The position numbers and the translations under genes were made by a program. Shown piece by piece: positions 1 through 64,000 of a stretch of DNA of 64,000 bases (positions within the stretch are counted from its first letter, which is position 1; each line of letters begins with the position of its first letter). Location: the NCBI RefSeq assembly GCF_024343775.1, contig NZ_RJUF01000175.1:62001-126000 (forward strand), read 5' to 3'. The notes beneath the pieces are model-generated. The model did no database searches. It had not been told where the DNA came from and worked only from the letters and a program-made list of their open reading frames with translations. This DNA is from Lacihabitans soyangensis. GTDB lineage: Bacteria > Bacteroidota > Bacteroidia > Cytophagales > Spirosomataceae.

Positions 1-195
1 GATGGAGTCTTCCTTAGGGATTATAAATGCTAAAATGAGGTATACAATAATCAAGGATCCGAAGCTGAAAAATGTGGTTAAGGCTACAAGGATCCGAACA
101 ATGGTAGGGTCTAAGTCGAAATATTTGCCCAAACCCCCACATATACCCAAAAACATTGCCTCTTTTCCTATTGTTCTTCTAAGTTTCTTTTCCAT
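1..195 (-). CDS. PspC domain protein (3' end cut by window)
   Basis: Reading the minus strand from an ATG at 193-195 gives 65 residues that run off the window edge. The start MEKKLRRTIGKEAMFLGICG, followed by GLGKYFDLDPTIVRILVAL, is the classic PspC signature: a Gly-rich turn, then D-P-T-x-V-R. A single hydrophobic helix follows at about residues 33-59. PspC domain proteins are small inner-membrane proteins linked to envelope stress; in Bacteroidota many are free-standing 65-75 residue proteins, so little is probably missing. No partner pspA or pspB is visible. Upstream lies the terminator of the next minus-strand gene, so this gene probably has its own promoter in 196-230. Confidence 0.85.
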   Translation of the reverse strand, partial: MEKKLRRTIGKEAMFLGICGGLGKYFDLDPTIVRILVALTTFFSFGSLIIVYLILAFIIPKEDSI

Positions 196-230
196 TTGAT
201 TATTAAATGTTTGACTAAAATTAACAAAAA

Positions 231-264
231 AACCTCTTGGTTGTCCAAGAGGTTTCAAATATTT
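231..264 (-). terminator. Rho-independent terminator after the 280-693 gene
   Basis: A perfect 10-bp inverted repeat, AACCTCTTGG (231-240) and CCAAGAGGTT (245-254), has a 4-nt loop. Read on the minus strand it is followed by a T-run (complement of the A-run at 225-231). It would end transcription of the minus-strand gene at 280-693. The other side has an A/T-rich flank too, so it may work both ways. Confidence 0.8.
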
Positions 265-279
265 TTTCGGGGAAGGTAA

Positions 280-693
280 TTACCAACCAAATGGATTTAT
301 TAGACCACCAATGCCTAAGAAAAGTGTGGCAATTAGACATCCGATAAATGCTTTTTTTACTTGATCTCTGTCATTGTCAGTAATAAAATAAACCAACGCC
401 AGGCCAATCACACCAAGGCAGCATCCCCACCAGAAACCACCCAAAAGAGGCATGTCTTTCACTGCGTTGAGGTTTGTTGTAGAAGTTTCATCTAACAATT
501 CTACATTGGATAATAATTCTGAATTTGATTTTTGAAGCTCAGCTAAAGTCACTTCGGGATTAGCCTCTATGAAGGCTTCTATTTTTTGAATTTTTTCAAA
601 TTCTTTGTCTGAAATAGTCTTTTCAAACTCGGTGTTGGCCCAAAGGCTTGAAAATGTAAAGGTTACGATTAGGCTTAAAACTACTCTCTTCAT
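280..693 (-). CDS. Small exported two-helix protein, unknown function
   Basis: The 137-residue product has a signal peptide (about residues 1-19, cleaved after WA). It continues with a helical, charged stretch (20-75) and two hydrophobic helices (about 83-104 and 113-133) around a short acidic hinge, TDNDRDQ. A Cys-Cys pair sits at 91-92 in a Gly/Trp-rich start of the first helix. The two-helix end resembles the TM2 / small hydrophobic domains found in many Bacteroidota proteins, but I do not recognise a named family. It follows the DsrE-like gene on the same strand with a 53-bp gap, so they may be co-transcribed, and a strong terminator lies just downstream. Confidence 0.7.
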   Translation of the reverse strand: MKRVVLSLIVTFTFSSLWANTEFEKTISDKEFEKIQKIEAFIEANPEVTLAELQKSNSELLSNVELLDETSTTNLNAVKDMPLLGGFWWGCCLGVIGLALVYFITDNDRDQVKKAFIGCLIATLFLGIGGLINPFGW

Positions 694-746
694 TGTTAAT
701 TAGTGTTTTTTTTAAAGATGTATTTTGTTTTGAATTGGTTGCATTG

Positions 747-1277
747 TTAATGTAAAGTCATTAAAGAATATCCCAGACTTTGGAAATGGCTTAATGCCAG
801 AATAGCTCCGTGAGCTACACTTATGTTACTGTTACGTTTGTAGTCGACCAATTTCCGCATTCTTAGTGATTGGCCACAAACATAGAATTTTACGCCGTTT
901 TCTGCAAGTTTATTTATAACTTCCGTGTTTGGGTTTTTCTCTTTATACTCAGTCAAAAAGGATTCATCGCTCAAAACGGTAGGAGTGGCCTGAAAATGTA
1001 TGACGACCGCAATCTCCAAATTCTCTTTTTTTACGCCAGCCAAACCGTGCAGGTTTATAAATCTTGCCACAGATTCAAAACCAGGATTCATTTCGGTAGT
1101 TTGGTTTTTGGGAGCTGAGGTGATATCAAAAACTACCTTATATTTTTTATTGGGATCTACCAATTGTTCAGCCTCAGGTATTGGGAAGACCCCACCAAAT
1201 GAATCAATTTCAGGAAATTGTCTTTGCGAAAATGCTGATAATGAAGCTACAAGAAGGAAGGGTAGAAGGAATTTCAT
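747..1277 (-). CDS. Exported DsrE/DsrF-like family protein
   Basis: The 176-residue product has a signal peptide (1-17). Residues about 46-175 have the alternating strand-helix pattern of the DsrE fold: KYKVVFDIT, then LEIAVVIHFQAT, NGVKFYVCGQS and HGAILALSHFQSLGYSLMTL. The single Cys (about 134) in F-Y-V-C-G-Q-S sits where DsrE-type proteins carry their sulfur-handling Cys, which in this family relays persulfide or binds small sulfur compounds. The exported form is common in Bacteroidota and its substrate is unknown. The start is the first ATG giving a complete signal peptide. It is probably the first gene of a two-gene minus-strand unit with the 280-693 gene. Confidence 0.75.
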   Translation of the reverse strand: MKFLLPFLLVASLSAFSQRQFPEIDSFGGVFPIPEAEQLVDPNKKYKVVFDITSAPKNQTTEMNPGFESVARFINLHGLAGVKKENLEIAVVIHFQATPTVLSDESFLTEYKEKNPNTEVINKLAENGVKFYVCGQSLRMRKLVDYKRNSNISVAHGAILALSHFQSLGYSLMTLH

Positions 1278-1390
1278 ATCTTAGTCTGTTTATTTTGACT
1301 AAAAATAGGAAAACTATTTGATGATTTTAAAATATTAGGAACTAATTAACAATTAAATATGTATTAACATTAAATACAAATGTAAATTTT

Positions 1391-2107
1391 ATGAAAACAA
1401 TATTTAAAGCAGCCAACGACAGAGGACACGCCAACCATGGTTGGTTAGATTCTTATCATACATTTAGTTTTGCGAATTATTATAATCCACAATGGGAGCA
1501 TTTTGGAGCCTTGAGAGTTCTAAACGACGATCATGTTTCAGGCGGGATGGGATTTGGAAAACACCCACATGACAATATGGAGATTGTTTCGATACCGCTC
1601 GAAGGTGCTTTGGAACACCAAGACAGTATGGGCAACAAGACCGTGATTCGCAAAGGCGAGGTACAGATTATGTCTGCCGGTACAGGGGTGGCTCATTCTG
1701 AAAAAAATGAGGATTCTAAAAATCCAGTGAAGTTTTTGCAGATTTGGGTATTTCCTGAAAAACGAAATATAGCCCCAAGATATGAACAAAAGGTGTTTGA
1801 TTTGGCGGGTAGAAAAGATAAGTTTCAAACCGTAGTTTCACCTTTAGGTACGTCTGATGAAGGCATAAAAATGAACCAGCAGTCGTGGTTTACTCTGACA
1901 GATTTGTCGGCCGAAAAATCTTTGACATACGAGCTGAAAAATGCCCAAAATGGCGTTTATGTCTATATTTTGGAAGGTTCGGCAGAAATAGCAGGTAAAT
2001 CTCTAAGCAGAAGAGATGGCTTGGGTATTTCTGACACCAATACTTTCGAAATCAAAGCGAGTACAGATTCTGAAATACTATTGATGGAAGTCCCAATGAC
2101 TTTTTAA
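1391..2107 (+). CDS. Pirin family protein (YhhW-like bicupin)
   Basis: The 238-residue product is a pirin-type double cupin. The metal-binding set is visible: G-K-H-P-H-D-N-M-E (His58, His60) and A-H-S-E (His102, Glu104). The opening NDRGHANHGWLDSYHTFSFA and the short length match the YhhW subgroup, where E. coli YhhW has quercetin 2,3-dioxygenase activity in vitro. The likely location is the cytoplasm, as there is no signal peptide. It lies 4 bp before a second, longer pirin and both share a terminator at 2991-3023, so they form a two-gene operon. The physiological role (redox sensing or protection from electrophiles) is inferred only from the family. Confidence 0.92.
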   Translation: MKTIFKAANDRGHANHGWLDSYHTFSFANYYNPQWEHFGALRVLNDDHVSGGMGFGKHPHDNMEIVSIPLEGALEHQDSMGNKTVIRKGEVQIMSAGTGVAHSEKNEDSKNPVKFLQIWVFPEKRNIAPRYEQKVFDLAGRKDKFQTVVSPLGTSDEGIKMNQQSWFTLTDLSAEKSLTYELKNAQNGVYVYILEGSAEIAGKSLSRRDGLGISDTNTFEIKASTDSEILLMEVPMTF

Positions 2108-2111
2108 AGAT

Positions 2112-2963
2112 ATGAAAAAAGAGATTATAAAAATAACGAGTTCATCAGCCCAAAGAGTGGGCGAACATCGAATGTATCAGCCCATACCGGATGTTGGCTT
2201 GGAGCAAATTAGCCCGTTTATATTGCTGCATCACCACGGACCGCATGAATTTGCCCCGCATAACCAAGGATTACCATTTGGACCACATCCACACAGAGGT
2301 TTCGAGACCTTGACTTTTATATTGGATGGAGAAATTGAACACGCAGACGGCCATGGTCATCAATCAGTTATAAAAAGTGGTGGTGTACAATGGATGACTG
2401 CCGCTAGGGGAATTGTACACTCAGAAAACCTGTCAAGAAATCAAAGAGAAAATGGTGGTAAAATGGAAATTCTTCAGCTTTGGATGAACCTTCCAGCATC
2501 ATTAAAAATGAGCCAGCCCAACTATCAGGGTTTACAGGAAAACGAAATTCCGAAGGTGATCAGTGAGGATACCAAGACAGAGGTTGCCGTAATTTCGGGT
2601 AATTTGGAAGGTAAAACAGGAGCGGCTAAATCTTTGACCGGCCTCGAAATGTTCAATATCAGCATGAAAGTAGGAGGGGACTTTTCTTTAAAAGTTGAAG
2701 AAGGTAAAAACGTTTTGTTTTATGTGGTAGACGGAGAAGTTTTAGTGAACGGAAAACTAGCCATTGGGCATCAATTGGTAGTTTTTGATTCAAAAAATAC
2801 GGATATTGAGTTAAAAGCTCAATCAACTACCAGGATCATTTTCGGAACTGGTGACCCTATAAACGAGCCAATGGTATCTCAAGGGCCGTTTGTGATGAAC
2901 ACCACCACCGAGCTCATGCAAGCCATGAGAGATTATCAAATGGGCAAAATGGGTGTGATGTAA
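2112..2963 (+). CDS. Pirin family protein (longer, classical type)
   Basis: The 283-residue product is a pirin with N-terminal ligands at G-P-H-P-H-R-G (His59, His61) and V-H-S-E (His103, Glu105), then a C-terminal cupin. The C-terminal extension (F-G-T-G-D-P-I-N-E-P ... G-P-F-V-M-N-T) is the usual end of full-length pirins and is absent from the YhhW-like neighbour. The gene starts 4 bp after the first pirin stops, so translation is probably coupled. The two are not recent duplicates: their flanks and C termini differ. Family members range from transcription co-regulators to quercetinases, and nothing in the sequence fixes the substrate here. Confidence 0.92.
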   Translation: MKKEIIKITSSSAQRVGEHRMYQPIPDVGLEQISPFILLHHHGPHEFAPHNQGLPFGPHPHRGFETLTFILDGEIEHADGHGHQSVIKSGGVQWMTAARGIVHSENLSRNQRENGGKMEILQLWMNLPASLKMSQPNYQGLQENEIPKVISEDTKTEVAVISGNLEGKTGAAKSLTGLEMFNISMKVGGDFSLKVEEGKNVLFYVVDGEVLVNGKLAIGHQLVVFDSKNTDIELKAQSTTRIIFGTGDPINEPMVSQGPFVMNTTTELMQAMRDYQMGKMGVM

Positions 2964-2990
2964 TATTGATTTTGTTTTAGTTTTTCTTTG

Positions 2991-3023
2991 AAGGAGACTG
3001 AATGTTATTGGGTCTCTTTCTTT
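2991..3023 (+). terminator. Terminator of the pirin operon
   Basis: AAGGAGAC (2991-2998) pairs with GTCTCTTT (3012-3019, one G-T pair) across a 13-nt loop, followed by CTTTTTT. Its position between the pirins and the M14 peptidase also argues against starting the peptidase at an upstream non-ATG codon at 3002. Confidence 0.65.
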
Positions 3024-3100
3024 TTTGCCTAAAAAATACGCTTGTATTTAGAAATATGCTTAATTTGGGTCTAATTACACCATTAACTATCATTTTATTC

Positions 3101-5647
3101 ATGAAAAAAACATTACTCTTAGTTTTTGCCTTTCTTTCCTGCATTTCGGTATTTTCCCAAAACGAATATTTTCTACCAAAGAAAAATCTAAATCCTCAAA
3201 TACCCTCTCCGCAACAATTCTTAGGATATCCAATTGGTAGCCACCATACGAGGTATGATAAGATTGTGGAATACATGCGGGTTTTGGAAAAGGCCTCAGA
3301 CAGAATAAAGGTGGTTAGTATTGGCGAAACAAATGAGCATAGAGAGCAAATTATCGTGCATTTTGCAAAACCTGAAAATCTGGCTAAACTGGAGACGATT
3401 CGCAAAAATCATTTGGATATAGTTGAAGGCAAAAGTGTCGATTTTGAAAACCAACCTTCCATCGTTTGGCTGGGTTATAATGTTCATGGAAACGAAGCCT
3501 CAGGTGGTGAAGCTTCTTTGCTTACTGCCTATTATTTGGCTGCTATTCAAGGAGATGAAGCCTCAAAGATTTACGACAATGCTGTGTTTTTGATGGAACC
3601 TATCGTGAATCCAGACGGCAGGGATAGATTCAATAATTGGGTAAATATGCATAAGGGCGAGCCAAACGTGACCGATCCTAACGACCGCGAACACAACGAA
3701 GTTTGGCCATCGGGTAGGGTTAATCATTATTGGTTTGACTTAAACAGAGACTGGTATTTGGCCGTTCACAAAGAATCTCGCAACCGTTTAAAATATTATC
3801 ACCAATGGATGCCCAATGTAGTGACAGATTTTCATGAAATGGGAACGAACAGTACGCACTTCTTTGAGCCAACAAAAAGTAATGCTGAAAATCCACTCGT
3901 GACACAAGATAATTACAAGATGCTGAATGGCAAATTTGCCAAATATTTTGAGAATGCCATGAACGAAATTGGTTCATTTTATTATACCAAAGAATCATTT
4001 GACAACTTCTATCCGGGTTATGGAAGTTCGTATCCCGATATGCAAGGTGGTTTGGGGCTTTTGTTTGAGCAAGGAAGCAGCCGTGGTCATGCTCAGGACT
4101 CGGATAATGGTGTTTTGACCTATAAATTTGCGGTCAGAAATCAGTTGGTCAATGCCATAGCCACTATTCAAGCAGGTGTGGGAGAAAGAAAAATATTGCT
4201 AAAACATCAGTCAGATTTTTTCAAAAATATTGAAAAGGATGCCGCCAAAAGCCTTGTTAAAGGATATGTAATTGGCGACGACTTTGATTTGAATAGAAAC
4301 AAGGCTTTCTGGGATTTGTTGCTGCAACACAAGATAAAAGCATACCAACTCAAAAACGACACAAAAGTGGGCGAAGTAAATTTCAAGACAGGAAATGCGA
4401 TATTCATTCCAATCAATCAACCTCAGTCTTTATTGGTGAAATCTATTTTTGATAGACCAAAATCTTTTGCCGACAGTGTTTTCTATGATACTTCTACTTG
4501 GAATCTCGCCTTGGCTTTTGGACTAAAACATGCCGAGACTAAAGTTTTGCCAGATTTGGGATCTGCGATAAACGAGGCTTCATTCGATACTAAGACAAAT
4601 GAGTTTGTAAAATCAGATTACGCCTATTTGATTGACTGGAGAGATTACAATGCTGCCAAGGCCTTGTATAAACTTTTGGATAAAGAGATTTTGGTAAAAG
4701 TGGCCTTGAAATCTTTCACAAATGGTGGTAAAAACTGGGCTCATGGAAGTTTGTTGATACCTGTTCAAAATCAAAAGATAGGTTCTACAGAACTTTCTGA
4801 AATATTAAAGCAAGTTCATGGTTCTACACAAGTGGACATTTTTCCAGTTTCAACGGGTTTCAGCTCAGCCGGAATTGATTTAGGAAGTAATTCTTTCAAA
4901 ACGGTTTTGAAACCCAAAGCCATGGTTTTGGCCGGATTCGGTACAAGTCAATACGAAGTGGGAGAGGTTTGGCACCTTTTAGAGACCAAATTACAAATGC
5001 CCATTACAAAATTGGAAATGACCCAATTTGCTAGGGTGAACTTGAATTCTTACACACATTTGGTGATGGTAAGTGGCCAATATGATGCATTGAACGATGC
5101 TTCAGTGAAGAAAATAAAAGATTGGGTAAAACAAGGTGGGAATTTGATAACCTTAAAAACAGCCTCTGAATGGGCCATTAAAAAGGAAATATCCGAGTCA
5201 AAAGTCATCAATGTAGAGCCAGAAAAAGACCCAAAAAGAATGAATTTTGAAAAACTGGCCGATGCACAAGGAGCAAAATCTACTGGTGGGGCAATTTTTG
5301 AGGTAAATATTGATACCACTCACCCTTTGGGATTTGGATTTGAATCCAACTCGCTTCAGGTTTATAGAAACAACAATACCTTTCTAGAGAAATCTAAAAA
5401 TGCAGTTTCAACTGTGGCTCAATACACCGCCAATCCTTGGATTTGTGGCTACGTTCATCCGAGTTCACTTTCAAAAATAGCTAATTCAGCTGCCATAATT
5501 TCGGAAACTTCAGGTGCTGGACAAATCATCTTGTTTTCTGATAATCCCAATTTTAGAGGAATATGGTTTGGAACTAATAAGCTGTTTTTCAACGCCTTGT
5601 TTTTTAGTTCGGCATTGGGTTCACAAAGATTTGGAAACGAAGAATAA
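3101..5647 (+). CDS. M14-family zinc carboxypeptidase-like protein, exported
   Basis: The 848-residue product begins at the ATG at 3101, which gives a clean signal peptide (MKKTLLLVFAFLSCISVFSQ). The frame is open back to 3002, but that stretch crosses a terminator and lacks an ATG. The peptidase domain covers about residues 45-400. Zinc ligands lie in N-V-H-G-N-E (His129, Glu132) and T-D-F-H-E-M-G; an arginine-bearing E-P-I-V-N-P-D-G-R-D-R-F and D-L-N-R-D-W follow, and L-L-F-E-Q-G holds the likely catalytic Glu. The C-terminal half (about 600-700) looks like the class I glutaminase-like fold that accompanies this Bacteroidota M14 subfamily. Probable role: periplasmic or outer-surface peptide digestion. 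The amidohydrolase gene follows after 11 bp. Confidence 0.9.
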   Translation: MKKTLLLVFAFLSCISVFSQNEYFLPKKNLNPQIPSPQQFLGYPIGSHHTRYDKIVEYMRVLEKASDRIKVVSIGETNEHREQIIVHFAKPENLAKLETIRKNHLDIVEGKSVDFENQPSIVWLGYNVHGNEASGGEASLLTAYYLAAIQGDEASKIYDNAVFLMEPIVNPDGRDRFNNWVNMHKGEPNVTDPNDREHNEVWPSGRVNHYWFDLNRDWYLAVHKESRNRLKYYHQWMPNVVTDFHEMGTNSTHFFEPTKSNAENPLVTQDNYKMLNGKFAKYFENAMNEIGSFYYTKESFDNFYPGYGSSYPDMQGGLGLLFEQGSSRGHAQDSDNGVLTYKFAVRNQLVNAIATIQAGVGERKILLKHQSDFFKNIEKDAAKSLVKGYVIGDDFDLNRNKAFWDLLLQHKIKAYQLKNDTKVGEVNFKTGNAIFIPINQPQSLLVKSIFDRPKSFADSVFYDTSTWNLALAFGLKHAETKVLPDLGSAINEASFDTKTNEFVKSDYAYLIDWRDYNAAKALYKLLDKEILVKVALKSFTNGGKNWAHGSLLIPVQNQKIGSTELSEILKQVHGSTQVDIFPVSTGFSSAGIDLGSNSFKTVLKPKAMVLAGFGTSQYEVGEVWHLLETKLQMPITKLEMTQFARVNLNSYTHLVMVSGQYDALNDASVKKIKDWVKQGGNLITLKTASEWAIKKEISESKVINVEPEKDPKRMNFEKLADAQGAKSTGGAIFEVNIDTTHPLGFGFESNSLQVYRNNNTFLEKSKNAVSTVAQYTANPWICGYVHPSSLSKIANSAAIISETSGAGQIILFSDNPNFRGIWFGTNKLFFNALFFSSALGSQRFGNEE

Positions 5648-5658
5648 AATATTTTGAA

Positions 5659-7290
5659 ATGAAAAAGACACTACTGTTTGTATTTTGTATAAATCTTGTT
5701 TTTGCCCAAAAAAAGCAAGTCGATTTACTTGTTCACCATGCTCATGTTTACACGGTTGACACCAAATTTAGCAAAGCTGACGCCTTTGTAGTTAACGATG
5801 GCGTTTTTCTCGAAGTTGGGAATTATTCTGACTTGGCTAAAAAATATTCGGCCAAATCCACCCTGGATTTGCAAAATAAACCTGTTTATCCGGGATTTTA
5901 TGACCCACATTCGCATTTCTTAGGTTTGGGCCAAATGCTTTCACAGTGTGATTTGGTAGGAGCCAAGAGTTTCAAAGAAATTCTGACTAGACTGCAGGAG
6001 TTCAGAAAAGCAAACCCTAACCAAGAGTGGCTGATTGGTCGCGGTTGGGATCAAAACGATTGGGACGTCAAAGTTTTTCCAAATAAAGACGATTTAGACC
6101 AGATTTTTCCAAATGTGCCCGTTATGCTAACGAGAATCGATGGCCATGCCATGTTGGTAAATTCAAAAGTCATTCAAATGGCCAAAATATCACCATCGAG
6201 CAAAATATCTGGTGGTGACGTGGAGGTTGTGGATGGTCAACTTACGGGTATTTTGATTGACAATGCCATGGGTTTGGTAAAAAGAGTTATGCCCAAAGAG
6301 GATGAAAAAGTGAAAAGACAGCAGATTTTGGCGGCACAAGCTGAAAGCCTAAAATATGGCCTTACAACTGTTTCTGACGCAGGCATTGGTCAAGACGACA
6401 TAGAGCTCATGATGAAAATGCACAAAGAAGGAAGTTTGAAAATCAGAGATTACGCTATGGTTTCAGTAGGCATACGTAATGTTGAATATTTTACAAAAAA
6501 AGGCATCATAAAAACGGACAGAATGAATGTGCGGTCTTTTAAAGTGTATGCTGATGGTGCTTTGGGGTCTCGTGGGGCTGTTTTACTAAAACCTTATGCT
6601 GACCAAAATTCTAACTCCGGATTTTTGTTGACCAGTAAAAACGAAATGGACAAGTATTTTTCTCAAATTTATAAGTCTGCTTATCAGGTCAATACGCATT
6701 GTATTGGTGATTCTGCCAATAGATTGGTATTGGATTTGTATGGGAAATATCTAAAAGGTAAGAACGACCGAAGGTGGAGAATTGAGCATTGTCAGGTGGT
6801 GAATCCGGCTGATGTACCTAAGTTTGGCAAATATTCCGTGATTCCTTCCATTCAAGCTACCCATGCCACCTCTGACATGTATTGGGCTGAGGAAAGGTTG
6901 GGCAAAGAAAGGGTGAGGCATGCATATCCTTTTGAGGCACTGAGAAAACAAAATGGGCTAATAGCCAATGGTAGCGATTTTCCTGTAGAATTTGTCAATC
7001 CCCTTTTTGGTTTCCATTCAGCTGTGGCTCGTCAAGACAACAACAATTGGCCAGCGGGAGGATTTCAGATGGAAAATGCTCTGAGTAAAGAAAATGCTCT
7101 GAAAGCCATGACCATTTGGAGTGCGTATGCCAATTTCGAAGACAAAGAAAGAGGCAGTATAGAAAAAGGCAAAATGGCTGATTTTGTGGTTTTGGAAGAA
7201 GATATTATGACGATTGATTTATCCAAAATCCGTTCAGTGAAGGTAAATGCTACCTACATAGGAGGCGAAAAGGTATTTACACGAAAATAA
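5659..7290 (+). CDS. Exported amidohydrolase (YtcJ-like, amidohydrolase_3)
   Basis: The 543-residue product has a short signal peptide (MKKTLLFVFCINLVFA). It is a metal-dependent hydrolase of the amidohydrolase superfamily: P-G-F-Y-D-P-H-S-H-F supplies the first HxH pair (about His84 and His86), N-T-H-C-I-G-D the later His (about 349), and A-N-G-S-D-F-P-V-E the catalytic Asp near 440. R-G-W-D-Q-N-D-W and S-F-K-V-Y-A-D-G-A-L-G-S-R-G are signatures of the YtcJ subgroup. The substrate is not predictable; family members cleave N-acyl or cyclic amide bonds. It sits 11 bp after the M14 peptidase and 14 bp before the serine protease, so the three are likely co-transcribed. Confidence 0.9.
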   Translation: MKKTLLFVFCINLVFAQKKQVDLLVHHAHVYTVDTKFSKADAFVVNDGVFLEVGNYSDLAKKYSAKSTLDLQNKPVYPGFYDPHSHFLGLGQMLSQCDLVGAKSFKEILTRLQEFRKANPNQEWLIGRGWDQNDWDVKVFPNKDDLDQIFPNVPVMLTRIDGHAMLVNSKVIQMAKISPSSKISGGDVEVVDGQLTGILIDNAMGLVKRVMPKEDEKVKRQQILAAQAESLKYGLTTVSDAGIGQDDIELMMKMHKEGSLKIRDYAMVSVGIRNVEYFTKKGIIKTDRMNVRSFKVYADGALGSRGAVLLKPYADQNSNSGFLLTSKNEMDKYFSQIYKSAYQVNTHCIGDSANRLVLDLYGKYLKGKNDRRWRIEHCQVVNPADVPKFGKYSVIPSIQATHATSDMYWAEERLGKERVRHAYPFEALRKQNGLIANGSDFPVEFVNPLFGFHSAVARQDNNNWPAGGFQMENALSKENALKAMTIWSAYANFEDKERGSIEKGKMADFVVLEEDIMTIDLSKIRSVKVNATYIGGEKVFTRK

Positions 7291-7304
7291 ATAAGAATTG
7301 TAAT

Positions 7305-8126
7305 ATGTTTTCTGAAGCTTATAAAATAGCCGCACAATATACTTTTCCACTTATCATATCAAACAGGTTTTATGATAAAACGGTAGAAAGTGGTCTGGGA
7401 AGTTTTGTGATTATCAACGACGAAGGGTGGATAGTGACGGCAGCCCATGTGTTGCAAGGTCTGCAACTTCATCACCAACACCAAACAGAGTTGGCTAAGT
7501 TTCAGAATAGTCCCACGGCGGGTTTGGAGCCAAATCCGAAATGGATTCTCAATCATTCGATGTGGTTTGGAGCCGACAACCACCATATTGGTCAGTTTCA
7601 TGTGCTGCATGACAACGATCTGGCTATTGGGAAGATACTGAATTATAATCCTAACTTTGTCAAAAAGTATCCTGTTTTTCAGCACCCATCTAAGGTGCAG
7701 CCAGCCACAAGTTTGTGCAAATTGGGCTATCCATTTTACGATTTGAAAGCCAGTTTTTTGGATAGCACTCAAAGTTTTTCTTTCGATTCATCCATTTTTC
7801 CGATACCGACATTTCCAATGGACGGTATGATGACACGTCAAGTGGTTACTGGCAAAAGTCCTGACAATTATTATGATTACAAATGGATAGAAACCAGCAC
7901 GCCTGGGCTTAGAGGCCAAAGTGGCGGGCCTACCTTTGACAAGGACGGTAAAATATGGGCGATACAATCCAAAACCATGCATTTGCCGCTGGGTTTTTCT
8001 CCCAAAATCATAAAAGACGGTGTCGAAATAGAGGAAAACCAGTTTCTAAATGTCGGTTTGGGTACACATGTAGAAACTATTTTGAAGTTTTTAGATTTTT
8101 ACAAAGTAAAATATTCGGTTGGTTAA
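7305..8126 (+). CDS. Trypsin-like serine protease
   Basis: The 273-residue product has a chymotrypsin-fold triad: V-T-A-A-H-V-L (His48), H-D-N-D-L-A-I (Asp105) and R-G-Q-S-G-G-P-T (Ser206). G-S-F-V-I-I-N-D-E-G-W-I-V-T is the usual lead-in to the His motif in HtrA/trypsin-like proteins. There is no signal peptide and no PDZ domain, so it is likely cytosolic and smaller than DegP-type proteases. Two insertions (residues about 55-95 and 150-195) lie between the triad elements. It follows the amidohydrolase by 14 bp on the same strand. Its physiological target is unknown. Confidence 0.85.
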   Translation: MFSEAYKIAAQYTFPLIISNRFYDKTVESGLGSFVIINDEGWIVTAAHVLQGLQLHHQHQTELAKFQNSPTAGLEPNPKWILNHSMWFGADNHHIGQFHVLHDNDLAIGKILNYNPNFVKKYPVFQHPSKVQPATSLCKLGYPFYDLKASFLDSTQSFSFDSSIFPIPTFPMDGMMTRQVVTGKSPDNYYDYKWIETSTPGLRGQSGGPTFDKDGKIWAIQSKTMHLPLGFSPKIIKDGVEIEENQFLNVGLGTHVETILKFLDFYKVKYSVG

Positions 8127-8222
8127 GGCTTCTCCGATACAAATTTGTTTTCAAAGTTTTAGATTTTCGTAAATATCATTATTTTTACAAAAAATATAAT
8201 AATTTTAACGAAACCTAAGCCA

Positions 8223-9884
8223 ATGGAAGTAAAGAGAGAAAAGTCGATTCTTGAGTATTTTTATCACTGGGAAAAACACACGCCTCAGAATATTTTTTTA
8301 AAGCAACCATTCGGCGATGATTTCCTAGATATTTCTTGGGAAAAAGCTGGGCAGCAGGTTCGTAAGATTTCAACCTTTATCAATAGCTTGGGTTTGCCCC
8401 CAAAAAGCAATATAGCTCTTATTTCAAAAAACTGTGCCGAGTGGATTATAACCGACTTGGCTATTATGCATTCGGGGCATATTTCGGTACCTATGTATCC
8501 TACACTTACGGCCGATCAAGTCAATCAAATATTGGTGCATTCGGAAGCCAAGCTGGTGTTTATTGGCAAACTGGACGATTGGCAGGGTATGAAGAAGGGT
8601 ATTCCGGAGGGTCTGAAATGCGTTTCTTTTCCTAACTACAACCCAGATTTTGAACATGTTCAGTGGGACGATATTTTGGATAAATACCCAGCAGACCAAA
8701 AGGATTTTTTGCCCGATTTAAACGAACTATTTACCATTATTTACACCTCTGGTACTACCGGAAATCCCAAAGGGGTAATGGTGGATTTTGCAGCAGTGTC
8801 TGAATGTCTATATGCTACCAGAAATTTGGTTTTTGCCGAAAGTACTGGTACAAGATTTTTCTCCTATTTGCCACTTTGTCACATAGCTGAACGTAACATT
8901 GTGGAATCTTTGTGTATCGTTACCGGAGGAGTCATATATTTTGCAGAAAACCTAGATACTTTTTCTAAAAATCTCCAAAACGCCAATCCAACTCATTTTT
9001 TGGCGGTTCCACGAATATGGACGAAGTTTCAGTTGGGTATTTTGTCCAAATTACCCCAAAAAAGATTGAATCTTTTGTTGAGAATTCCTGTCATCAATTC
9101 AATTATTAAAAAGAAAATCAAGAAAGGCCTTGGTTTAGCAGAAACTTGGATGTGCTTTACGGGTGCAGCTCCTATGCCTGCGAGTTTGATTCATTGGTTC
9201 AGAAAGTTAGATATAGATATTCACGAGGCATACGGCATGACTGAGAATTTGGGAGCGGTTTGTATGATGCCTCTTGGTCATAAGGTTGAGGGCTCTGTGG
9301 GTAAAATTTACCCCGGAATGGAGGTGAAAATAGACAAAGACACTGGCGAAATAATGACCCGCTCAAAATGGAATATGCTGGGTTATTACAAAGAACCTAA
9401 AATGACTGCTGAAACCATGGATGCCGAAGGTTGGATTCATACTGGCGATGTTGGTGAAGTGGATAGCGGTAATTATCTGAAAATTACGGGTAGGGTAAAA
9501 GAAATGTATAAAACCTCAAAAGGTGAATACGTGGCTCCGGCTCAAATAGAAATGGGTTTTGCGGAGAATAGCTTTGTTGAGCAGATTTGCGTAGTTGGGC
9601 AAAGTTTACCACAGCCTATAGCCCTAGTCGTAGTCTCTGAAATTGGTAGAAAAGTTTCTAAGGATGAGTTAATAGAAAATTTCAAAGATCAATTAGTAAA
9701 ACTTAATCCTACCTTAAAATCTTACGAAAAAATCAAGAAAATAGTTATTCTAAAAGATTTGTGGACGGTGGAAAACAATAAAATGACACCCACCATGAAA
9801 ATCAAACGGAACATTATAGAGAAAGAGTTTGAGCCAATGTATGAAAAATGGTATGAGGATGCTGAAACGATTATATTTGAGTAA
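8223..9884 (+). CDS. Long-chain acyl-CoA synthetase (AMP-forming)
   Basis: The 553-residue product is an ANL-superfamily adenylating enzyme. The AMP-binding loop Y-T-S-G-T-T-G-N-P-K-G is at about 174-184, followed by E-A-Y-G-M-T-E-N and then G-W-I-H-T-G-D-V-G with I-T-G-R-V-K-E. It would activate fatty acids with ATP and CoA for beta-oxidation or lipid remodelling. The C-terminal lid Lys lies near N-N-K-M-T-P-T-M-K-I-K-R. Length and motif spacing match FadD/FAA-type enzymes of Bacteroidota. It is preceded by a 96-bp gap and followed by a strong terminator, so it can be an independent unit or the end of the 3101 operon. Confidence 0.93.
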   Translation: MEVKREKSILEYFYHWEKHTPQNIFLKQPFGDDFLDISWEKAGQQVRKISTFINSLGLPPKSNIALISKNCAEWIITDLAIMHSGHISVPMYPTLTADQVNQILVHSEAKLVFIGKLDDWQGMKKGIPEGLKCVSFPNYNPDFEHVQWDDILDKYPADQKDFLPDLNELFTIIYTSGTTGNPKGVMVDFAAVSECLYATRNLVFAESTGTRFFSYLPLCHIAERNIVESLCIVTGGVIYFAENLDTFSKNLQNANPTHFLAVPRIWTKFQLGILSKLPQKRLNLLLRIPVINSIIKKKIKKGLGLAETWMCFTGAAPMPASLIHWFRKLDIDIHEAYGMTENLGAVCMMPLGHKVEGSVGKIYPGMEVKIDKDTGEIMTRSKWNMLGYYKEPKMTAETMDAEGWIHTGDVGEVDSGNYLKITGRVKEMYKTSKGEYVAPAQIEMGFAENSFVEQICVVGQSLPQPIALVVVSEIGRKVSKDELIENFKDQLVKLNPTLKSYEKIKKIVILKDLWTVENNKMTPTMKIKRNIIEKEFEPMYEKWYEDAETIIFE

Positions 9885-9912
9885 ACTGTGAATAAATACT
9901 GAATACAATACA

Positions 9913-9944
9913 ACAAAAAAGGAGCGAAAGCTCCTTTTTTGTTG
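9913..9944. terminator. Bidirectional Rho-independent terminator
   Basis: A GGAGC-GAAA-GCTCC hairpin (9921-9934) is flanked by AACAAAAAA and TTTTTTGTT, so the whole element is an inverted repeat with a stable GNRA loop. It ends the acyl-CoA synthetase gene on the plus strand. Confidence 0.88.
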
Positions 9945-10073
9945 TCAAACTTATAATTTTTTCAAAAATGTTACGCTACCTTTTCGCAATAAAACCGATT
10001 CAAGTTTGGTAAGTTTTTGAAAGGAAATTCTAAAATTGAAACTGTTCATCAATTGCTACTAATTCAGCGTGTG

Positions 10074-10205
10074 ACACTTCGGCTCCGCTCAGTGTCCTAT
10101 TAATCACACTTCGGCTCCGCTCAGTATCCTATTAACCAATAACTAATCCACCAATAAAAAGTAACCAATCCACCAGTAACCAATCCACCAATAACTAATA
10201 ACTAA
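10074..10205. repeat. Intergenic repeat patch: two 32-bp direct repeats plus AACCAAT-type repeats
   Basis: Two near-identical units start at 10074 and 10106 (period 32), each with the core ACTTCGGCTCCGCTCAGT. They differ at one position inside the shared stretch (GTGTCC versus GTATCC). They are followed by degenerate AACCAATCCACCA and AACTAATAACTAA units up to about 10205. The patch fills the gap between a terminator and the 3' end of the symporter gene. A related AACCAATAACC patch occurs at 18105-18190. No coding potential is visible. These look like dispersed, possibly mobile or slippage-generated intergenic repeats. Confidence 0.7.
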
Positions 10206-10213
10206 ACAAACAA

Positions 10214-11848
10214 TTACCAGAAATAAGAGTAAAGGAATACAATAGTTGCAATCACTACGGTAGCTCCTAAAGCAAATCCTTTGGTAGTTTTGAACATTGA
10301 AGCATCTACTTCTAGGCCCTTTTTCTCGTCTGGCAAAACCAAACTAAGAACAAACATCACAACTACGCAAATCACAAATACCCAACCCATTCTATCCAAG
10401 AAAGGTACTGTGGTCCAGTCTGTGCCTGGCAGCCAGTTGTTGTGCATTGAAAGGGCTATAGCAAAACCTCCTACAATTGCAAAAAACGCACCAGCTGAGT
10501 TGGTCTTTTTCCAGAAAAAGCCCATTATGAAGGCCGCAAAGATACCTGGTGACAGTAGTCCAGTCATTTCCTGGATAAACTGGAAACCGCCTTTTTTCTC
10601 TATTCCCATAAATGGAGAAATCACAATTGCTAATATCATAGCCACCACAATGGTCCATCGTCCTACCAAAACTAATTTCTTTTCGGTCATATCTTTCGCA
10701 AAATATGGCTTAAATACATCCAGCGTAAAAATTGTTGAAATACTGTTGGCTTTTCCTGCCAATGAAGCCACTACAGCTGCAGTAAGTGCTGCAAATGATA
10801 ATCCTTTAAGACCAACTGGCAATAAGTTTAGTAGAACAGGATAGGCTCTGTCTTGGTTAAAAATTCCATCTTCACCAAGCATTTCTTGTTGGAACATGCC
10901 TTTTTGGTATAAGGCGTAAGCCGCAATACCAGGTAAAGTTACTATAACCGGCATCAAGAGTTTTAAGAAAGCGGCAAACAACAATCCGTTACGGGCTGTA
11001 TCCAGGTCAGCTCCGAGGGCCCTTTGTGTAATGTATTGATTACAACCCCAATAGTTAAGGTTTACAATCCACATACCTCCAAAAAGCACCGTTAGACCTG
11101 GAAGAGACATATAGTGTGGGTTGCCTTTTGGATAAATCATATGAAAGTGGTCATCATTTTTGGTAGTCATTTCTTTGAAACCATTTACCAAGCCTGAGAT
11201 GCTATCGGCGATACCTCTATCAGGATCAGAAACTAAATTTACGGCTATGTAAGTTGCAGCCAAGCCACCAATCACCAAGAAAAATACTTGAATAACGTCA
11301 GTAAAGCCAATTACTTTCATGCCACCAATAGTAATAACAATGGCAAAAATTGCCAAGAAAACCATACAAGAATAAAAATCAAGACCCGAGATACCCGAAA
11401 CCGCAAGTGCTCCCAAGTACAAGATAGAAGTCAGATTCACCATGATATATAGTAACAACCAAAAAATGGCCATGATCAAGCTCACCGTTTTGTTATAACG
11501 TTGGCTCAAAAACTGAGGCATAGTGGAGATGTTGTTTTTGAGGTAAATAGGCATAAAGAATACGGCAACTATGATAAGCGTTGCAGCGGCCATCCACTCA
11601 TAAGTAGAAATGCCCAAACCCATGGAGAAACCATTGCCCGACATACCTATCATCTGCTCGGCAGAGATGTTTGAGGCTATCAAAGAAGCTCCGATGGCCC
11701 ACCAGGTAAGTGAACCTTCTGCTAAGAAAAAGTCTTTCGTCGAGGTTTCTTTAGTCTTTTTTCGATTATAAATCCAGTAACCGTATCCCGCAACCACTAT
11801 GAAGTAGAAAAAGAACACCAAGTAATCAAAGGTTTGTAATTTTTGCAT
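10214..11848 (-). CDS. Sodium/solute symporter (SSS family)
   Basis: With the ATG at 11846-11848 (MQKLQTFDYLVFFFYFIVVA) the product is 544 residues. An in-frame extension to 11896 adds 16 residues of poor character, so I prefer the shorter form. About 14 hydrophobic segments are visible. N-I-S-A-E-Q-M-I-G-M-S-G-N-G-F in the first repeat is the SSS hallmark (sodium-binding unwound helix), and the SGLT-like N-Y-W-G-C-N-Q-Y-I-T-Q-R-A-L is present. Members import sugars, inositol, sialic acid or amino acids with sodium; the N-Y-W-G-C-N-Q-Y-I motif points toward the sugar-type (SGLT) branch. It is divergent from the histidine kinase gene with a 142-bp intergenic region. Confidence 0.9.
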   Translation of the reverse strand: MQKLQTFDYLVFFFYFIVVAGYGYWIYNRKKTKETSTKDFFLAEGSLTWWAIGASLIASNISAEQMIGMSGNGFSMGLGISTYEWMAAATLIIVAVFFMPIYLKNNISTMPQFLSQRYNKTVSLIMAIFWLLLYIMVNLTSILYLGALAVSGISGLDFYSCMVFLAIFAIVITIGGMKVIGFTDVIQVFFLVIGGLAATYIAVNLVSDPDRGIADSISGLVNGFKEMTTKNDDHFHMIYPKGNPHYMSLPGLTVLFGGMWIVNLNYWGCNQYITQRALGADLDTARNGLLFAAFLKLLMPVIVTLPGIAAYALYQKGMFQQEMLGEDGIFNQDRAYPVLLNLLPVGLKGLSFAALTAAVVASLAGKANSISTIFTLDVFKPYFAKDMTEKKLVLVGRWTIVVAMILAIVISPFMGIEKKGGFQFIQEMTGLLSPGIFAAFIMGFFWKKTNSAGAFFAIVGGFAIALSMHNNWLPGTDWTTVPFLDRMGWVFVICVVVMFVLSLVLPDEKKGLEVDASMFKTTKGFALGATVVIATIVFLYSYFW

Positions 11849-11940
11849 TTGTAAAAGGTTAAATAGAGAATAAAAACCGCAAAATAAGGAAGCCAAGCCA
11901 TATATTCAAGGAATCATTTAAATTCTTAAAAAACACTTAT

Positions 11941-11948
11941 TATATTTG
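11941..11948 (+). promoter_or_regulatory. Candidate -7 element for the histidine kinase operon
   Basis: TATATTTG matches the Bacteroidota TAnnTTTG -7 motif and lies 42 bp before the TTG start at 11991. No good TTG -33 box is visible at the expected distance, so support is weak. Confidence 0.35.
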
Positions 11949-11990
11949 TGTTATAACCGAACTTTCCCAAATAAAAATTAAGAACAAACA

Positions 11991-13250
11991 TTGAGTAGAA
12001 ATACCATTAGACTTGTCATTATTTTAGGAGTAATTGCCATTAGTGGTATCATTGCAATTCAGATTTATTGGGTAAAAAAAGCCTTCGACCTTAAAGACCA
12101 GCAGTTTAGGCAATCAACAATGGTTGCACTCCGTAACGTCGCCAATCAAATATCAAAGTCCTACAAGTTAGCCAAAATAGAAAACCCCGTAAGCCAGTAT
12201 TCGTCAGACTATTATGTGGTAAACCTGCGTGTACCGCTTCAGCAAAGTCTTTTGGAACATTTGCTCAAAGAAGAATTTAAGAAAAACAATATCAACACCG
12301 ACTTTGAATATGGTATTTATGACTGTGAAACGGATAAAATAGTTTTTGGTGCCCATATCAACAGCGACTACGAAGTAGAGGAAGTTGATCAGACCATCAT
12401 ACTGCCTACTACAGATAAGTTTTTAAATTATTTCGGAGTTAAATTTCCTAATCAAAAGAGCTATTTAACTAGTAAGCTGGATTTTTGGATTGTTTCTTCT
12501 ATCATTACCATGGTAGTGATGGCGTTTTTTGCCTATGCTATGTTTATAATTTTAAAGCAAAAACGCTTGAGTGAGGTACAACGTGACTTTATCAATAACA
12601 TGACGCACGAGTTTCAAACGCCCATCTCTACCATAAAAATTGCTACGGATGTGTTGGCACAGAGTAAAATTTTGGAGCAACCTGAACGATTCAAGAAATA
12701 TGTGCAGATCATAAAACAAGAAAATAATAGACTTAAAAATCAAGTAGAGTCGGTATTGGCAACCGCAAGAATTGGTAAAGGGCAAATAGAGCTGGATATG
12801 AAGCTACAAGAACTTCATGAAATTATAGGCGAAGTATCCGACAGTGTCAAAGCAGAATTGGAGGATAATTTTACCTTAGATTTGAATGCCACCAAAACTA
12901 CCATTAACGCAGATAGAATGCATTTAATGAATGTGATCAGGAATCTTATTGACAACGCCATCAAGTATTCGGGCAAACCTCCAAAAATAAAAATATCCAC
13001 CCGAAATGAGAACAATTTATTGATTGTGTCTATTTCAGATAAAGGAATCGGTATCCCGAGAGAAGCATTGCCCAAGATTTTTAATAAGTTTTACCGTGTA
13101 CCAACGGGTAACTTGCACAATGTCAAGGGTTTTGGACTTGGACTTAATTATGTAAAAGAAATTATCAACCTTCATAAATGGAAAATAAATGTAATAAGCG
13201 AAATGGGCGTAGGCTCGGTTTTTGAAATCAATATTCCATTACCTGATTAA
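11991..13250 (+). CDS. Sensor histidine kinase (two-component)
   Basis: The 419-residue product begins at TTG; the first in-frame ATG (codon 44) would delete the first membrane helix, so TTG is preferred. Layout: TM1 (about 8-27), a 135-residue periplasmic sensor of no recognised family, TM2 (about 166-187), then HisKA with M-T-H-E-F-Q-T-P-I (phospho-His206). The HATPase_c domain follows: N box N-L-I-D-N-A-I-K-Y-S near 318, G1 D-K-G-I-G-I-P near 348 and G2 G-F-G-L-G-L-N-Y-V near 378. The cognate OmpR-type regulator starts 8 bp later. The stimulus is unknown. The downstream DoxX-like and FKBP genes hint at an envelope or redox-stress circuit, which is inference. Confidence 0.93.
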   Translation: MSRNTIRLVIILGVIAISGIIAIQIYWVKKAFDLKDQQFRQSTMVALRNVANQISKSYKLAKIENPVSQYSSDYYVVNLRVPLQQSLLEHLLKEEFKKNNINTDFEYGIYDCETDKIVFGAHINSDYEVEEVDQTIILPTTDKFLNYFGVKFPNQKSYLTSKLDFWIVSSIITMVVMAFFAYAMFIILKQKRLSEVQRDFINNMTHEFQTPISTIKIATDVLAQSKILEQPERFKKYVQIIKQENNRLKNQVESVLATARIGKGQIELDMKLQELHEIIGEVSDSVKAELEDNFTLDLNATKTTINADRMHLMNVIRNLIDNAIKYSGKPPKIKISTRNENNLLIVSISDKGIGIPREALPKIFNKFYRVPTGNLHNVKGFGLGLNYVKEIINLHKWKINVISEMGVGSVFEINIPLPD

Positions 13251-13258
13251 ATAAAAAA

Positions 13259-13939
13259 ATGGCAAAAATATTATACGTTGAAGACGACCCTAACCTAGGT
13301 TTCGTGACCAAAGACAACCTCGAAGAGGAGGGATTTGAGATTGTTCATTTCTCCGATGGCAAGGAAGCTTGGAAGTTTTTCAAAAAGGAAAAGTTTGACC
13401 TATGTTTACTCGATGTCAACTTGCCTGAGTTAGATGGTTTTTCTTTAGCCGAAAAAATCAGAACGCAGAATTCGCAAATTCCAATCATATTTTTGACTGC
13501 CAAAACACTCCAGGAAGATAAGATAGCTGGTTTGAAAATAGGAGGAGACGATTATATTACCAAGCCTTTCAGTATTGAAGAACTTGTGCTCAGAATCAAA
13601 GTGTTTTTGAAAAGAAATGCCGTTTCTGATTCTACGGCCACTACAGATGTGTTTTCTTGTGGTGACTACGAGTTTTGTTTTTCGCAACAAACCCTCAAAC
13701 TCGATGAGGAAATTCAAAAACTCACCCACCGTGAGGCTGAGGTGTTGAAGTTTCTGTGCGAGCGTAAGAATCAAATTACCAAACGTGAGGAAATTTTGAC
13801 CGCAATATGGGGAAGAGACGACTACTTCTTGGGTCGTAGCATGGACGTTTTCGTTACAAGAATCAGAAAAATGCTCTCCAACGATCCGAAAATCAAGATT
13901 GAAAATATACACGGAGTAGGTTTTAAATTGAATTGCTGA
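13259..13939 (+). CDS. OmpR/PhoB-type response regulator
   Basis: The 226-residue product has a receiver domain with the acidic pair Asp9/Asp10, phospho-acceptor Asp52 (L-L-D-V-N-L-P), Thr80 and Lys102 (Y-I-T-K-P-F). A winged-helix output domain follows at about 128-226, with H-R-E-A-E-V-L-K-F-L, W-G-R-D-D-Y-F-L-G-R-S-M-D-V-F and V-T-R-I-R-K-M-L. This is the usual DNA-binding regulator paired with a HisKA kinase, and it begins 8 bp after one. The next gene starts only 1 bp after its stop codon. No binding sites can be assigned from the sequence alone. Confidence 0.95.
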   Translation: MAKILYVEDDPNLGFVTKDNLEEEGFEIVHFSDGKEAWKFFKKEKFDLCLLDVNLPELDGFSLAEKIRTQNSQIPIIFLTAKTLQEDKIAGLKIGGDDYITKPFSIEELVLRIKVFLKRNAVSDSTATTDVFSCGDYEFCFSQQTLKLDEEIQKLTHREAEVLKFLCERKNQITKREEILTAIWGRDDYFLGRSMDVFVTRIRKMLSNDPKIKIENIHGVGFKLNC

Positions 13940-13940
13940 T

Positions 13941-14288
13941 ATGTTTGAGTGGCACCAAGTTATTTGTAGTGTGTTGTTTATAGTGGCTGGTATCATGCAT
14001 TTTGCTAAGCCCAAGTTTTACCTTTCCATGATGCCTCCTTATTTGCCGTTTCACAAAGAGTTAGTTTGGATTACGGGAATCGCTGAAATCGTTTTTGGAT
14101 ACAATCTACTTTTGCCAAAAATGCAAGCGGCTTCTGCATGGGGATTGATTTTGCTTTTGATATTAATGTTCCCTGCAAATATTTATATGGCCACAGGTGA
14201 GAAATTCAAGAAGATTTCTCCTATAATTCGTTGGGGAAGACTGCCTCTACAGGCCTTGTTGATTTGGTGGGTGAGTTTATATTTATAA
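13941..14288 (+). CDS. DoxX-like small membrane protein
   Basis: The 115-residue product has four hydrophobic helices (about 4-22, 39-58, 62-82 and 93-114). The stretch V-A-G-I-M-H-F-A-K-P-K-F-Y-L-S-M-M-P-P-Y-L-P is typical of the DoxX/MauE-like group: G-x-x-H-F at the end of helix 1, then a proline-rich turn. Family members are quinone-pool-linked or thiosulfate-related membrane proteins; most have no assigned substrate. It starts 1 bp after the response regulator and ends 19 bp before the FKBP gene, so it is in the same operon. Confidence 0.8.
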   Translation: MFEWHQVICSVLFIVAGIMHFAKPKFYLSMMPPYLPFHKELVWITGIAEIVFGYNLLLPKMQAASAWGLILLLILMFPANIYMATGEKFKKISPIIRWGRLPLQALLIWWVSLYL

Positions 14289-14307
14289 AAATTTTAAATT
14301 TTTCTTG

Positions 14308-14760
14308 ATGAAATATTTCAAAGTGCTTTCGATATTTTTGTTCTCTGCTGTTTTGTTTTCTTGCGAAAAAGACACGCTTTCGGGCACCGAAGAAGAGCAA
14401 ATAGAAAGCTACATTCAAAGTAAAGGCTTGGTGGTGACTGAAAAGACAGCCACCGGCTTGAGATACATCAGAACCAAAGAAAATGCTGCTGGAACAATGT
14501 TGGTGAAGGGTAAAACTGTTTCTCTTAACTACACCGGTAAATTGCTGACTGGCAAAAAGTTTGACTCTGGTTCGTTTAGTTTTGTTCTGGGTGGAGGCCG
14601 AGTTATTAAAGGTTTCGATGAAGGTATTGCTAAAATGAGGGTTGGAGAGTCCGCTTCTATTATTTTTCCTTCGAGCCTAGGCTATGGCAGTCAGGGTACA
14701 AGTGGCATACCAGGCAATTCCCCGCTTTTGTTTGAGATAGAGATTCTATCGGTAAATTAA
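14308..14760 (+). CDS. FKBP-type peptidyl-prolyl isomerase, lipoprotein
   Basis: The ATG at 14308 is chosen over a TTG at 14305, giving 150 residues. The signal sequence ends in a lipobox (V-L-F-S-C, Cys19), so the protein is membrane-anchored, on the periplasmic side or outer membrane. The FKBP domain spans about 55-150: V-S-L-N-Y-T-G-K-L-L-T-G-K-K-F-D-S-G, V-I-K-G-F-D-E-G-I-A-K-M-R-V-G-E and I-P-G-N-S-P-L-L-F-E-I-E-I-L. It catalyses proline isomerisation in folding envelope proteins. It is the last gene of the kinase/regulator/DoxX run. Confidence 0.92.
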   Translation: MKYFKVLSIFLFSAVLFSCEKDTLSGTEEEQIESYIQSKGLVVTEKTATGLRYIRTKENAAGTMLVKGKTVSLNYTGKLLTGKKFDSGSFSFVLGGGRVIKGFDEGIAKMRVGESASIIFPSSLGYGSQGTSGIPGNSPLLFEIEILSVN

Positions 14761-14891
14761 ATTTAGATTTATTGCTGCCCTTTAACAATTATTAGCTTTT
14801 AATAATATGTTAATGAATTAAACGAGATTGTTTTTTATCCACCAAAGTATTTTCTTAGAATCAAATTTACTAATCAAAAACACATATTAAA

Positions 14892-15434
14892 ATGAAAACT
14901 CGAATCCTTTTCTCTGCTTTTTTTCTTCTTTCATTGACCACCACAGCTCAAGACTTGGTTGGACGTAAGATTGTAAATGCCAATTTATTTTTAAACGCCA
15001 CCTTTAATAATGGTGAAAGGGTGTCGACTTACACTACCACTATTTTGACTGGAAAAGTAAAATCTGACAATACTTATTGGGCGTTTGGAGCAGTTTTGGA
15101 TAATATGAATATTCAAAATTCTAATAATAGCTTAGTGAATTTTGGCCCTGCGGTAGAATATGGAAAGTTTGTAAAGGTGGTAGATAGGTTTTATATGGCA
15201 CCTGTAGTGGGCGGAAGTATTCAAGGTGTATTTGGGGATACTCCAGGTGTCAAAGCAAATATTTATGCAATTCCGATGCGAATAATGTATGATTTCTCCA
15301 ATCATTTTATGCTCAGTGCGTCGTTTGGAAGTGTAAACCTCAGTACCATATCTGTTCAAGGCTTAACAAATATTAACCTAAGCGGCTCATTGACTAATAA
15401 CTCCTCATTTGGAGTATTTTATACTTTTAAGTGA
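14892..15434 (+). CDS. Small outer-membrane beta-barrel-like protein
   Basis: The 180-residue product has a signal peptide cleaved after TTTAQ (about residue 20). The rest is alternating amphipathic strands rich in Tyr, Phe, Asn and Gly (for example Y-W-A-F-G-A-V-L-D-N, F-Y-M-A-P-V-V-G-G-S-I-Q-G-V-F, F-M-L-S-A-S-F-G-S-V-N-L), ending in F-G-V-F-Y-T-F-K. This fits the 8-stranded OmpW/OmpX-like barrels common in Bacteroidota, but no named family is recognised. It is 131 bp after the FKBP gene and is followed by a long non-coding gap. Confidence 0.65.
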   Translation: MKTRILFSAFFLLSLTTTAQDLVGRKIVNANLFLNATFNNGERVSTYTTTILTGKVKSDNTYWAFGAVLDNMNIQNSNNSLVNFGPAVEYGKFVKVVDRFYMAPVVGGSIQGVFGDTPGVKANIYAIPMRIMYDFSNHFMLSASFGSVNLSTISVQGLTNINLSGSLTNNSSFGVFYTFK

Positions 15435-16208
15435 GGGGTGTTTGTTATTGATGGGCTTTAACAAGGAACAACATCCACTCCAAATGGTGTTGATTACTTT
15501 TGACGAAGAACTTGAAAATCTGATAAGTTTCCATTTTTTACTTTCGTAAATAAAATCTTTGGTATTTTGACCCTTTCAGTCCAACTTATAATATGTTTTG
15601 TCAAGTGGTAATGGACAATTAATTTAAAATGGTTAATTAGCAATAGGAAGCAAAATAGGGTTGTAACGTTTCTTTTGACTATATTTTTTTACCTATTCTT
15701 CAAAAAAATAAAATATACCTAATTAGATTTCCAGTCTTTTATTGGATTCGTTGTGTTTCTGAAATTTCGAAATACATTAATGAAATTACTTTATTGACTC
15801 AATATTTTTTATAATTTGCACTGAAATGTATTCCTGATCTTGAAGGAAAGTGTTTTAGTAGCCAAAACTAAGAAATAGAAAATGATACCATTAATTTTTA
15901 CAAGTACCTATTCTTCGCCTTTACACTGGAAACTTAGTTTTTCCACTTCTTTAACACTTTTTTTGGTTTAGTATTCTATAGAAAATTACGGTGCAAAATC
16001 ATAAATAATTCTACAACTGAAAGAGAAACCCAATTGCTAGACATATTGGAAATGCCATTAAGTTACATATTTTTCACACATCATGTAAGTATTTACGGTT
16101 ATAAGTGTTGTTTTTGGCTTGGGGTTCATGTTGCTCTTGTTTTGATTAGTAAATAACTCCAAAAAGTCTTTATGTTTTTAATTATCAGGAACTTGTAAGT
16201 CCTTTAAA
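15435..16208. other. Non-coding gap of 774 bp with no clear feature
   Basis: Stops are frequent in all frames and I find no ORF with protein-like composition, no tRNA-like fold and no strong terminator. The stretch is AT-rich. A weak imperfect hairpin lies at 15469-15492 (CAACATCCA pairing with TGGTGTTG), without a T-run. It is unusually long for this otherwise compact window and precedes an accessory signalling and secreted-protein region, so it may be a remnant of lost genes or a long regulatory leader. Confidence 0.5.
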
Positions 16209-18047
16209 ATGACTAAAAAAATACTTCTCTTTTTGGTATCTGTATGTTTGGCAAATTTAGCCACGGCTCAGCCAGCTCCTTTGGGTAAATCAAAGATTGA
16301 TAGTTTGAAAAATGTTATAAATGGTAGATCCAACGATACCGCCAAAGTACATGCATTTTATTGGATGAGTAGATCAACTACACTCAGCAACACCACAGAA
16401 TCTATCAATTTTGCTAGTAAAGGCTTAGCATTAGCCCAAAAAGCCAAGTTTCCAATCGGGGAAATTGAATGCTTAGAAGCTCTGTGTTTTTCTTATGCCA
16501 TTACTTCATCATTCGATATTGGTTTTAAATCTGCTTACCAACAGATGGAACTGAGTAGAACCCACGCTCCTATTCGAGAGGTGTTTGGAATTAATATGAT
16601 GGGTTTACTTTATCAAAAACTGGGTGATGATAAAGAAGCCTTAAAGTGGGCAAAGAAATCATATTTTCATCCAAAATTGAGGGCAACGGACCCATTTACG
16701 CAGTGGAGTGCTATGTTTTTACTTTCTCAAGAATATGAAAGAGCAGATAAACTAGACTCTGCTAAGACTCTCGCCACAGAAACGCTCGATTACTCCAAAA
16801 AGTTTTTCCCGATGCAGGAGGGCTATCCGAAGTTGGTTCTCGCTCGTATCAATAGCAAACTCAAAAACTTCAACGAGGCTATCAGCTATTGCAAACAGAT
16901 TATCGAAAAATCAGAAGAAGACCGATTAGACTTTTTTACGAATGAAGTTCAAAACGAACTCGCACAAATCTATTTTGCACAATCAAAGCCAGATTCAGCT
17001 AAAATTTATGCCGAAAAAGCTCTTGATGGAGCAAAACAACTACGAAACTATTTGGTAGTGATGAATTCGGCAGGTTTGTTATCACAGATTTTTGAAAAAA
17101 ATAATCCGATAAAAGCTTTTGATTATCTCAAACTCTCGATGGCTGCCAAAGATACAGTAACAAACATTGAGAAAAATAAACAGGTCAAAATATTAGAAAT
17201 CAAAGAAAAACAACGGATCGAAGACCTAAATTTAGCTGCTGTTTATGCCAAAAACGAATTGCGATTTAATACAGCCATTGGCCTGCTATTTACGGCCCTT
17301 CTGACTGCCTTTATCCTTTACCGCAATAACCGCCAAAAACAAAAAGCGAACACAGTTTTGCAAGAACAAAAAGAAAAAATAAATTCACAGAATATCACGC
17401 TCGAAACTACACTTAACCAACTCACCGCCAAAAATGCCGAAAACGAATTGCTTCTCAAAGAAATCCACCATCGGGTAAAAAATAATTTAGAAGTAGTTTC
17501 GAGCCTTTTGGCACTACAATCAGCCAAAATCGAAGACCCCGAAATACAAGATGCCATGCTGGCAAGCCAAAATCGAGTGCAAAGCATGGGCATTTTGCAC
17601 CAAAAACTCTATCAAAGCGAGCATTTGGCGTTTATCGAGATGAAGAATTATTTTCAGAATCTTTGTGAGAATATCCTCGATTCTTATAACGAAACTGAGC
17701 GAATTGAGGTTGAAATTGACATGAACGAAATAGCATTAGATGTAGATACCGCCGTGCCTGTGGGTTTAATTGTGAATGAACTTTTGACAAATTCATTAAA
17801 ATATGCCTTCCCGAATGGTAAAAAAGGCACAATTAAATTAAGCCTCGAAAATATTGATAAAGATAATCTGACACTGAAAATAAGCGATAATGGCATCGGA
17901 AAAAGTCTCGACACAAAAGCAAAAGGTACTGGATTTGGCACGCAATTAGTGGATTTGCTCACTCGACAAATTGGTGGAAAACTAACCCAAGAAGTGCAAG
18001 AAGGTACAATCATTTCGATAAATTTTAAAAGACAATTGGCAGCGTGA
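16209..18047 (+). CDS. TPR-containing sensor histidine kinase (HisKA_2 type)
   Basis: The 612-residue product has a signal peptide (1-20). A periplasmic region (about 40-315) carries TPR-like helical repeats (for example D-K-E-A-L-K-W-A-K-K-S and P-D-S-A-K-I-Y-A-E-K-A-L), then a TM helix (about 353-371) and a coiled coil (372-415). The HisKA_2 H-box is E-I-H-H-R-V-K-N-N-L (His420/421), with N-box N-E-L-L-T-N-S-L-K-Y-A-F at 523 and D-N-G-I-G at 560. HisKA_2 kinases usually pair with LytTR or other non-OmpR regulators, and a LytTR regulator follows after 148 bp of repeat-rich DNA. The ligand is unknown; the TPR region suggests protein or peptide sensing. Confidence 0.92.
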   Translation: MTKKILLFLVSVCLANLATAQPAPLGKSKIDSLKNVINGRSNDTAKVHAFYWMSRSTTLSNTTESINFASKGLALAQKAKFPIGEIECLEALCFSYAITSSFDIGFKSAYQQMELSRTHAPIREVFGINMMGLLYQKLGDDKEALKWAKKSYFHPKLRATDPFTQWSAMFLLSQEYERADKLDSAKTLATETLDYSKKFFPMQEGYPKLVLARINSKLKNFNEAISYCKQIIEKSEEDRLDFFTNEVQNELAQIYFAQSKPDSAKIYAEKALDGAKQLRNYLVVMNSAGLLSQIFEKNNPIKAFDYLKLSMAAKDTVTNIEKNKQVKILEIKEKQRIEDLNLAAVYAKNELRFNTAIGLLFTALLTAFILYRNNRQKQKANTVLQEQKEKINSQNITLETTLNQLTAKNAENELLLKEIHHRVKNNLEVVSSLLALQSAKIEDPEIQDAMLASQNRVQSMGILHQKLYQSEHLAFIEMKNYFQNLCENILDSYNETERIEVEIDMNEIALDVDTAVPVGLIVNELLTNSLKYAFPNGKKGTIKLSLENIDKDNLTLKISDNGIGKSLDTKAKGTGFGTQLVDLLTRQIGGKLTQEVQEGTIISINFKRQLAA

Positions 18048-18055
18048 AATTAGTT

Positions 18056-18129
18056 AATGGTTATTAGAAAATTTGTTAATGGTCATAAATCAACCAATTC
18101 CAAACTAAACCAGTTTCCTAATAACCATT
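18056..18129. repeat. Inverted repeat between kinase and regulator genes
   Basis: AATGGTTATTAG (18056-18067) is exactly complementary to CTAATAACCATT (18118-18129), with 50 nt between. A second partial copy, GTTAATGG, lies at 18075-18082. In RNA the arms could fold into a 12-bp stem between the kinase stop codon and the response regulator start. No T-run follows the right arm, so it is not a typical terminator. Confidence 0.6.
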
Positions 18130-18190
18130 GCCCAGTAACCAATAACCAGTTGCCCAGTAACCAATAACCAATAACCAGTTTTCCAGTAAA
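18105..18190. repeat. AACCAATAACC-type tandem repeat patch
   Basis: Overlapping units of the kind CCCAGTAACCAATAACCA occur about three times, then CAATAACCAGTTTTCCAGTAA, ending a few bases before the regulator start at 18196. The same sequence theme occurs at 10130-10205. It has no coding potential and is probably produced by slippage or a dispersed element. Confidence 0.65.
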
Positions 18191-18195
18191 AAAAC

Positions 18196-18927
18196 ATGCA
18201 AATTCCTTTAAAAATACTGATTGTTGAAGATGAAATGATTATTGCAGCCAATTTGGCGATGCAATTGGAGAATATTGGTTACGAAATTCTGGGAATTATC
18301 CCCCGTGGTGAAGATGCCATTAATGCCATCAAGACCGATAAACCCGATTTGGTATTGATGGATATCAACTTGAAAGGCGAGCTGGACGGTATCGAAACCG
18401 CAACTCAAATGCAACTATATGGCTCAATTCCGATAATTTATCTGACTGCTAACACCGACGAAGCTCATTTTACACGAGCCAAGGCGACTAATCCTTATGC
18501 GTTTTTATCGAAACCTTTTAAAAAGTTAGATTTAAAACACGCCATCGAATTGGCAGGGGAGAAAATTCTCGCAGAAAAAAGTGAGCCTCAATCAAACGTA
18601 GAGAAATTTGTTTTAGACGACCGAATTTTTGTTCGCCACAACGAAGTAATGGTCAAAATCATAATAGATGATATTTATTATTTAGAGGCTGATAGAAACT
18701 ATTGTCAGGTTTTTACTAAAACCAATACCTACTTATTGGTGAATACCCTTAAAAATATGGAGGAAAAATTGCCAAATATGTATTTTCAACGTATTCACAG
18801 GTCATACATAGTAAATATTAAACATATCAACGAGGTTGCTCTCAATCATGTTACAGTAGATAAAACCATCTTGCCATTGAGCAAGGAACTTAGGAAGGAT
18901 TTACTTAATCGTTTAAAAATGATTTGA
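18196..18927 (+). CDS. LytTR-family response regulator
   Basis: The 243-residue product has a receiver domain (residues 5-118) with Glu11/Asp12, phospho-acceptor Asp56 (L-V-L-M-D-I-N-L), a Thr at about 80 (I-Y-L-T-A-N) and Lys107 (F-L-S-K-P-F-K). A LytTR DNA-binding domain follows at about 140-243: I-Y-Y-L-E-A-D-R-N-Y-C-Q-V-F and F-Q-R-I-H-R-S-Y-I-V-N. LytTR proteins bind direct repeats upstream of secreted-product genes. It follows the TPR kinase, its probable partner, and precedes two large secreted-protein genes that are plausible targets; targeting is inference. Confidence 0.94.
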   Translation: MQIPLKILIVEDEMIIAANLAMQLENIGYEILGIIPRGEDAINAIKTDKPDLVLMDINLKGELDGIETATQMQLYGSIPIIYLTANTDEAHFTRAKATNPYAFLSKPFKKLDLKHAIELAGEKILAEKSEPQSNVEKFVLDDRIFVRHNEVMVKIIIDDIYYLEADRNYCQVFTKTNTYLLVNTLKNMEEKLPNMYFQRIHRSYIVNIKHINEVALNHVTVDKTILPLSKELRKDLLNRLKMI

Positions 18928-19071
18928 ATAGAAATCCTTTGGTAAGAATTGCAATCTCATCGGACAATTTTTACAGGGTTTCATCCTTGATGGGTTTTTC
19001 ATTTTGATATCTTATATCTCTTTTGCATCAAGATTTTCAGCTACATGATTATCTGAAAATAAATTTCTTAG

Positions 19072-19344
19072 ATGCATAAAATCTTGGCAATCGTACATCT
19101 CAAGGGTTCTTCAACTCTACAATATGATAATTTTGCAAAAGTACAAACCGATGCAACACAGCACTTAATTACCGAAAGGTTGCATCATTTTGTATCTATC
19201 GGTGATGGCGAGATACTGATTGCTGATATCTGGAGATCGGCCGATGTTTTCAGTCGCTACATTGATATTCTGATGCCTTTGGCACTGGCCAATGGCTTTA
19301 CGCCAAAAGCAGAATTAAATATACTTTATCAGGAACTCTCTTAA
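19072..19344 (+). CDS. Small protein of unknown function
   Basis: The 90-residue product (start MHKILAIVHLKGSSTLQYDN) has no signal peptide or membrane helix. The strand-helix-strand feel (I-L-A-I-V-H-L-K, then a helix, then H-H-F-V-S-I-G-D-G-E-I-L-I-A-D-I-W and a final helix) is compatible with a ferredoxin-like alpha/beta sandwich such as the ABM group, but I see no diagnostic residue. It lies between the LytTR regulator (144 bp before) and the secreted FG-GAP protein (23 bp after), so it may be co-transcribed with the latter. Confidence 0.6.
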   Translation: MHKILAIVHLKGSSTLQYDNFAKVQTDATQHLITERLHHFVSIGDGEILIADIWRSADVFSRYIDILMPLALANGFTPKAELNILYQELS

Positions 19345-19367
19345 AAAAAATCTCAACTCAATTAGCC

Positions 19368-22127
19368 ATGAAAAAAAATATTTACCTTTTCTTAGTCATA
19401 CTTTTATCTCTACAAATCCAAGCTCAGAGGCCAAACATTACATACTTCTCACCTACGAGCGGACCCATTGGCTCAACCGTTACTATCACAGGCACCAACT
19501 TCAATTCGACTGCCATTCAAAATGTAGTCTATTTCGGAGCAACAAAAGCCACGGTGTCGGTAGCTTCGAGTACAAGCTTGACTGTAACAGTACCCGTTGG
19601 AGCTACTAATCAGCCGATTTCAGTACTTAATACCTCAAACGGATTGTTTGGCTATGCAGTAAAGCCATTCCATGTAACCTTCACAGGTGGAAGCGTTGCG
19701 AGCAGTACTTTTGAAACCAAAGTTGATTTTGGGGCAAATACCGAATCCTTGAATATGGCAACGGGCGATTTAGACGGAGATGGAAAAACCGATATGGTAA
19801 CGGTAAATTTTAGTGCAGGTAATATTTCGATACTCAGAAATACTTCGACTGCTGGTACTATCAACAGCGGCTCTTTTGCATCAAAAATTGATATTTCGAC
19901 AGGTACAAACCCTCGTGGTATAGCTATAGGCGATGTAGATGGTGATGGGAAACTCGATTTGGTGGTTACCAATTTTAACAGTAGTACTATTTCTATCCTT
20001 CGCAATACCTCATCAATCGGATTTATCAGTTTTGCTACAAAAGTTGATTTTGCGACCAATACAGGGCCTCGCTCGGTCTGCATCGCTGATTTTGATAGTG
20101 ATGGAAAACCTGATTTGGCCATCGCTCATTCCAACATTAATATGTCGGTTTTTAAAAATACTTCGACAAGCGGGAGTATTTCTTTCAATGCAAAGGTAGA
20201 TTTCGGTTTGACGGCGGGCAATAACTCGACCTATATAGGTAGTGCAGATTTTGATGGTGATGGGAAATTAGATATTGCTGTCAATAACAACGGATTAAGC
20301 ACCGTTTCGATTTTGCGGAATACTACCACCAGCGGCACCATTGATGCCAGCTCTTTTGCTGCCAAAGTTGATTTTAATACGGGTGCACTTCCATTTGGTT
20401 TTAGTATTGGTGATATTGACGGTGATAATAAAGCCGACCTTGCAGTCGCTAATTTTACTGGTAATTCGATGTCTATTCTTAGAAATACAGCTACAAGCGG
20501 CACCATCGATGCCAATTCTTTCGCTGCTAAATTTGACATCGCTACCGGAACTTCTTGCTCGGCAACCAACTTGGCTGATATTGATGGAGATGGAAAATTA
20601 GATTTATTGGCTGTCAATTTAGGAACCAACACGGTGTCTATTTATCGAAATACCGCCACAAGTGGTATCATTGATGCCGGCTCATTTGCAGCCAAAGTTG
20701 ATTTTACGACTGCCACAGGACCACGTTTTGTATGTATCGGAGATTTAGACGGAGACAATAGACCCGACTTGGCAGTTACTACCCAAACCTCCAATGTTGT
20801 TTCGGTTTTGCGTTATGTTGAAGTGATTTCTATTCCAACTGTTGCCACCACTCAAACTACTTGTATCGGAAATACGGCCTCATTATCAGCCACTTGTGCT
20901 GTCGGAACGGTAAATTGGTATGATTACCTTGGCGTAGCTATTCCATTTGTGGGTTCGCCTTTTGTAACGCCAGTATTAACCGCCAACAGTCTTTATAAAG
21001 TACGTTGTGAAGGCTTAACAACGAGTGCCTTTGTAGATGTATGGGTTACGGTCAATCCCAAACCAACAGCCCCTACTATAACCGCCAGTGGACCAACTAC
21101 TTTTTGTAGTGGAGGGTCTGTTACACTCAATTCAAACATGGGCAATAATAATGCTTTAAATTTTGCAAAAGTTAATAGCCAGTACATTACAGTGCCGCAT
21201 AGTGCCAGTCTGAATCTTACCACCAGTTTTACGATGGAGGCTTGGGTCAATTATTCGGGTAGTAATGTTACCATTCTTGATAAAGGAAATTATAACTATT
21301 TGTGGTCATTAAACACCAACGGAAATGGAAATAAAATGGGATTTTATGAGCTAAGTACAGGAACATGGAAATATTCAAATGACCCTGTACCTCAAAACAC
21401 TTGGACTCATGTAGCGATTATACTCACGGGAAATACAATATTTTTCTTTATCAATGGTTTACCTTCCGGAGCAGCGAGCATGACGATTTCACAGGACAAT
21501 CAGCCTTTAAACATTGGCAGACAACAGCCTACCTTTTGTGCGTGCAATCATTTTAATGGCACAATGGACGAACTCAGGATTTGGAATGTGGCAAGAACGT
21601 ATGAAGAAATTATTGATCACAAAAATAAAACAGTGCCAACTAATAGTGCTGGATTGATTGCTTATTATAAATTTGATGAAGGTACAGGCACTACCACCGC
21701 AGACGCCTCTGGAAATGGCAATAACGGTACGTTTGTGAATAATCCAACTTGGCAAGTGCCTGCCACTTCGCCTGTCAATCAAATCGTTTGGTCGCCAGGA
21801 GGAGCTATCACTCCTTCACTCACCATAACTTCCGCAGGTACATACACTGCTACCTTAACAAATGGATACGGTTGCAGTAGTTCAACAAGTATTACCGTAA
21901 ATACTGGCTCAAATGCCGCTTTGGTAAATCTAACAAGCCCTACCGACGACTACTCATCTGGAACTACATTAAAAACCGCTTCGAGTGTAAATGGCAAAAT
22001 AACTGCCACCAACAAAGTAACTGGCACAGTCAAAGTCGATTATAGAGCAAAATCCGTAGAATTAAATGCAGGTTTTAGAGCTGATGGCGGTACGGTATTT
22101 AGTGCAGCTATTGGTGGGTGTAATTAG
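19368..22127 (+). CDS. Large secreted multidomain protein: TIG, FG-GAP repeats, LamG, Ig-like, C-terminal sorting-type module
   Basis: The 919-residue product has a signal peptide (1-20). It continues with an IPT/TIG domain (about 23-103; S-P-T-S-G-P-I-G-S-T-V-T-I-T-G) and seven FG-GAP/VCBS-like repeats (about 117-484), each with a calcium-type loop such as D-L-D-G-D-G-K-T-D. An Ig-like domain with two Cys (about 490-565) follows. A second Ig-like domain appears split by a LamG/concanavalin-like domain (about 592-800: Y-I-T-V-P-H-S-A-S-L-N ... F-T-M-E-A-W-V-N ... A-Y-Y-K-F-D-E-G-T-G). The last about 75 residues resemble a Cytophagales C-terminal module ending G-G-C-N. It is probably surface-exposed and adhesive or glycan-binding. 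No catalytic motif is seen. Confidence 0.88.
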   Translation: MKKNIYLFLVILLSLQIQAQRPNITYFSPTSGPIGSTVTITGTNFNSTAIQNVVYFGATKATVSVASSTSLTVTVPVGATNQPISVLNTSNGLFGYAVKPFHVTFTGGSVASSTFETKVDFGANTESLNMATGDLDGDGKTDMVTVNFSAGNISILRNTSTAGTINSGSFASKIDISTGTNPRGIAIGDVDGDGKLDLVVTNFNSSTISILRNTSSIGFISFATKVDFATNTGPRSVCIADFDSDGKPDLAIAHSNINMSVFKNTSTSGSISFNAKVDFGLTAGNNSTYIGSADFDGDGKLDIAVNNNGLSTVSILRNTTTSGTIDASSFAAKVDFNTGALPFGFSIGDIDGDNKADLAVANFTGNSMSILRNTATSGTIDANSFAAKFDIATGTSCSATNLADIDGDGKLDLLAVNLGTNTVSIYRNTATSGIIDAGSFAAKVDFTTATGPRFVCIGDLDGDNRPDLAVTTQTSNVVSVLRYVEVISIPTVATTQTTCIGNTASLSATCAVGTVNWYDYLGVAIPFVGSPFVTPVLTANSLYKVRCEGLTTSAFVDVWVTVNPKPTAPTITASGPTTFCSGGSVTLNSNMGNNNALNFAKVNSQYITVPHSASLNLTTSFTMEAWVNYSGSNVTILDKGNYNYLWSLNTNGNGNKMGFYELSTGTWKYSNDPVPQNTWTHVAIILTGNTIFFFINGLPSGAASMTISQDNQPLNIGRQQPTFCACNHFNGTMDELRIWNVARTYEEIIDHKNKTVPTNSAGLIAYYKFDEGTGTTTADASGNGNNGTFVNNPTWQVPATSPVNQIVWSPGGAITPSLTITSAGTYTATLTNGYGCSSSTSITVNTGSNAALVNLTSPTDDYSSGTTLKTASSVNGKITATNKVTGTVKVDYRAKSVELNAGFRADGGTVFSAAIGGCN

Positions 22128-22148
22128 ATGCTCAAAATCTTCTGGTAA

Positions 22149-22212
22149 ATAAACTGTTCCCTTCGGACAGTTTTGAAGGCGGTTCGTCCTTAATGCTTTT
22201 TTAAATAAGCAT
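22149..22212. promoter_or_regulatory. Hairpins and GTT direct repeats between secreted protein and LytTR gene
   Basis: AAACTGT (about 22151) pairs with ACAGTTT (about 22167), and ATGCTT (22193-22198) pairs with AAGCAT (22207-22212). The stretch also contains three GTT-centred half-sites (GTT at 22156, 22170 and 22182; spacing 14 and 12), loosely like the direct repeats bound by LytTR proteins. The region could be a weak terminator or a LytTR operator for the gene at 22262. Assignment is tentative. Confidence 0.3.
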
Positions 22213-22261
22213 ATTTACTCGTACTTCATTTCAAGAATGCTTGAACTTTTTATAGATACTC

Positions 22262-22594
22262 ATGAAAACTAACAATCTTATTCATCTTGGCAGCCGAAAA
22301 AATATTCCATCGTCAAGTATTCTGATGCTCAAATCCGACATCAATTACACAATTATTTATCTCAAAGACGGTAGTAAAATACTGTCTTCGACTACACTCG
22401 GCAAAATCGAAAAGCGTTTGAAAGACTTTCAGTTTTTCAGACCCAACCGCTCAACGATTTTCAATCTTGATTATATGGTAGATTTTGAAGGAAAAAACCA
22501 AAAAGGTAGTTATGGCAAGATTTTGCTCAAAAACAACGAACAAATAACTCTTTCAAGACGGAAAAGTGAAGCTTTCTTAAAAATCATTCAGTAA
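22262..22594 (+). CDS. Stand-alone LytTR DNA-binding protein
   Basis: The 110-residue product is little more than a LytTR domain: I-L-M-L-K-S-D-I-N-Y-T-I-I-Y-L-K-D-G, T-L-G-K-I-E-K-R-L and F-F-R-P-N-R-S-T-I-F-N-L-D-Y-M, then I-T-L-S-R-R-K-S-E-A-F. There is no receiver domain, so activity is probably set by its level or an interaction and not by phosphorylation. It sits between two secreted-protein genes and 29 bp upstream of the second, so local regulation is likely. The F-R-P-N-R-S motif replaces the F-Q-R-I-H-R-S of the full-length regulator at 18196. Confidence 0.88.
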   Translation: MKTNNLIHLGSRKNIPSSSILMLKSDINYTIIYLKDGSKILSSTTLGKIEKRLKDFQFFRPNRSTIFNLDYMVDFEGKNQKGSYGKILLKNNEQITLSRRKSEAFLKIIQ

Positions 22595-22623
22595 CAATTA
22601 AATTATCTAAAAAAGCATTAGCC

Positions 22624-25197
22624 ATGAAAGCAAATTATACAAAAGCATTAACAATTGTTTCTATTCTGTTTTTTCAAGCCTCATTTGCACAACAGCTAAA
22701 AATCCCCATTAAATTACCTCCTAACTTAGTAGGACCTGGTGAGTTTTTACCTGTTGATACTATATATGTAACAGGTAGCAATGGAAATGTAGCCAGTTCA
22801 GGGATTCAAATTATTCCCTTGGGCAGAACGCAAGATGAAAACTATAATTATCTTACGCAAGAACAAATGATTCAGGAAGTTTTGAATAGCACTCCACAAG
22901 AAAAATACCTTAAAGCAAAATCAGGCGAAACATTCAATCTAACGTTTGCATTTAAACTAAAAGCAGGGAACTATATCAGCCCTTACATTGATACTAATGG
23001 TGGTTATCAATATCCACCTACCAGTGGAGATGATGACCAGAGTATCCAGGCATATGCTGGTCAAGAGGATATAACCAACTATCCCAACCAAATCTATCCT
23101 CAATTATCTTTATCCAATACAACTTACGAAAATGGTGGTAATACGAAAGTAGTCAGTTACACTACATCACTAAAGTTCAATATGGGCCGGTTCAAAAGTT
23201 GGTATGTATTTACATTTGGTCTTTGGCAGCGTGACGAGTTTTATAATGTTCCAAGATATAATAAATACAGAGTGGTAATTCCTTTTGTGGTAGAAGGTCC
23301 TATGATTACACCTTCACAAGCAAATCCTGTGGCAATTAAAGGGTATATAAGAGAACCCGCCATTCCACAATTCATATTACATAATCCTCCGGGGGATATG
23401 AGTTCGGTAACTTTCCAGACAAACCAAGAAGCTTGCCGTAGTATGAGTGAATCATTGACGACCGATGAAACGAACAACGGAAAACTGGACGTTACTTTAG
23501 GTATTGCAGGCTCGGCAGGGTTATTTGTATCAGTCAATTATGAATTTTCTGTAACGGCATCACTAAGTGGCGGTGGAGGCTCAACCCTTATGAAATCGAG
23601 CGGTAAACAAAATTGTGTATCGGTTTTAAATGCTATCTCAACCGTCCCGGGCAATGCCCGAGCCAACGAAGGCTCTATTTATATTGGTTATTCATCTTAT
23701 ATAGCTTATGGCATGTTTCCAATTATTGCGATTAATACCAACCCCACGGTCTCAGTGGTAAGAGATTCGTCCGTTATTTTTGGATTAGTACCAGGTTCGG
23801 CAACTCCATTTTATTACACAAAAAGCGACATTTTGAATGATATTTCTCTCAACCGTGCCATTATGAATAACATGTCAAATACCCCAAAGATGAGGCATCA
23901 AGCCCAAAGTCAGATAAAAATTTGGGAGCAAGTCTTGAAAAAGGATAGCACTAATATCAATGACCCCACTTCTCCTGTTATTGAAGCCCCATTTACATTG
24001 GGAAGTGGACAGTCACGTACAACTTCTGTGACGCAATCAATTACTACAACTGATACTTATGAAGTAAGTCATTTTTTAGAGTTAGGAGCAGGATTAAGTT
24101 TCGTCGTAAAAGTTGGTGGCTCTGGAGTAGCAGGCGGATATGAATTCAAAACAAAAAAAACCAGAGGGGCTTCTGTTTCTAATTCTAATAACAGTAGCAC
24201 AACCATTGCCTATACTTTGCAAGATAATGATGCTGGTGATAGCTTTAGAATAAAAATTGTAAAAGATAAATCATACGGAACACCCATATTTTTAATGGAT
24301 GAAGCTCTCACGAGAACCTCTTGCCCATACGAAGGTGGCTATCAAAGAGACCAACCTCGCTTGGAAATCAATAACAGTACTTCACCAATAATTACGGTTT
24401 CTGATGTATCGTTAGGCACAAGCGGGAATTTCCGAGTAAAAGTCTGTAATAGCTCCAACGAAATCAGAGATTACGGTTTCGGTTTTATAGGTGAATCCAT
24501 TGTAAACGATGTATCCATAACAAGCACAGCAGGTATTGGTTCTTCTCCTACTGGTACATCTATTACAAAACTTGCTACAATCACAGCAATTCCAGCCAAC
24601 GGTTGTAAAACCACAACTTATGATGTAAATATTTCACGCCGAAATCCAGCAAGTCCGATGTCATATCAAAATATTGAGTTTGTAACATATGCGGAATGTG
24701 AACCTTCCATTAAATCAAGTATTTTCGCAAATATTAATTTTGCTGGCCCGCAACCTCCCACAGGTGTATCAGCCAGCAAAAACGAAGCTTGCACTGGCAC
24801 ACCGGTTACCTTAACTGCAAATTGTCCAGTAGCCACAACACCCACTTGGTACACAGTCTCTGAAGGAGGTTTTCCTATTGCCATTGGTCCAAGCGTGGTA
24901 GTAAATCCAACTGTAAATACCACGTATTACGTAGGATGTGAAACACCAGATTACAAAAGAGACCGTGTAGCTACGCAGTTGGTTTTAGTGGGCACACCTT
25001 CTACAGTTTTGAATTTAACCACAGATTTCACAACAAATACATTACAAATATCCAATACTACTATCACGGCCAATAATAAAATATTTTCCCCTGCAAGCGT
25101 AACGTATAAGGCAGGAAACTCCCTTACATTTAGCCCTGGATTTGAAGCAAAAAGTGGCAGTAACTTCATGGCTAGAATTGGTGGGTGTGGGAATTAG
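22624..25197 (+). CDS. Large secreted protein of unknown function with C-terminal sorting-type module
   Basis: The 857-residue product has a signal peptide (about 1-22). Residues 23-460 match no family I know. Residues about 455-560 carry an extreme Ser/Thr-rich amphipathic pattern (T-T-S-V-T-Q-S-I-T-T-T-D-T-Y-E-V-S) followed by strands rich in Gly and Val. An Ig-like domain with Cys pairs (about 720-795; E-A-C-T-G-T-P-V-T-L-T-A-N-C) and a C-terminal module (about 800-857) match the layout of the protein at 19368. Its end, G-F-E-A-K-S-G-S-N-F-M-A-R-I-G-G-C-G-N, parallels that protein's G-F-R-A-D-G-G-T-V-F-S-A-A-I-G-G-C-N. It is likely exported to the surface or medium; a pore-forming or structural role is speculation. 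Confidence 0.8.
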   Translation: MKANYTKALTIVSILFFQASFAQQLKIPIKLPPNLVGPGEFLPVDTIYVTGSNGNVASSGIQIIPLGRTQDENYNYLTQEQMIQEVLNSTPQEKYLKAKSGETFNLTFAFKLKAGNYISPYIDTNGGYQYPPTSGDDDQSIQAYAGQEDITNYPNQIYPQLSLSNTTYENGGNTKVVSYTTSLKFNMGRFKSWYVFTFGLWQRDEFYNVPRYNKYRVVIPFVVEGPMITPSQANPVAIKGYIREPAIPQFILHNPPGDMSSVTFQTNQEACRSMSESLTTDETNNGKLDVTLGIAGSAGLFVSVNYEFSVTASLSGGGGSTLMKSSGKQNCVSVLNAISTVPGNARANEGSIYIGYSSYIAYGMFPIIAINTNPTVSVVRDSSVIFGLVPGSATPFYYTKSDILNDISLNRAIMNNMSNTPKMRHQAQSQIKIWEQVLKKDSTNINDPTSPVIEAPFTLGSGQSRTTSVTQSITTTDTYEVSHFLELGAGLSFVVKVGGSGVAGGYEFKTKKTRGASVSNSNNSSTTIAYTLQDNDAGDSFRIKIVKDKSYGTPIFLMDEALTRTSCPYEGGYQRDQPRLEINNSTSPIITVSDVSLGTSGNFRVKVCNSSNEIRDYGFGFIGESIVNDVSITSTAGIGSSPTGTSITKLATITAIPANGCKTTTYDVNISRRNPASPMSYQNIEFVTYAECEPSIKSSIFANINFAGPQPPTGVSASKNEACTGTPVTLTANCPVATTPTWYTVSEGGFPIAIGPSVVVNPTVNTTYYVGCETPDYKRDRVATQLVLVGTPSTVLNLTTDFTTNTLQISNTTITANNKIFSPASVTYKAGNSLTFSPGFEAKSGSNFMARIGGCGN

Positions 25198-25221
25198 AAG
25201 TCTTTTAAAATTCGTTTTGTT

Positions 25222-25267
25222 ATGCCAATATTCACTTAAATCATTTTGGCATTACTATTATTTTTCA
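25222..25267 (+). terminator. Possible terminator after the 22624 gene
   Basis: ATGCCAA (25222-25228) pairs with TTGGCAT (25246-25252) across a 17-nt loop, followed by the T-rich TACTATTATTTTTC. The long loop lowers confidence. Confidence 0.4.
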
Positions 25268-25304
25268 TTAACTTAGATTAGCTTTAATACAATACTTTTT
25301 TGTA

Positions 25305-26000
25305 ATGACAACTCTTAAAGATTGGAAAGAAAATAAAGAAAAATGGCTCGAAAGGGATTTCGAGCTAATGACCAAAGACACGGGTTGGAAAGAAAGATTA
25401 CAAAAAGACGGTGTTAGTATTTGGCAGAGATCCTTTGCGGACGATAAAAATGACTTATTTCGTTGGCGATTACCCAAAGTTTCGGCTAACCACAAAGAGG
25501 TATTCGATGTTTTTACTAATCAAATGATTGATTATCATCATTATTGGACAGCAGAATACACTGGTGGATATGTGGTAAAAGAACTCGATGAAAACACCCA
25601 AATCATTTATCAGCAGTTTGACCCGAACAAACCTTTTATTTCAAAAAGAGACCTTCTGTACATACAATGGAGTCGAAAAATTGATGATAAAACCATTCAA
25701 ACCAGTTTCAGGTCAATAGTTATGGAGGAATTTCCAGTTCCAAATGGTTTTGAAAGGATAGACTGGTGGGGCGGTCATTTGTTCGAGGCCAATGCCGACG
25801 GCAGTAGCCAGCTGGTGCTCATTGACCGTGAAAATCAAGGAGGCTGGTTTCCATATTTTATGATGAACCTGATTATGCCCCAATATCTCAGCCACCAGTT
25901 TAATAGTATTATAAAGTTTTTTGAGAAAGGTGGTGTAAATGCCCACGAAAAACTGGCCAATTCTCAAAACTCTGCCTTGAAATACAAACTATTACTCTAA
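25305..26000 (+). CDS. START/SRPBCC-like lipid-binding protein
   Basis: The 231-residue product has no signal peptide. The pattern fits a START-type helix-grip fold: G-V-S-I-W-Q-R-S-F, F-R-W-R-L-P-K-V-S-A-N-H-K-E-V-F-D-V-F, Q-I-I-Y-Q-Q-F-D, F-I-S-K-R-D-L-L-Y-I-Q-W-S-R and then G-G-H-L-F-E-A-N-A-D-G-S-S-Q-L-V-L-I-D-R-E. K-R-D and W-x-x-x at the strand edges resemble PCTP/StAR-related START domains. Such proteins bind a hydrophobic ligand in a central cavity; the ligand here is unknown. A membrane-protein gene follows after 11 bp, so the pair is probably one operon. Confidence 0.75.
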   Translation: MTTLKDWKENKEKWLERDFELMTKDTGWKERLQKDGVSIWQRSFADDKNDLFRWRLPKVSANHKEVFDVFTNQMIDYHHYWTAEYTGGYVVKELDENTQIIYQQFDPNKPFISKRDLLYIQWSRKIDDKTIQTSFRSIVMEEFPVPNGFERIDWWGGHLFEANADGSSQLVLIDRENQGGWFPYFMMNLIMPQYLSHQFNSIIKFFEKGGVNAHEKLANSQNSALKYKLLL

Positions 26001-26011
26001 AATTATTAGCC

Positions 26012-26806
26012 ATGGAAATCATTAAAAATTATGAAGCCTTTATCAATCTGGCATGGAATGTTACGATCACACTCACGGTATTGTTATACCTTTTATGTAA
26101 TCTATTGCCCGATAATCTTACGGGCAAACTTCTTCCCCTTCACAATGTTTTCAAACCAGAAACCAACATCGATTTGGACTATCAATCTATTGGTTATACG
26201 CTTCTACATACCACTTGGGCCACACGCATAACACATTCCACCATTATTATTGAAGCAGTTTTGTGGTTTGTGATTTTTGAAAGTTGGCATTGGAGCATCC
26301 CTTTTGTTTTTTTGGCTTTAATGGTTATTCAATCCATCTTCATTGGAGATAGAAAATTTGGATTTTTCTTTTTTATTATAGGTTTACTCACTTTTGGGGC
26401 AGCACTATTTACAATAAAGTTTTTGGGTATGCCGCAGGCAGTTTTATTGGCCAAAACCTTGCTTATGCTTGGAGGCTTGATGCGTATGTTGAGCCATTCT
26501 GCAGAGTTGATCCCACCTGTTTTGGTTGATTCCTCAGATCAATTTGTAAAACTTACCGCCAAGAATTTCAATTTGAGGGTTTTATTATCTTCACCCATCG
26601 GCTATATCGGCGAGTTTGGAAGTAGTTTGCCAAACAGGATTTTACCCGTTCAAGTAAATTACATTTATCAGAAGGTTTTCGGATTTAAACCGCAAACTAC
26701 CTTGCCATGGAATGAGATTAAGTTATCTGCTCAGGCCGTGTTGATAGGTGGCTACTCTAAGTTAAATGCTTTGCGAAAGTACTATGAAAGTGTGATGAAG
26801 AGTTAA
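26012..26806 (+). CDS. Multi-pass membrane protein of unknown function
   Basis: The 264-residue product has about five hydrophobic helices in the first 165 residues (near 12-32, 80-95, 97-112, 117-140 and 142-162). A soluble C-terminal part contains P-I-G-Y-I-G-E-F-G-S-S-L-P-N-R-I-L-P-V-Q. The pattern H-T-T-W-A-T-R-I-T-H-S-T in the N-terminal part carries two His that could bind metal or ligand. No family recognised. It is 11 bp downstream of the START-like gene, so it may be its membrane partner. The ATG is preceded by ATTAGCC, as in two other genes of this region. Confidence 0.7.
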   Translation: MEIIKNYEAFINLAWNVTITLTVLLYLLCNLLPDNLTGKLLPLHNVFKPETNIDLDYQSIGYTLLHTTWATRITHSTIIIEAVLWFVIFESWHWSIPFVFLALMVIQSIFIGDRKFGFFFFIIGLLTFGAALFTIKFLGMPQAVLLAKTLLMLGGLMRMLSHSAELIPPVLVDSSDQFVKLTAKNFNLRVLLSSPIGYIGEFGSSLPNRILPVQVNYIYQKVFGFKPQTTLPWNEIKLSAQAVLIGGYSKLNALRKYYESVMKS

Positions 26807-26889
26807 TAAATTTACTGAATTAATGGCATTCATTTCCCTAATTGTTAAGATTGTTTTTTTTGTAACGCCATTTCAGGATGGGACAATTC

Positions 26890-26923
26890 TGAGAAGTTCT
26901 CAATGGAAATAATAATTTCCATT
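26890..26923. repeat. Two adjacent perfect palindromes
   Basis: TGAGAAGTTCTCA (26890-26902, 6+1+6) abuts a 9-bp hairpin, AATGGAAAT (26902-26910), loop AATA, ATTTCCATT (26915-26923). They lie 85-115 bp after the membrane-protein stop and just before the 33-bp repeat array. The second hairpin lacks a proper T-run, so a terminator role is uncertain. Confidence 0.55.
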
Positions 26924-26955
26924 TGTAACTATCTTAAAAAAGGTGTTATGTTTAG

Positions 26956-27120
26956 GGTAAAAATCCAAAGGTGTTTTGTTTGTTTTTAGGTAAAAATCCA
27001 AAGGTGTTTTTCTCATTTTTAGGTAAAAATCCAATTGTGTTTTGATTATTATTTGGTAAAAATCCAAAGCTGTTTTTCTTATTTTTCGGTAAAAAACCAA
27101 AGGTGTTTTGAATGCTATCC
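26956..27120. repeat. Tandem array of five 33-bp units
   Basis: Units start at 26956, 26989, 27022, 27055 and 27088, exactly 33 bp apart. The first 23 bases are conserved (core GGTAAAAATCCAAAGGTGTT, then TT and G or T), and the last 10 are variable and T-rich. Copy 3 carries ATTG for AAGG, copy 4 CTG for GTG, copy 5 AAACC for AATCC. Position 23 alternates G,T,G,T,G. A degenerate partial copy precedes it near 26936. The array sits between convergent genes. Because 33 is a multiple of 3, both strands read as 11-residue pseudo-peptide repeats, which I do not consider genes. Confidence 0.85.
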
Positions 27121-27123
27121 AAC

Positions 27124-27152
27124 AAAAAAAGCCGCTCAAAAGCGGCTTTTTT
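27124..27152. terminator. Bidirectional terminator between convergent genes
   Basis: GCCGCT (27131-27136), loop CAAA, AGCGGC (27141-27146), flanked by an A-run on the left and a T-run on the right, so it works in both directions. It ends htpG on the minus strand and would stop read-through from the 26012 gene or the repeat array. Confidence 0.85.
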
Positions 27153-27173
27153 CATAATATTTCTATACTAAAA

Positions 27174-28976
27174 TTACCCCAATTTCTCCACCGAACGCTG
27201 GATGAATTGTGTAAGGTCTGCTCCGTTTAGCATTCCTTGTGAGAGTAGTGCCAAGTCATAAAGTTGCTTAGCTAGGCCGTTTTCGTTACCTTCTTTGGCA
27301 ATTTTGCCAATGATTGGGTGGTTGCCGTTTACTACAAGATTGTACATCATCGGCATATTACCAAACATACCACCTTGGCCATTTACTTTAGACATGTCGG
27401 CGTATCTACGCATAAACTCAGGCACCACTATGGATACTGGGATATCGTCCACTGGCAAGGCTTCTATCTGCACTATGTTGTTGCCCACAAACTCTTTAAA
27501 GGTCTCTTCCACTTTCTTTTTCTCGTCTTCTCCAAGTACAACTTCTTGTTTCAGACCTTTGTCTATCAACTTGTCGAAAGTGTCGGCATCTACGCGTTTG
27601 AAAGTCAGATTTTCAACTTTGCTTTCCATGGCATTAATAAAGTGAGCATCCAAGACATCGTCGAATACCAAAACATCAAACTCACGTTTTTTAGCACCTG
27701 CAATGAATGCATCTTGCTTGCTGATGTCGTTGGCATAAAGACCCACCAATTTGCCGTCTTTATCTTTTTGGTTGGCTTCTAATTTGGTTTTGTATTCTTC
27801 TATTGTGAAACAAGCACCTTCTGTGTTTTTGAGCAAAATAAAATCTTTGGCTCTGTCAAAAAACTTATCGTCAGAGATGATACCATATTTTACAAAAAGG
27901 CCTATACTTTCCCATTTCTCTTCAAATGCCTTGCGGTCTTCTCTAAATAAATCTGAAAGTTTGTCGGCTACTTTCTTGGTAATGTGAGAGTTGATGCGTT
28001 TTACATTGCCATCGGCCTGAAGATAACTTCTCGAAACGTTCAATGGAATATCTGGAGAGTCTATGACACCGTGTAACAACTGCAAGAACTCCGGTACGAT
28101 GTCTTTCACGTCATCCGTAATAAATACCTGACGGCTATACAATTGTATTTTTTCTCTGTTCAATTGGAAATCCTGCTTCACTTTCGGGAAGTACAATACC
28201 CCTGTCAGATTAAACGGATAGTCAACGTTAAGGTGAATCCAGAACAATGGATCTTCTGAGTAAGGGTACAATTCTTTATAGAAAGCAATGTAATCCTCGT
28301 CTTTCAAATCTGAAGGAGTTTTTACCCAAATTGGAGAAGGATTGTTGATTACTTTGTCCTTAAATTCTATTTCGACCGGAAGGAATTTGCCGTATTTTAC
28401 CAATACCTGCTCCAGTTTGCTTTCTTCCAAAAACTCCTCCGAGTCCTCAGCGATATGCAAAATAATGTCTGTACCACGTTCGGCTTTTTCAGCTGCAGAT
28501 ATTTCAAACTCGGTAGTGCCGTCGCTGAACCATCTCGCAGCGGGTGCGTCTTGGTATGATTTCGTGATGATTTCTACTTCTTTGGCTACCATAAAGGCCG
28601 AGTAAAAGCCCAAGCCAAATTGTCCGATTATCTGTGTTTTGTCTGACTCGTCTTTGTATTTTTCTACAAACTCTTTAGCTCCTGAAAAAGCTATTTGATT
28701 GATATACTTTTTGATTTCGTCGGCCGTCATTCCCAAGCCTTTGTCAGATATGGTGATAGTTTTGGCGTCTTTGTCGAAAGAAACTTTTATTTTCAAATCG
28801 CCCAATTCACCGTCAAATTGACCTATAGAAGATAGTTTTTTGATTTTTTGTGTTGCATCCACCGCATTCGAAACCAATTCTCTCAAGAATATTTCGTGGT
28901 CGGAATACAAGAATTTTTTAATTATCGGAAAAATGTTCTCGGTGTTAATCGAAATTGTACCTTTTTCTGTTACCAT
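27174..28976 (-). CDS. htpG: HtpG, bacterial Hsp90 chaperone
   Basis: The 600-residue product has an N-terminal GHKL ATPase: F-L-R-E-L-V-S-N-A-V-D-A, then I-S-D-K-G-L-G-M-T and G-Q-F-G-L-G-F-Y-S-A-F-M-V. Middle-domain motifs such as G-V-L-Y-F-P-K and R-Q-V-F-I-T-D-D follow, ending in a dimerisation domain. It is an ATP-dependent cytosolic chaperone assisting late folding of client proteins under stress. The length is typical of Bacteroidota HtpG. Upstream (29011-29054) lies a palindrome and a promoter-like stretch that suggest heat-shock control. The terminator at 27124-27152 follows the gene. Confidence 0.98.
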   Translation of the reverse strand: MVTEKGTISINTENIFPIIKKFLYSDHEIFLRELVSNAVDATQKIKKLSSIGQFDGELGDLKIKVSFDKDAKTITISDKGLGMTADEIKKYINQIAFSGAKEFVEKYKDESDKTQIIGQFGLGFYSAFMVAKEVEIITKSYQDAPAARWFSDGTTEFEISAAEKAERGTDIILHIAEDSEEFLEESKLEQVLVKYGKFLPVEIEFKDKVINNPSPIWVKTPSDLKDEDYIAFYKELYPYSEDPLFWIHLNVDYPFNLTGVLYFPKVKQDFQLNREKIQLYSRQVFITDDVKDIVPEFLQLLHGVIDSPDIPLNVSRSYLQADGNVKRINSHITKKVADKLSDLFREDRKAFEEKWESIGLFVKYGIISDDKFFDRAKDFILLKNTEGACFTIEEYKTKLEANQKDKDGKLVGLYANDISKQDAFIAGAKKREFDVLVFDDVLDAHFINAMESKVENLTFKRVDADTFDKLIDKGLKQEVVLGEDEKKKVEETFKEFVGNNIVQIEALPVDDIPVSIVVPEFMRRYADMSKVNGQGGMFGNMPMMYNLVVNGNHPIIGKIAKEGNENGLAKQLYDLALLSQGMLNGADLTQFIQRSVEKLG

Positions 28977-29010
28977 TGTCTGTATTGTTTTTAAATTTCA
29001 GATAGACAAC

Positions 29011-29054
29011 AATCAAAGGCTGTTCCAAGTGGCAATTTTCTGACAATTTGACAG
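29011..29054 (-). promoter_or_regulatory. Putative stress-control region of htpG
   Basis: Upstream of the htpG start on the minus strand there is an imperfect 15-bp palindrome (29040-29054; half-site CTG[A/T]CAA), with a third related TGCCA half-site next to it. TTGGAACAGCCTTTGATT (about 29011-29028) follows and resembles a -24/-12 (RpoN-type) element with GG-N10-GA in place of GG-N10-GC. The spacing to the start codon is about 38 nt. The palindrome is plainly visible; its function is inferred. Confidence 0.4.
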
Positions 29055-29076
29055 TCATAATGAGAGTTTAAGACAT

Positions 29077-29103
29077 AAAAAAAGGAGCCGAAGCTCCTTT
29101 TAC
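29077..29103 (-). terminator. Terminator of the PepSY-like lipoprotein gene
   Basis: On the minus strand: GGAGC-TTCG-GCTCC (29084-29097), flanked by AAA before and a seven-T run after. The extra-stable UUCG tetraloop makes this a strong terminator, immediately after the stop codon at 29104. Confidence 0.88.
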
Positions 29104-29619
29104 TTACCAAGTTCTCACACGCACTAGTTTACCGCTCAGGCTAAAATCTAACCTCACTCGGTTGCTCAGTTTTACCTCGTATTTGTCTGAGGATTTCTCC
29201 GCTTTTACGATGGTAACGCCTGGGTAGTTTTTAGCTATGTAGTCCAAGATCACCTGCGGAAGTGCTGCCATGGTGTCGTCAGATACTTTTGTGCCATTTT
29301 TACTACCTCCCGAAACTTCAATGAATACACCCGAAAGGCTAAATTCAAGTTTGGTTAAATCTGAAAGCGTAACTTCGAATTTTGTCAGGTACTTTTCAGC
29401 CTTTGTGATGGTCTTACCAGGGTAATTGGTGTTGAGATACAGGGTTATTGCCCCTGGCAAAGAACTGGCGGACACTTTCACACCGTCTCCTGAGGCGTTT
29501 TCTAATCCTGAAAAAACAGCTGAGCTGTCGTCTGGGCTTAGCAGGGAATCCTCACAAGAAGTAAGCGTCAAAACCACTAAAGTCAAAAAAGACAAGCCAA
29601 AATTTCTGAATGTTTTCAT
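29104..29619 (-). CDS. PepSY-like (DUF2874) lipoprotein with two repeats
   Basis: The start is the ATG at 29617-29619 (MKTFRNFGLSFLTLVVLTLTSC), giving 171 residues with a lipobox Cys near residue 21. The frame is open upstream to 29712, but that extension has no signal-like character. Two tandem repeats of about 60 residues follow: L-P-G-A-I-T-L-Y-L-N-T-N-Y-P-G-K-T-I-T-K-A-E-K and L-P-Q-V-I-L-D-Y-I-A-K-N-Y-P-G-V-T-I-V-K-A-E-K, each followed by K-(F/Y)-E-V-x-L-S and F-S-L-S-G. This is the PepSY-like family of Bacteroidota (BLIP-like fold), of unknown function. It is divergent from the lipoprotein/CHAT pair with a 140-bp intergenic region. Confidence 0.85.
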   Translation of the reverse strand: MKTFRNFGLSFLTLVVLTLTSCEDSLLSPDDSSAVFSGLENASGDGVKVSASSLPGAITLYLNTNYPGKTITKAEKYLTKFEVTLSDLTKLEFSLSGVFIEVSGGSKNGTKVSDDTMAALPQVILDYIAKNYPGVTIVKAEKSSDKYEVKLSNRVRLDFSLSGKLVRVRTW

Positions 29620-29759
29620 AATTTTAAATAATTTACGGTGATAATTGATTTTCATAACTAAGTAGGAGCTGATCTGAAAAATGTAACCGCTTTTAAAATT
29701 ATTTTTTTGCAACCATCGTTAGTTTACCATCGTAACGATATACAAAGCCCCAGAAATTG

Positions 29760-30701
29760 ATGAAAAACCCACTTAAAATATTGTTTTTACTCCTCACAGC
29801 TTGGGTGTTTGCTTGCAATCCAAACTTGGACAATGACGATATTTTGCCTGATGATAATAACAATGCCATCAATAGTCAAAGTACTAATGATCAGGGTTCT
29901 ACGCAGACTGGAAACGGTTCAACGATTAAGCCTGCCTGTAATCTGATAGCCTACAGCGACACGCTTTTTTTCCTAGAAAACCTCAAGGATGACCTTAAAG
30001 TAAAACCGCTGGTAAAAAGAGATGGCGAATATGGTGCCTACCCCGAAGGCTTAGAAATAAATGAATCGCATGGCGAAATAAATATAACCAAAAGTGAATC
30101 AGGCCTAAGGTATACCGTCTTTTTTATCCCCAAAAACACCAAAGATACTTGTTTTACGCACCTCACAATTTCTGGAGTGGACTACCTCAGCAAAATTTAT
30201 CTTTTGGATAAAAATGAAAAAATAGCAGCTCCCATTTATAACAATAATCCAGCTTTTGCCATACCCGGAGTCAATACCCGCACAACAGAATTTGACGACG
30301 ACGATGATGATGACAACGGAAACGGAACCTTAGACGAACCTCTACCCGGCCAACAAGTGATTGCTCAAGGTTTGGATATTTCAAAAATTGACGGAAAAAT
30401 TGTCTTGGACAACTCTCTGAGAAAGGGACTGTTAGGCACAAATCCGAAAAATGGCTCCACCAAAAAGCTCAAACTATTTTATAGACTAGACGATAAAAGC
30501 GGAAAGGCTCTTAATCGCATAGAACTCGAATTTCATTATTTCGAAAAAGAAAGTGATGTGCCGAAAAGCCTGAAAGACAAGATAATTGAAAATCAAAATT
30601 CGTATTACAATCCCAATTTTGGTTTAAAATATGCTCGTATTTTTAGAATATTCCGAAAACCTCGACCACCTCAAATAGTGATAGTAGGCAGAAATTACTA
30701 A
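29760..30701 (+). CDS. Lipoprotein with acidic tract, unknown function
   Basis: The ATG at 29760 (a TTG precedes it) gives 313 residues. The lipobox W-V-F-A-C (Cys19) is followed by an Asn/Asp/Gln/Thr-rich, presumably unstructured linker (20-58). A beta-rich domain at about 60-160 follows, then a run of seven Asp (179-185) with N-G-N-G-T-L-D-E-P, like a calcium-binding loop. The C terminus is basic and aromatic (R-I-F-R-K-P-R-P-P-Q-I-V-I-V-G-R-N-Y). No known family. It ends 8 bp before the TPR-CHAT gene, so the two are one operon and this lipoprotein is a candidate partner or substrate of the CHAT protein. Confidence 0.75.
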   Translation: MKNPLKILFLLLTAWVFACNPNLDNDDILPDDNNNAINSQSTNDQGSTQTGNGSTIKPACNLIAYSDTLFFLENLKDDLKVKPLVKRDGEYGAYPEGLEINESHGEINITKSESGLRYTVFFIPKNTKDTCFTHLTISGVDYLSKIYLLDKNEKIAAPIYNNNPAFAIPGVNTRTTEFDDDDDDDNGNGTLDEPLPGQQVIAQGLDISKIDGKIVLDNSLRKGLLGTNPKNGSTKKLKLFYRLDDKSGKALNRIELEFHYFEKESDVPKSLKDKIIENQNSYYNPNFGLKYARIFRIFRKPRPPQIVIVGRNY

Positions 30702-30709
30702 TTTCGTGC

Positions 30710-33397
30710 ATGAAGCTCAGGCACCTCTCTGTTTTAGGAATTTTTGTTTTTGGCTTGGCCATTTCGCAGCCAGAGAAAACCAATATTGAAAGAGAGTTCA
30801 ATAAAGGTTTGGCTTTTTTTAATAACGAAAACCCAACTGACGAATCAGACAGAAGGGCATTGGGCCATTTTTCAAAAATAGCTGTGTTAAGTCCTCAAAA
30901 TCAAAAAGAGGCTATTTTGGTTAGAAACGCCAACGAAAAATTGGGAGTGCTTTATCAAACACAGGAGCAATTTCAAAAAGCCAAGCAGTATTATAAAAAT
31001 AGTCTTTCAATAGCCCAAAAACACCAGCTCAAGGATTCATTGAGTTTTTCTTCTTTGCTTTATATCAGTGGTTTATATTATTATGAGTCTGTTTATGATT
31101 CTTGTTTAATTTATTTATCAAAAGCCGAAGCGATTTCTGAAAAGTACCCCAAGCTTCCAGAGTCAGAGCGTTTATACAATACCAAAGGTGTCTTGCTCTT
31201 TGAATCTGGAAATTTCAGGCAAAGTTTGGCTTATTTCAAAAAGGCAGAGTTGCTCGAAAATACAGACGAGTTTTCTAACAAAAACAACCAAGCATTGGCC
31301 TTGCAGTTTTTGAACCAGCCTGATAGTACGTACAAGATTCTGAAGTACTTAGAAAATAATTTTTCGGACAATAATGAGCTAAAAATCAATCTGGCTACGG
31401 TACTCATAGAATTGAATGAGCCGCAAAAGGCTCTTTCTTATTTGAAACAAATCGAAGGCGATTCGGTGGTTTTTTACAATACGCTTGCCAAGGCTTATTT
31501 TAAGTTAAAGGATTTTGAAAAGGCTCAAAAGTATTTGCAGTTAACCATTGGTTTATCGAAAAGCAAACACCCTAACATTGGCTTTGCTCATCATTATTTA
31601 GGGAAAATTGCCGCCATGAAGGGTTCGTATTTCGAGGCACTTTTTCATTTCCAATCGGCACTTCAAAACTTGGATTATTTTTTCAAAGAAAAAAATGTAT
31701 ATAGAAATCCCAAAAATGTGAGTAATGGTTTTTATTCTTATTTTTTGTTGGAAATTCTTAGTGAAAAAGCCGAACTATTTGGGAATTTGTACCTGAAAAC
31801 CGGTAAACTGCATTACCTGAGAGGTGCAATTTCTACTTACGAGGCCTTCGGTCTGATTGCAAGTAATATTTCCAAAACTTACAGTCAAGAAGATGCCCGC
31901 TTGGATATCATAGATAATATACATCCTAAATATCAGGGGTTTGTAAAGATTTTATGGGAGGCTTATCGAAAAACTGGAGAAGTAAAATATGCACAACGGG
32001 CCTTTGAGGTTAGTGAAGAGAGCAAGGCAACAGTGCTGGCTTTGGGCATAAACGAAAGCAAAATCAAAACCTCCAGTGATATACCCGATTCGTTGTTGTT
32101 GAGCGAACAAAATCTTCATATTTCCCTGGCGGCTCTCCGCAAAAACATTGAAAATAGCTCAAGCCCGGAAAAAGTAAAACAATACCTCGCAGCCATTAAT
32201 GAAATCGAAATAAAAATTGGGAGTTTGAATGAGAAGTTGGAGAATTTTCCTGCCTATAAAGCCCGCAAGTTTATGGATAGTCAACATGTAGAAGTTGATA
32301 AACTGAGAAGTTTTTTAACACAAGATGAGGCCTTGGTCACATATGCCGACTTGGGCGATAAAGCAATCCTTTTTTGTCTTACCAAATCCGACTTTAAAAC
32401 TTACGAATTACCGAATAAGACAAATTTTGAATCTCAGGTAAAGAGGCTTAAATATAAAATTAATAATGCCGAAGAATCTGTTGAGGCTAAATCGGTTTAC
32501 CGAGCTCTTTTTGGGCCTTTTGAGGAAATTCTGGAAGAAAAAACGCATATTGTTTTTGTAGGAGATGGCGTAACCAATGGCTTGCCTTTAGAATATTTAT
32601 TAGACAAGAAAAGTAAGTTTTTGGTTGAAAATCACGCTGTTTCTTATTTGTTTTCGGCTAAGTTTATTCTTTCTGCTAGTAAATCTGCGACCAACGGGCA
32701 TATTTTAGCATTTGCTCCTTTTGCAGATCAAAAATATGGCAAAGACTTCCTACCCAATTCTTTAAGTGAGGTCAGAAATATTGGAGGAGATAAAATTTTG
32801 GAAAACTCTAAAGCTACCAAGCAAGCGTTTTTTGAAATTGCCAACCAATATCAAATTATACACCTTGCCACACACGCCTTGGCCGATGTTGTTTCTCCCG
32901 AAAAATCATTTGTTAGGTTTTCTGGTTCAGAGGACAACAAGCTTTATTTGTTTGAGTTTACTGCTGGAATGCTTAAAAATACACAATTGGTTTTTCTTTC
33001 GGCATGCGATTCTTACGGCAACTCAAATATGCAAGGCGAAGGTATTAGAGGACTTTCTAGAGGGTTTTATTTGGCTGGCTCGCAGAGTATTATATCATCT
33101 TTGTGGAAAGCGGAAGATTTCGCTACTGCTTATTTAACGAAGCACTTTTATAAACATCTTTCTGAAGGGAATTCGTATCCAGAAGCACTTCAAAAGGCCA
33201 AGTTAGATTTATTAACCGATCCAACGATGGTTCAATTTCGACACCCCAAATATTGGTCTCATTTGATATATGTTGGTTTCCAAAAACGCGAATCTAATTG
33301 GCATGCGTACCTGTGGATTTATATATCGCTGACAGTTTTGGTACTTTTCGCATGGTGGCAGTTCAAAAAAGGCGTTCTTTCAAAGCTAAAATTTTAA
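30710..33397 (+). CDS. Exported TPR-CHAT domain protein (caspase-like)
   Basis: The 895-residue product has a signal peptide (about 1-18). TPR repeats span about 20-420 (for example Q-F-Q-K-A-K-Q-Y-Y-K-N-S-L and D-F-E-K-A-Q-K-Y-L-Q-L-T-I), then a linker helix region. The CHAT domain (about 540-855) has the caspase-like dyad H-L-A-T-H-A (His722) and L-S-A-C-D-S (Cys766), plus G-I-R-G-L-S-R-G-F-Y-L-A-G and S-L-W-K-A. A C-terminal membrane helix (about 867-886) ends in a short Lys-rich tail. Predicted topology: TPR and CHAT in the periplasm, tail in the cytosol. It overlaps the convergent anti-sigma-like gene by 35 bp. CHAT proteins are cysteine peptidases or degenerate relatives; here both dyad residues are kept. 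Confidence 0.9.
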   Translation: MKLRHLSVLGIFVFGLAISQPEKTNIEREFNKGLAFFNNENPTDESDRRALGHFSKIAVLSPQNQKEAILVRNANEKLGVLYQTQEQFQKAKQYYKNSLSIAQKHQLKDSLSFSSLLYISGLYYYESVYDSCLIYLSKAEAISEKYPKLPESERLYNTKGVLLFESGNFRQSLAYFKKAELLENTDEFSNKNNQALALQFLNQPDSTYKILKYLENNFSDNNELKINLATVLIELNEPQKALSYLKQIEGDSVVFYNTLAKAYFKLKDFEKAQKYLQLTIGLSKSKHPNIGFAHHYLGKIAAMKGSYFEALFHFQSALQNLDYFFKEKNVYRNPKNVSNGFYSYFLLEILSEKAELFGNLYLKTGKLHYLRGAISTYEAFGLIASNISKTYSQEDARLDIIDNIHPKYQGFVKILWEAYRKTGEVKYAQRAFEVSEESKATVLALGINESKIKTSSDIPDSLLLSEQNLHISLAALRKNIENSSSPEKVKQYLAAINEIEIKIGSLNEKLENFPAYKARKFMDSQHVEVDKLRSFLTQDEALVTYADLGDKAILFCLTKSDFKTYELPNKTNFESQVKRLKYKINNAEESVEAKSVYRALFGPFEEILEEKTHIVFVGDGVTNGLPLEYLLDKKSKFLVENHAVSYLFSAKFILSASKSATNGHILAFAPFADQKYGKDFLPNSLSEVRNIGGDKILENSKATKQAFFEIANQYQIIHLATHALADVVSPEKSFVRFSGSEDNKLYLFEFTAGMLKNTQLVFLSACDSYGNSNMQGEGIRGLSRGFYLAGSQSIISSLWKAEDFATAYLTKHFYKHLSEGNSYPEALQKAKLDLLTDPTMVQFRHPKYWSHLIYVGFQKRESNWHAYLWIYISLTVLVLFAWWQFKKGVLSKLKF

Positions 33398-34085
33398 TTT
33401 TGGCCAAATATTTCCAATTATAGGATTGTTTGTAAGGATTTTGATTGTTCATTTTTTCAATTACTTTCAGAGCATCCGCATATTTGTTAAGTCCAATAAA
33501 ACTCTGGCATTTGTAAAACTCATATTCATTGTCGAAGCTTGATGCCATCTGTTTATTTTCATTTTGACTGATTAATTCAATTGCTTTTTCATAGTTATTG
33601 GTGTTATAAAATGACATCGTGGCTAAGAAAACGAGCTTTTCGTTGGGTGCCTTGGAGGTCTGGAAAATATCAATCACTCCTTTAAAATCATTTCGCAAGT
33701 ATAATAATTCGGCTTGGGCTTTTTCTTCATTAGCTCCACGGTTATTAGGCTCGATATAGTGTATGGGTAGTTCGGTAAGTAATTCATCGCCATTTGTATT
33801 TCCAGCCCATAAAACACTTAAGCTCAATAGCCCAAATACCACCACAACGGCTATTTTTACTACTGGAAAATCAAAGGTCTTGGTTTTTTCGGCCTTAAAT
33901 TGTCTATGAGCATTCCTAACTTCTTGCTTTAGTCCATCGTACTTTAAGAGTTCTATTGCCGCCTGATAATTTAAAAAATTAGCCTTAGTTGCTTCGTTTT
34001 CATCAAGGCTTTTTTCAAACAATTCCTTATCTTTTTGCGACATTTTGCCTCGCAAGTATTCATCAAAAAAATCAGTCTTTTCCAT
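33363..34085 (-). CDS. Membrane-spanning anti-sigma-like protein with TPR sensor domain
   Basis: The 240-residue product has an N-terminal cytosolic part (1-72) with the helical E-Y-L-R-G-K-M-S-Q-K-D-K-E-L-F-E-K-S-L and Q-A-A-I-E-L-L-K pattern of zinc-free anti-sigma domains. One TM helix (about 75-94) follows, then a periplasmic C-terminal part (95-240) with TPR-like helices (A-Q-A-E-L-L-Y-L-R-N-D-F and N-Y-E-K-A-I-E-L-I). It starts 6 bp after the ECF sigma gene, the classical sigma/anti-sigma arrangement. Its 3' end overlaps the TPR-CHAT gene on the other strand by 35 bp (33363-33397). Function is inferred from layout, not from a recognised family motif. Confidence 0.75.
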   Translation of the reverse strand: MEKTDFFDEYLRGKMSQKDKELFEKSLDENEATKANFLNYQAAIELLKYDGLKQEVRNAHRQFKAEKTKTFDFPVVKIAVVVVFGLLSLSVLWAGNTNGDELLTELPIHYIEPNNRGANEEKAQAELLYLRNDFKGVIDIFQTSKAPNEKLVFLATMSFYNTNNYEKAIELISQNENKQMASSFDNEYEFYKCQSFIGLNKYADALKVIEKMNNQNPYKQSYNWKYLAKIKILALKERLF

Positions 34086-34091
34086 TCTTCT

Positions 34092-34700
34092 TCAAAATAT
34101 TTTTAATGCTTTATATAAGGATTCTCTCATAAATGGTTTTTGCTCAAGCTTTTCTGTCAAGGCTTTCATGCATTTGGATTTTTTGTTACGTAAAACCTGT
34201 TCGTTTTCAAACTCGGTAAAGGGCAAGATTTCCTTCAGCGATAGGTTTTCGTAATAAAATCTACTCAAAATATCTTTACAAACCGTTCCTAAACTACCCA
34301 ATACATCGGAAATTAGCTCCAAGGCCTCGTTTTTCTTAATTTGATCGTTTATGTCGGCATCAAATTCTGGATTTTCTTCTATCCAGATATTCAAACGCTT
34401 GTGTTCTGCTTTCTGCTTTTTAATTTTTACCAACCAGATATTCTTCGCCACAGCATACAAAAAGGATTTCAAACTAGATTCACCTTTAAACTTATCGTTT
34501 TGAATTATTTGTAAAACAGCTAAAAAAACTTCTTGAATAACATCTTCGGCATCTTCCTTACTACCGCTGTTGTTCAAAACCATCCTCTCCAAAAAGCCAT
34601 AGTATTCTTTATATAAATACTTTAAACAGGCATTTATTTCAATGTTATTCTTGATTTTTTCAATTATGTCGTTCTCCCTATTTAAGGTAAAAAGAGCCAT
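34092..34700 (-). CDS. ECF-type sigma-70 factor
   Basis: The 202-residue product has a region 2 with Y-L-Y-K-E-Y-Y-G-F-L-E-R-M and D-A-E-D-V-I-Q-E-V-F-L-A-V. The linker F-K-G-E-S-S-L-K-S-F-L-Y-A-V-A-K-N-I-W follows, then a region 4 (about 120-185) with L-G-S-L-G-T-V-C-K-D-I-L-S-R-F-Y-Y-E-N-L-S-L-K-E-I. It recruits RNA polymerase to alternative promoters; its regulon is unknown. Region 4 continues with R-N-K-K-S-K-C-M-K-A-L and a C-terminal extension (about 185-202). It is first in a two-gene operon with the membrane anti-sigma-like protein. Confidence 0.92.
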   Translation of the reverse strand: MALFTLNRENDIIEKIKNNIEINACLKYLYKEYYGFLERMVLNNSGSKEDAEDVIQEVFLAVLQIIQNDKFKGESSLKSFLYAVAKNIWLVKIKKQKAEHKRLNIWIEENPEFDADINDQIKKNEALELISDVLGSLGTVCKDILSRFYYENLSLKEILPFTEFENEQVLRNKKSKCMKALTEKLEQKPFMRESLYKALKIF

Positions 34701-34948
34701 TCTTGTGTTTTATTTAGGCTTTTAATGTTTCAATTCGCCTCTGTTGTATTTACTATTTGGTATAAGCCAACCTTCAAATTGTAACCACTCGGTCAAATCT
34801 TTGACCTAAAAATAACTATATTTTTTAAGGACTAAAACTTGGGATTAACCCGATGCCATTTCTATCCAATTATTTAGGCCAAATCCTCTTAAATTTTGAA
34901 TAACCCAAAAAAAATGTTAGAATTGGAGAATTTTACAAACACTCACCA

Positions 34949-35392
34949 ATGAACAAGTTAACCTTTTTCGTTTTTTCTCTATTGATTTTCAACAAAACTT
35001 ACGCTCAATCGGACCAACAACAAATTGAAAACACTATTTCAACTTTTTTTGATGGCATTTATAAAAGAGATACAGTGCTTATTTCTAGTGTTTTGCATAA
35101 AAACTGTTCCTTGAATTCAGTTAACATTTTGGCTGGAAAGCCAGCTCAACATAAATCCGAAACTATGTCTGGATTTTTCAAATCAATCGCCTCCATTCCG
35201 TCAAATGTAATTTTGGAAGAGAGATTGTTGGTACACAAGATTCAGGTGGATGAAGCCTTGGCAATAGACTGGACACCGTACGAGTTTTATGTAAATCAAA
35301 AACTCTCCCATAAGGGTACCAACGTATTTACACTCGTTAAAACAGGTGATTCTTGGAAGATATTCTCCATTATCGACACACGTAAAAAGTGA
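34949..35392 (+). CDS. Exported NTF2-like (SnoaL/lumazine-binding-like) protein
   Basis: The 147-residue product has a signal peptide (1-19). The pattern I-E-N-T-I-S-T-F-F-D-G-I-Y-K-R-D-T-V-L-I, then A-L-A-I-D-W-T-P-Y-E-F-Y-V-N and T-N-V-F-T-L-V-K-T-G-D-S-W-K-I-F-S-I-I-D-T-R matches the NTF2-like cone fold (DUF4440/SnoaL_2 group). Such exported Bacteroidota proteins have no proven activity; some bind small ligands. It is divergent from the sigma factor gene (248-bp gap) and 58 bp upstream of the DUF885 gene. Confidence 0.78.
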   Translation: MNKLTFFVFSLLIFNKTYAQSDQQQIENTISTFFDGIYKRDTVLISSVLHKNCSLNSVNILAGKPAQHKSETMSGFFKSIASIPSNVILEERLLVHKIQVDEALAIDWTPYEFYVNQKLSHKGTNVFTLVKTGDSWKIFSIIDTRKK

Positions 35393-35450
35393 AATTTCTT
35401 AATCTTTTGCTCAAATTTTTATTTTTGCAAATATTCTCAATTATATCAAA

Positions 35451-37211
35451 ATGAATAAACTATTAGTTTTTGTAGTACTCAGTATTTTTGCATTTAGTTG
35501 CAAACCCAAAGAAAACAACGAACTCAAAACCTTATTTGAGCAATATTACGAAGAGCGTCTACAGTTTTTTCCTCTAGAGGCTACCTCGCAGGGAGATAAT
35601 AGATTCAATGACAAACTCCCGATAGATATTTCTGAAAGTTACAGAAAAGATCTACTAGCTTTTTACCACAAATACAATGCAGAAATTGACAAGATTGATG
35701 TTCAAAAACTCTCTGAGGATGAACTTATCCAATACAAAACTTTGAAATTTAACATAAATACGGAGATAGAAGGCTTAGGATTTCCTACACACCTTATTCC
35801 TTTTAATCAGTTTACCGGTTTGCCTTTGACATTTGCTCAGTTGGGTAGTGGAGAAGCCTCACAACCTTTCAAGACTACTCAAGACTACGACAATTGGCTG
35901 AAAAGAGTTGATCAGTTTGCTGTATGGGCTGACTCGGCCATCCTAAATTTTAACAAGGGTATTGCTGTTCAGTATGTTCTGCCAAAAGCCTTGGTGGTGA
36001 AGATGATTCCTCAAATGCACGATTTATCTTCCGCAGCTGCTCCCGAGAATCTGTTTTTTGGACCAATAAAGAAACTACCAGCTACATTTACAGTAGAACA
36101 AAAGGCTCTTTATACAAAAAAATATACCGATGCCATCGAGAATAAAATTCGCCCAAGCTATAAAAAACTAGAGGACTATTTATCAGGGACCTATATTAAA
36201 GCTGCCAGGTCTTCTAGTGGTGTTGGTGGGTTTGTGGGTGGTAAAAAATATTACGAATATCTCGCTTACTACTGGACTACTTCTTTGAAATCTCCTGATG
36301 AGATTTTCCAGACCGGCCTTTCTGAAGTTTCTAGAATTAAACAAGAAATGCTCAAAGTGAAAGATCAGGTTGGTTTTAAAGGGGATTTACCTGATTTTTT
36401 TGAAAGTGTAAAAACTGACCCCAAACTCATGCCATTTAAAAATGCGGAGGAAGTTTTGGCTGCTTTTAAAGCTATTCAGACTAAAATTGACCCGAATCTT
36501 AAGAAAATGTTTAACAATACTCCCAAAACTGGCTTCGAAATCAGAAGGACGGAGGCATTCAGAGAGGCGTCAGCTAGTGCGGAGTACATGCAAGGCCCTG
36601 CAGATGGTAGTCGTCCGGGTGTATTCTATGTGCCTATTCCGGACGTCACCAAGTTTAACTTAACCTCGGGCATGGAGTCACTTTTTCTTCATGAAGCCAT
36701 TCCAGGGCATCATTATCAGGTCTCTTTGCAACAAGAAAATTTGGCGATTCCAAAGTTTATGCGTTTTGGTTGGTACGGAGCTTATGGCGAAGGTTGGGCA
36801 CTATATACCGAGTCATTGGGTAAGGAACTCGGGCTTTACACTGATCCTTATCAATATTTGGGAGCCTTGGGTGACGAGATGCACCGAGCTATCAGATTGG
36901 TAGTTGATGTGGGTATTCACACCAAAGGATGGAGTAGGGAAGAGGCTCTGAATTACATGTTACAAAACGAAGCCATCTCTAAAGACGGGGCGATTGCCGA
37001 GATTGAGAGATATATGGCTATTCCGGGTCAGGCTCTTTCTTATAAAATTGGGGCATTGAAAATAAGAGAATTACGTGCCAAATATACCTCGGCATTGGGC
37101 GAGAAATTCAAGTTGGCAGATTTTCATGACCAAGTTCTGAAAAACGGCTGTTTGCCATTAAGTGTGTTGGAAGAAACCTTAGATGCCTGGGCGAATACAT
37201 TAGCCAAATGA
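35451..37211 (+). CDS. DUF885 lipoprotein, putative metallopeptidase
   Basis: The 586-residue product has a lipobox F-A-F-S-C (Cys17). The DUF885 hallmark H-E-A-I-P-G-H-H-Y-Q (His414, Glu415 and downstream His) is a zinc-type motif embedded in helical surroundings. Y-G-E-G-W-A-L-Y-T-E follows at about 445, where the second Glu group is expected. Family members are surface- or periplasm-linked peptidases of gluzincin type. A GNAT gene overlaps its last 4 bases (ATGA), so translation is coupled. N-L-T-S-G-M-E-S-L-F-L-H-E-A precedes the metal site, as in other members. Confidence 0.9.
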   Translation: MNKLLVFVVLSIFAFSCKPKENNELKTLFEQYYEERLQFFPLEATSQGDNRFNDKLPIDISESYRKDLLAFYHKYNAEIDKIDVQKLSEDELIQYKTLKFNINTEIEGLGFPTHLIPFNQFTGLPLTFAQLGSGEASQPFKTTQDYDNWLKRVDQFAVWADSAILNFNKGIAVQYVLPKALVVKMIPQMHDLSSAAAPENLFFGPIKKLPATFTVEQKALYTKKYTDAIENKIRPSYKKLEDYLSGTYIKAARSSSGVGGFVGGKKYYEYLAYYWTTSLKSPDEIFQTGLSEVSRIKQEMLKVKDQVGFKGDLPDFFESVKTDPKLMPFKNAEEVLAAFKAIQTKIDPNLKKMFNNTPKTGFEIRRTEAFREASASAEYMQGPADGSRPGVFYVPIPDVTKFNLTSGMESLFLHEAIPGHHYQVSLQQENLAIPKFMRFGWYGAYGEGWALYTESLGKELGLYTDPYQYLGALGDEMHRAIRLVVDVGIHTKGWSREEALNYMLQNEAISKDGAIAEIERYMAIPGQALSYKIGALKIRELRAKYTSALGEKFKLADFHDQVLKNGCLPLSVLEETLDAWANTLAK

Positions 37212-37633
37212 TACGAGCAGCAAATATTAAGGACCTAGAAAGTGTAAAACTTTTGGTAGAGGAGTTAGAGGAGCAAGTTTTTGATTTTGAGGTTTTTAGA
37301 GGAATCTTTGATCGAAATTTGCAAGATAAAAACGTTCATTATTTTGTTGCTGAAGTAGATTCCTCTGTGGTGGGTTTTATGAGTCTATTTGAAAGTACAC
37401 CTCTGCATCATTGTTATAAAATTGCCGAGCTTCAGGAGTTAATAATCAACCACAAATATCGTGGACTGCATATTGGAGAGGCTTTTATTAAAGTAGCTTT
37501 TGAGCTTGGGGTGATTAATAATTGGACACAAATCGAACTCTCTAGCCATATGAAAAGGCTGAAAGCCCATAGTTTTTACATGAGAAATGGATTAACCCGA
37601 AGACATTTTAAATTTGTGAAAACTTTGAAATAG
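37208..37633 (+). CDS. GNAT-family N-acetyltransferase
   Basis: The 141-residue product shows the GNAT core: M-I-R-A-A-N-I-K-D-L at the N terminus, V-V-G-F-M-S-L, then A-E-L-Q-E-L-I-I-N-H-K-Y-R-G-L-H-I-G-E-A, the pyrophosphate-binding R/Q-x-x-G-x-G/A loop. It ends with H-S-F-Y-M-R-N-G-L-T-R-R-H-F. It transfers acetyl from acetyl-CoA to an amine of an unknown substrate. The start codon overlaps the DUF885 stop (ATGA). A strong hairpin terminator begins inside its stop codon. Confidence 0.88.
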   Translation: MIRAANIKDLESVKLLVEELEEQVFDFEVFRGIFDRNLQDKNVHYFVAEVDSSVVGFMSLFESTPLHHCYKIAELQELIINHKYRGLHIGEAFIKVAFELGVINNWTQIELSSHMKRLKAHSFYMRNGLTRRHFKFVKTLK

Positions 37634-37657
37634 AAAAAGGCCGAAAGGCCTTTTTCT
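37632..37657. terminator. Bidirectional terminator, GGCC stem
   Basis: A perfect 11-bp stem, AGAAAAAGGCC and GGCCTTTTTCT with a GAAA loop, begins within the TAG stop of the GNAT gene. It separates that gene from the convergent M4 protease gene, whose stop codon is 28 bp further on. Confidence 0.88.
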
Positions 37658-37684
37658 ATTTTGTGTAATACTTGTGAATCTTAC

Positions 37685-40600
37685 TTATTTCTTCAACATC
37701 TTTAATGAATAGGTATTTTTATCAGTCTGAACTTTTAAAATATATTGTCCTGATGACAAGCTTTTTACGTTTTCAGTAATTTTAGTGCTACATCTTATTG
37801 ATTTTCCCGAATTATCTAAAATTTCCATAGCTACCAACTTCTCATCTGCCGGTATTGTCAGATTTATAAATTCTTCAACGGGGTTAGGTGCGATATTTAT
37901 AGATTTCGCATTTACAGGTTCGTTGGCCAATACTGCCGCTGAAATTGCGTTAGAAGCCAGACTCGCACAACCGTCGGCTGTTACATTTCTAACGGTATAA
38001 ACACCGCCGAAATCCTTGCTAAAAGTGTTATTGGTTGTTTGCCCACCCACCGGATTATTATTGACATAGAATTGATAAAGTGTTCCTCCCGAAGCTGTTA
38101 CACTTGTTGAACCATCTGTAAGTCGGGGCGTAGGAGGTGTTATGCAAAAGACGACATCAGCTGTTGTACTGGCATATTTGGCGTCACCCACCTGAATAGC
38201 CCTAATGGTTACTTTGCCTGGGGTGGAGCCTAAGGTTACTATTTTGCCATTAATAGTGGCATCGCCAGATACCACCGAATAAATCAACCCAAGTTTGGAG
38301 GAGGCGGTGGCCACAATTTCAAAAGACGACCGTGGAAGTTTGTCTGATATCGCGTTTATGCTGATGCTTTGGGTTTCTTTAGTAGGCAATGCTCTAGTGC
38401 CGGTGGCGTAGGTAATTCCCCATTTGGCATCGGTAAAGAGGATTTCTGAAGCTCCATTCGGAGATATTTTGTCATTTTTAAGATTTACTCCTTTTATAAC
38501 AGACTTGGATTTATCTTTGGCATTGAAAAGCACTTTACTATCGGCCTTTGTAAAGTTAGGATAACCGATGTCGTTGTTTTCTTCTAACACTTTTACATTA
38601 TCAGTAGATTTGCCAAAATCGATAGTAACCACATAGAAAACCTCTTCGTTAGACACAAAATAGTCAAAAGCGTAAATGCCCGTGTTTGTTTTCGCCAAAG
38701 CAGGATTGCCAATATTGTCGCCTTCTTCCAGATTGGAGAACATTTTTTCTATAACACCATCGGAGAAATCTTTTTTCAAAGGATCCCAAACTCTGATGAT
38801 ACCCACATCCCAGTATTGGAATTTCTTGAATGACGTTTTGGCTTCATTAAAGGCATCATAGATAATAAACTCCCCAGAATAATCCCATTCGAAAGAATCT
38901 GCATACAATACCTCGCCTGTACTAACGCCTTGGGTATATGTAGGGTTGTAAAGTTCGAATCTTTTGTTTTTGTTGTTTACCAGGTCAAAAACATAAATAT
39001 AGGTGTCATTTTTACTCGCCAATGCGGCCAGTTGTTTTCCATCTTTCGAAATCGCCACATTCCTCCAGGAAGGGTCGCTCGAAAGCCTTTGAGGTTCTGA
39101 TTTTTTGGTTAAATCTACTCGATAGATATGAAAATCTTTACTCACGAAATATACAAAACTACCATCATCCGTTATACTCGGTTTTCCAAGACATCCCAAC
39201 CCATTCGTAATTTTGGCGAAACTGCTTCCGGTAAATACTCCTGAGTACAAACTGTTGTCAGTTGGATCAAATGCCACCAAAGATTCTGTTCCGGGATTGG
39301 TTGGGATGGTGTTATCTGTTGATTTATTTCCGGTTCCAGTATTCCCTGTGTTTCCGTTGTTGGAGGTTGTACCGTCAGAAATACCAACAAAATCAAACGC
39401 GGCTCTTGCAGCGGTGGTCTCTTGTCCTTCCCCATAAATATCCTTTGCGGCCTGAATGACTGCCACTCGCAAATCTGCGAATTTCGAGGTTCTTGTCAAG
39501 TAAGTGGTCATCGCTCGCCAATATACACGCTCAGCTTTGTCTTTATTCATGCCAGCCCCGGTTGCAAACTTAAAAAATGCATGATTAGGTATACCACTGT
39601 TAATATGCACTCCACCATTATCTTCGCTAGGGGTGTCTTTTAAAAATTGGTACTGAGACATGTTTTTGGGTTGATATCCGTTGTCGTTTTTACCGCCCTG
39701 ATTAGGGTTTTCGAGCGACCTTAATGCCCCAGAAGGAAACACATTAGTTTTAACTACATCCTCACCCAAAGTCCAGTCGTCTCTATCAATCAGTGCTCCA
39801 AAAATATCTGCAAAGGACTCATTCAATGCTCCTGATTGATTTCGATATTCTAATTTGGCCGTGTTTTCTATAACACCATGAGTCATTTCGTGCCCAGCCA
39901 CATCAAGTGCACCTGCCAAAGGTTTGAAGCCATCTTTGCCATTTCCATAACCCATAAACTGACCATTCCAATAGGCGTTGTCCATGCCCTTTCCATCTTC
40001 ATCGGCTATGTTTATTACCGAAATTATATTTCCCTTAGAGCCATTTAATGAATTTCTGTTGAACTTCGAAAGGTAATAATCATAACATATAGAGGCATTT
40101 ATGTGTGCCGATACTGCTGTTGGGTTCCAATTGGTTCGGCTAGTCGAACTTACATGGGCCAGATCCATTTCCTTGGCATCTATTCTTGAGTTTTGTGCGT
40201 CAATGGTCCAAATAACTCCCTTAGGATTGTCAGGTAAACTCGACTGTGGGTTGTACATGTTCTTGGTGGCATCTATCATGTAGTATTGCGAGCCAACCTG
40301 TACTGTATTAAATGTCTTCGTTATTCCGTTTAGGTCTTTTGAGGTGGCACTGACCACACCATCTAGCGTACAGGTATGGTTATATTTGTTAATCACTTCT
40401 CCAGAATGAGCGTCAATAAAGTACACCCAACGTTCGAGAATATTGGGTCTAACCGTGATATGATAAACCAAATTATTCTTTTTGTTCTCGTTTAAGATTG
40501 TTAATTCGGCGACATCAGGATCCAGTTTTAAAAATTGATTGATATTGCCTGATTTCTGCACTATCGTATTTTTGCCTAAATCTTTAAGACTCAATTCTAT

Positions 40601-41149
40601 CGCTGCCGAAGGGCTAATATTTGGGCTGACGTTAAGATTTGGACTCGGAAAAATCTTTCCCATCAGGAACTCAGCCACACCGTTTTTGTTGGTATGAATT
40701 ACGGCTTCGCCACCGTAAATAGGTATATTTTTATAGGTTTGTTCCAGTTTTATATGTCGTAACCCCAGGTCGTCTGTTTCATCGGCTACTAACCTGAATT
40801 CTTCTCCTATATTATTGATTTTCAAATCATTTTTTAGCGAATTCAAGAAAGAACTGGTCGTTTCAGAGCTATTTTTACGGGCATTTCTTTGGTCTCGCGT
40901 AAAAACCGGATTGTTGATATAAATCACGGCCCCTGTTTCTTCGTCTTTGAGGATTTTTTTCAGAGCTTGCTTAGGAGAAAAGGCTATTCTTGGGTTATTT
41001 TTTTGTTGATTTTGTTTGGCAGTTATGGTCTCAAACTCGCCCTTGACAGGTTCTCCAGCCGGCATTCTTGTTTTACTTTCGAAACCTTTTTGTGCAATTG
41101 TGAGCGTGGCAATATGTATTAAAATTAAGGAAAGTAGCTTTTTTTTCAT
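37685..41149 (-). CDS. M4-family metalloprotease with beta-propeller and T9SS sorting domain
   Basis: The ATG at 41147-41149 is preferred over a TTG 9 bp upstream; 1154 residues. Signal peptide (1-20), FTP/PepSY-like propeptide (about 50-270), then a thermolysin-like catalytic domain: V-A-G-H-E-M-T-H-G (His420, Glu421, His424) and A-L-N-E-S-F-A-D (Glu444), with G-G-V-H-I-N-S-G-I-P-N-H-A-F. Next come a Gly/Thr/Asn-rich linker, a TolB/PD40-like propeller (about 620-930), a Bacteroidota Ig-like module with P-G-K-V-T-I-R-A-I-Q, and a type A T9SS domain (about 1080-1154: N-I-A-P-N-P-V-E-E-F-I-N-L-T-I ... Y-I-L-K-V-Q-T-D). It is a secreted or surface-anchored protease. Confidence 0.95.
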   Translation of the reverse strand: MKKKLLSLILIHIATLTIAQKGFESKTRMPAGEPVKGEFETITAKQNQQKNNPRIAFSPKQALKKILKDEETGAVIYINNPVFTRDQRNARKNSSETTSSFLNSLKNDLKINNIGEEFRLVADETDDLGLRHIKLEQTYKNIPIYGGEAVIHTNKNGVAEFLMGKIFPSPNLNVSPNISPSAAIELSLKDLGKNTIVQKSGNINQFLKLDPDVAELTILNENKKNNLVYHITVRPNILERWVYFIDAHSGEVINKYNHTCTLDGVVSATSKDLNGITKTFNTVQVGSQYYMIDATKNMYNPQSSLPDNPKGVIWTIDAQNSRIDAKEMDLAHVSSTSRTNWNPTAVSAHINASICYDYYLSKFNRNSLNGSKGNIISVINIADEDGKGMDNAYWNGQFMGYGNGKDGFKPLAGALDVAGHEMTHGVIENTAKLEYRNQSGALNESFADIFGALIDRDDWTLGEDVVKTNVFPSGALRSLENPNQGGKNDNGYQPKNMSQYQFLKDTPSEDNGGVHINSGIPNHAFFKFATGAGMNKDKAERVYWRAMTTYLTRTSKFADLRVAVIQAAKDIYGEGQETTAARAAFDFVGISDGTTSNNGNTGNTGTGNKSTDNTIPTNPGTESLVAFDPTDNSLYSGVFTGSSFAKITNGLGCLGKPSITDDGSFVYFVSKDFHIYRVDLTKKSEPQRLSSDPSWRNVAISKDGKQLAALASKNDTYIYVFDLVNNKNKRFELYNPTYTQGVSTGEVLYADSFEWDYSGEFIIYDAFNEAKTSFKKFQYWDVGIIRVWDPLKKDFSDGVIEKMFSNLEEGDNIGNPALAKTNTGIYAFDYFVSNEEVFYVVTIDFGKSTDNVKVLEENNDIGYPNFTKADSKVLFNAKDKSKSVIKGVNLKNDKISPNGASEILFTDAKWGITYATGTRALPTKETQSISINAISDKLPRSSFEIVATASSKLGLIYSVVSGDATINGKIVTLGSTPGKVTIRAIQVGDAKYASTTADVVFCITPPTPRLTDGSTSVTASGGTLYQFYVNNNPVGGQTTNNTFSKDFGGVYTVRNVTADGCASLASNAISAAVLANEPVNAKSINIAPNPVEEFINLTIPADEKLVAMEILDNSGKSIRCSTKITENVKSLSSGQYILKVQTDKNTYSLKMLKK

Positions 41150-41333
41150 AATTTTCAAAAATTACTGAAATTATTATATTGATCAAATATTCAATAAATA
41201 TAATAATTTAAAATTGGTATTTATAAATTTGATACAAGATAATATATTTATATAAAATATTTAAAAAATATAGTTTAAATACAATAAAAAGCACAATATA
41301 GACTTAAATTACACCATAAAGTACAAATTTTAT

Positions 41334-41341
41334 TATATTTG
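41334..41341 (+). promoter_or_regulatory. Candidate -7 element for the 41381 gene
   Basis: TATATTTG (TAnnTTTG) lies 39 bp before the ATG at 41381. The -33 box is not clear in the very AT-rich upstream DNA. Confidence 0.38.
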
Positions 41342-41380
41342 CATAGTTGCAAATACACTTCAAAATATCATCAAAATACT

Positions 41381-42814
41381 ATGTCAATAGTGCATGATTT
41401 AGGATTGGGAATCAATCAAAAAGCCTTAAAAATAAATCTGGACCCCAAAATATACGGGACATTTGCAGAAATTGGAGCAGGACAAGATGTGGCTGCGGCT
41501 TTTTTTAAGGCTGGTGGTGCTTCAGGAACAGTGGCCAAGTCCATGTCGGCATACGACATGAAATTCTCAGACGCCATTTACGGGCCAGTGGCCGACGGAA
41601 GATATGTTTGTGAGGAAAGAGTGGTAAGTATGCTTGACCATGAGTACAATCTATTGATTGAACGATTGGATGAACAACGCGGAGCCAGCACGCAGTTTTT
41701 TTCATTTGCCAATACGGTAGTTACACTTAACTACCACAAAACCAATCAGCCACACGGTTGGATGGGTTGTAGATTTCAATTAACTCCCAATGGCGAATTT
41801 CATGACGTCATACTTCATATCAGAATGCTTGACAATGACACGCTCATGCAGCAACAGGCCTTGGGCGTTATTGGTGTAAATCTCATTTATGGATGTTTTT
41901 ATTATCATCAAAAACCCGAAATCTTGCTAGAGTCACTTCGTGATAATTTGGCAAAAGATAGAATACAAATAGATGCTATCAAGTTTGAAGGCCCAGCTTT
42001 CGAAAAAGTAGACGGCCGTTTGATGAGTCTGAGGTTGGTGAAAAACGGTTTCTGTGATTTGGCTCTTTTCGGACCTGATGGCAAAATACTTCAGCCTTCG
42101 GATGTTTTATATAAAAAACACATATTGGTTTTGCGTGGACGTTTCAGACCTGTCATAAATGTGCATTTGGATATGCTCGAAAACGGAGTAAAGCAGTTTG
42201 TACAGGAGCCTGACGTAGATGAGAGTAAAATGATAGTGGTGTCAGAACTAACGCTCCATGCCTTGCAGGAAGGCCTCGACGATAGCATAGACGAGAAAGA
42301 TTTCTTAGACAGGGTAGATATCCTTTGCTCATTGGGTCAAACGGTAATGATTACCAATTATGTGGAATATTATAAGCTTGTGGCTTATTTGTCCAAAATC
42401 ACGAAACTGAAAATAGGTCTGATCATAGGATTTCCGAATTTAGAGTATATTTTCAATGAAGAAAACTATAGAGACCTACCTGGTGAAATATTAGAGTCTT
42501 TCGCAACGTTGTTTAGTCGAAAACTTAAACTTTTTGTATATCCTACTTTGCGAAACAACATCATCATGAACTGCATGAAGTTTAATCCTCCCGCTCACTT
42601 GAATGATTTGTACAGATTTCTGATCGCCAATAATAAAATTGAGGATATCTATCATTACAATAAGTCGAACCTGAACATTCAAACCGATAATATGTTGGAG
42701 TTGATCCAGAGGGGCGAAGAAGGATGGGAAGAGCACGTGCCGGCTGAGGTAGTTACGTTCATAAAAGACAGATGCCTGTTTGGTTTTCCTTGTGTAGTAA
42801 TTCCGAAAAAGTAA
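41381..42814 (+). CDS. Conserved cytosolic protein of unknown function (477 aa)
   Basis: I chose the ATG at 41381 (MSIVHDLGLGINQKALKINL) over a TTG at 41339. There is no signal peptide or TM helix. The sequence looks highly constrained: G-T-F-A-E-I-G-A-G-Q-D-V-A-A-A-F-F-K-A-G-G-A-S-G-T-V-A-K-S-M-S-A-Y-D, then Y-V-C-E-E-R-V, L-D-H-E-Y-N-L-L and H-G-W-M-G-C-R-F-Q. I believe homologues are widespread but inconsistently named, and I cannot assign a biochemical role. The Gly-rich G-A-G-Q and G-G-A-S-G-T stretches could bind a nucleotide or a backbone phosphate. The secreted-protein gene starts 8 bp after it. Confidence 0.8.
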   Translation: MSIVHDLGLGINQKALKINLDPKIYGTFAEIGAGQDVAAAFFKAGGASGTVAKSMSAYDMKFSDAIYGPVADGRYVCEERVVSMLDHEYNLLIERLDEQRGASTQFFSFANTVVTLNYHKTNQPHGWMGCRFQLTPNGEFHDVILHIRMLDNDTLMQQQALGVIGVNLIYGCFYYHQKPEILLESLRDNLAKDRIQIDAIKFEGPAFEKVDGRLMSLRLVKNGFCDLALFGPDGKILQPSDVLYKKHILVLRGRFRPVINVHLDMLENGVKQFVQEPDVDESKMIVVSELTLHALQEGLDDSIDEKDFLDRVDILCSLGQTVMITNYVEYYKLVAYLSKITKLKIGLIIGFPNLEYIFNEENYRDLPGEILESFATLFSRKLKLFVYPTLRNNIIMNCMKFNPPAHLNDLYRFLIANNKIEDIYHYNKSNLNIQTDNMLELIQRGEEGWEEHVPAEVVTFIKDRCLFGFPCVVIPKK

Positions 42815-42822
42815 AAACAACA

Positions 42823-44361
42823 ATGCCAAAATATTTTTTGATACTTATTCTTGTAAGTAAGTTAGTCGTGGCCCAACAGCCCAAAATTGTTCTTCCTTCA
42901 TACAAAAACTGGAATGTGGTCAGAGAGGGTTCTGAATTGAGTTTTAAGTTAAATGTTAATCCCGATACTCTAAAAAATGGCTACAATTTCGGGATTCAAC
43001 AGGGTAAAATAGTGGGTATGACCCTTGATTCCTTGGGTAATTTTAATTGGAAACCAGCCTATCACTTGGTAGACAGAATCGAATCTGACAGAATATTTCA
43101 AATAGTAGTGGTGGCCAAGGGAAAGGAGGGTCAGCAAATTACGGATATTTTGGACATCAAGGTCTTACACACCAATAGACCACCGGTTTTAAATGATTTG
43201 AGCACGTTTTATGTGCAGTTTAATAGTCCCAATACCTACAAAATAGATGCTGAAAAGGCCTTTGATGAGGATAATGATCCGATCGTTTTTGTACCCATGT
43301 TAGAAACTTTACCTGAGGGTATGAATATATCTACTCAGGGTGAAATTACTTGGAGGCCTTCTAACAATCAGTTTAATTCATTGAAAGACAAGCCTCTTTA
43401 TATTGAGTTCTTGATTCAAGACCAACCGGCCAAAACACAAACCAAAGGGAAGGTAAAAATAGAGGCTACGCAAATGGATTTACCTCCCCAAATTACGGTC
43501 ATACCTAAAAATGAAAATTTGCTAATAAAGGAAAACGAGAACGTGAATCTGCGGTTTTACTTATCGGATCCCAACGGCGACGATGATATCCAGGTTTTCG
43601 ATTTCCTAACCAACCAAACAGGTATACCTAAAACGAGCCTGATAAAAAACACGAATAACCAATATGAGTTTGTTTGGATTCCTGGTTATGAGTTTGTTCA
43701 AGATCCCAAGGATACTTTGGGTTTTTATATAGATTTTTTTGTTTTAGATAAAACCCAAAAGCGTGAGGTAAAAAGGATAAACTTTACCATTAAGAATACC
43801 GTTAATGAGGCCGAACTTGATAAGAAAAACTACGGACTTTACTACGGCACCTTAGCCAGAGCCTGGGAACTATTAGAACAGCTCAAGGAAAAAGAAGAAG
43901 AGCTGAAAAAAGCCTACAACAGATCTAAAAAAGGGAAAAAGCAGAGGTCAGTACTTAATGCGTCTTTGGGTGCTACAACGGGCTTGTCTTCTATTTTATC
44001 AAAAAATAATCCTGATACACAGCGATTGATATCTACATTTGGCGGAACCACGGTTTTGACGATAGGTACTTTGGAGGCTACTGAGGTTATCGGAAAGTCC
44101 ATGAAAGACCTCATAGATAGGTTGAATTATGTGATAGAGAAGAAAAACGAACTACAGACCAAAGGAGATATTTTTTCGAGAGATTTCTCCTTGAAAGCCG
44201 CCCGAAGAAGCCCAGATTTTATTAAAAAAGTGGATGATTTTATGGGTACCATGAATCTCAAAGGTCTGGTGGCTCTGGAGCTAAATGCCACATGGGAAGC
44301 TAAAAATCAGCCCACCGAAAAAAATATCGAAAAGACATTTAAGGATTTTGTGAGCTGGTGA
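42823..44361 (+). CDS. Exported Ig/cadherin-like protein with coiled C terminus
   Basis: The ATG at 42823 gives 512 residues with a signal peptide (about 1-18); an earlier in-frame ATG at 42772 would overlap the previous gene and lacks a signal sequence. Three Ig/cadherin-like segments are seen (about 25-130, 130-230 and 230-345) with typical G-x-I-x-W-x-P strands (T-Q-G-E-I-T-W-R-P-S). A long coiled-coil region (K-E-K-E-E-E-L-K-K-A-Y-N-R-S-K-K-G-K-K) and a hydrophobic Gly/Thr-rich stretch (about 400-435) follow. The hydrophobic patch could insert in a membrane. No catalytic motif seen. The gene starts 8 bp after the conserved unknown gene. Confidence 0.7.
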   Translation: MPKYFLILILVSKLVVAQQPKIVLPSYKNWNVVREGSELSFKLNVNPDTLKNGYNFGIQQGKIVGMTLDSLGNFNWKPAYHLVDRIESDRIFQIVVVAKGKEGQQITDILDIKVLHTNRPPVLNDLSTFYVQFNSPNTYKIDAEKAFDEDNDPIVFVPMLETLPEGMNISTQGEITWRPSNNQFNSLKDKPLYIEFLIQDQPAKTQTKGKVKIEATQMDLPPQITVIPKNENLLIKENENVNLRFYLSDPNGDDDIQVFDFLTNQTGIPKTSLIKNTNNQYEFVWIPGYEFVQDPKDTLGFYIDFFVLDKTQKREVKRINFTIKNTVNEAELDKKNYGLYYGTLARAWELLEQLKEKEEELKKAYNRSKKGKKQRSVLNASLGATTGLSSILSKNNPDTQRLISTFGGTTVLTIGTLEATEVIGKSMKDLIDRLNYVIEKKNELQTKGDIFSRDFSLKAARRSPDFIKKVDDFMGTMNLKGLVALELNATWEAKNQPTEKNIEKTFKDFVSW

Positions 44362-44428
44362 AATTGCATTCCGTTTTCTGCCTCATTGGCTCTTTTTTGA
44401 TTTAAATTATTGAATAAAAGGTAATTCT

Positions 44429-44456
44429 AATTCCTTCATAAAAGGAATTTATTTTT
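44429..44456 (+). terminator. Terminator after the 42823 gene
   Basis: AATTCCTT (44429-44436), loop CATAA, AAGGAATT (44442-44449), followed by TATTTTTA. The stem is A/T-rich, so strength is moderate. Confidence 0.55.
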
Positions 44457-44608
44457 ACATCAAATAGGAATCTTACCGCTCAAAAATATCTTCGAAAATT
44501 TAGCGAAAACTTCTTGGTTGATATGCTATTAATACATATCTTCATTCTAAAGATTGAAGTTTCAGTCTTGAACAAAACTATTTGTTTCACCTAAATAGAA
44601 ATGTGAGT

Positions 44609-44965
44609 ATGAAAATCGAAGTAAATGCAGTGCACTTCAGTGCCGACAATGGACTAAAACAGTTTATCCAAAAAAAACTTAACAAACTCGAAACATTTTA
44701 TGACAAAATAATAAGCGGTGAGGTCTTTCTCAGATTAGACAAAGGAGAGAAGATTAATACACACAAAAAACTAATTGAAATCAAGCTTAATTTACCGGGA
44801 AATTCGATATTCGTGAAAGAGTCGGGAGACACTTTCGAAGCGGCGACTGACCTAGCAATGGACACATTAACGAGAAAAGTGAAACAGTTCAAAGAAAAGT
44901 CGAAGACCATCGGTCGGGATATGCCAGAGGCACTAGTTCCCGAAGAAGTCGAAGAAGATTTATAA
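44609..44965 (+). CDS. hpf: Ribosome hibernation promoting factor (HPF/RaiA family, short form)
   Basis: The ATG at 44609 (MKIEVNAVHFSADNGLKQFIQKKL) gives 118 residues, which is the short HPF type. Motifs: V-H-F-S-A-D-N-G-L at the N terminus, then G-E-V-F-L-R-L-D, E-I-K-L-N-L-P-G and F-E-A-A-T-D-L-A-M-D-T-L-T-R-K-V-K-Q-F-K-E-K, ending in an acidic tail. It binds the 30S decoding region to silence ribosomes in stationary phase; short forms usually act with a second factor. A 247-bp upstream gap probably holds its promoter. A terminator shared with convergent tsaB follows. Confidence 0.9.
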   Translation: MKIEVNAVHFSADNGLKQFIQKKLNKLETFYDKIISGEVFLRLDKGEKINTHKKLIEIKLNLPGNSIFVKESGDTFEAATDLAMDTLTRKVKQFKEKSKTIGRDMPEALVPEEVEEDL

Positions 44966-44968
44966 AAG

Positions 44969-44997
44969 AAAAAGCCCTGATTTTAGGGCTTTTTTGT
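44969..44997. terminator. Bidirectional terminator between hpf and tsaB
   Basis: AAAGCCCT (44971-44978), loop GATTTT, AGGGCTTT (44985-44992), flanked by A-run and T-run. The tsaB stop codon (44983-44985, minus strand) lies in the loop, so the terminator overlaps the tsaB coding end. Confidence 0.85.
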
Positions 44998-45654
44998 TTT
45001 AAACATGTATTCTTTCAGATAATATGGCTCAAACAATATGAGATCCTCAAAATCACCATTGCGATATTTTTCATAACATATTGGGCCAGAATATTTTGCT
45101 GATGGCAAAAGTACTTCCTCCAGGAATCTGGCGTTAGGATGTTCAATTACACCCCTACACTTGGTACTTCCCTCACCTATAAAAAGTACGGTATTCGTTT
45201 CTAATACATCTGCGAAACTATCGCTATCTACAATTACTGCTTCTACGTCTGAAACTCTTTTCTTCGTTACACCATCATAAAAAGCTGCATAGATTTCCAT
45301 TCTTCTGGCATCTATCATTGGGCAGATCATTTGTGGTGATATCCCGTAGACCTGCTGTGCAAGTACATCTAGCGTTCCGTATGATAAAAATGGCTTGTCC
45401 AGAGCAAAAGCCAAGCCTTTGGCAGTAGAAACTGCTATTCGAAGGCCTGTGTAAGAACCTGGTCCTCTGGCCACTGCCACTGCATCTAGGTTTTTTTTGC
45501 TCACTTTAGCAGTGAATAGAACATTTTCTATCAAAGTAGTAAGCATTTCTGCCGAGGAACGGTCAATTCTAGATTCGGAAGAAGAAACCAATTCTGGGCC
45601 ATCAAATAGGGCCACTGAGCAGCCAGTGGTGGAGGCATCTATCGAAATTATCAT
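44983..45654 (-). CDS. tsaB: TsaB, tRNA t6A modification complex subunit
   Basis: The 223-residue product has the TsaB/ASKHA fold opening M-I-I-S-I-D-A-S-T-T-G-C-S-V-A and the hallmark A-R-G-P-G-S-Y-T-G-L-R-I-A-V-S-T-A-K-G-L-A. It forms the TsaB-TsaD-TsaE complex that installs threonylcarbamoyladenosine on ANN-decoding tRNAs. It overlaps the upstream S41 protease gene by 4 bp (45651-45654), so translation is probably coupled. Confidence 0.95.
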   Translation of the reverse strand: MIISIDASTTGCSVALFDGPELVSSSESRIDRSSAEMLTTLIENVLFTAKVSKKNLDAVAVARGPGSYTGLRIAVSTAKGLAFALDKPFLSYGTLDVLAQQVYGISPQMICPMIDARRMEIYAAFYDGVTKKRVSDVEAVIVDSDSFADVLETNTVLFIGEGSTKCRGVIEHPNARFLEEVLLPSAKYSGPICYEKYRNGDFEDLILFEPYYLKEYMFKTKKP

Positions 45655-47324
45655 TTGCCGGCTAATATAGATTTGTATTTCTGTGGATTTGCAAATAACC
45701 TCAAGGCCTCCTGAATATCTTTGTCTTTTTCAAATGCCACAAACTTCATGGCTTTTTGGTAGTAATATCTACTCAAAATCTCAAGTTCTAAGGCCTCTTT
45801 AATTTGATCCCAGTTTTTCTTTACCAAACCTTGTGTGTTCTGGTCTGCTACTTTTTTAAGTTCATCTAGGCTACTTTTCATTTTAGAGTATTCACCACTT
45901 TCTTTTGTGCTTTTTATCAATGCCTCTATCGCCTTCTGATCGGCCGTTTCATACACATACTTTTGTGTTTTTAACCAGCTATCAAACTCACCCATGGTTT
46001 TATTGTTAAGGCTGAAATTCTCCTTGGGCTTTTCGTTTTGGTTGTCAAAATAGTACTTATTGGCATAGTAAAATATCATTTTGTTTTTTATCAATGCCTT
46101 TACATACTCTGACTGGTCCGCAGATTTTGTCGTTATATCGGGGTCAATTCCTGCACCATCCAATACCATTCTCCCGCCTTTGGTTTTAAACGGTACTCGC
46201 AAGGAGTCTGGAAGTTTTCCAAAACTTCCGTCGGTTTGTCTATGACCGTAATCAATGGCCTGAATACATCTACCCGATGGAATGTAATATTTTGAAGTAG
46301 TTACTTTGATTTTGGTGTTGTAGCTTAGGTCTTTCGTGATTTGTACCAAGCCTTTACCAAACGATCGTTGACCAATAAGTACTGCTCTATCATAGTCTTG
46401 AAGCGTTCCACTCACGATTTCTGAAGCTGAGGCACTTCGGCCGTTTATTAGAACCACAATTGGCATTTCTGTATCCAATGGCTGCTCTTTGGTTTGATAT
46501 TTATAATTCCATTCCTTTACTTTTCCTTTGGTTTCTACTACCAAAAGGTTTTTGGGTAAATAAAAATTACAAATTTCTACGGCCATATTCAGTAATCCGC
46601 CAGGATTGCTTCTGAGGTCAATCACTAGATTCTTCATTCCTTTGTCTTTCAGCTCTAAGGTGGCCGTTTTTATTTCTTTTGCAGCTGTTCTGCTGAAATC
46701 AGTCAGTTGAATATAGCCCACTTCGTCGTTTATCATGCCATAGTGTGGGACGTTTGGAGTTTTTATAACATCTCTGCCAACGCTAATTTGCAAAGGTTTC
46801 GACTGACCAATTCTATCCAATGATAGTTTTACCGAGGGTCCAGTTTGGCCTTTTAGTAACCTACCAAACTCCGCATCGTTTTTGTCGGTAACATCAACAT
46901 TGTTGATTTTCGTGATTCTATCCCCTATTTTTATTCCAGCCTTATCTGCAGGTGAATCTTCATAAAGCATGGCCACTATATGCTTACCCTCAAAATATTC
47001 TATTGTAGCTCCAATACCATTGTAGGCACCAACATTCATCGTAAAATAGTCCTCTATTTCATCTTCTGGGTAAAATACGGTATACGGGTCTAACTCTTTC
47101 AGCATGGCTTGAATACCCACACGCATGGCCTTAGTAGGGTTTATTTCGTCAACGTAAAGTGCATTGAGCTCTTTATACATTGTGGCAAATACATCAAGGT
47201 TTTTTGCAATTTCAAAAAGCCTGTCGTCTACTTTATAAGCCGAAATACCTAAGGTCGTCAAGAGGAATAAACCAATTAGCGAACGTTTTACGGTTTTGTT
47301 CATTTTCTGAAAAAAGTTCTTCAT
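45651..47324 (-). CDS. S41-family C-terminal processing peptidase
   Basis: The 557-residue product has a membrane-anchoring or signal segment (about 13-30). A PDZ domain (about 85-165) follows, then the S41 protease domain with Y-I-Q-L-T-D-F and D-L-R-S-N-P-G-G-L-L. The catalytic dyad motifs are G-R-S-A-S-A-S-E-I-V-S-G (Ser near 315) and R-S-F-G-K-G-L-V-Q (Lys near 341). The C-terminal helical extension (about 410-557) is typical of Bacteroidota CtpA/Prc-like forms. It degrades or processes exported proteins from their C termini. It is divergent from the 47428 gene. Confidence 0.93.
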   Translation of the reverse strand: MKNFFQKMNKTVKRSLIGLFLLTTLGISAYKVDDRLFEIAKNLDVFATMYKELNALYVDEINPTKAMRVGIQAMLKELDPYTVFYPEDEIEDYFTMNVGAYNGIGATIEYFEGKHIVAMLYEDSPADKAGIKIGDRITKINNVDVTDKNDAEFGRLLKGQTGPSVKLSLDRIGQSKPLQISVGRDVIKTPNVPHYGMINDEVGYIQLTDFSRTAAKEIKTATLELKDKGMKNLVIDLRSNPGGLLNMAVEICNFYLPKNLLVVETKGKVKEWNYKYQTKEQPLDTEMPIVVLINGRSASASEIVSGTLQDYDRAVLIGQRSFGKGLVQITKDLSYNTKIKVTTSKYYIPSGRCIQAIDYGHRQTDGSFGKLPDSLRVPFKTKGGRMVLDGAGIDPDITTKSADQSEYVKALIKNKMIFYYANKYYFDNQNEKPKENFSLNNKTMGEFDSWLKTQKYVYETADQKAIEALIKSTKESGEYSKMKSSLDELKKVADQNTQGLVKKNWDQIKEALELEILSRYYYQKAMKFVAFEKDKDIQEALRLFANPQKYKSILAGK

Positions 47325-47399
47325 TATTTTATCTCAAGTAATATTCTAAAACGCCAATTTTATGAATAACGTTTATATAAATGTAAATTTTACAATTTG

Positions 47400-47407
47400 T
47401 ACCTTTG
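47400..47407 (+). promoter_or_regulatory. Candidate -7 element upstream of the 47428 gene
   Basis: TACCTTTG matches TAnnTTTG, 20 bp before the ATG, inside a small GTACCTTTGTACC palindrome-like stretch that could also be an operator. Confidence 0.4.
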
Positions 47408-47427
47408 TACCAAAGTAAACATCAGCA

Positions 47428-47766
47428 ATGACAATACCAAAATTAAAATTTGGGCAAAACATTTTATTAGCCATAGGATTCTCAATCATTCAGGTGCTTA
47501 TTATTCACTTTGCACCGATAATTTATATTTCTCTTCTTTTTATTATACTGTTTTCGTTGGTTTATGGTTTATTAGAGCCGCAAAGGGGTTGGATTTTAGC
47601 TTTGATTCAAATTGTTCTTGTGATTCTGGGCTATTGGATACTTCGGTTCTCAGGTTTTGTGGCGGTAAAACCAGACGAAGCCATTTTTGTTACGCATGTG
47701 AGTTTCTTTCCTTCTTTGGCTGCGAGTTTTTTAACGAGTTTCCTTTTCAAGTCTACCAAGGACTGA
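47428..47766 (+). CDS. Small membrane protein, unknown function
   Basis: The 112-residue product is almost all hydrophobic, with four helices (about 10-30, 32-50, 55-75 and 88-107) and basic residues at the loops. The C-terminal K-S-T-K-D tail and first-loop charges suggest the N terminus is inside. No family recognised. Its 3' end overlaps rnpA (47731-48117, opposite strand) by 36 bp, and it is divergent from the S41 protease gene. Confidence 0.65.
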   Translation: MTIPKLKFGQNILLAIGFSIIQVLIIHFAPIIYISLLFIILFSLVYGLLEPQRGWILALIQIVLVILGYWILRFSGFVAVKPDEAIFVTHVSFFPSLAASFLTSFLFKSTKD

Positions 47767-48117
47767 CTTCATGGCTTTTTCTAACACAAGGTAATCGAGG
47801 ATTTCGTTAGCAACATAAACCAAGGCCAGTGACATAACCTGCGGGAAGTATATTTTATTGAGTCTGTAAGCTTCTTTTGTTCTTCTCTTAATAGTGTTAC
47901 GGTCTGTAGCATTTTTGAATTTCCGTTTTGAGACCGAAATCAAGACTTGTGGAAAATGCGATGCAAGTTCTGTTTCTGTTTTCTCGGTTAAATAAATGAC
48001 TTTGTACGGGTAAATCAAAAAGGAGTGGTTATTAGCTGATGTACGGTCAAAGAGTGCCGAAATCACCTTTTTGCTTTTAATTCGCTCTTTTTTACCGAAA
48101 CTATCCTTTTTGTTCAC
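47731..48117 (-). CDS. rnpA: Ribonuclease P protein component
   Basis: The 128-residue product begins at GTG (48115-48117); no in-frame ATG is nearby. The RNR motif is visible in N-A-T-D-R-N-T-I-K-R-R-T-K-E-A-Y-R, preceded by the strand S-V-S-K-R-K-F-K. It binds RNase P RNA and helps process tRNA 5' ends. It follows rpmH on the same strand, as in most bacteria, but a terminator-like hairpin at 48130-48152 separates them. The gene overlaps the 47428 membrane-protein gene by 36 bp. Confidence 0.95.
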   Translation of the reverse strand: MNKKDSFGKKERIKSKKVISALFDRTSANNHSFLIYPYKVIYLTEKTETELASHFPQVLISVSKRKFKNATDRNTIKRRTKEAYRLNKIYFPQVMSLALVYVANEILDYLVLEKAMKSVLGRLEKETR

Positions 48118-48129
48118 TGAGGTATATAT

Positions 48130-48152
48130 GAAAAAAGCCGCAATAAGCGGCT
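48130..48152 (-). terminator. Terminator-like hairpin between rpmH and rnpA
   Basis: On the minus strand: AGCCGC (complement of 48147-48152), loop TTATT, GCGGCT (complement of 48136-48141), then a T-run. It lies between rpmH and rnpA and may reduce rnpA expression relative to rpmH. Confidence 0.75.
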
Positions 48153-48183
48153 AATATCTTAATAAAATGTAAAACCTCAAATC

Positions 48184-48339
48184 TTATTTGTGAGATTTTT
48201 CATCCGAAACCGATAGCTTAGCTCTACCTCTAGCACGACGAGCTGTAATTACTCTTCTACCGCCTGGAGTAGACATACGCTCACGAAATCCGTGTTTGTT
48301 GGTACGCTTTCTATTTGATGGTTGGAATGTACGTTTCAT
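48184..48339 (-). CDS. rpmH: Ribosomal protein bL34
   Basis: Translating the minus strand gives 51 residues: [39 protein letters not shown], then a short Bacteroidota-type tail [11 protein letters not shown]. The [11 protein letters not shown] and H-G-F-R-x-R-M-x-T motifs are diagnostic of bL34. It is upstream of rnpA on the same strand, the usual order. Confidence 0.98.
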
Positions 48340-48436
48340 ATCCTTTTTCTATTAATTTTCTATTAATTTTGTTCCTCGATCCTGAATTGGACTGCAAAGG
48401 TATCAAATATTTTCTAATAAAAAAACTCCCGTTCTA

Positions 48437-49846
48437 ATGATTCAATACTTTTTTTCATTTCTTCCAGAAAATAACCTTGTCGATATCAGGATTTTGATAC
48501 CAAAGGTACAAGAAAAAAGTTTGGAGTTACATTTGCCTATGTGGCGGCCTGGCAGGTATCAATTGCAGAATTTTGTCAAAAATGTTTTGAATTTTAGTGC
48601 AAGGGTACAAAATGGAGAAAAACTTGAATGGCGAAAATCACAAAAGAACATTTGGCAAGTAGCTGATACCCAAGATAAAAACGTAGAAATTCGCTATCAA
48701 TATTTCGCAAAGGAGCTAAATGCGGGTTCAAGTTTTGTCAACAAACATTTTTTGTACGTCAATCCGGTTAACTTATGTTTGTATCTGCCAAAGTTAATTA
48801 ATGAAACTTTCGAAGTAAATATTTACAGAGAAAGTACCGAAAGTGAATATTCTGGCGGTTTAGGTGTCGTTTCATACGGAAATACTTTGAAACTCCAGCC
48901 AAAAGATTTTCACCACTTTTTTGATTCACCATTTATTATCTCCAAAGGCATTTTGCATGAAAGATTTAGTGTGGGTGAAGTTTGGTTTCATGTTTGGATT
49001 GAAGGAGTTTTTCAGATAGACAAACAAAGGTTAATCCGAGATTTATCTAAAATTGCTGAAACGCAGATTCGTATTTTTGGTGAATTTCCAGAGCAGGATT
49101 ACCATTTTATGCTGATTGTACCCGAAAATACCTTTTATCATGGTGTAGAGCACCGAAATTCCACAGTGATGGTTTTAGGAGAAAACGGAGTTTTGCCTGA
49201 GACCTATTATAATGATTTACTGGGATTGGCTTCTCACGAGCTGTTTCATGCTTGGAATATAGCCAAGATTCGACCAAAAGAACTACTTCCATATGATTAT
49301 GGAAAAGAAAATTACTTCGAGACCTGCTTTGTAGCTGAAGGTTTCACGACATACTATGGTGACAAAATCTTGCTTGAAAGTGGTGTTATTGGCTATGAAG
49401 AGTATCTTCATGAGCTCGAAACAACTTTTCGTAGGCATTTTGAAGAGTCAGATAATGCCTCACAATCTCTGCTTGAAAGCAGTTTTGATCTTTGGGTTGA
49501 TGGTTATGAAAAAGGAACTCCAAACAAAAAAGTAAGTGTTTACAGCAAGGGAGCCATTGTGGCTCTGATTTTGGATCTGAAGATTAGGGCAAAGTTTAAG
49601 GAAAAAAAATCTTTGGATCACGTCATGAAGGTTTTATGGAAAAGGTATGGTGACATGAAACGGGGTTACACCTACCTTGATATCCAGAAAATTGCTGAGA
49701 GAGTATATGGAGAGAATCTAAGAGAATATTTTGAAATAGCCATCGAAGGAAATGGTTCAATCTTTGATTACACCAGCTCGCATTTGGTGTATCTAGGACT
49801 GCAACTAGAATGGATAGAGGACAAATGCCGACTTAAGGTTCTGTAA
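48437..49846 (+). CDS. M61-family aminopeptidase-like protein without PDZ domain
   Basis: The 469-residue product has no signal peptide. The M61 catalytic motif is L-A-S-H-E-L-F-H-A-W-N (His267, Glu268, His271) with the third ligand in V-A-E-G-F-T-T-Y-Y-G-D (Glu301). The N-terminal beta domain (1-170) has L-P-M-W-R-P-G-R-Y, as in glycyl aminopeptidases. Family members in Bacteroidota are about 580-620 residues with a C-terminal PDZ domain, which is absent here: the protein ends at L-G-L-Q-L-E-W-I-E-D-K-C-R-L-K-V-L. It probably cleaves N-terminal Gly or Ala residues. Confidence 0.88.
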   Translation: MIQYFFSFLPENNLVDIRILIPKVQEKSLELHLPMWRPGRYQLQNFVKNVLNFSARVQNGEKLEWRKSQKNIWQVADTQDKNVEIRYQYFAKELNAGSSFVNKHFLYVNPVNLCLYLPKLINETFEVNIYRESTESEYSGGLGVVSYGNTLKLQPKDFHHFFDSPFIISKGILHERFSVGEVWFHVWIEGVFQIDKQRLIRDLSKIAETQIRIFGEFPEQDYHFMLIVPENTFYHGVEHRNSTVMVLGENGVLPETYYNDLLGLASHELFHAWNIAKIRPKELLPYDYGKENYFETCFVAEGFTTYYGDKILLESGVIGYEEYLHELETTFRRHFEESDNASQSLLESSFDLWVDGYEKGTPNKKVSVYSKGAIVALILDLKIRAKFKEKKSLDHVMKVLWKRYGDMKRGYTYLDIQKIAERVYGENLREYFEIAIEGNGSIFDYTSSHLVYLGLQLEWIEDKCRLKVL

Positions 49847-49931
49847 TTTCGCAATTACTAACAAAATATCACTAAAAATTGAGCTTTTTGACCATATTTC
49901 AAAGTGTTGAAAGTTAATTTGTTTCAAACAC

Positions 49932-49965
49932 TTGCATATTAATAGATTATTTTTTAGTATCTTTG
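49932..49965 (+). promoter_or_regulatory. Promoter of the 50016 operon
   Basis: TTG (49932-49934) and TATCTTTG (49958-49965) are separated by 23 bp, matching the Bacteroidota TTG-N17-23-TAnnTTTG promoter. The start codon at 50016 gives a leader of about 45 nt. The motif is followed by GCAGCC, as in many strong promoters of this phylum. Confidence 0.55.
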
Positions 49966-50015
49966 CAGCCGTATTTGTTTCAGATACTACATTTTAGATA
50001 CATTATTGGTTTTTT

Positions 50016-50825
50016 ATGAGTAAACTGCGTATTTTATACATCTCCTCCGAAATTGATCCCTTTTTAGAAATTTCAGAAATCGCCTCTTTGTTAAGGAAAC
50101 TCCCACAGGAAATGCAGGAAAGAGGCATGGAGATAAGGATACTGATACCACGATTCGGACTTATCAACGAAAGAAAACACAGACTTCACGAGGTGGTTCG
50201 TCTTTCGGGCATAAACATAAGCATTGGAGAGGAGGAGAAACCATTGATTATCAAGGTAGCATCTATTCCTTCTGCTAAACTGCAGGTTTACTTCTTAGAC
50301 AACGAAGATTATTTCCAAAGGAAGACTGTCTTTACTGACAAAACAGGTAATTTCTACGATGACAACGACGAGCGTGCAATTTTCTTCTGCAAAGGTGCGT
50401 TAGAAACAGTGAAGAAACTTGGATGGGCACCAGACGTAGTGCATTGTACAGACTGGATGACTGCTTTGATTCCTTTGTATTTAAAGACTACTTACAAAAA
50501 CGACCCTATTTTTAAGAACACCAAAACCATTTTTACGGTATTCAATAATGTCTTTGAACACAAATTCACCGACGATATGTTTCCTAAAGTAAAAATGATG
50601 GATATAAGCGATGAGAACTTGGCCAATCTTAGGTCTCAAGATTTCCTCGGTTTCATAAAAATTGGTTGTCAGTACGCCGACGTAGTTGTTACTGCAAACC
50701 CATCCTTGAATGATTCAATAAAAAATGCGTTGAATGAAACGGCAGACAGACAGATTGATTCTTTTATTGATGACGAAAACTCCGCTGAAACATTCTTTAA
50801 CCTTTACACGGAGCTGGCAGATTGA
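50016..50825 (+). CDS. Glycogen/starch synthase-like protein (N-terminal half only)
   Basis: The 269-residue product matches the N-terminal (GT5, Glyco_transf_5) half of glycogen synthase: I-L-Y-I-S-S-E-I-D-P-F, M-E-I-R-I-L-I-P-R-F-G, then P-D-V-V-H-C-T-D-W-M-T-A-L-I-P-L-Y-L. The ADP-glucose-binding K-T-G-G-L motif expected after the first strand is replaced by L-E-I-S-E-I-A-S-L-L, and the whole C-terminal Rossmann domain is missing. It is therefore unlikely to be an active synthase. The form is common in Bacteroidota, often beside a DUF4270 gene as here (7-bp gap). Its real role is unknown. Confidence 0.85.
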   Translation: MSKLRILYISSEIDPFLEISEIASLLRKLPQEMQERGMEIRILIPRFGLINERKHRLHEVVRLSGINISIGEEEKPLIIKVASIPSAKLQVYFLDNEDYFQRKTVFTDKTGNFYDDNDERAIFFCKGALETVKKLGWAPDVVHCTDWMTALIPLYLKTTYKNDPIFKNTKTIFTVFNNVFEHKFTDDMFPKVKMMDISDENLANLRSQDFLGFIKIGCQYADVVVTANPSLNDSIKNALNETADRQIDSFIDDENSAETFFNLYTELAD

Positions 50826-50832
50826 TTATTTT

Positions 50833-52182
50833 ATGAAAAAAATTCTTGTTGACTTGCAGAAAATGAGCTTCTTGCTCATTACTGTTCTTTTCTTTTCTTG
50901 CGAAAATCCATCAGATATTGGTTTTGACTTTGACGGTAACGCTGACGCCACATCAGTCTACACCGATACCTTGAGTTTAGATGTTTCCACTATAATTTCT
51001 GATTCCACCGTTAACGGTAAGTCCAATTATATCCTCGCTGGTATTGTCAATGATCCCGTTTTCGGGTTAATTAAAGCCTCGGCTTATTTTCAGCCATCTC
51101 TGGTGAATTATACCACAAATTTAGGTACTACAGCTTTAGATACTTTTAGTGTCAAACCAAATCCAATAGCTGATTCCTTAAGACTTAGGATTGTGAATTC
51201 GGGCTTGATTTATGGGGATACCATTACGCGTAGTTTTTATAATATTTACAGGCTAAAAAGCCCTATGAATTACACCAAAAACTATAATGCAAACGAAAGT
51301 TTAGAATATGAAGGGGCATCTTTGGCAAGATTCGGAATAAACTCCAAATCGTTTGTCAGTGACTCAAATACAAACATTGCGGTATTCATAAATTTGCCAA
51401 AAAGCATTGCTCAGGAAATATTAAATGCAGCACCAACTGCGGGTGCAGATAATGCCAAATTCTCTACCGCCATAAAAGGTTTTGCGATAGTACCCGAAGG
51501 GACCAATAAAGCCGTTTACTCATTCATAACTGGTCATTTGAGTGCGTCTACAAGTACTTTAATTGCCAACTGGCATTACCAAGGTGATACTACGAAATAT
51601 AACTATGCATTTGATCTAAACGGTCCACGTCATTCTCACATTGATTTTAATAGAAGCGGTTCGCTTTTGTCAGAATTGTCGAAGTCTAAAAATGAACTTA
51701 GTGCAAAGCTAACTGGTAATACTTCCTTCGTTCAAGGTGGAAGCGGTATTAGTACGAAGATAAACTTTGCTAATGTTAAAAACTTAGGAACAAACATTAG
51801 AGTAAGTAAGGCCGTTTTAGAGTTTAAACTGAAGGCCGAATCTATAAATGCTTTGCATCCAAAGGTATTCAATTATGTTTTGGCAGAAGTAGGATCCAAT
51901 AATCAGCAAACAAGAAATAGTTCAAATTCCTTAACTTACCTTACGCCAATCGGTAGTGACCTATCGGGTGTGGTTTATACCTTGGTCGACTCTACTAACA
52001 CAGTGAATATGGACATTACCAACTATCTTCAGAAGATAACCAACAAAACGAGTGTTTCTAATGGCCTCATGATAATGCCTGCGGTTGTAACCACTACTGG
52101 TAACGGACTGCTTGCCAATGACAACCTGCGAAGGTCGGTTTTTACCAAACCAAAACTGAAAATATATTATACAAAATATTAA
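50833..52182 (+). CDS. DUF4270 lipoprotein
   Basis: The ATG at 50833 gives 449 residues; the frame is open upstream to 50734, inside the previous gene. The lipobox is L-F-F-S-C (about Cys24), then E-N-P-S-D-I-G-F-D-F, which is the characteristic start of mature DUF4270 proteins. They are beta-rich, outer-membrane or surface lipoproteins of unknown function found across Bacteroidota, often next to glycogen-synthase-like, panC and glmS genes, as here. It starts 7 bp after the glycogen-synthase-like gene. Confidence 0.92.
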   Translation: MKKILVDLQKMSFLLITVLFFSCENPSDIGFDFDGNADATSVYTDTLSLDVSTIISDSTVNGKSNYILAGIVNDPVFGLIKASAYFQPSLVNYTTNLGTTALDTFSVKPNPIADSLRLRIVNSGLIYGDTITRSFYNIYRLKSPMNYTKNYNANESLEYEGASLARFGINSKSFVSDSNTNIAVFINLPKSIAQEILNAAPTAGADNAKFSTAIKGFAIVPEGTNKAVYSFITGHLSASTSTLIANWHYQGDTTKYNYAFDLNGPRHSHIDFNRSGSLLSELSKSKNELSAKLTGNTSFVQGGSGISTKINFANVKNLGTNIRVSKAVLEFKLKAESINALHPKVFNYVLAEVGSNNQQTRNSSNSLTYLTPIGSDLSGVVYTLVDSTNTVNMDITNYLQKITNKTSVSNGLMIMPAVVTTTGNGLLANDNLRRSVFTKPKLKIYYTKY

Positions 52183-52207
52183 GAGCTCTCGGAGCTCTTT
52201 TTTTTTG
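52181..52207 (+). terminator. Terminator after DUF4270 gene
   Basis: AAGAGCT (52181-52187), loop CTCGG, AGCTCTT (52193-52199), followed by a T-run of about 9. The stem begins within the stop codon region. Confidence 0.85.
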
Positions 52208-52499
52208 GTTGGTCTTTTTGAATAAAGGTATAAATGTGACTATTCGAAGTTTCTAATTTTTTTAGACCTGAAATTTCAATTTTAATATTTATTAAAAAAA
52301 TAAAGTAATACTGGTCTAATTAGTAAAATATAAATTTAAATAACTTTCATATAGTCAAAGGTTTAAACTTAATAGGTGGTAGTTGTTGATAAGATTCTGT
52401 TTTTAAAATTATTTAAAAAATCAAAAAGCTTTTTCCTGAAAAATTATTAATAGTTTTGTGGTATTGTATCGTATTTAATTGTAATATTTCAAGAAAATT
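52208..52499. other. AT-rich leader region of glmS
   Basis: A gap of just under 300 bp with no ORF. The only visible signal is TAGTTTTG (52451-52458), a TAnnTTTG -7 match 42 bp before the glmS start; no clear -33 box. I see no glmS-ribozyme-like conserved core, consistent with the ribozyme being mainly a Firmicutes feature. Confidence 0.45.
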
Positions 52500-54338
52500 A
52501 TGTGTGGAATAGTAGCTTACATTGGGCAAAGAGACGCAGCTTCATTAATTATTAAAGGTCTAAAAAGACTAGAATATAGAGGTTATGACAGTTCAGGCAT
52601 AGCCATCATTAACGAAAATGGTTTAGGGGTTTTCAAGAAAAAAGGTAAAGTGGTTGACCTAGAAAATGTTTTGAATAAAGGTCAAATTGCCGCAAATATC
52701 GGTATTGGCCATACCAGATGGGCAACTCACGGCGAGCCGAATGACGTAAATGCACATCCGCACAAATCTAACTCGGGGAGATTTGCAATTATTCATAATG
52801 GAATTATTGAAAATTATTCTTCTATAAAACAAATTCTAGTGAACAAGGGCTATATTTTTCATAGCCAAACAGACACTGAGGTTTTGGTGAATTTTATTGA
52901 GGAAATTCAAAAGACTAAAAAATGTGATCTGCCAGAGGCGGTGAGAATTGCTTTAAAAGAAGTGGTAGGGGCTTATGCTATAGTGGTCTTGGACGCTGAA
53001 AACCCCGGTCAATTGGTGGCCGCAAGAAAAGGTAGCCCTTTGGTGATCGGAATTGGTAAAGGAGAGTATTTTTTCGCTTCAGATGCAACCCCAATTATTG
53101 AATACACCAAAGAGGTTGTGTATTTAGATGACTTGGAAATTGCTGTTGTGAATAGTGAGGGCTTAACTATTAAGAATCTTCAAAATGAGGAGCAAGATCC
53201 TTATATTCAGACCGTTGAGCTTGAGTTGGAGGCTATAGAAAAAGGTGGTTATGATCATTTCATGCTGAAAGAAATTTTTGAACAACCAAAGTCTATCGCT
53301 GATTGTCTTCGAGGTAGAGTAAATGCTGATGATGCCATAATTCAGTTGGGTGGTTTGAGAAATCATATTACTAAACTAGCAAAAGCGAAAAGAATAGTTT
53401 TTGTGGCTTGTGGTACGTCGTGGCATGCGGGTTTGGTGGGTGAGTATCTCTTTGAGGAATTAGCACGAATCAATGTTGAGGTAGAATATGCCTCAGAGTT
53501 TAGATATCGTAATCCAATAATAAAAGAAGGTGATTTCGTAATTGCCATTTCTCAGTCAGGTGAAACTGCCGATACTTTGGCAGCATTAGAACTTGCTAAG
53601 TCGAAAGGAGCCATAATTTTGGGAGTTTGTAATGTAGTGGGGTCTTCTATTTCACGCATTACTGAGGCTGGAGTTTACACGCATGCAGGGCCAGAAATTG
53701 GTGTTGCAAGTACAAAAGCGTTTACCGCACAAGTGACTGTTCTAACTATGATAGCCATAGCTACTGCTCAAGCCAAAGGCACCATAGACGATGAGACCTA
53801 TAGAAGGCTTTTGATTGAGTTGGCTGCAATTCCTCAAAAAGTGGAGGAAATTTTAAAAAGTGCTGAAGAAATTAAGGACATTTCAAAGCTATTTACTTTT
53901 GCCTCAAATTTCATATTCTTGGGTAGGGGCTTGAACTTCCCTGTAGCCTTGGAAGGTGCACTGAAACTTAAAGAAATTTCATACATTCATGCCGAAGGTT
54001 ATCCAGCCGCCGAAATGAAGCATGGACCTATAGCCTTGATAGACGAAGATATGCCAGTGGTTTTCATAGCCACAAAGGACAGTTCTTATGAAAAGGTGGT
54101 TTCGAACATACAAGAAGTAAAAGCCCGTAAAGGTCGTGTTATAGCGATTGTATCTGAGGGAGATGTGCAAGTTAAAGAAATGGTTGATTTTGCAATCGAA
54201 GTACCTAATACAGACGAAATACTTCAGCCTTTGCTTACGGTTATTCCTTTGCAGCTATTGTCTTATTATATTGCTGTAATGAGAGGAAGAAACGTAGATC
54301 AACCAAGAAATCTGGCCAAATCAGTAACAGTGGAGTAA
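52500..54338 (+). CDS. glmS: Glucosamine-6-phosphate synthase
   Basis: The 612-residue product begins M-C-G-I-V-A-Y-I-G; Cys2 is the N-terminal nucleophile of the glutaminase domain. H-T-R-W-A-T-H-G-E-P-N and two SIS isomerase domains (C-G-T-S-W-H-A-G, S-Q-S-G-E-T-A-D-T, A-E-M-K-H-G-P) follow, ending N-L-A-K-S-V-T-V-E, the usual C terminus. It makes glucosamine-6-phosphate from fructose-6-phosphate and glutamine, the first step of UDP-GlcNAc synthesis for peptidoglycan and LPS. The convergent M23 peptidase gene ends 4 bp after it. Confidence 0.98.
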   Translation: MCGIVAYIGQRDAASLIIKGLKRLEYRGYDSSGIAIINENGLGVFKKKGKVVDLENVLNKGQIAANIGIGHTRWATHGEPNDVNAHPHKSNSGRFAIIHNGIIENYSSIKQILVNKGYIFHSQTDTEVLVNFIEEIQKTKKCDLPEAVRIALKEVVGAYAIVVLDAENPGQLVAARKGSPLVIGIGKGEYFFASDATPIIEYTKEVVYLDDLEIAVVNSEGLTIKNLQNEEQDPYIQTVELELEAIEKGGYDHFMLKEIFEQPKSIADCLRGRVNADDAIIQLGGLRNHITKLAKAKRIVFVACGTSWHAGLVGEYLFEELARINVEVEYASEFRYRNPIIKEGDFVIAISQSGETADTLAALELAKSKGAIILGVCNVVGSSISRITEAGVYTHAGPEIGVASTKAFTAQVTVLTMIAIATAQAKGTIDDETYRRLLIELAAIPQKVEEILKSAEEIKDISKLFTFASNFIFLGRGLNFPVALEGALKLKEISYIHAEGYPAAEMKHGPIALIDEDMPVVFIATKDSSYEKVVSNIQEVKARKGRVIAIVSEGDVQVKEMVDFAIEVPNTDEILQPLLTVIPLQLLSYYIAVMRGRNVDQPRNLAKSVTVE

Positions 54339-54342
54339 TCTT

Positions 54343-54942
54343 TTAAAAAGCCTTCTCAAAACTCATAAATAAAAAATCGAACGGGTCCAGATAGGTCTCG
54401 TTCTTTTTTAATGTATAGTGGAGATGTGGTCCGGTTACTTTACCTGTAGAACCTACCTTGCCTATTTTTTGGCCTTTATTGACCACTTGACCCTTTTTGA
54501 TGGTTACTTTGCTTAGGTGGCCATAAACTGACTCAAAACCATATTTGTGTTTGATTTTAATGAAATTACCCAAGTCTTCTCTGAATCCTGTATCTATTAC
54601 TTTGCCGTTTCCGCTGGCTATAACTTGCTCTCCGTCTATTCCTTGTAGGTCTATTCCTCTGTGGAATTTCATTACTTTGTGTATGGGATGAAATCGACCA
54701 CCATAAAACGAGTTTACCGATATTTCTCTTGCTAGCGGATTGCCCCCCGGTATGTTATTTACAAATAGAAAATTGAAAGGGTCGTTGTGTATATAACTTA
54801 CTATTTCGTTGAGGTCGGTAATAGGTGTAAGGTCTACCTCCCAATAGTCTTCGAGAGTGAGCGAACTGTCTGGTTTCGAGCTCAACTGAGCAAAAGCCAA
54901 CTGAGTAATTAGAACGAAGAAAGTTGTTAATCTAAGAATCAT
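54343..54942 (-). CDS. M23-family (LytM-like) endopeptidase, exported
   Basis: The 199-residue product has a signal peptide (1-18). The zinc site is visible: F-H-R-G-I-D-L (His and Asp), Y-G-H-L-S-K-V and G-P-H-L-H-Y-T-L (HxH). The domain spans about residues 85-190. It cleaves peptidoglycan cross-links or acts as a murein-hydrolase activator. All three core motifs are present, so it is probably active. Its stop is 4 bp from the glmS stop, with no terminator between, so antisense overlap of the mRNAs is likely. Confidence 0.92.
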   Translation of the reverse strand: MILRLTTFFVLITQLAFAQLSSKPDSSLTLEDYWEVDLTPITDLNEIVSYIHNDPFNFLFVNNIPGGNPLAREISVNSFYGGRFHPIHKVMKFHRGIDLQGIDGEQVIASGNGKVIDTGFREDLGNFIKIKHKYGFESVYGHLSKVTIKKGQVVNKGQKIGKVGSTGKVTGPHLHYTLKKNETYLDPFDFLFMSFEKAF

Positions 54943-55014
54943 AATATTTAAAAATCATGCAAAATTACAATATAAATGCTTAATTGCTTGTAATTATTAA
55001 CATACTTAACATAA

Positions 55015-55851
55015 ATGAAGGTTTTTACATCAATAGTTGATACGCAGAATTATCTTAAAAGTCATTATCCCAAATCGATTGGATTCGTGCCAACCATGGG
55101 AGCTTTGCACGAAGGCCATATAGCTCTTGTTAAGAAATCTATCGCTGAAAATGAGCTCACGGTTTGCAGTATTTTTGTAAATCCTACTCAGTTTAATAAT
55201 CCTGATGACCTCAAAAAATACCCAAGAACGCTTGATGAAGATTGTAAAATGTTACAAGAAGCAGGATGTGACGTGGTTTTTGCTCCTTCGGCAGAAGAAA
55301 TGTACCCTTCATTGCCTATTTTGAAAATAGATTTTGGGCATTTAGAGCATATCATGGAAGGCAAATTTAGACCAGGTCATTTCAACGGGGTGGGTATAGT
55401 GGTTGCGAAGTTGTTCAATATCGTTAAACCAGATAAGGCCTATTTTGGTCAAAAAGATATACAGCAAGTGGCTGTGATTAATCGACTTATTACAGATTTG
55501 AGTTTTGACCTTAAAATGGTGGTTTGTGATACAATCAGAGAAAAAGATGGCTTGGCAATGTCTTCTCGCAACAGAAGACTTTCGCCCGAAGCAAGAGTTA
55601 GTGCTCCGAAAATTTTCCAATCTATGCTTCTTGGTAAGAAACTACTTTTGGAAGGCAATTCTGCATTTGTTGTCAAAAACAAAGTCTTAGATTTTTACAG
55701 AGCGTCTCCAGAGTTTGAATTGGAATACTATGAAATTGCTGATTTTGAGACTTTAGAAAGTATAGATGAACTAAACGAAAATAGGAAAACAGCAATAATT
55801 GTTGCGGCTCATTTGGGTGGAGTAAGACTAATAGATAATTACGTTTTTTGA
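55015..55851 (+). CDS. panC: Pantoate-beta-alanine ligase
   Basis: The 278-residue product has the nucleotide-binding motif T-M-G-A-L-H-E-G-H (His32 to His35). I-F-V-N-P-T-Q-F-N-N, G-Q-K-D-I-Q-Q-V-A and a KMSKS-like G-L-A-M-S-S-R-N follow. It joins pantoate and beta-alanine with ATP in coenzyme A synthesis. panD or panB are not in the window. Confidence 0.97.
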   Translation: MKVFTSIVDTQNYLKSHYPKSIGFVPTMGALHEGHIALVKKSIAENELTVCSIFVNPTQFNNPDDLKKYPRTLDEDCKMLQEAGCDVVFAPSAEEMYPSLPILKIDFGHLEHIMEGKFRPGHFNGVGIVVAKLFNIVKPDKAYFGQKDIQQVAVINRLITDLSFDLKMVVCDTIREKDGLAMSSRNRRLSPEARVSAPKIFQSMLLGKKLLLEGNSAFVVKNKVLDFYRASPEFELEYYEIADFETLESIDELNENRKTAIIVAAHLGGVRLIDNYVF

Positions 55852-55897
55852 ACTATTCTTAATTAAACTTGTTGTTTTTTGAAACACTTTATTGAAT

Positions 55898-56236
55898 ATG
55901 AACTGGAATAATTTATCGGAAATTCAACAACTAGAAATCATCAAAGAAGAATCAAATGTGCAGCCTGTAGCGATTTTTAAGCACAGTACGCGTTGTTCCA
56001 TAAGTGCCACGGCTTTGGATAGATTCGAAAGGAATTTTGCAAAAAATCACGAAAGTAAGGATTTGAAGTTCTATTATTTGGACCTGATTGCCCATAGAGA
56101 TATTTCAAACAAAATAGCATCAGACTTTGATGTGGAACACGAATCTCCACAATTGTTGTTGGTTAAAAATGGGGCAGTGGTTTTCACTGAGTCACATTAT
56201 GGTATCGACTTTAATGACCTTCTTGAGCGAGTTTAG
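55898..56236 (+). CDS. ytxJ: Bacillithiol-system redox protein YtxJ
   Basis: The ATG at 55898 is preferred over a TTG at 55892; 112 residues. The YtxJ/monothiol bacilliredoxin-like fold shows F-K-H-S-T-R-C-S-I-S-A-T-A-L (Cys33), followed by L-K-F-Y-Y-L-D-L-I-A-H-R-D-I-S-N and E-S-P-Q-L-L-L-V-K-N-G. It is thought to reduce bacillithiol-mixed disulfides, implying that this organism makes bacillithiol. The stop overlaps that of the convergent phosphopantetheinyl transferase gene by 4 bp. Confidence 0.93.
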   Translation: MNWNNLSEIQQLEIIKEESNVQPVAIFKHSTRCSISATALDRFERNFAKNHESKDLKFYYLDLIAHRDISNKIASDFDVEHESPQLLLVKNGAVVFTESHYGIDFNDLLERV

Positions 56237-56856
56237 TAAGCTATTACAAGCAGGTAATCTTCAATGTTTTGTACATAAATCTGATACTCAGATTGATGGT
56301 CAGGTATGTTTATTTTGCCAATAATACCTTTTTTGCTGGGTCCAACAAGTAGGTGTTCTTTGAAGTCTACTTTTCGTTTTCCGTAAAGTTTGTACAAAGC
56401 CTCTTTAGCAGACCATAGGATAGTTGCTTTCTCTAAATCACCAGATACCCAGTTTAATTCAGACTCCACACAAAGGCGATTGAGCACTTTGAAAATCTGC
56501 TCTCGTGGTTTCTCAATGTCTATACCTATCGGTTTTGATTTAGATAAAACTACTCCAATATAATCTATTGTGTGCGTCAGAGACATTTCGTAGGTATGGT
56601 TTTTAAGAAAGGGCTTACCATGTTCATCTTTTTCTATGCCTTCGAATTGGATTTTCTCTAACAAGCACATTTGCATAACTGCATTTTTACCAGCTAAATA
56701 TTCTTTCTTTTTAGCGTCATGACTTATGTTTGCTAAGGTTTCAAAGTCGATCTTATCTGGGCGAATCAAAGTAATAAGTTCTTCAATAGTTTCGGTCAAG
56801 TGCCAAACCATAAAGTGAATTTCCTCGCTAAGTTTTTTGTTCAGATAAAGCGGCAT
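56233..56856 (-). CDS. 4'-phosphopantetheinyl transferase (Sfp-like)
   Basis: The ATG at 56854-56856 gives 207 residues (the frame is open to 57279, but that would run into the WD40 gene). The diagnostic motifs are P-I-G-I-D-I-E (Asp113, Glu115) and W-S-A-K-E-A-L-Y-K-L-Y-G-K (Lys151, Glu152), with H-G-K-P-F-L before them. It transfers 4'-phosphopantetheine from CoA to acyl, aryl or peptidyl carrier proteins. It is divergent from the WD40 gene (63-bp gap) and overlaps ytxJ at its 3' end by 4 bp. Confidence 0.93.
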   Translation of the reverse strand: MPLYLNKKLSEEIHFMVWHLTETIEELITLIRPDKIDFETLANISHDAKKKEYLAGKNAVMQMCLLEKIQFEGIEKDEHGKPFLKNHTYEMSLTHTIDYIGVVLSKSKPIGIDIEKPREQIFKVLNRLCVESELNWVSGDLEKATILWSAKEALYKLYGKRKVDFKEHLLVGPSKKGIIGKINIPDHQSEYQIYVQNIEDYLLVIAY

Positions 56857-56919
56857 CAGACATTTTTGGCCGAAAATTGCATTAATTATCACGAAATAGA
56901 AAGTTCTTTCCCAAAAAAA

Positions 56920-57819
56920 ATGGATTTTAATATAGAAAAAGTAGAAACTTTTACCGGTCACAAAGACTGCGTTTATACACTTTGCGAGGGCAGTTCTGAC
57001 AAAAGTTTTTATTCGGCTGGGGCTGATGGTTTGGTGGTAGAATGGGCCAAGGCAGATTTGGGCAGGCCGATAGCTAAGGTATCCAATTCGGTGTATGCTA
57101 TGCTGAATTTGCCAAACGAGAATAAACTTTGGATTGCCAATAACACGGAGGGTTTGCATTTGATTGATACCAAGAAGAAGGAAGAAGTGCTGAACGTACC
57201 ACTGGGTAAAGTATCGATTTTTGATATAAAACAGCATGGTAATCTGCTGATTGTAAGTGATCATATAGGGTTTTTGCACATACTCGACACTGACTCAAAT
57301 AGGTTCGTCAGGCATTTTGAAGGTGCACAAAAAAGTGCAAGATGCCTAGCTGTTAGCACTAAAAGGAATGAAATGGCAGTGGGCTTTTCTGACTGGAAAA
57401 TCAGGGTCTACGATTTAGAGAAGTTTGAGTTGAAACATGTTATTGAAGGTCATCAAAACTCTGTTTTCAGTTTACAATATTTTGGGGACAATGACTTATT
57501 GGTTTCTGGTAGCCGTGACGCCCATCTAATGGTTTGGGATTCTGAGAAAAATTACCAAAATGTTGCACGTATTCCTGCCCATAATTTTGCCATTAACCAC
57601 ATAATTTATATCCAAAAGCATGAACTTTTGGCTACTTGCAGCATGGACAAGTCCATAAAAATATGGGATGCTGAGAACCTAGAATTGAAAAAAGTGATAG
57701 ACAAATCTCGTAATGCATCGCATGGTACCTCTGTTAATAAATTACTTTGGCGAGAAAAAGAACAGTTTCTGCTTTCTGCAAGCGACGACCGCACGATTTC
57801 AATGTGGAATTTATTTTAA
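56920..57819 (+). CDS. WD40-repeat beta-propeller protein
   Basis: The ATG at 56920 (MDFNIEKVETFTGHKDCVYT) gives 299 residues. About six to seven WD40 blades of roughly 40 residues are seen: F-T-G-H-K-D-C-V-Y-T-L, D-W-K-I-R-V-Y-D, E-G-H-Q-N-S-V-F-S-L ... S-G-S-R-D-A-H-L-M-V-W-D, C-S-M-D-K-S-I-K-I-W-D and S-A-S-D-D-R-T-I-S-M-W-N. It is a predicted cytosolic scaffold with unknown partners; no signal peptide. A 9-bp inverted repeat (TTAACTTAC, 57816 and GTAAGTTAA, 57861) spans its stop codon. Confidence 0.9.
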   Translation: MDFNIEKVETFTGHKDCVYTLCEGSSDKSFYSAGADGLVVEWAKADLGRPIAKVSNSVYAMLNLPNENKLWIANNTEGLHLIDTKKKEEVLNVPLGKVSIFDIKQHGNLLIVSDHIGFLHILDTDSNRFVRHFEGAQKSARCLAVSTKRNEMAVGFSDWKIRVYDLEKFELKHVIEGHQNSVFSLQYFGDNDLLVSGSRDAHLMVWDSEKNYQNVARIPAHNFAINHIIYIQKHELLATCSMDKSIKIWDAENLELKKVIDKSRNASHGTSVNKLLWREKEQFLLSASDDRTISMWNLF

Positions 57820-57979
57820 CTTACATGGTTTTTTTTGTTATTTTGTGAAAAAGTTAGAAAGTAAGTTAATAGGCCTAAATAGGCAGGAAATAAAAATGTC
57901 TTCATTGTGAAATAATTCTTGGCTTATGAAGTTTTCTTTTTCAATGATTATCCAGTTTTTCCTAAACTCATAAAAAAAA

Positions 57980-59176
57980 ATGAAAATTACGTCATTAGAA
58001 ATCAAACAACACGAATTCGAGAAATCATTTAGAGGATATGATATTGAAGAAGTAAATCATTTTTTGTCTAACATTGCTCAAGAGTGGGAGCGTATGCTTA
58101 ATGAGTCCAAAATGCTGAAAATGCAGTTGGATATCTCAGAAAAGGAGGCTTCTAAGCTTCGTGAGGTGGAAATGACACTCATAAAAACCTTAAGAACTGC
58201 CGAAGATACCAGCACAAGACTTACTGAAAACGCAGCAACCGAGGCAGCCAAAAAAGTAGCAGAAGCAAAGCAAAAGGCCGCACAAATTATTGCCGAAGCA
58301 GAAAATACCGCTGCCCAATTGGTAGCAGACGCGGAACAAAAAGTAGGGGACATCAACACTGCCGCTAAAGCAGAATTTGCCGAAATAGAAGTAAACTTTC
58401 AAAGTATTGAGGCTCAGAAATTGTCTCTTTTGAATAGACTTAAAACTTTAGCCTCAGAGATTGACCAAATTGTAGCCTCAAATACACTTGACGGCGAAAT
58501 TCCAGCCCCCGAAACTCCAAAAACAGTTGTTGTGGATTATCCAGCGAAAAGCATAGAGATGGAAGTAGAGGAGGAAGAGGAAGTGGTGGCCGATGATGAG
58601 ATAGTAGACGAAGTAGTAGAACATGAAGTAGAAGAGCAACGAGTGGTTGATGATGAAAACCATGGCATCAGTTTCTCTTCAGCAGTAAATGAGATAAATC
58701 TGGAGAGCAGTCAAGAGGACAAGACCAATTTAGAGATTATTGAAGGAATTGGTCCGAAGATAAAAGAGGTATTGAATAATGCCCGCATATTAACCTTTAG
58801 AGACCTTGCCACCACACCGCTTTATAGAATCAAGGATATATTAGATGCAGCAGGGTCGCAGTTTGCTGCTCACGATCCAAGCACTTGGGTAGAGCAAGCT
58901 ATGTTGGCCGAAAGTGGACAATGGACACAACTAGAGGAACTTAAGGAGTATTTGGTGGCGGGCAGAGTACCTAAAGCAGATATTGTAGAAGAAAAGCCTA
59001 AAACGGAGTCTGTTGACAGTGGAAGTACAGAGGAAATGCTCGATAAAGTTAATAAAGTGAAGGCAGCCATTAGAAAGGCAATGGTAGAGAAGGCTGAGCC
59101 AAAGGAACCGAAATCTGTGAACGATTATATAGCTGAGAAAAAACAGAGTGGTTCTTTCTTTGATAATTTAAACTAA
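57980..59176 (+). CDS. DivIVA-domain protein with helix-hairpin-helix domain
   Basis: The 398-residue product has an N-terminal DivIVA/GpsB-like domain (1-40: I-T-S-L-E-I-K-Q-H-E-F-E-K-S-F-R-G-Y-D-I-E-E-V-N-H-F-L). A long coiled coil (40-165) follows, then an acidic Glu/Asp/Val linker (190-225) and a helix-hairpin-helix-like domain (about 247-320; I-E-G-I-G-P-K-I-K-E-V-L), with a charged tail. DivIVA domains mark curved membrane or the division site; HhH domains bind nucleic acid or partner proteins. The combination suggests a link between cell-pole or septum and DNA, but that is inference. folB follows after 6 bp. Confidence 0.85.
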   Translation: MKITSLEIKQHEFEKSFRGYDIEEVNHFLSNIAQEWERMLNESKMLKMQLDISEKEASKLREVEMTLIKTLRTAEDTSTRLTENAATEAAKKVAEAKQKAAQIIAEAENTAAQLVADAEQKVGDINTAAKAEFAEIEVNFQSIEAQKLSLLNRLKTLASEIDQIVASNTLDGEIPAPETPKTVVVDYPAKSIEMEVEEEEEVVADDEIVDEVVEHEVEEQRVVDDENHGISFSSAVNEINLESSQEDKTNLEIIEGIGPKIKEVLNNARILTFRDLATTPLYRIKDILDAAGSQFAAHDPSTWVEQAMLAESGQWTQLEELKEYLVAGRVPKADIVEEKPKTESVDSGSTEEMLDKVNKVKAAIRKAMVEKAEPKEPKSVNDYIAEKKQSGSFFDNLN

Positions 59177-59182
59177 GCCAAA

Positions 59183-59539
59183 ATGGGCCAAATTGCGTTA
59201 GAGGGCATGGAGTTTTTTGCCTATCACGGTCATTTTGACGAAGAACAAAAAATCGGTAATAAATATAATATTGATGTGTTCATAGATACAGACTTGTCTA
59301 GGCCTGCAAGTTCGGACAACCTCAAGGATACCATTGATTACGGTAAAATCTATGAGATAGTCAAACTGGTGATGTCTAAAAAGCACCGTTTACTTGAGCA
59401 TGTAGGTCATGAGATTATCGACGATATAAAGGGTAAGTTTAGCTCTGTAAAAAAAATATCGGTTGAAGTTTCGAAGTTTAATCCACCCATTGGCGGGGTG
59501 TGTCATAGGGCTAAGGTAAAACTTGAGGAAAGTTTCTGA
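59183..59539 (+). CDS. folB: Dihydroneopterin aldolase
   Basis: The 118-residue product matches FolB: F-F-A-Y-H-G-H-F-D-E-E-Q-K-I-G at the N terminus, D-T-I-D-Y-G-K-I-Y, H-R-L-L-E-H-V-G (catalytic Glu) and V-S-K-F-N-P-P-I (active-site Lys). It converts dihydroneopterin to 6-hydroxymethyldihydropterin in folate synthesis. It lies 6 bp after the DivIVA-HhH gene and 9 bp before an MFS transporter, with folD further on. Confidence 0.95.
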   Translation: MGQIALEGMEFFAYHGHFDEEQKIGNKYNIDVFIDTDLSRPASSDNLKDTIDYGKIYEIVKLVMSKKHRLLEHVGHEIIDDIKGKFSSVKKISVEVSKFNPPIGGVCHRAKVKLEESF

Positions 59540-59548
59540 TAATTTATT

Positions 59549-60730
59549 TTGAAAAGAAATAGCATATTTACCCTTCAGTTTTGGCTTCTTTGCACCACTT
59601 CGTTCTTGTTTTTTTCTAGCTTTAATATGCTCATTCCTGAGCTACCCGATTATTTGTCTAAAATGGGAGGAGGAGAATTTAAGGGCCTCATAATTTCATT
59701 ATTTACACTTACGGCGGGTTTATCGAGACCTTTTAGTGGTAAACTCACAGATAAAGTAGGAAGAGTACCCGTTATGGCCTTCGGCTCTTTGGTTTGTTTT
59801 GTTTGTGGGTTTTTGTATCCTTTAGCCACTACGGTTATTCCTTTTTTTATTCTACGTTTCGTACATGGTTTTTCTACAGGATTTAAGCCTACCGGCACTG
59901 CAGCATATATTTCAGACATTGTACCATCAGACCGAAGAGGCGAATCTATGGGCATCCATGGCCTAATAGGTGGCCTTGGGATGGCTTTCGGACCAGCTTT
60001 GGGTGGTTGGATTGTCCAGCATTTTGATATCAACGTACTCTTTTATACCTCATCGGCACTTTCATTGTTATCGATTTTGATTTTGATAAATATGAAAGAA
60101 ACGCTGCCGATTTCGAGGAAGGAGAAGTTCAATGGTTCGCATTTGAGAATTAACCGACATGAGATTTTTGACAAATCGGTTATTCCTGTAGTTGTCGTGG
60201 TGTTCTTTACTTCTTTTGCCTATGGGACAATTGTTACTCTCGTGCCTGATTTGAGCCAGAGCATAGGTCTTAAAAACAAGGGTTATTATTTTTTAGTGTA
60301 CACATTGGCTTCTATTGCCATTAGGTTCGTTGCTGGTAGATGGTCGGATAAAAATGGCCGTGAGCAAGTCTTAACCTACGGATGCTGGATTTTGTTCTTT
60401 TCTATTTTAACTATTGCGTTTGCCCAAAATATCGTCATTTTATCTATCTCAGCCATCCTTTTTGGAATAAGTATGGGCATAATATCACCTATTTCACAGG
60501 CTTGGACGGTAGATTTGTGTCAAGAAGAAAATAGAGGCAAGGCCATAGCGACTATGTATATTGCACTAGAGGCGGGAATCGGATTTGGTGCTTTGTTGCC
60601 TACTTTTATTTATCAAAATAAAATCGAAAATCTAACTGCCACATTTTTGTTTACAATGGCTGTGGTTTCTGTAGCTTTGGTTTACATACTCATTTACAAA
60701 AGGAAAAATAAAGTTGTACGCTACCTATAA
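59549..60730 (+). CDS. MFS transporter
   Basis: The 393-residue product begins at TTG; the next ATG (codon 27) would cut the first helix. Twelve hydrophobic helices are likely; the MFS signature between helices 2 and 3 is G-K-L-T-D-K-V-G-R-V-P-V, with R-F-V-H-G-F-S-T-G in helix 4 and A-G-R-W-S-D-K-N-G-R in the second half. Substrate unknown; DHA1-like drug or metabolite exporters share these motifs. It starts 9 bp after folB. Confidence 0.88.
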   Translation: MKRNSIFTLQFWLLCTTSFLFFSSFNMLIPELPDYLSKMGGGEFKGLIISLFTLTAGLSRPFSGKLTDKVGRVPVMAFGSLVCFVCGFLYPLATTVIPFFILRFVHGFSTGFKPTGTAAYISDIVPSDRRGESMGIHGLIGGLGMAFGPALGGWIVQHFDINVLFYTSSALSLLSILILINMKETLPISRKEKFNGSHLRINRHEIFDKSVIPVVVVVFFTSFAYGTIVTLVPDLSQSIGLKNKGYYFLVYTLASIAIRFVAGRWSDKNGREQVLTYGCWILFFSILTIAFAQNIVILSISAILFGISMGIISPISQAWTVDLCQEENRGKAIATMYIALEAGIGFGALLPTFIYQNKIENLTATFLFTMAVVSVALVYILIYKRKNKVVRYL

Positions 60731-60757
60731 TATTTCTAGAAATAGAATCCTCCTAAA

Positions 60758-60788
60758 TTGGAATCCCAACGGTATGGTTTTATCTTTG
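60758..60788 (+). promoter_or_regulatory. folD promoter
   Basis: TTG (60758-60760) and TATCTTTG (60781-60788) are spaced by 20 bp, a good Bacteroidota-type promoter; the folD start is at 60815. A 12-bp palindrome, ATTTCTAGAAAT (60732-60743), lies just upstream. Confidence 0.55.
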
Positions 60789-60814
60789 TTGGATCATAAA
60801 TAAGCTATCGATAA

Positions 60815-61696
60815 ATGGAAATTATAGACGGAAAATTAATATCTGCACAAGTCAAGGCTGAACTTCAGATTGAGGTGGATAAAATCAGATTGGCGGGTGG
60901 TAAAATACCTCACTTAGCAGCTGTTTTGATTGGTGATAATGGTGCCAGCGAAACGTATGTGGCCTCAAAAATCAAATCATGCGAACAAATAGGATTTAAG
61001 TCTACACTTATCAGAAGAGATTCTACTAGCACGGAGGCAGAAGTGTTAGAAATAATAGACCAGCTCAATAAAGATGAAGATATCGACGGTTTCATTGTCC
61101 AGCTACCGCTTCCTGCACATATCAATGTTGACAAAGTTATAGAGGCCATTGATCCTAAAAAAGATGTGGATGGATTTCACCCTATTAATATTGGTCGGAT
61201 GGCCAAAGGCCTGCCTGCATACATTTCGGCCACGCCATTTGGTGTGTTAGAGCTTATAAAACGATATAAGATAGAGACCGCCGGCAAACACTGTGTGGTG
61301 GTTGGAAGAAGCCAAATTGTTGGTCTTCCGATGAGTATTTTAATGCAAAGAAACACTTATCCAGGCAACTGTACAGTTACTTTGGTCCATAGCCGTACTC
61401 AAAATCTGAAGGAAGTATGTTTACAGGCTGATATTCTGGTGGCGGCATTGGGTAAGCCTGAATTTATAACAGCAGACATGGTTAAAGATGGTGCGGTTGT
61501 AATAGATGTTGGTTTAACACGTGTAGTGGATGAATCAAAAAAGAGTGGATTTGCTCTTAAAGGTGATGTGAAATTTGACGATGTTGCTCCCAAAACCAGT
61601 TTTATAACACCAGTTCCAGGCGGGGTTGGTTTGATGACCGTGGCAGCATTGATGCACAATACGCTATTGGCTTCGAAAAATGAAATTTACAAATAA
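60815..61696 (+). CDS. folD: Methylenetetrahydrofolate dehydrogenase/cyclohydrolase
   Basis: The 293-residue product has the FolD motifs: [11 protein letters not shown] (catalytic Tyr48 and Lys52), [24 protein letters not shown] (NADP site) and [12 protein letters not shown]. It interconverts 5,10-methylene-, methenyl- and 10-formyl-THF. It has its own promoter. Confidence 0.97.
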
Positions 61697-61788
61697 GCAC
61701 GATTTTGTCATTCAAATTCATTAATTTGTTTCTTGAATGAGATTTTGATTCTTTGTAAATTATTTAAAACAGCCCTTAACCCTATTTT

Positions 61789-63210
61789 ATGGAACAATTT
61801 GTAAACGCCATTAATGACATTATTTGGTCCAATGCACTTATTATTTTATGCCTTGTAGCCGGGATTTATTTTTCTATAACCACCAGATTTTTGCAAGTGA
61901 GGTATGTAAAGGAAATGGTCAGGCTACTTTTTGACGGCAAAAGCTCCGAGCAGGGCGTATCTTCATTTCAGGCTTTCGCCATAGCTATATCGGGTAGAGT
62001 TGGAACTGGAAATATCGCTGGTGTAGCCACTGCTATTGCAATGGGTGGGCCTGGGGCGGTTTTTTGGATGTGGGCCATTGCATTTTTGGGTGCAGCTTCG
62101 GCTTTTATTGAAGCTACATTGGGGCAGATATACAAAGAAGTTAAGGATGGCCAGTACAGAGGAGGTCCTGCTTACTATATAGAAAAAGGATTGGGTATAA
62201 AATGGTACGCAGTGGTATTTGCGGTGGCCACTATCCTAAGCACTGCCCTTTTGCTGCCAGGTGTGCAGAGCAACAGTATAGCATTGGGTGTAAAAAACGC
62301 CTTCAATATTCCGGTAGAGTACACTGGAATAGTAGTTTGCATACTACTTGGCCTGATTATTTTTGGCGGAGTGAAAAGAATAGGTAAAGTGGCCGAAATA
62401 GTGGTGCCTTTTATGGCTGGAGGTTATATATTGATGGCCTTAATTATAATTTTATACAACTACGAAAAAATACCTGAAACTTTCGGCTTAATTTTTAAAT
62501 CGGCTTTTGCACTTGAGCCTACTTTCGCAGGTATATTTGGAATGGCTGTGGCTTGGGGTGTAAAAAGAGGAATTTATTCAAACGAAGCTGGTCAGGGAAC
62601 CGCACCACATCCTGCGGCAGCGGCAGAAACATCACACCCTGCCAAACAAGGACTAGTTCAGGCATTTTCTGTTTATATTGATACTCTTTTCGTTTGTACA
62701 GCCACGGCTCTGATGATTCTCTTTACAGGTAAATACAATATTTTGAACCCTGATGGAGGGTTTATTGTAGAAAATGTTCCTGGAATGGCGGTTGGTTCTG
62801 AATTTACGCAGAATGCAGTTAATACAATTTTTCCATCATTGGGAGCGGGTTTTGTATCGATAGCACTTTTCTTTTTTGCCTTTACCACCATCATGGCGTA
62901 TTATTATATCGCAGAGACCAACTTCAGCTATTTGTTGGAGAAAGGTGGTAAGACATGGATGATTCAGGCTTTGCGAATTATGATAATAGCGGCCACCTTC
63001 TATGGTTCTGTTAAATCAGCCGCATTGGCTTGGACGATTGGCGATATTGGCGTTGGGCTTATGGCTTGGTTGAACATCATTGCCATATTTTTACTCAGAA
63101 AGCCAGCTTTTGCTGTCTTTAAAGATTATGAAAAGCAAAGAAAAGCCGGTAAAGACCCTGTTTTTGTGGCAAAAGATTTGGGTATTAAGAATACAACCGA
63201 GTGGGAGTGA
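61789..63210 (+). CDS. AGCS-family sodium:alanine symporter
   Basis: The 473-residue product is a multi-helix transporter with the AGCS hallmarks G-R-V-G-T-G-N-I-A-G-V-A-T-A-I-A-M-G-G-P-G-A-V-F-W-M-W and Y-S-N-E-A-G-Q-G-T-A-P-H-P-A-A-A-A-E-T. It imports alanine or glycine with sodium. The C-terminal tail is longer and more polar than in many members. A hairpin terminator follows. Confidence 0.95.
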   Translation: MEQFVNAINDIIWSNALIILCLVAGIYFSITTRFLQVRYVKEMVRLLFDGKSSEQGVSSFQAFAIAISGRVGTGNIAGVATAIAMGGPGAVFWMWAIAFLGAASAFIEATLGQIYKEVKDGQYRGGPAYYIEKGLGIKWYAVVFAVATILSTALLLPGVQSNSIALGVKNAFNIPVEYTGIVVCILLGLIIFGGVKRIGKVAEIVVPFMAGGYILMALIIILYNYEKIPETFGLIFKSAFALEPTFAGIFGMAVAWGVKRGIYSNEAGQGTAPHPAAAAETSHPAKQGLVQAFSVYIDTLFVCTATALMILFTGKYNILNPDGGFIVENVPGMAVGSEFTQNAVNTIFPSLGAGFVSIALFFFAFTTIMAYYYIAETNFSYLLEKGGKTWMIQALRIMIIAATFYGSVKSAALAWTIGDIGVGLMAWLNIIAIFLLRKPAFAVFKDYEKQRKAGKDPVFVAKDLGIKNTTEWE

Positions 63211-63231
63211 GTTAGCTAGAAATAAGAGCAG

Positions 63232-63268
63232 AAAAGGGAATTAATTAGGCGAATTGGTTCCCTTTTTT
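63232..63268 (+). terminator. Terminator after the symporter
   Basis: AAAAGGGAA (63232-63240) pairs with TTCCCTTTT (63258-63266), with a 17-nt loop that can fold internally (AATT pairs), then the T-run. It overlaps the -33 box of the next promoter. Confidence 0.6.
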
Positions 63269-63299
63269 GTGGGTGGTTCTGTAATTTGATTTATCTTTG
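63267..63299 (+). promoter_or_regulatory. Promoter of the Crp/Fnr-family gene
   Basis: TTG (63267-63269) and TATCTTTG (63292-63299) are 22 bp apart, matching the Bacteroidota consensus; the gene starts at 63371, leaving a leader of about 65 nt. Confidence 0.5.
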
Positions 63300-63370
63300 A
63301 AATACTTATTTGTTTTCTACCATTGGTTCTATTTGCCAATCAGTAATCCAAACTTCATAAATTTATCAAA

Positions 63371-63976
63371 ATGATAAAAATTCCAAATCTTAGTCTTGCA
63401 CTCAAAACTCAAATTGAGACCAATTCTGCTTTGGTAGAAATTGCGGCAGAAACGGAAATTTTGAGAGAGGGTCAATATATCAAGGTCATTCCATTGGTAA
63501 TAGAGGGCTTGGTGAAAGTTTTTACGAAACATGAAGACAAGGAATTGCTTTTGTACTACATCCAGCCCAGTGAAAGCTGTGTGATGTCTTTTACCGCAAG
63601 TCTAAAAAACGAACCCAGCAAAGTTTTTGCGATAACTGAGGAGAATTCAAAGATTTTGCTTCTACCAGTAGATAAGGTTTCACACTGGATTGAGGAATTT
63701 CCAGATTTGAATAATCTTTTTTTTCAACAGTATAACCTTCGATATTCCGACTTACTTGAAACCATCAATCAGCTTTTGTTTGATAAGTTAGACAAACGTT
63801 TGATGGATTATTTGAAAGAAAAAGTTAAGGTAACAAAGAAAAATCCATTAAAAATTTCCCACCGACAGATAGCCAACGAATTAGGCACGGCCAGAGAGGT
63901 TATTAGTAGGGTGATGAAAAAGCTTGAGCAAGAGTCTAAAGTTAAGCAGTTTAGCAATTCTGTGGAAATTTTGTAA
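63371..63976 (+). CDS. Crp/Fnr-family transcriptional regulator
   Basis: The 201-residue product has an N-terminal cyclic-nucleotide-binding-like beta roll (about 20-115: L-V-E-I-A-A-E-T-E-I-L-R-E-G-Q-Y-I-K-V-I-P-L-V-I-E-G-L-V-K-V). Helix C follows, then a winged helix-turn-helix (S-H-R-Q-I-A-N-E-L-G-T-A-R-E-V-I-S-R-V-M-K-K-L). Fnr-type Fe-S cysteines are absent (only Cys near 77), so oxygen sensing of that kind is unlikely; cAMP or another ligand is possible. Its own promoter is at 63267. Confidence 0.93.
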   Translation: MIKIPNLSLALKTQIETNSALVEIAAETEILREGQYIKVIPLVIEGLVKVFTKHEDKELLLYYIQPSESCVMSFTASLKNEPSKVFAITEENSKILLLPVDKVSHWIEEFPDLNNLFFQQYNLRYSDLLETINQLLFDKLDKRLMDYLKEKVKVTKKNPLKISHRQIANELGTAREVISRVMKKLEQESKVKQFSNSVEIL

Positions 63977-64000
63977 GTGGTGACCAAGGTCACTGTTTTG

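Follow-up and report, generated by a model that had tools for sequence, protein, structure and literature searches.

Organization of the locus

The window analysed here is a 64,000-nucleotide stretch of the Lacihabitans soyangensis genome (contig NZ_RJUF01000175.1, positions 62,001 to 126,000), and all coordinates are positions within it. The features of interest are as follows.

29104..29619, minus strand: gene for a PepSY-like secreted protein (PF11396, 5e-18); its start is better read at 29619
29659..29688, minus strand: second promoter-like site, 5' of the PepSY-like gene
about 29757..30701, plus strand: lipoprotein gene, co-directional with the CHAT gene
30710..33397, plus strand: TPR-CHAT protease gene (PF12770, 4e-45, plus TPR matches)
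32768..32770, plus strand: codon of CHAT Glu687, a predicted S1-pocket residue
32873..32875, plus strand: codon of CHAT His722
33005..33007, plus strand: codon of the catalytic CHAT Cys766
33363..34085, minus strand: gene for a membrane-spanning anti-sigma (helical domain, membrane helix, linker, TPR)
33735..33758, minus strand: periplasmic linker motif of the anti-sigma, Tyr110...Arg116-Gly117, with proposed cleavage after Arg116
34092..34700, minus strand: ECF sigma factor gene, in an operon with the anti-sigma gene (TIGR02937, 1.3e-19; PF04542, 1e-9)
34757..34786, minus strand: ECF-type promoter-like site 5' of the sigma gene (GGTTACA, 16-base spacer)

The PepSY-like gene is divergent from the lipoprotein-CHAT genes, and the last 35 bp of the CHAT gene are shared with the 3' end of the anti-sigma gene. 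A sequence-only reading of this DNA had described a lipoprotein and an exported TPR-CHAT protein, its His722/Cys766 pair intact, convergent with an ECF sigma factor and a membrane-spanning, anti-sigma-like TPR protein. Open reading frames, profile matches and hydropathy bear out this description, and the genes lie where it had placed them. Profile searches gave 154.8 bits for CHAT against Pfam PF12770 (cut-off 24, E 4e-45) and 70.4 bits for the sigma factor against TIGR02937 (cut-off 42.9, about 1e-19). Could the locus instead encode a defence system? PADLOC returned BovA (4e-8) and two weaker matches, all to CHAT, and matched none of the other three proteins; with the signal confined to CHAT, we set this identity aside.

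A predicted periplasmic protease and a membrane-spanning anti-sigma

The AF2 model of the window CHAT has a pLDDT of 91, and fold comparison matched it to Csx29, separase and DdvA. The sequence-only reading depended on the catalytic dyad persisting among relatives, and His722 and Cys766 are intact in every CHAT examined: 77/77 aligned sequences, 83/83 in a second set and 122/122 CHATs paired with an anti-sigma, three sets that partly overlap. Judged by sequence and fold, CHAT is a caspase/separase-like protease of clan CD, for which proteolysis is predicted.

The topology of both proteins was judged by hydropathy and charge alone. CHAT begins with a strongly hydrophobic stretch in 72/77 sequences and ends in a 19-residue stretch with a mean hydropathy of at least 1.5 in 66/77 (1.56 in the window); the tail is more positive than the residues preceding this C-terminal helix in 73/77. 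The anti-sigma is predicted to comprise a cytoplasmic helical domain (residues 2-67), a membrane helix (76-96), a flexible linker (106-123) and a periplasmic TPR domain (124-239). The N-terminal helices and the membrane helix are present in its AF2 model, and net positive charge is higher on the N side of the membrane helix in 58/63 relatives. By this simple reasoning CHAT would be periplasmic, as would the TPR half of the anti-sigma, and the single compartment proposed for them beforehand is upheld.

The window anti-sigma matched no NCBIfam model at E 0.001. Ten of its 63 aligned relatives match NF052375 ('anti-sigma factor') and 10/63 match NF010501 ('putative anti-sigmaE protein') at this same threshold, applied without curated cut-offs. 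Against solved chains, the anti-sigma profile retrieved TPR proteins and, weakly, RsrA (E 0.11).

Recurrent linkage across Bacteroidota

How general is this arrangement? Among 80 CHATs, namely those of 79 loci picked by CHAT similarity and that of the window, 67 have an ECF sigma gene within 6 kb, and 66 of these are convergent with it. At 38 loci of the same family, taken from the top of a longer match list with some ranks skipped, all 39 CHATs have an ECF sigma gene no more than 6 kb away (32 convergent, 5 divergent, 2 tandem). The proportion is 12/20 in the order and class and 3/21 in other classes, the phylum set being 40 loci among the places listed in the phylum search. L096 has no CHAT that passes the length filter. 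The further CHATs of the source genome, L052 and L053, were tallied separately; the sigma pair of L052 lies just beyond its stretch (see L237). Six of the 13 sigma-less CHATs among the 80 have less than 2.4 kb of downstream sequence, and L128, L131 and L169 show anti-sigma-like reading frames by eye.

The association also holds between genomes. Across 247 genomes of the class, CHAT is found in 28 of the 29 that carry a full-length anti-sigma and in 54 of the 218 others (p 2e-14), full-length meaning a match to 150 or more of the 256 model positions, as judged by eye from lists reaching near E 1e-7. G225, which has no CHAT, falls narrowly below this threshold at 145 positions, and its inclusion would give 28/30; in G507, the single counted exception, the anti-sigma match has no sigma gene beside it and no Arg. 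The source genome (5.65 Mb) contains three CHATs and three full-length anti-sigmas, arranged as three neighbouring pairs, and 25 sigma-family matches, 19 of them above the cut-off. With recurrent linkage, and so few sigma matches in this genome, we reject chance adjacency. When anti-sigmas were picked on their own (39 loci remained of 41, L233 and L236 falling to the score filter), a CHAT lay in the fetched stretch for only 21/39. Recurrence of the CHAT/sigma/anti-sigma linkage, which the earlier reading had left to be sought, is thus found across genera and families: in many Bacteroidota, by gene content, a caspase-like protease gene sits beside genes for a sigma factor and a membrane-bound anti-sigma.

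A common promoter motif

A promoter motif scoring at least 9 precedes 57/66 sigma genes (5.8% in shuffled sequence), which suggests, at the level of sequence, that the sigma gene controls itself. Upstream of the other genes of these loci the motif is mildly enriched too, occurring in 81/600 at the same score, with 8% in shuffled sequence, and some of these genes are likely sigma targets. A pattern search of the source genome gave two matches, 5' of the sigma gene and 5' of the PepSY-like gene, and 7 with the reversed control; the pattern was derived from these same two sites, so the two matches show specificity only. The PepSY-like protein is a probable sigma target in the host genus.

The motif is also found 5' of the lipoprotein-CHAT operon in 36/73 relatives. 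Is CHAT then an output of the sigma factor, cutting other envelope proteins while a different site-1 protease, for example a DegS-like one, cuts the anti-sigma? The upstream motif speaks for such an arrangement, and the source genome encodes two trypsin-like (PF13365) proteins. Yet no clear promoter site precedes the CHAT operon of the window, which scores 7-8, as do those of L114-L116, and the proposal predicts neither an anti-sigma that itself contains a CHAT domain, as DdvA does, nor the tracking of the anti-sigma linker Arg by Glu687 described below. We therefore consider it unlikely.

A linker arginine that covaries with CHAT Glu687

Arg116 is invariant in 63/63 aligned anti-sigmas. The Arg lies 19-29 residues past the membrane helix in 66/66, and the linker carrying its motif includes the point of lowest AF2 confidence in the protein (118-120). 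Its presence does not strictly mark loci that have a CHAT: it is retained by 13 of 18 anti-sigmas that have no CHAT in the fetched stretch, their CHATs sitting elsewhere in the genome, and is absent, as read by eye, from 7 of 21 that do have a CHAT at the locus.

We compared 122 CHAT/anti-sigma pairs in which the anti-sigma had passed a homology filter and the partner was the nearest CHAT within 9 kb. Glu occupies position 687 in 111 of the 113 pairs that have the linker Arg and in 1 of the 9 that lack it (p 4e-10), where Arg was scored as present if the 36 residues contained an R directly before G, S, D, N, A, T or R, a rule that is lenient for distant rows. Of 271 CHAT columns, 687 tracks the Arg best. 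Ser764 and Asp803 also track it, less strongly; Glu749 and Glu777 showed no tracking in a first pairing scan, in which anti-sigmas were taken without the homology filter. The nearest CHAT within 9 kb may differ from the true partner of an anti-sigma.

It might be argued that the linkage is real and that the Arg/Glu687 association merely marks deep sub-families that have diverged together, with no direct contact. Rows lacking Arg are mostly on long branches, and well-supported branches force a minimum of only three changes of Arg state, against seven on the best tree; the tree test found three independent pairs on such branches, with 2.8 changing in the same direction on average (p 0.25). Surely independent losses of Arg and Glu are thus few, and the 13/18 anti-sigmas that keep Arg with no CHAT nearby fit such a history. 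Against it, the next column after Glu687 is weaker by five orders of magnitude, and the association persists when CHAT domains are clustered at 40% identity (21/23 vs 1/8, p 1e-4). Moreover, L070 (Arg, Glu) and its sister locus L065 (His, Lys), joined at 99% SH-aLRT, differ by a joint change of both residues. Six of the seven Arg-less groups on the best tree also lack Glu. Counter-examples are L085, with Glu, no Arg and a linker unlike the others, and L072 and L172, with Arg and no Glu. We regard mere co-divergence as highly improbable.

Where does Glu687 lie? In accounts of Arg-specific clan CD enzymes, the acid that binds the P1 Arg lies within helix alpha1 or close to it; in MALT1 and in a model of separase, a second such acid follows beta4 (PMC4357240, PMC4626109). 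In the AF2 model of CHAT, Glu687 falls within helix 684-689, and Asp803 begins the helix that follows strand 793-797. By the order of fold elements Glu687 is predicted to occupy the position at which these enzymes hold P1 Arg, and Asp803 is probably a second S1 residue. The covariation favours, on sequence grounds, an action of CHAT on the anti-sigma at the linker Arg; taken with the conservation of this Arg and the predicted S1 position, it leads us to infer that CHAT cuts after Arg116.

Such an action could also be binding rather than cutting, with the TPR superhelix or the active-site groove of CHAT docking on the linker Arg and altering the grip of the anti-sigma. Linkage and covariation are equally compatible with binding, and both proteins match TPR families, but a binder has no need of a dyad that is invariant (83/83 and 122/122), and the covarying residue sits at the predicted S1 pocket. 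We hold this to be very unlikely. The dyad is also intact in 9/9 CHATs beside Arg-less anti-sigmas, so that these pairs would need a different cut site.

A proposed envelope-to-nucleoid circuit

From sequence we read the linkage, a dyad that is intact throughout, the placement of both domains on one side by simple prediction, the conserved linker Arg, its covariation with Glu687 and the common promoter motif; from these we infer the cut and its position, the cascade that releases the sigma factor, the envelope signal and a role for the lipoprotein. We give this reading, in which a periplasmic CHAT cuts the anti-sigma and releases the ECF sigma factor, a probability of roughly 70%. At rest, the single-span anti-sigma would keep the sigma factor at the inner membrane. 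An envelope signal, perhaps passed on by the lipoprotein, would switch on the membrane-anchored periplasmic TPR-CHAT, which would cleave the flexible stretch joining the membrane helix to the TPR domain, at the bond following Arg116, the Arg side chain being held by Glu687 and probably by Asp803 too. Next, as in other regulated intramembrane proteolysis, the sigma factor would be liberated by a site-2 protease and by cytoplasmic proteases; M50 site-2 protease candidates are present in the source genome (best 1e-51). Targets of the freed sigma factor would be the operon that encodes it, certain envelope genes (PepSY-like, DUF2490) and, in many relatives, the lipoprotein-CHAT operon as well.

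What might the lipoprotein do? Cys19, Arg302 and Pro303 are invariant in its family (73 aligned), and a strict lipobox pattern fits 55/73. The last 30 residues contain RP in 73/73 and RPP in 69/73; the tail usually reads R-P-P followed by a run of I/V. A fold search found no convincing solved relative, and in Pfam at E 0.001 any one family is matched by at most 5/73. Securin blocks separase, and the OMP C-terminus acts as an activating peptide on DegS. Tentatively, the lipoprotein tail could be an uncleavable pseudo-substrate in the CHAT active site, or an activating peptide, and envelope damage that displaces the lipoprotein would free CHAT to cut at Arg116; we think this doubtful. As a latch, it would make the module a bacterial stress switch resembling separase-securin.

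Comparison with known systems

Our literature searches, in a limited paper collection, found no published description of a CHAT/anti-sigma/sigma module. RseA is a single-span anti-sigma whose periplasmic part is cut first by DegS. The proposed module resembles DegS/RseP-RseA-RpoE in that proteolysis would begin in the periplasmic part of a single-span anti-sigma; here, however, a caspase-like cysteine protease would replace DegS, and the cognate protease is encoded at the locus. In contrast to separase, the module CHAT is bacterial, exported and proposed to act on an anti-sigma. ECF54, for which the listed model is from Geodermatophilus, likewise has CHAT proteins in its genetic context, and the passage on this group describes it without an anti-sigma (PMC8999054).

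The closest known systems are DdvA and Craspase. DdvA of Myxococcus xanthus, the partner of the ECF sigma factor DdvS, is a transmembrane anti-sigma with a CHAT domain, one protein in all, whereas the window has two separate reading frames, mostly convergent in relatives, the anti-sigma being a TPR protein in its own right. Craspase (type III-E CRISPR, Csx29-Csx30-CASP-sigma) is the one TPR-CHAT sigma circuit in our searches for which a substrate has been proven. A Pfam scan of seven neighbouring proteins found neither Cas7-11 nor Csx30, and Csx30 is not among the best 60 of 70 solved-chain matches to the anti-sigma profile.

If the proposed circuit is correct, it provides CHAT proteases with a substrate, along with predictions of the cut site and the S1 pocket, and many Bacteroidota ECF sigma factors and lipoproteins now without a function would be assigned one; such a protease, compact, directed at Arg and paired with a membrane-anchored substrate, could also serve as a tool. 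Unlike in Craspase, protease and inhibitor are here predicted to be periplasmic or membrane-bound, the inhibitor is a membrane-spanning TPR protein, the predicted P1 residue is Arg, and there is no sign of RNA as the trigger. The same logic would then be a common envelope-stress system in Bacteroidota, of which Craspase may be a special case.

Organization of the module and its surroundings

The coordinates that the sequence-only reading gave for the module genes proved correct; for the PepSY-like gene, a start at 29619 is a better placement and brings its length close to that of its close homologues.

Genes of the module (window 29.1–34.8 kb)
PepSY-like gene, minus strand
Lipoprotein gene, plus strand
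TPR-CHAT protease gene, plus strand
Anti-sigma-like gene, minus strand, facing CHAT
ECF sigma gene, minus strand, facing CHAT

The genome that contains the window comprises 5,649,495 bases, and the closest CHATs in named genomes belong to Lacihabitans species (57–68% identity). Next to the module (window 34949–37211) lie genes for a lumazine-binding-like protein and a DUF885 protein, both of which keep this place at loci L035, L036 and L040. By eye, the long gene at 37685–41158 resembles a secreted metalloprotease.

CHAT and sigma/anti-sigma genes are associated across varying arrangements

Does the proximity of these genes reflect function, or inherited gene order alone? Loci were picked on CHAT similarity alone, and sigma genes were sought afterwards. 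At the 38 family-level loci, an ECF sigma gene lies within 6 kb of all 39 CHATs (32 convergent, 5 divergent, 2 tandem). The same holds for 12 of 20 order- or class-level CHATs (6 convergent, 2 divergent, 4 tandem) and for only 3 of 21 from other classes. The named set, made up of the window and 79 loci, shares some genomes with the first; of its 80 CHATs, 66 are convergent with the nearest sigma gene, 1 is divergent and 13 have no sigma gene in the stretch. When loci were picked by the anti-sigma instead, 21 of 39 had a CHAT within the fetched stretch. A CHAT was present in 28 of 29 class genomes with a full-length anti-sigma versus 54 of 218 others (Fisher p = 2e-14; table of 247 non-independent genomes, read by eye). 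The window's own genome encodes three full-length anti-sigmas and three CHATs, forming three neighbouring pairs. The association persists although gene arrangement varies, which argues for a functional basis beyond inherited order alone.

Locus L061 carries two TPR-CHAT genes (L061:4017-6995 and L061:11522-14386) with two sigma-like genes in between. Genomes G443 and G515 (loci among L202–L234) contain 29 and 17 CHAT matches, respectively, plus several anti-sigma homologues each, and offer natural material for studies of paralogue insulation.

A conserved linker arginine and its predicted pocket

The AlphaFold2 model of the anti-sigma (mean pLDDT 88) consists of cytoplasmic helices (2–67), a single membrane helix (76–96), a short helix, an unstructured segment (106–123, confidence minimum at 118–120) and TPR-like helices to the end. 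Across 63 aligned members, 16–63% identical to the window protein, the only invariant columns are Met1, Ala79 and Arg116. All 66 anti-sigmas checked carry the Arg motif 19–29 residues beyond the membrane helix, with G (36), S (17), D (12) or N (1) as the next residue. Judged from alignment and model, this is a lone fixed residue within a flexible, rapidly evolving linker predicted to be periplasmic, as would be expected of a site-1 cleavage site.

Which CHAT residues might accept this arginine? According to passages in PMC4357240 and PMC4626109, gingipain R, MALT1 and, as modelled, separase anchor the P1 residue with an acid that lies within helix alpha1 or close to it, and MALT1 and separase have a second acid after beta4. 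In our CHAT, Glu687 lies within helix 684–689, and Asp803 opens the helix that follows strand 793–797. By order of fold elements, the two match the anchor positions described in those passages.

We assembled 122 CHAT/anti-sigma pairs, no two CHATs being identical, in which the anti-sigma scored >40 bits, a sigma gene was adjacent and the CHAT lay at most 9 kb away; the linker Arg is present in 113 and absent in 9. Among 271 CHAT columns, Glu687 separates these groups best (Glu in 111/113 versus 1/9; p = 4e-10; runner-up p = 8e-5). Relatedness inflates these p-values; clustering of CHAT domains at 70, 50 and 40% identity gave, for Arg versus non-Arg pairs, 87/89 versus 1/9 (p = 3e-9), 48/50 versus 1/8 (p = 9e-7) and 21/23 versus 1/8 (p = 1e-4). 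A tree built from 90 of these 122 pairs, with the Glu687 column removed beforehand, implies at least 7 changes of the Arg state. Well-supported branches force 3 of these changes, and Glu is also missing in 6 of 7 groups without Arg. A formal test on supported branches, drawing on 3 pairs only, gives p = 0.25. The sharpest contrast is between sister loci: L065 combines a linker His with Lys at CHAT position 687, L070 Arg with Glu. In the window's genome two pairs have Arg and Glu, and the third has neither. Loci L085, L072 and L172 are exceptions.

A shared promoter motif

All spaced 4+4-base words were counted upstream of lipoprotein and sigma genes. One motif is common to both, refined to GGTTACA, 16 bases and a CGACTAA-like element. 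At a score of at least 9 it precedes 57/66 sigma genes (shuffled 5.8%), mostly starting 31–45 bases ahead of the start codon, 36/73 lipoprotein genes (shuffled 6.9%) and 81/600 other locus genes (shuffled 8%). Some of the latter, encoding DUF2490 proteins, a VTC-domain protein and PepSY-like proteins, are likely targets. Sites in the window precede the sigma and PepSY-like genes; the exact pattern, derived from these sites, has no further match genome-wide. The scan gave no clear site at the window's lipoprotein-CHAT operon, so feedback onto CHAT is unsupported in this genus. Three M50 matches in the window's genome could include a candidate site-2 protease.

A cassette recurs downstream of CHAT at L118, L128, L131, L143 and L185 (partly by eye). 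Its members are a ~153-aa protein, a ~446-aa protein, a DUF2490 or similar protein, a ~360-aa P-loop-like protein and a ~570-aa transporter-like protein; GGTTACA motifs precede some of the genes, and no sigma gene was found in these stretches. The space between the CHAT and anti-sigma genes holds a motif-bearing VTC-domain gene at L119 and a gene for a DUF1611-like protein at L117; a multi-span membrane protein is likewise encoded inside the module at L117/L119.

The accompanying lipoprotein

At most of the named loci, CHAT is accompanied by a homologue of the lipoprotein (for 80 CHATs, 74 ORFs score >100 bits). A Cys near the N-terminus and an Arg-Pro near the C-terminus are invariant (RP 73/73, RPP 69/73), and the strict lipobox pattern fits 55/73. 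Fold and family searches yielded no convincing known relative. Beside more distant CHATs, its place is taken by different proteins or none. We propose that the lipoprotein may control CHAT, either as inhibitor or as activator. At L057, L059, L064, L066 and L067, another family upstream of CHAT has a Pro-rich C-terminal tail, VPPPTAGTE, that recalls the RPP tail.

Comparison with known systems

No description of the module was found in the literature searched, to which the main paper on ECF classification and the main paper on DdvS/DdvA did not belong. In the part of a review that treats the ECF54 group (PMC8999054), CHAT proteins are noted in its context, without an anti-sigma. As in Craspase, the CHAT protease would, as proposed, relieve an inhibitor of an ECF sigma factor. 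The module is nevertheless not filed as Craspase, since its predicted compartment and inhibitor architecture differ and no CRISPR parts were seen among the neighbours scanned. DdvA of Myxococcus xanthus is partly related: there, the CHAT fold resides within the anti-sigma itself, a fusion that lends independent support to the pairing of CHAT and anti-sigma.
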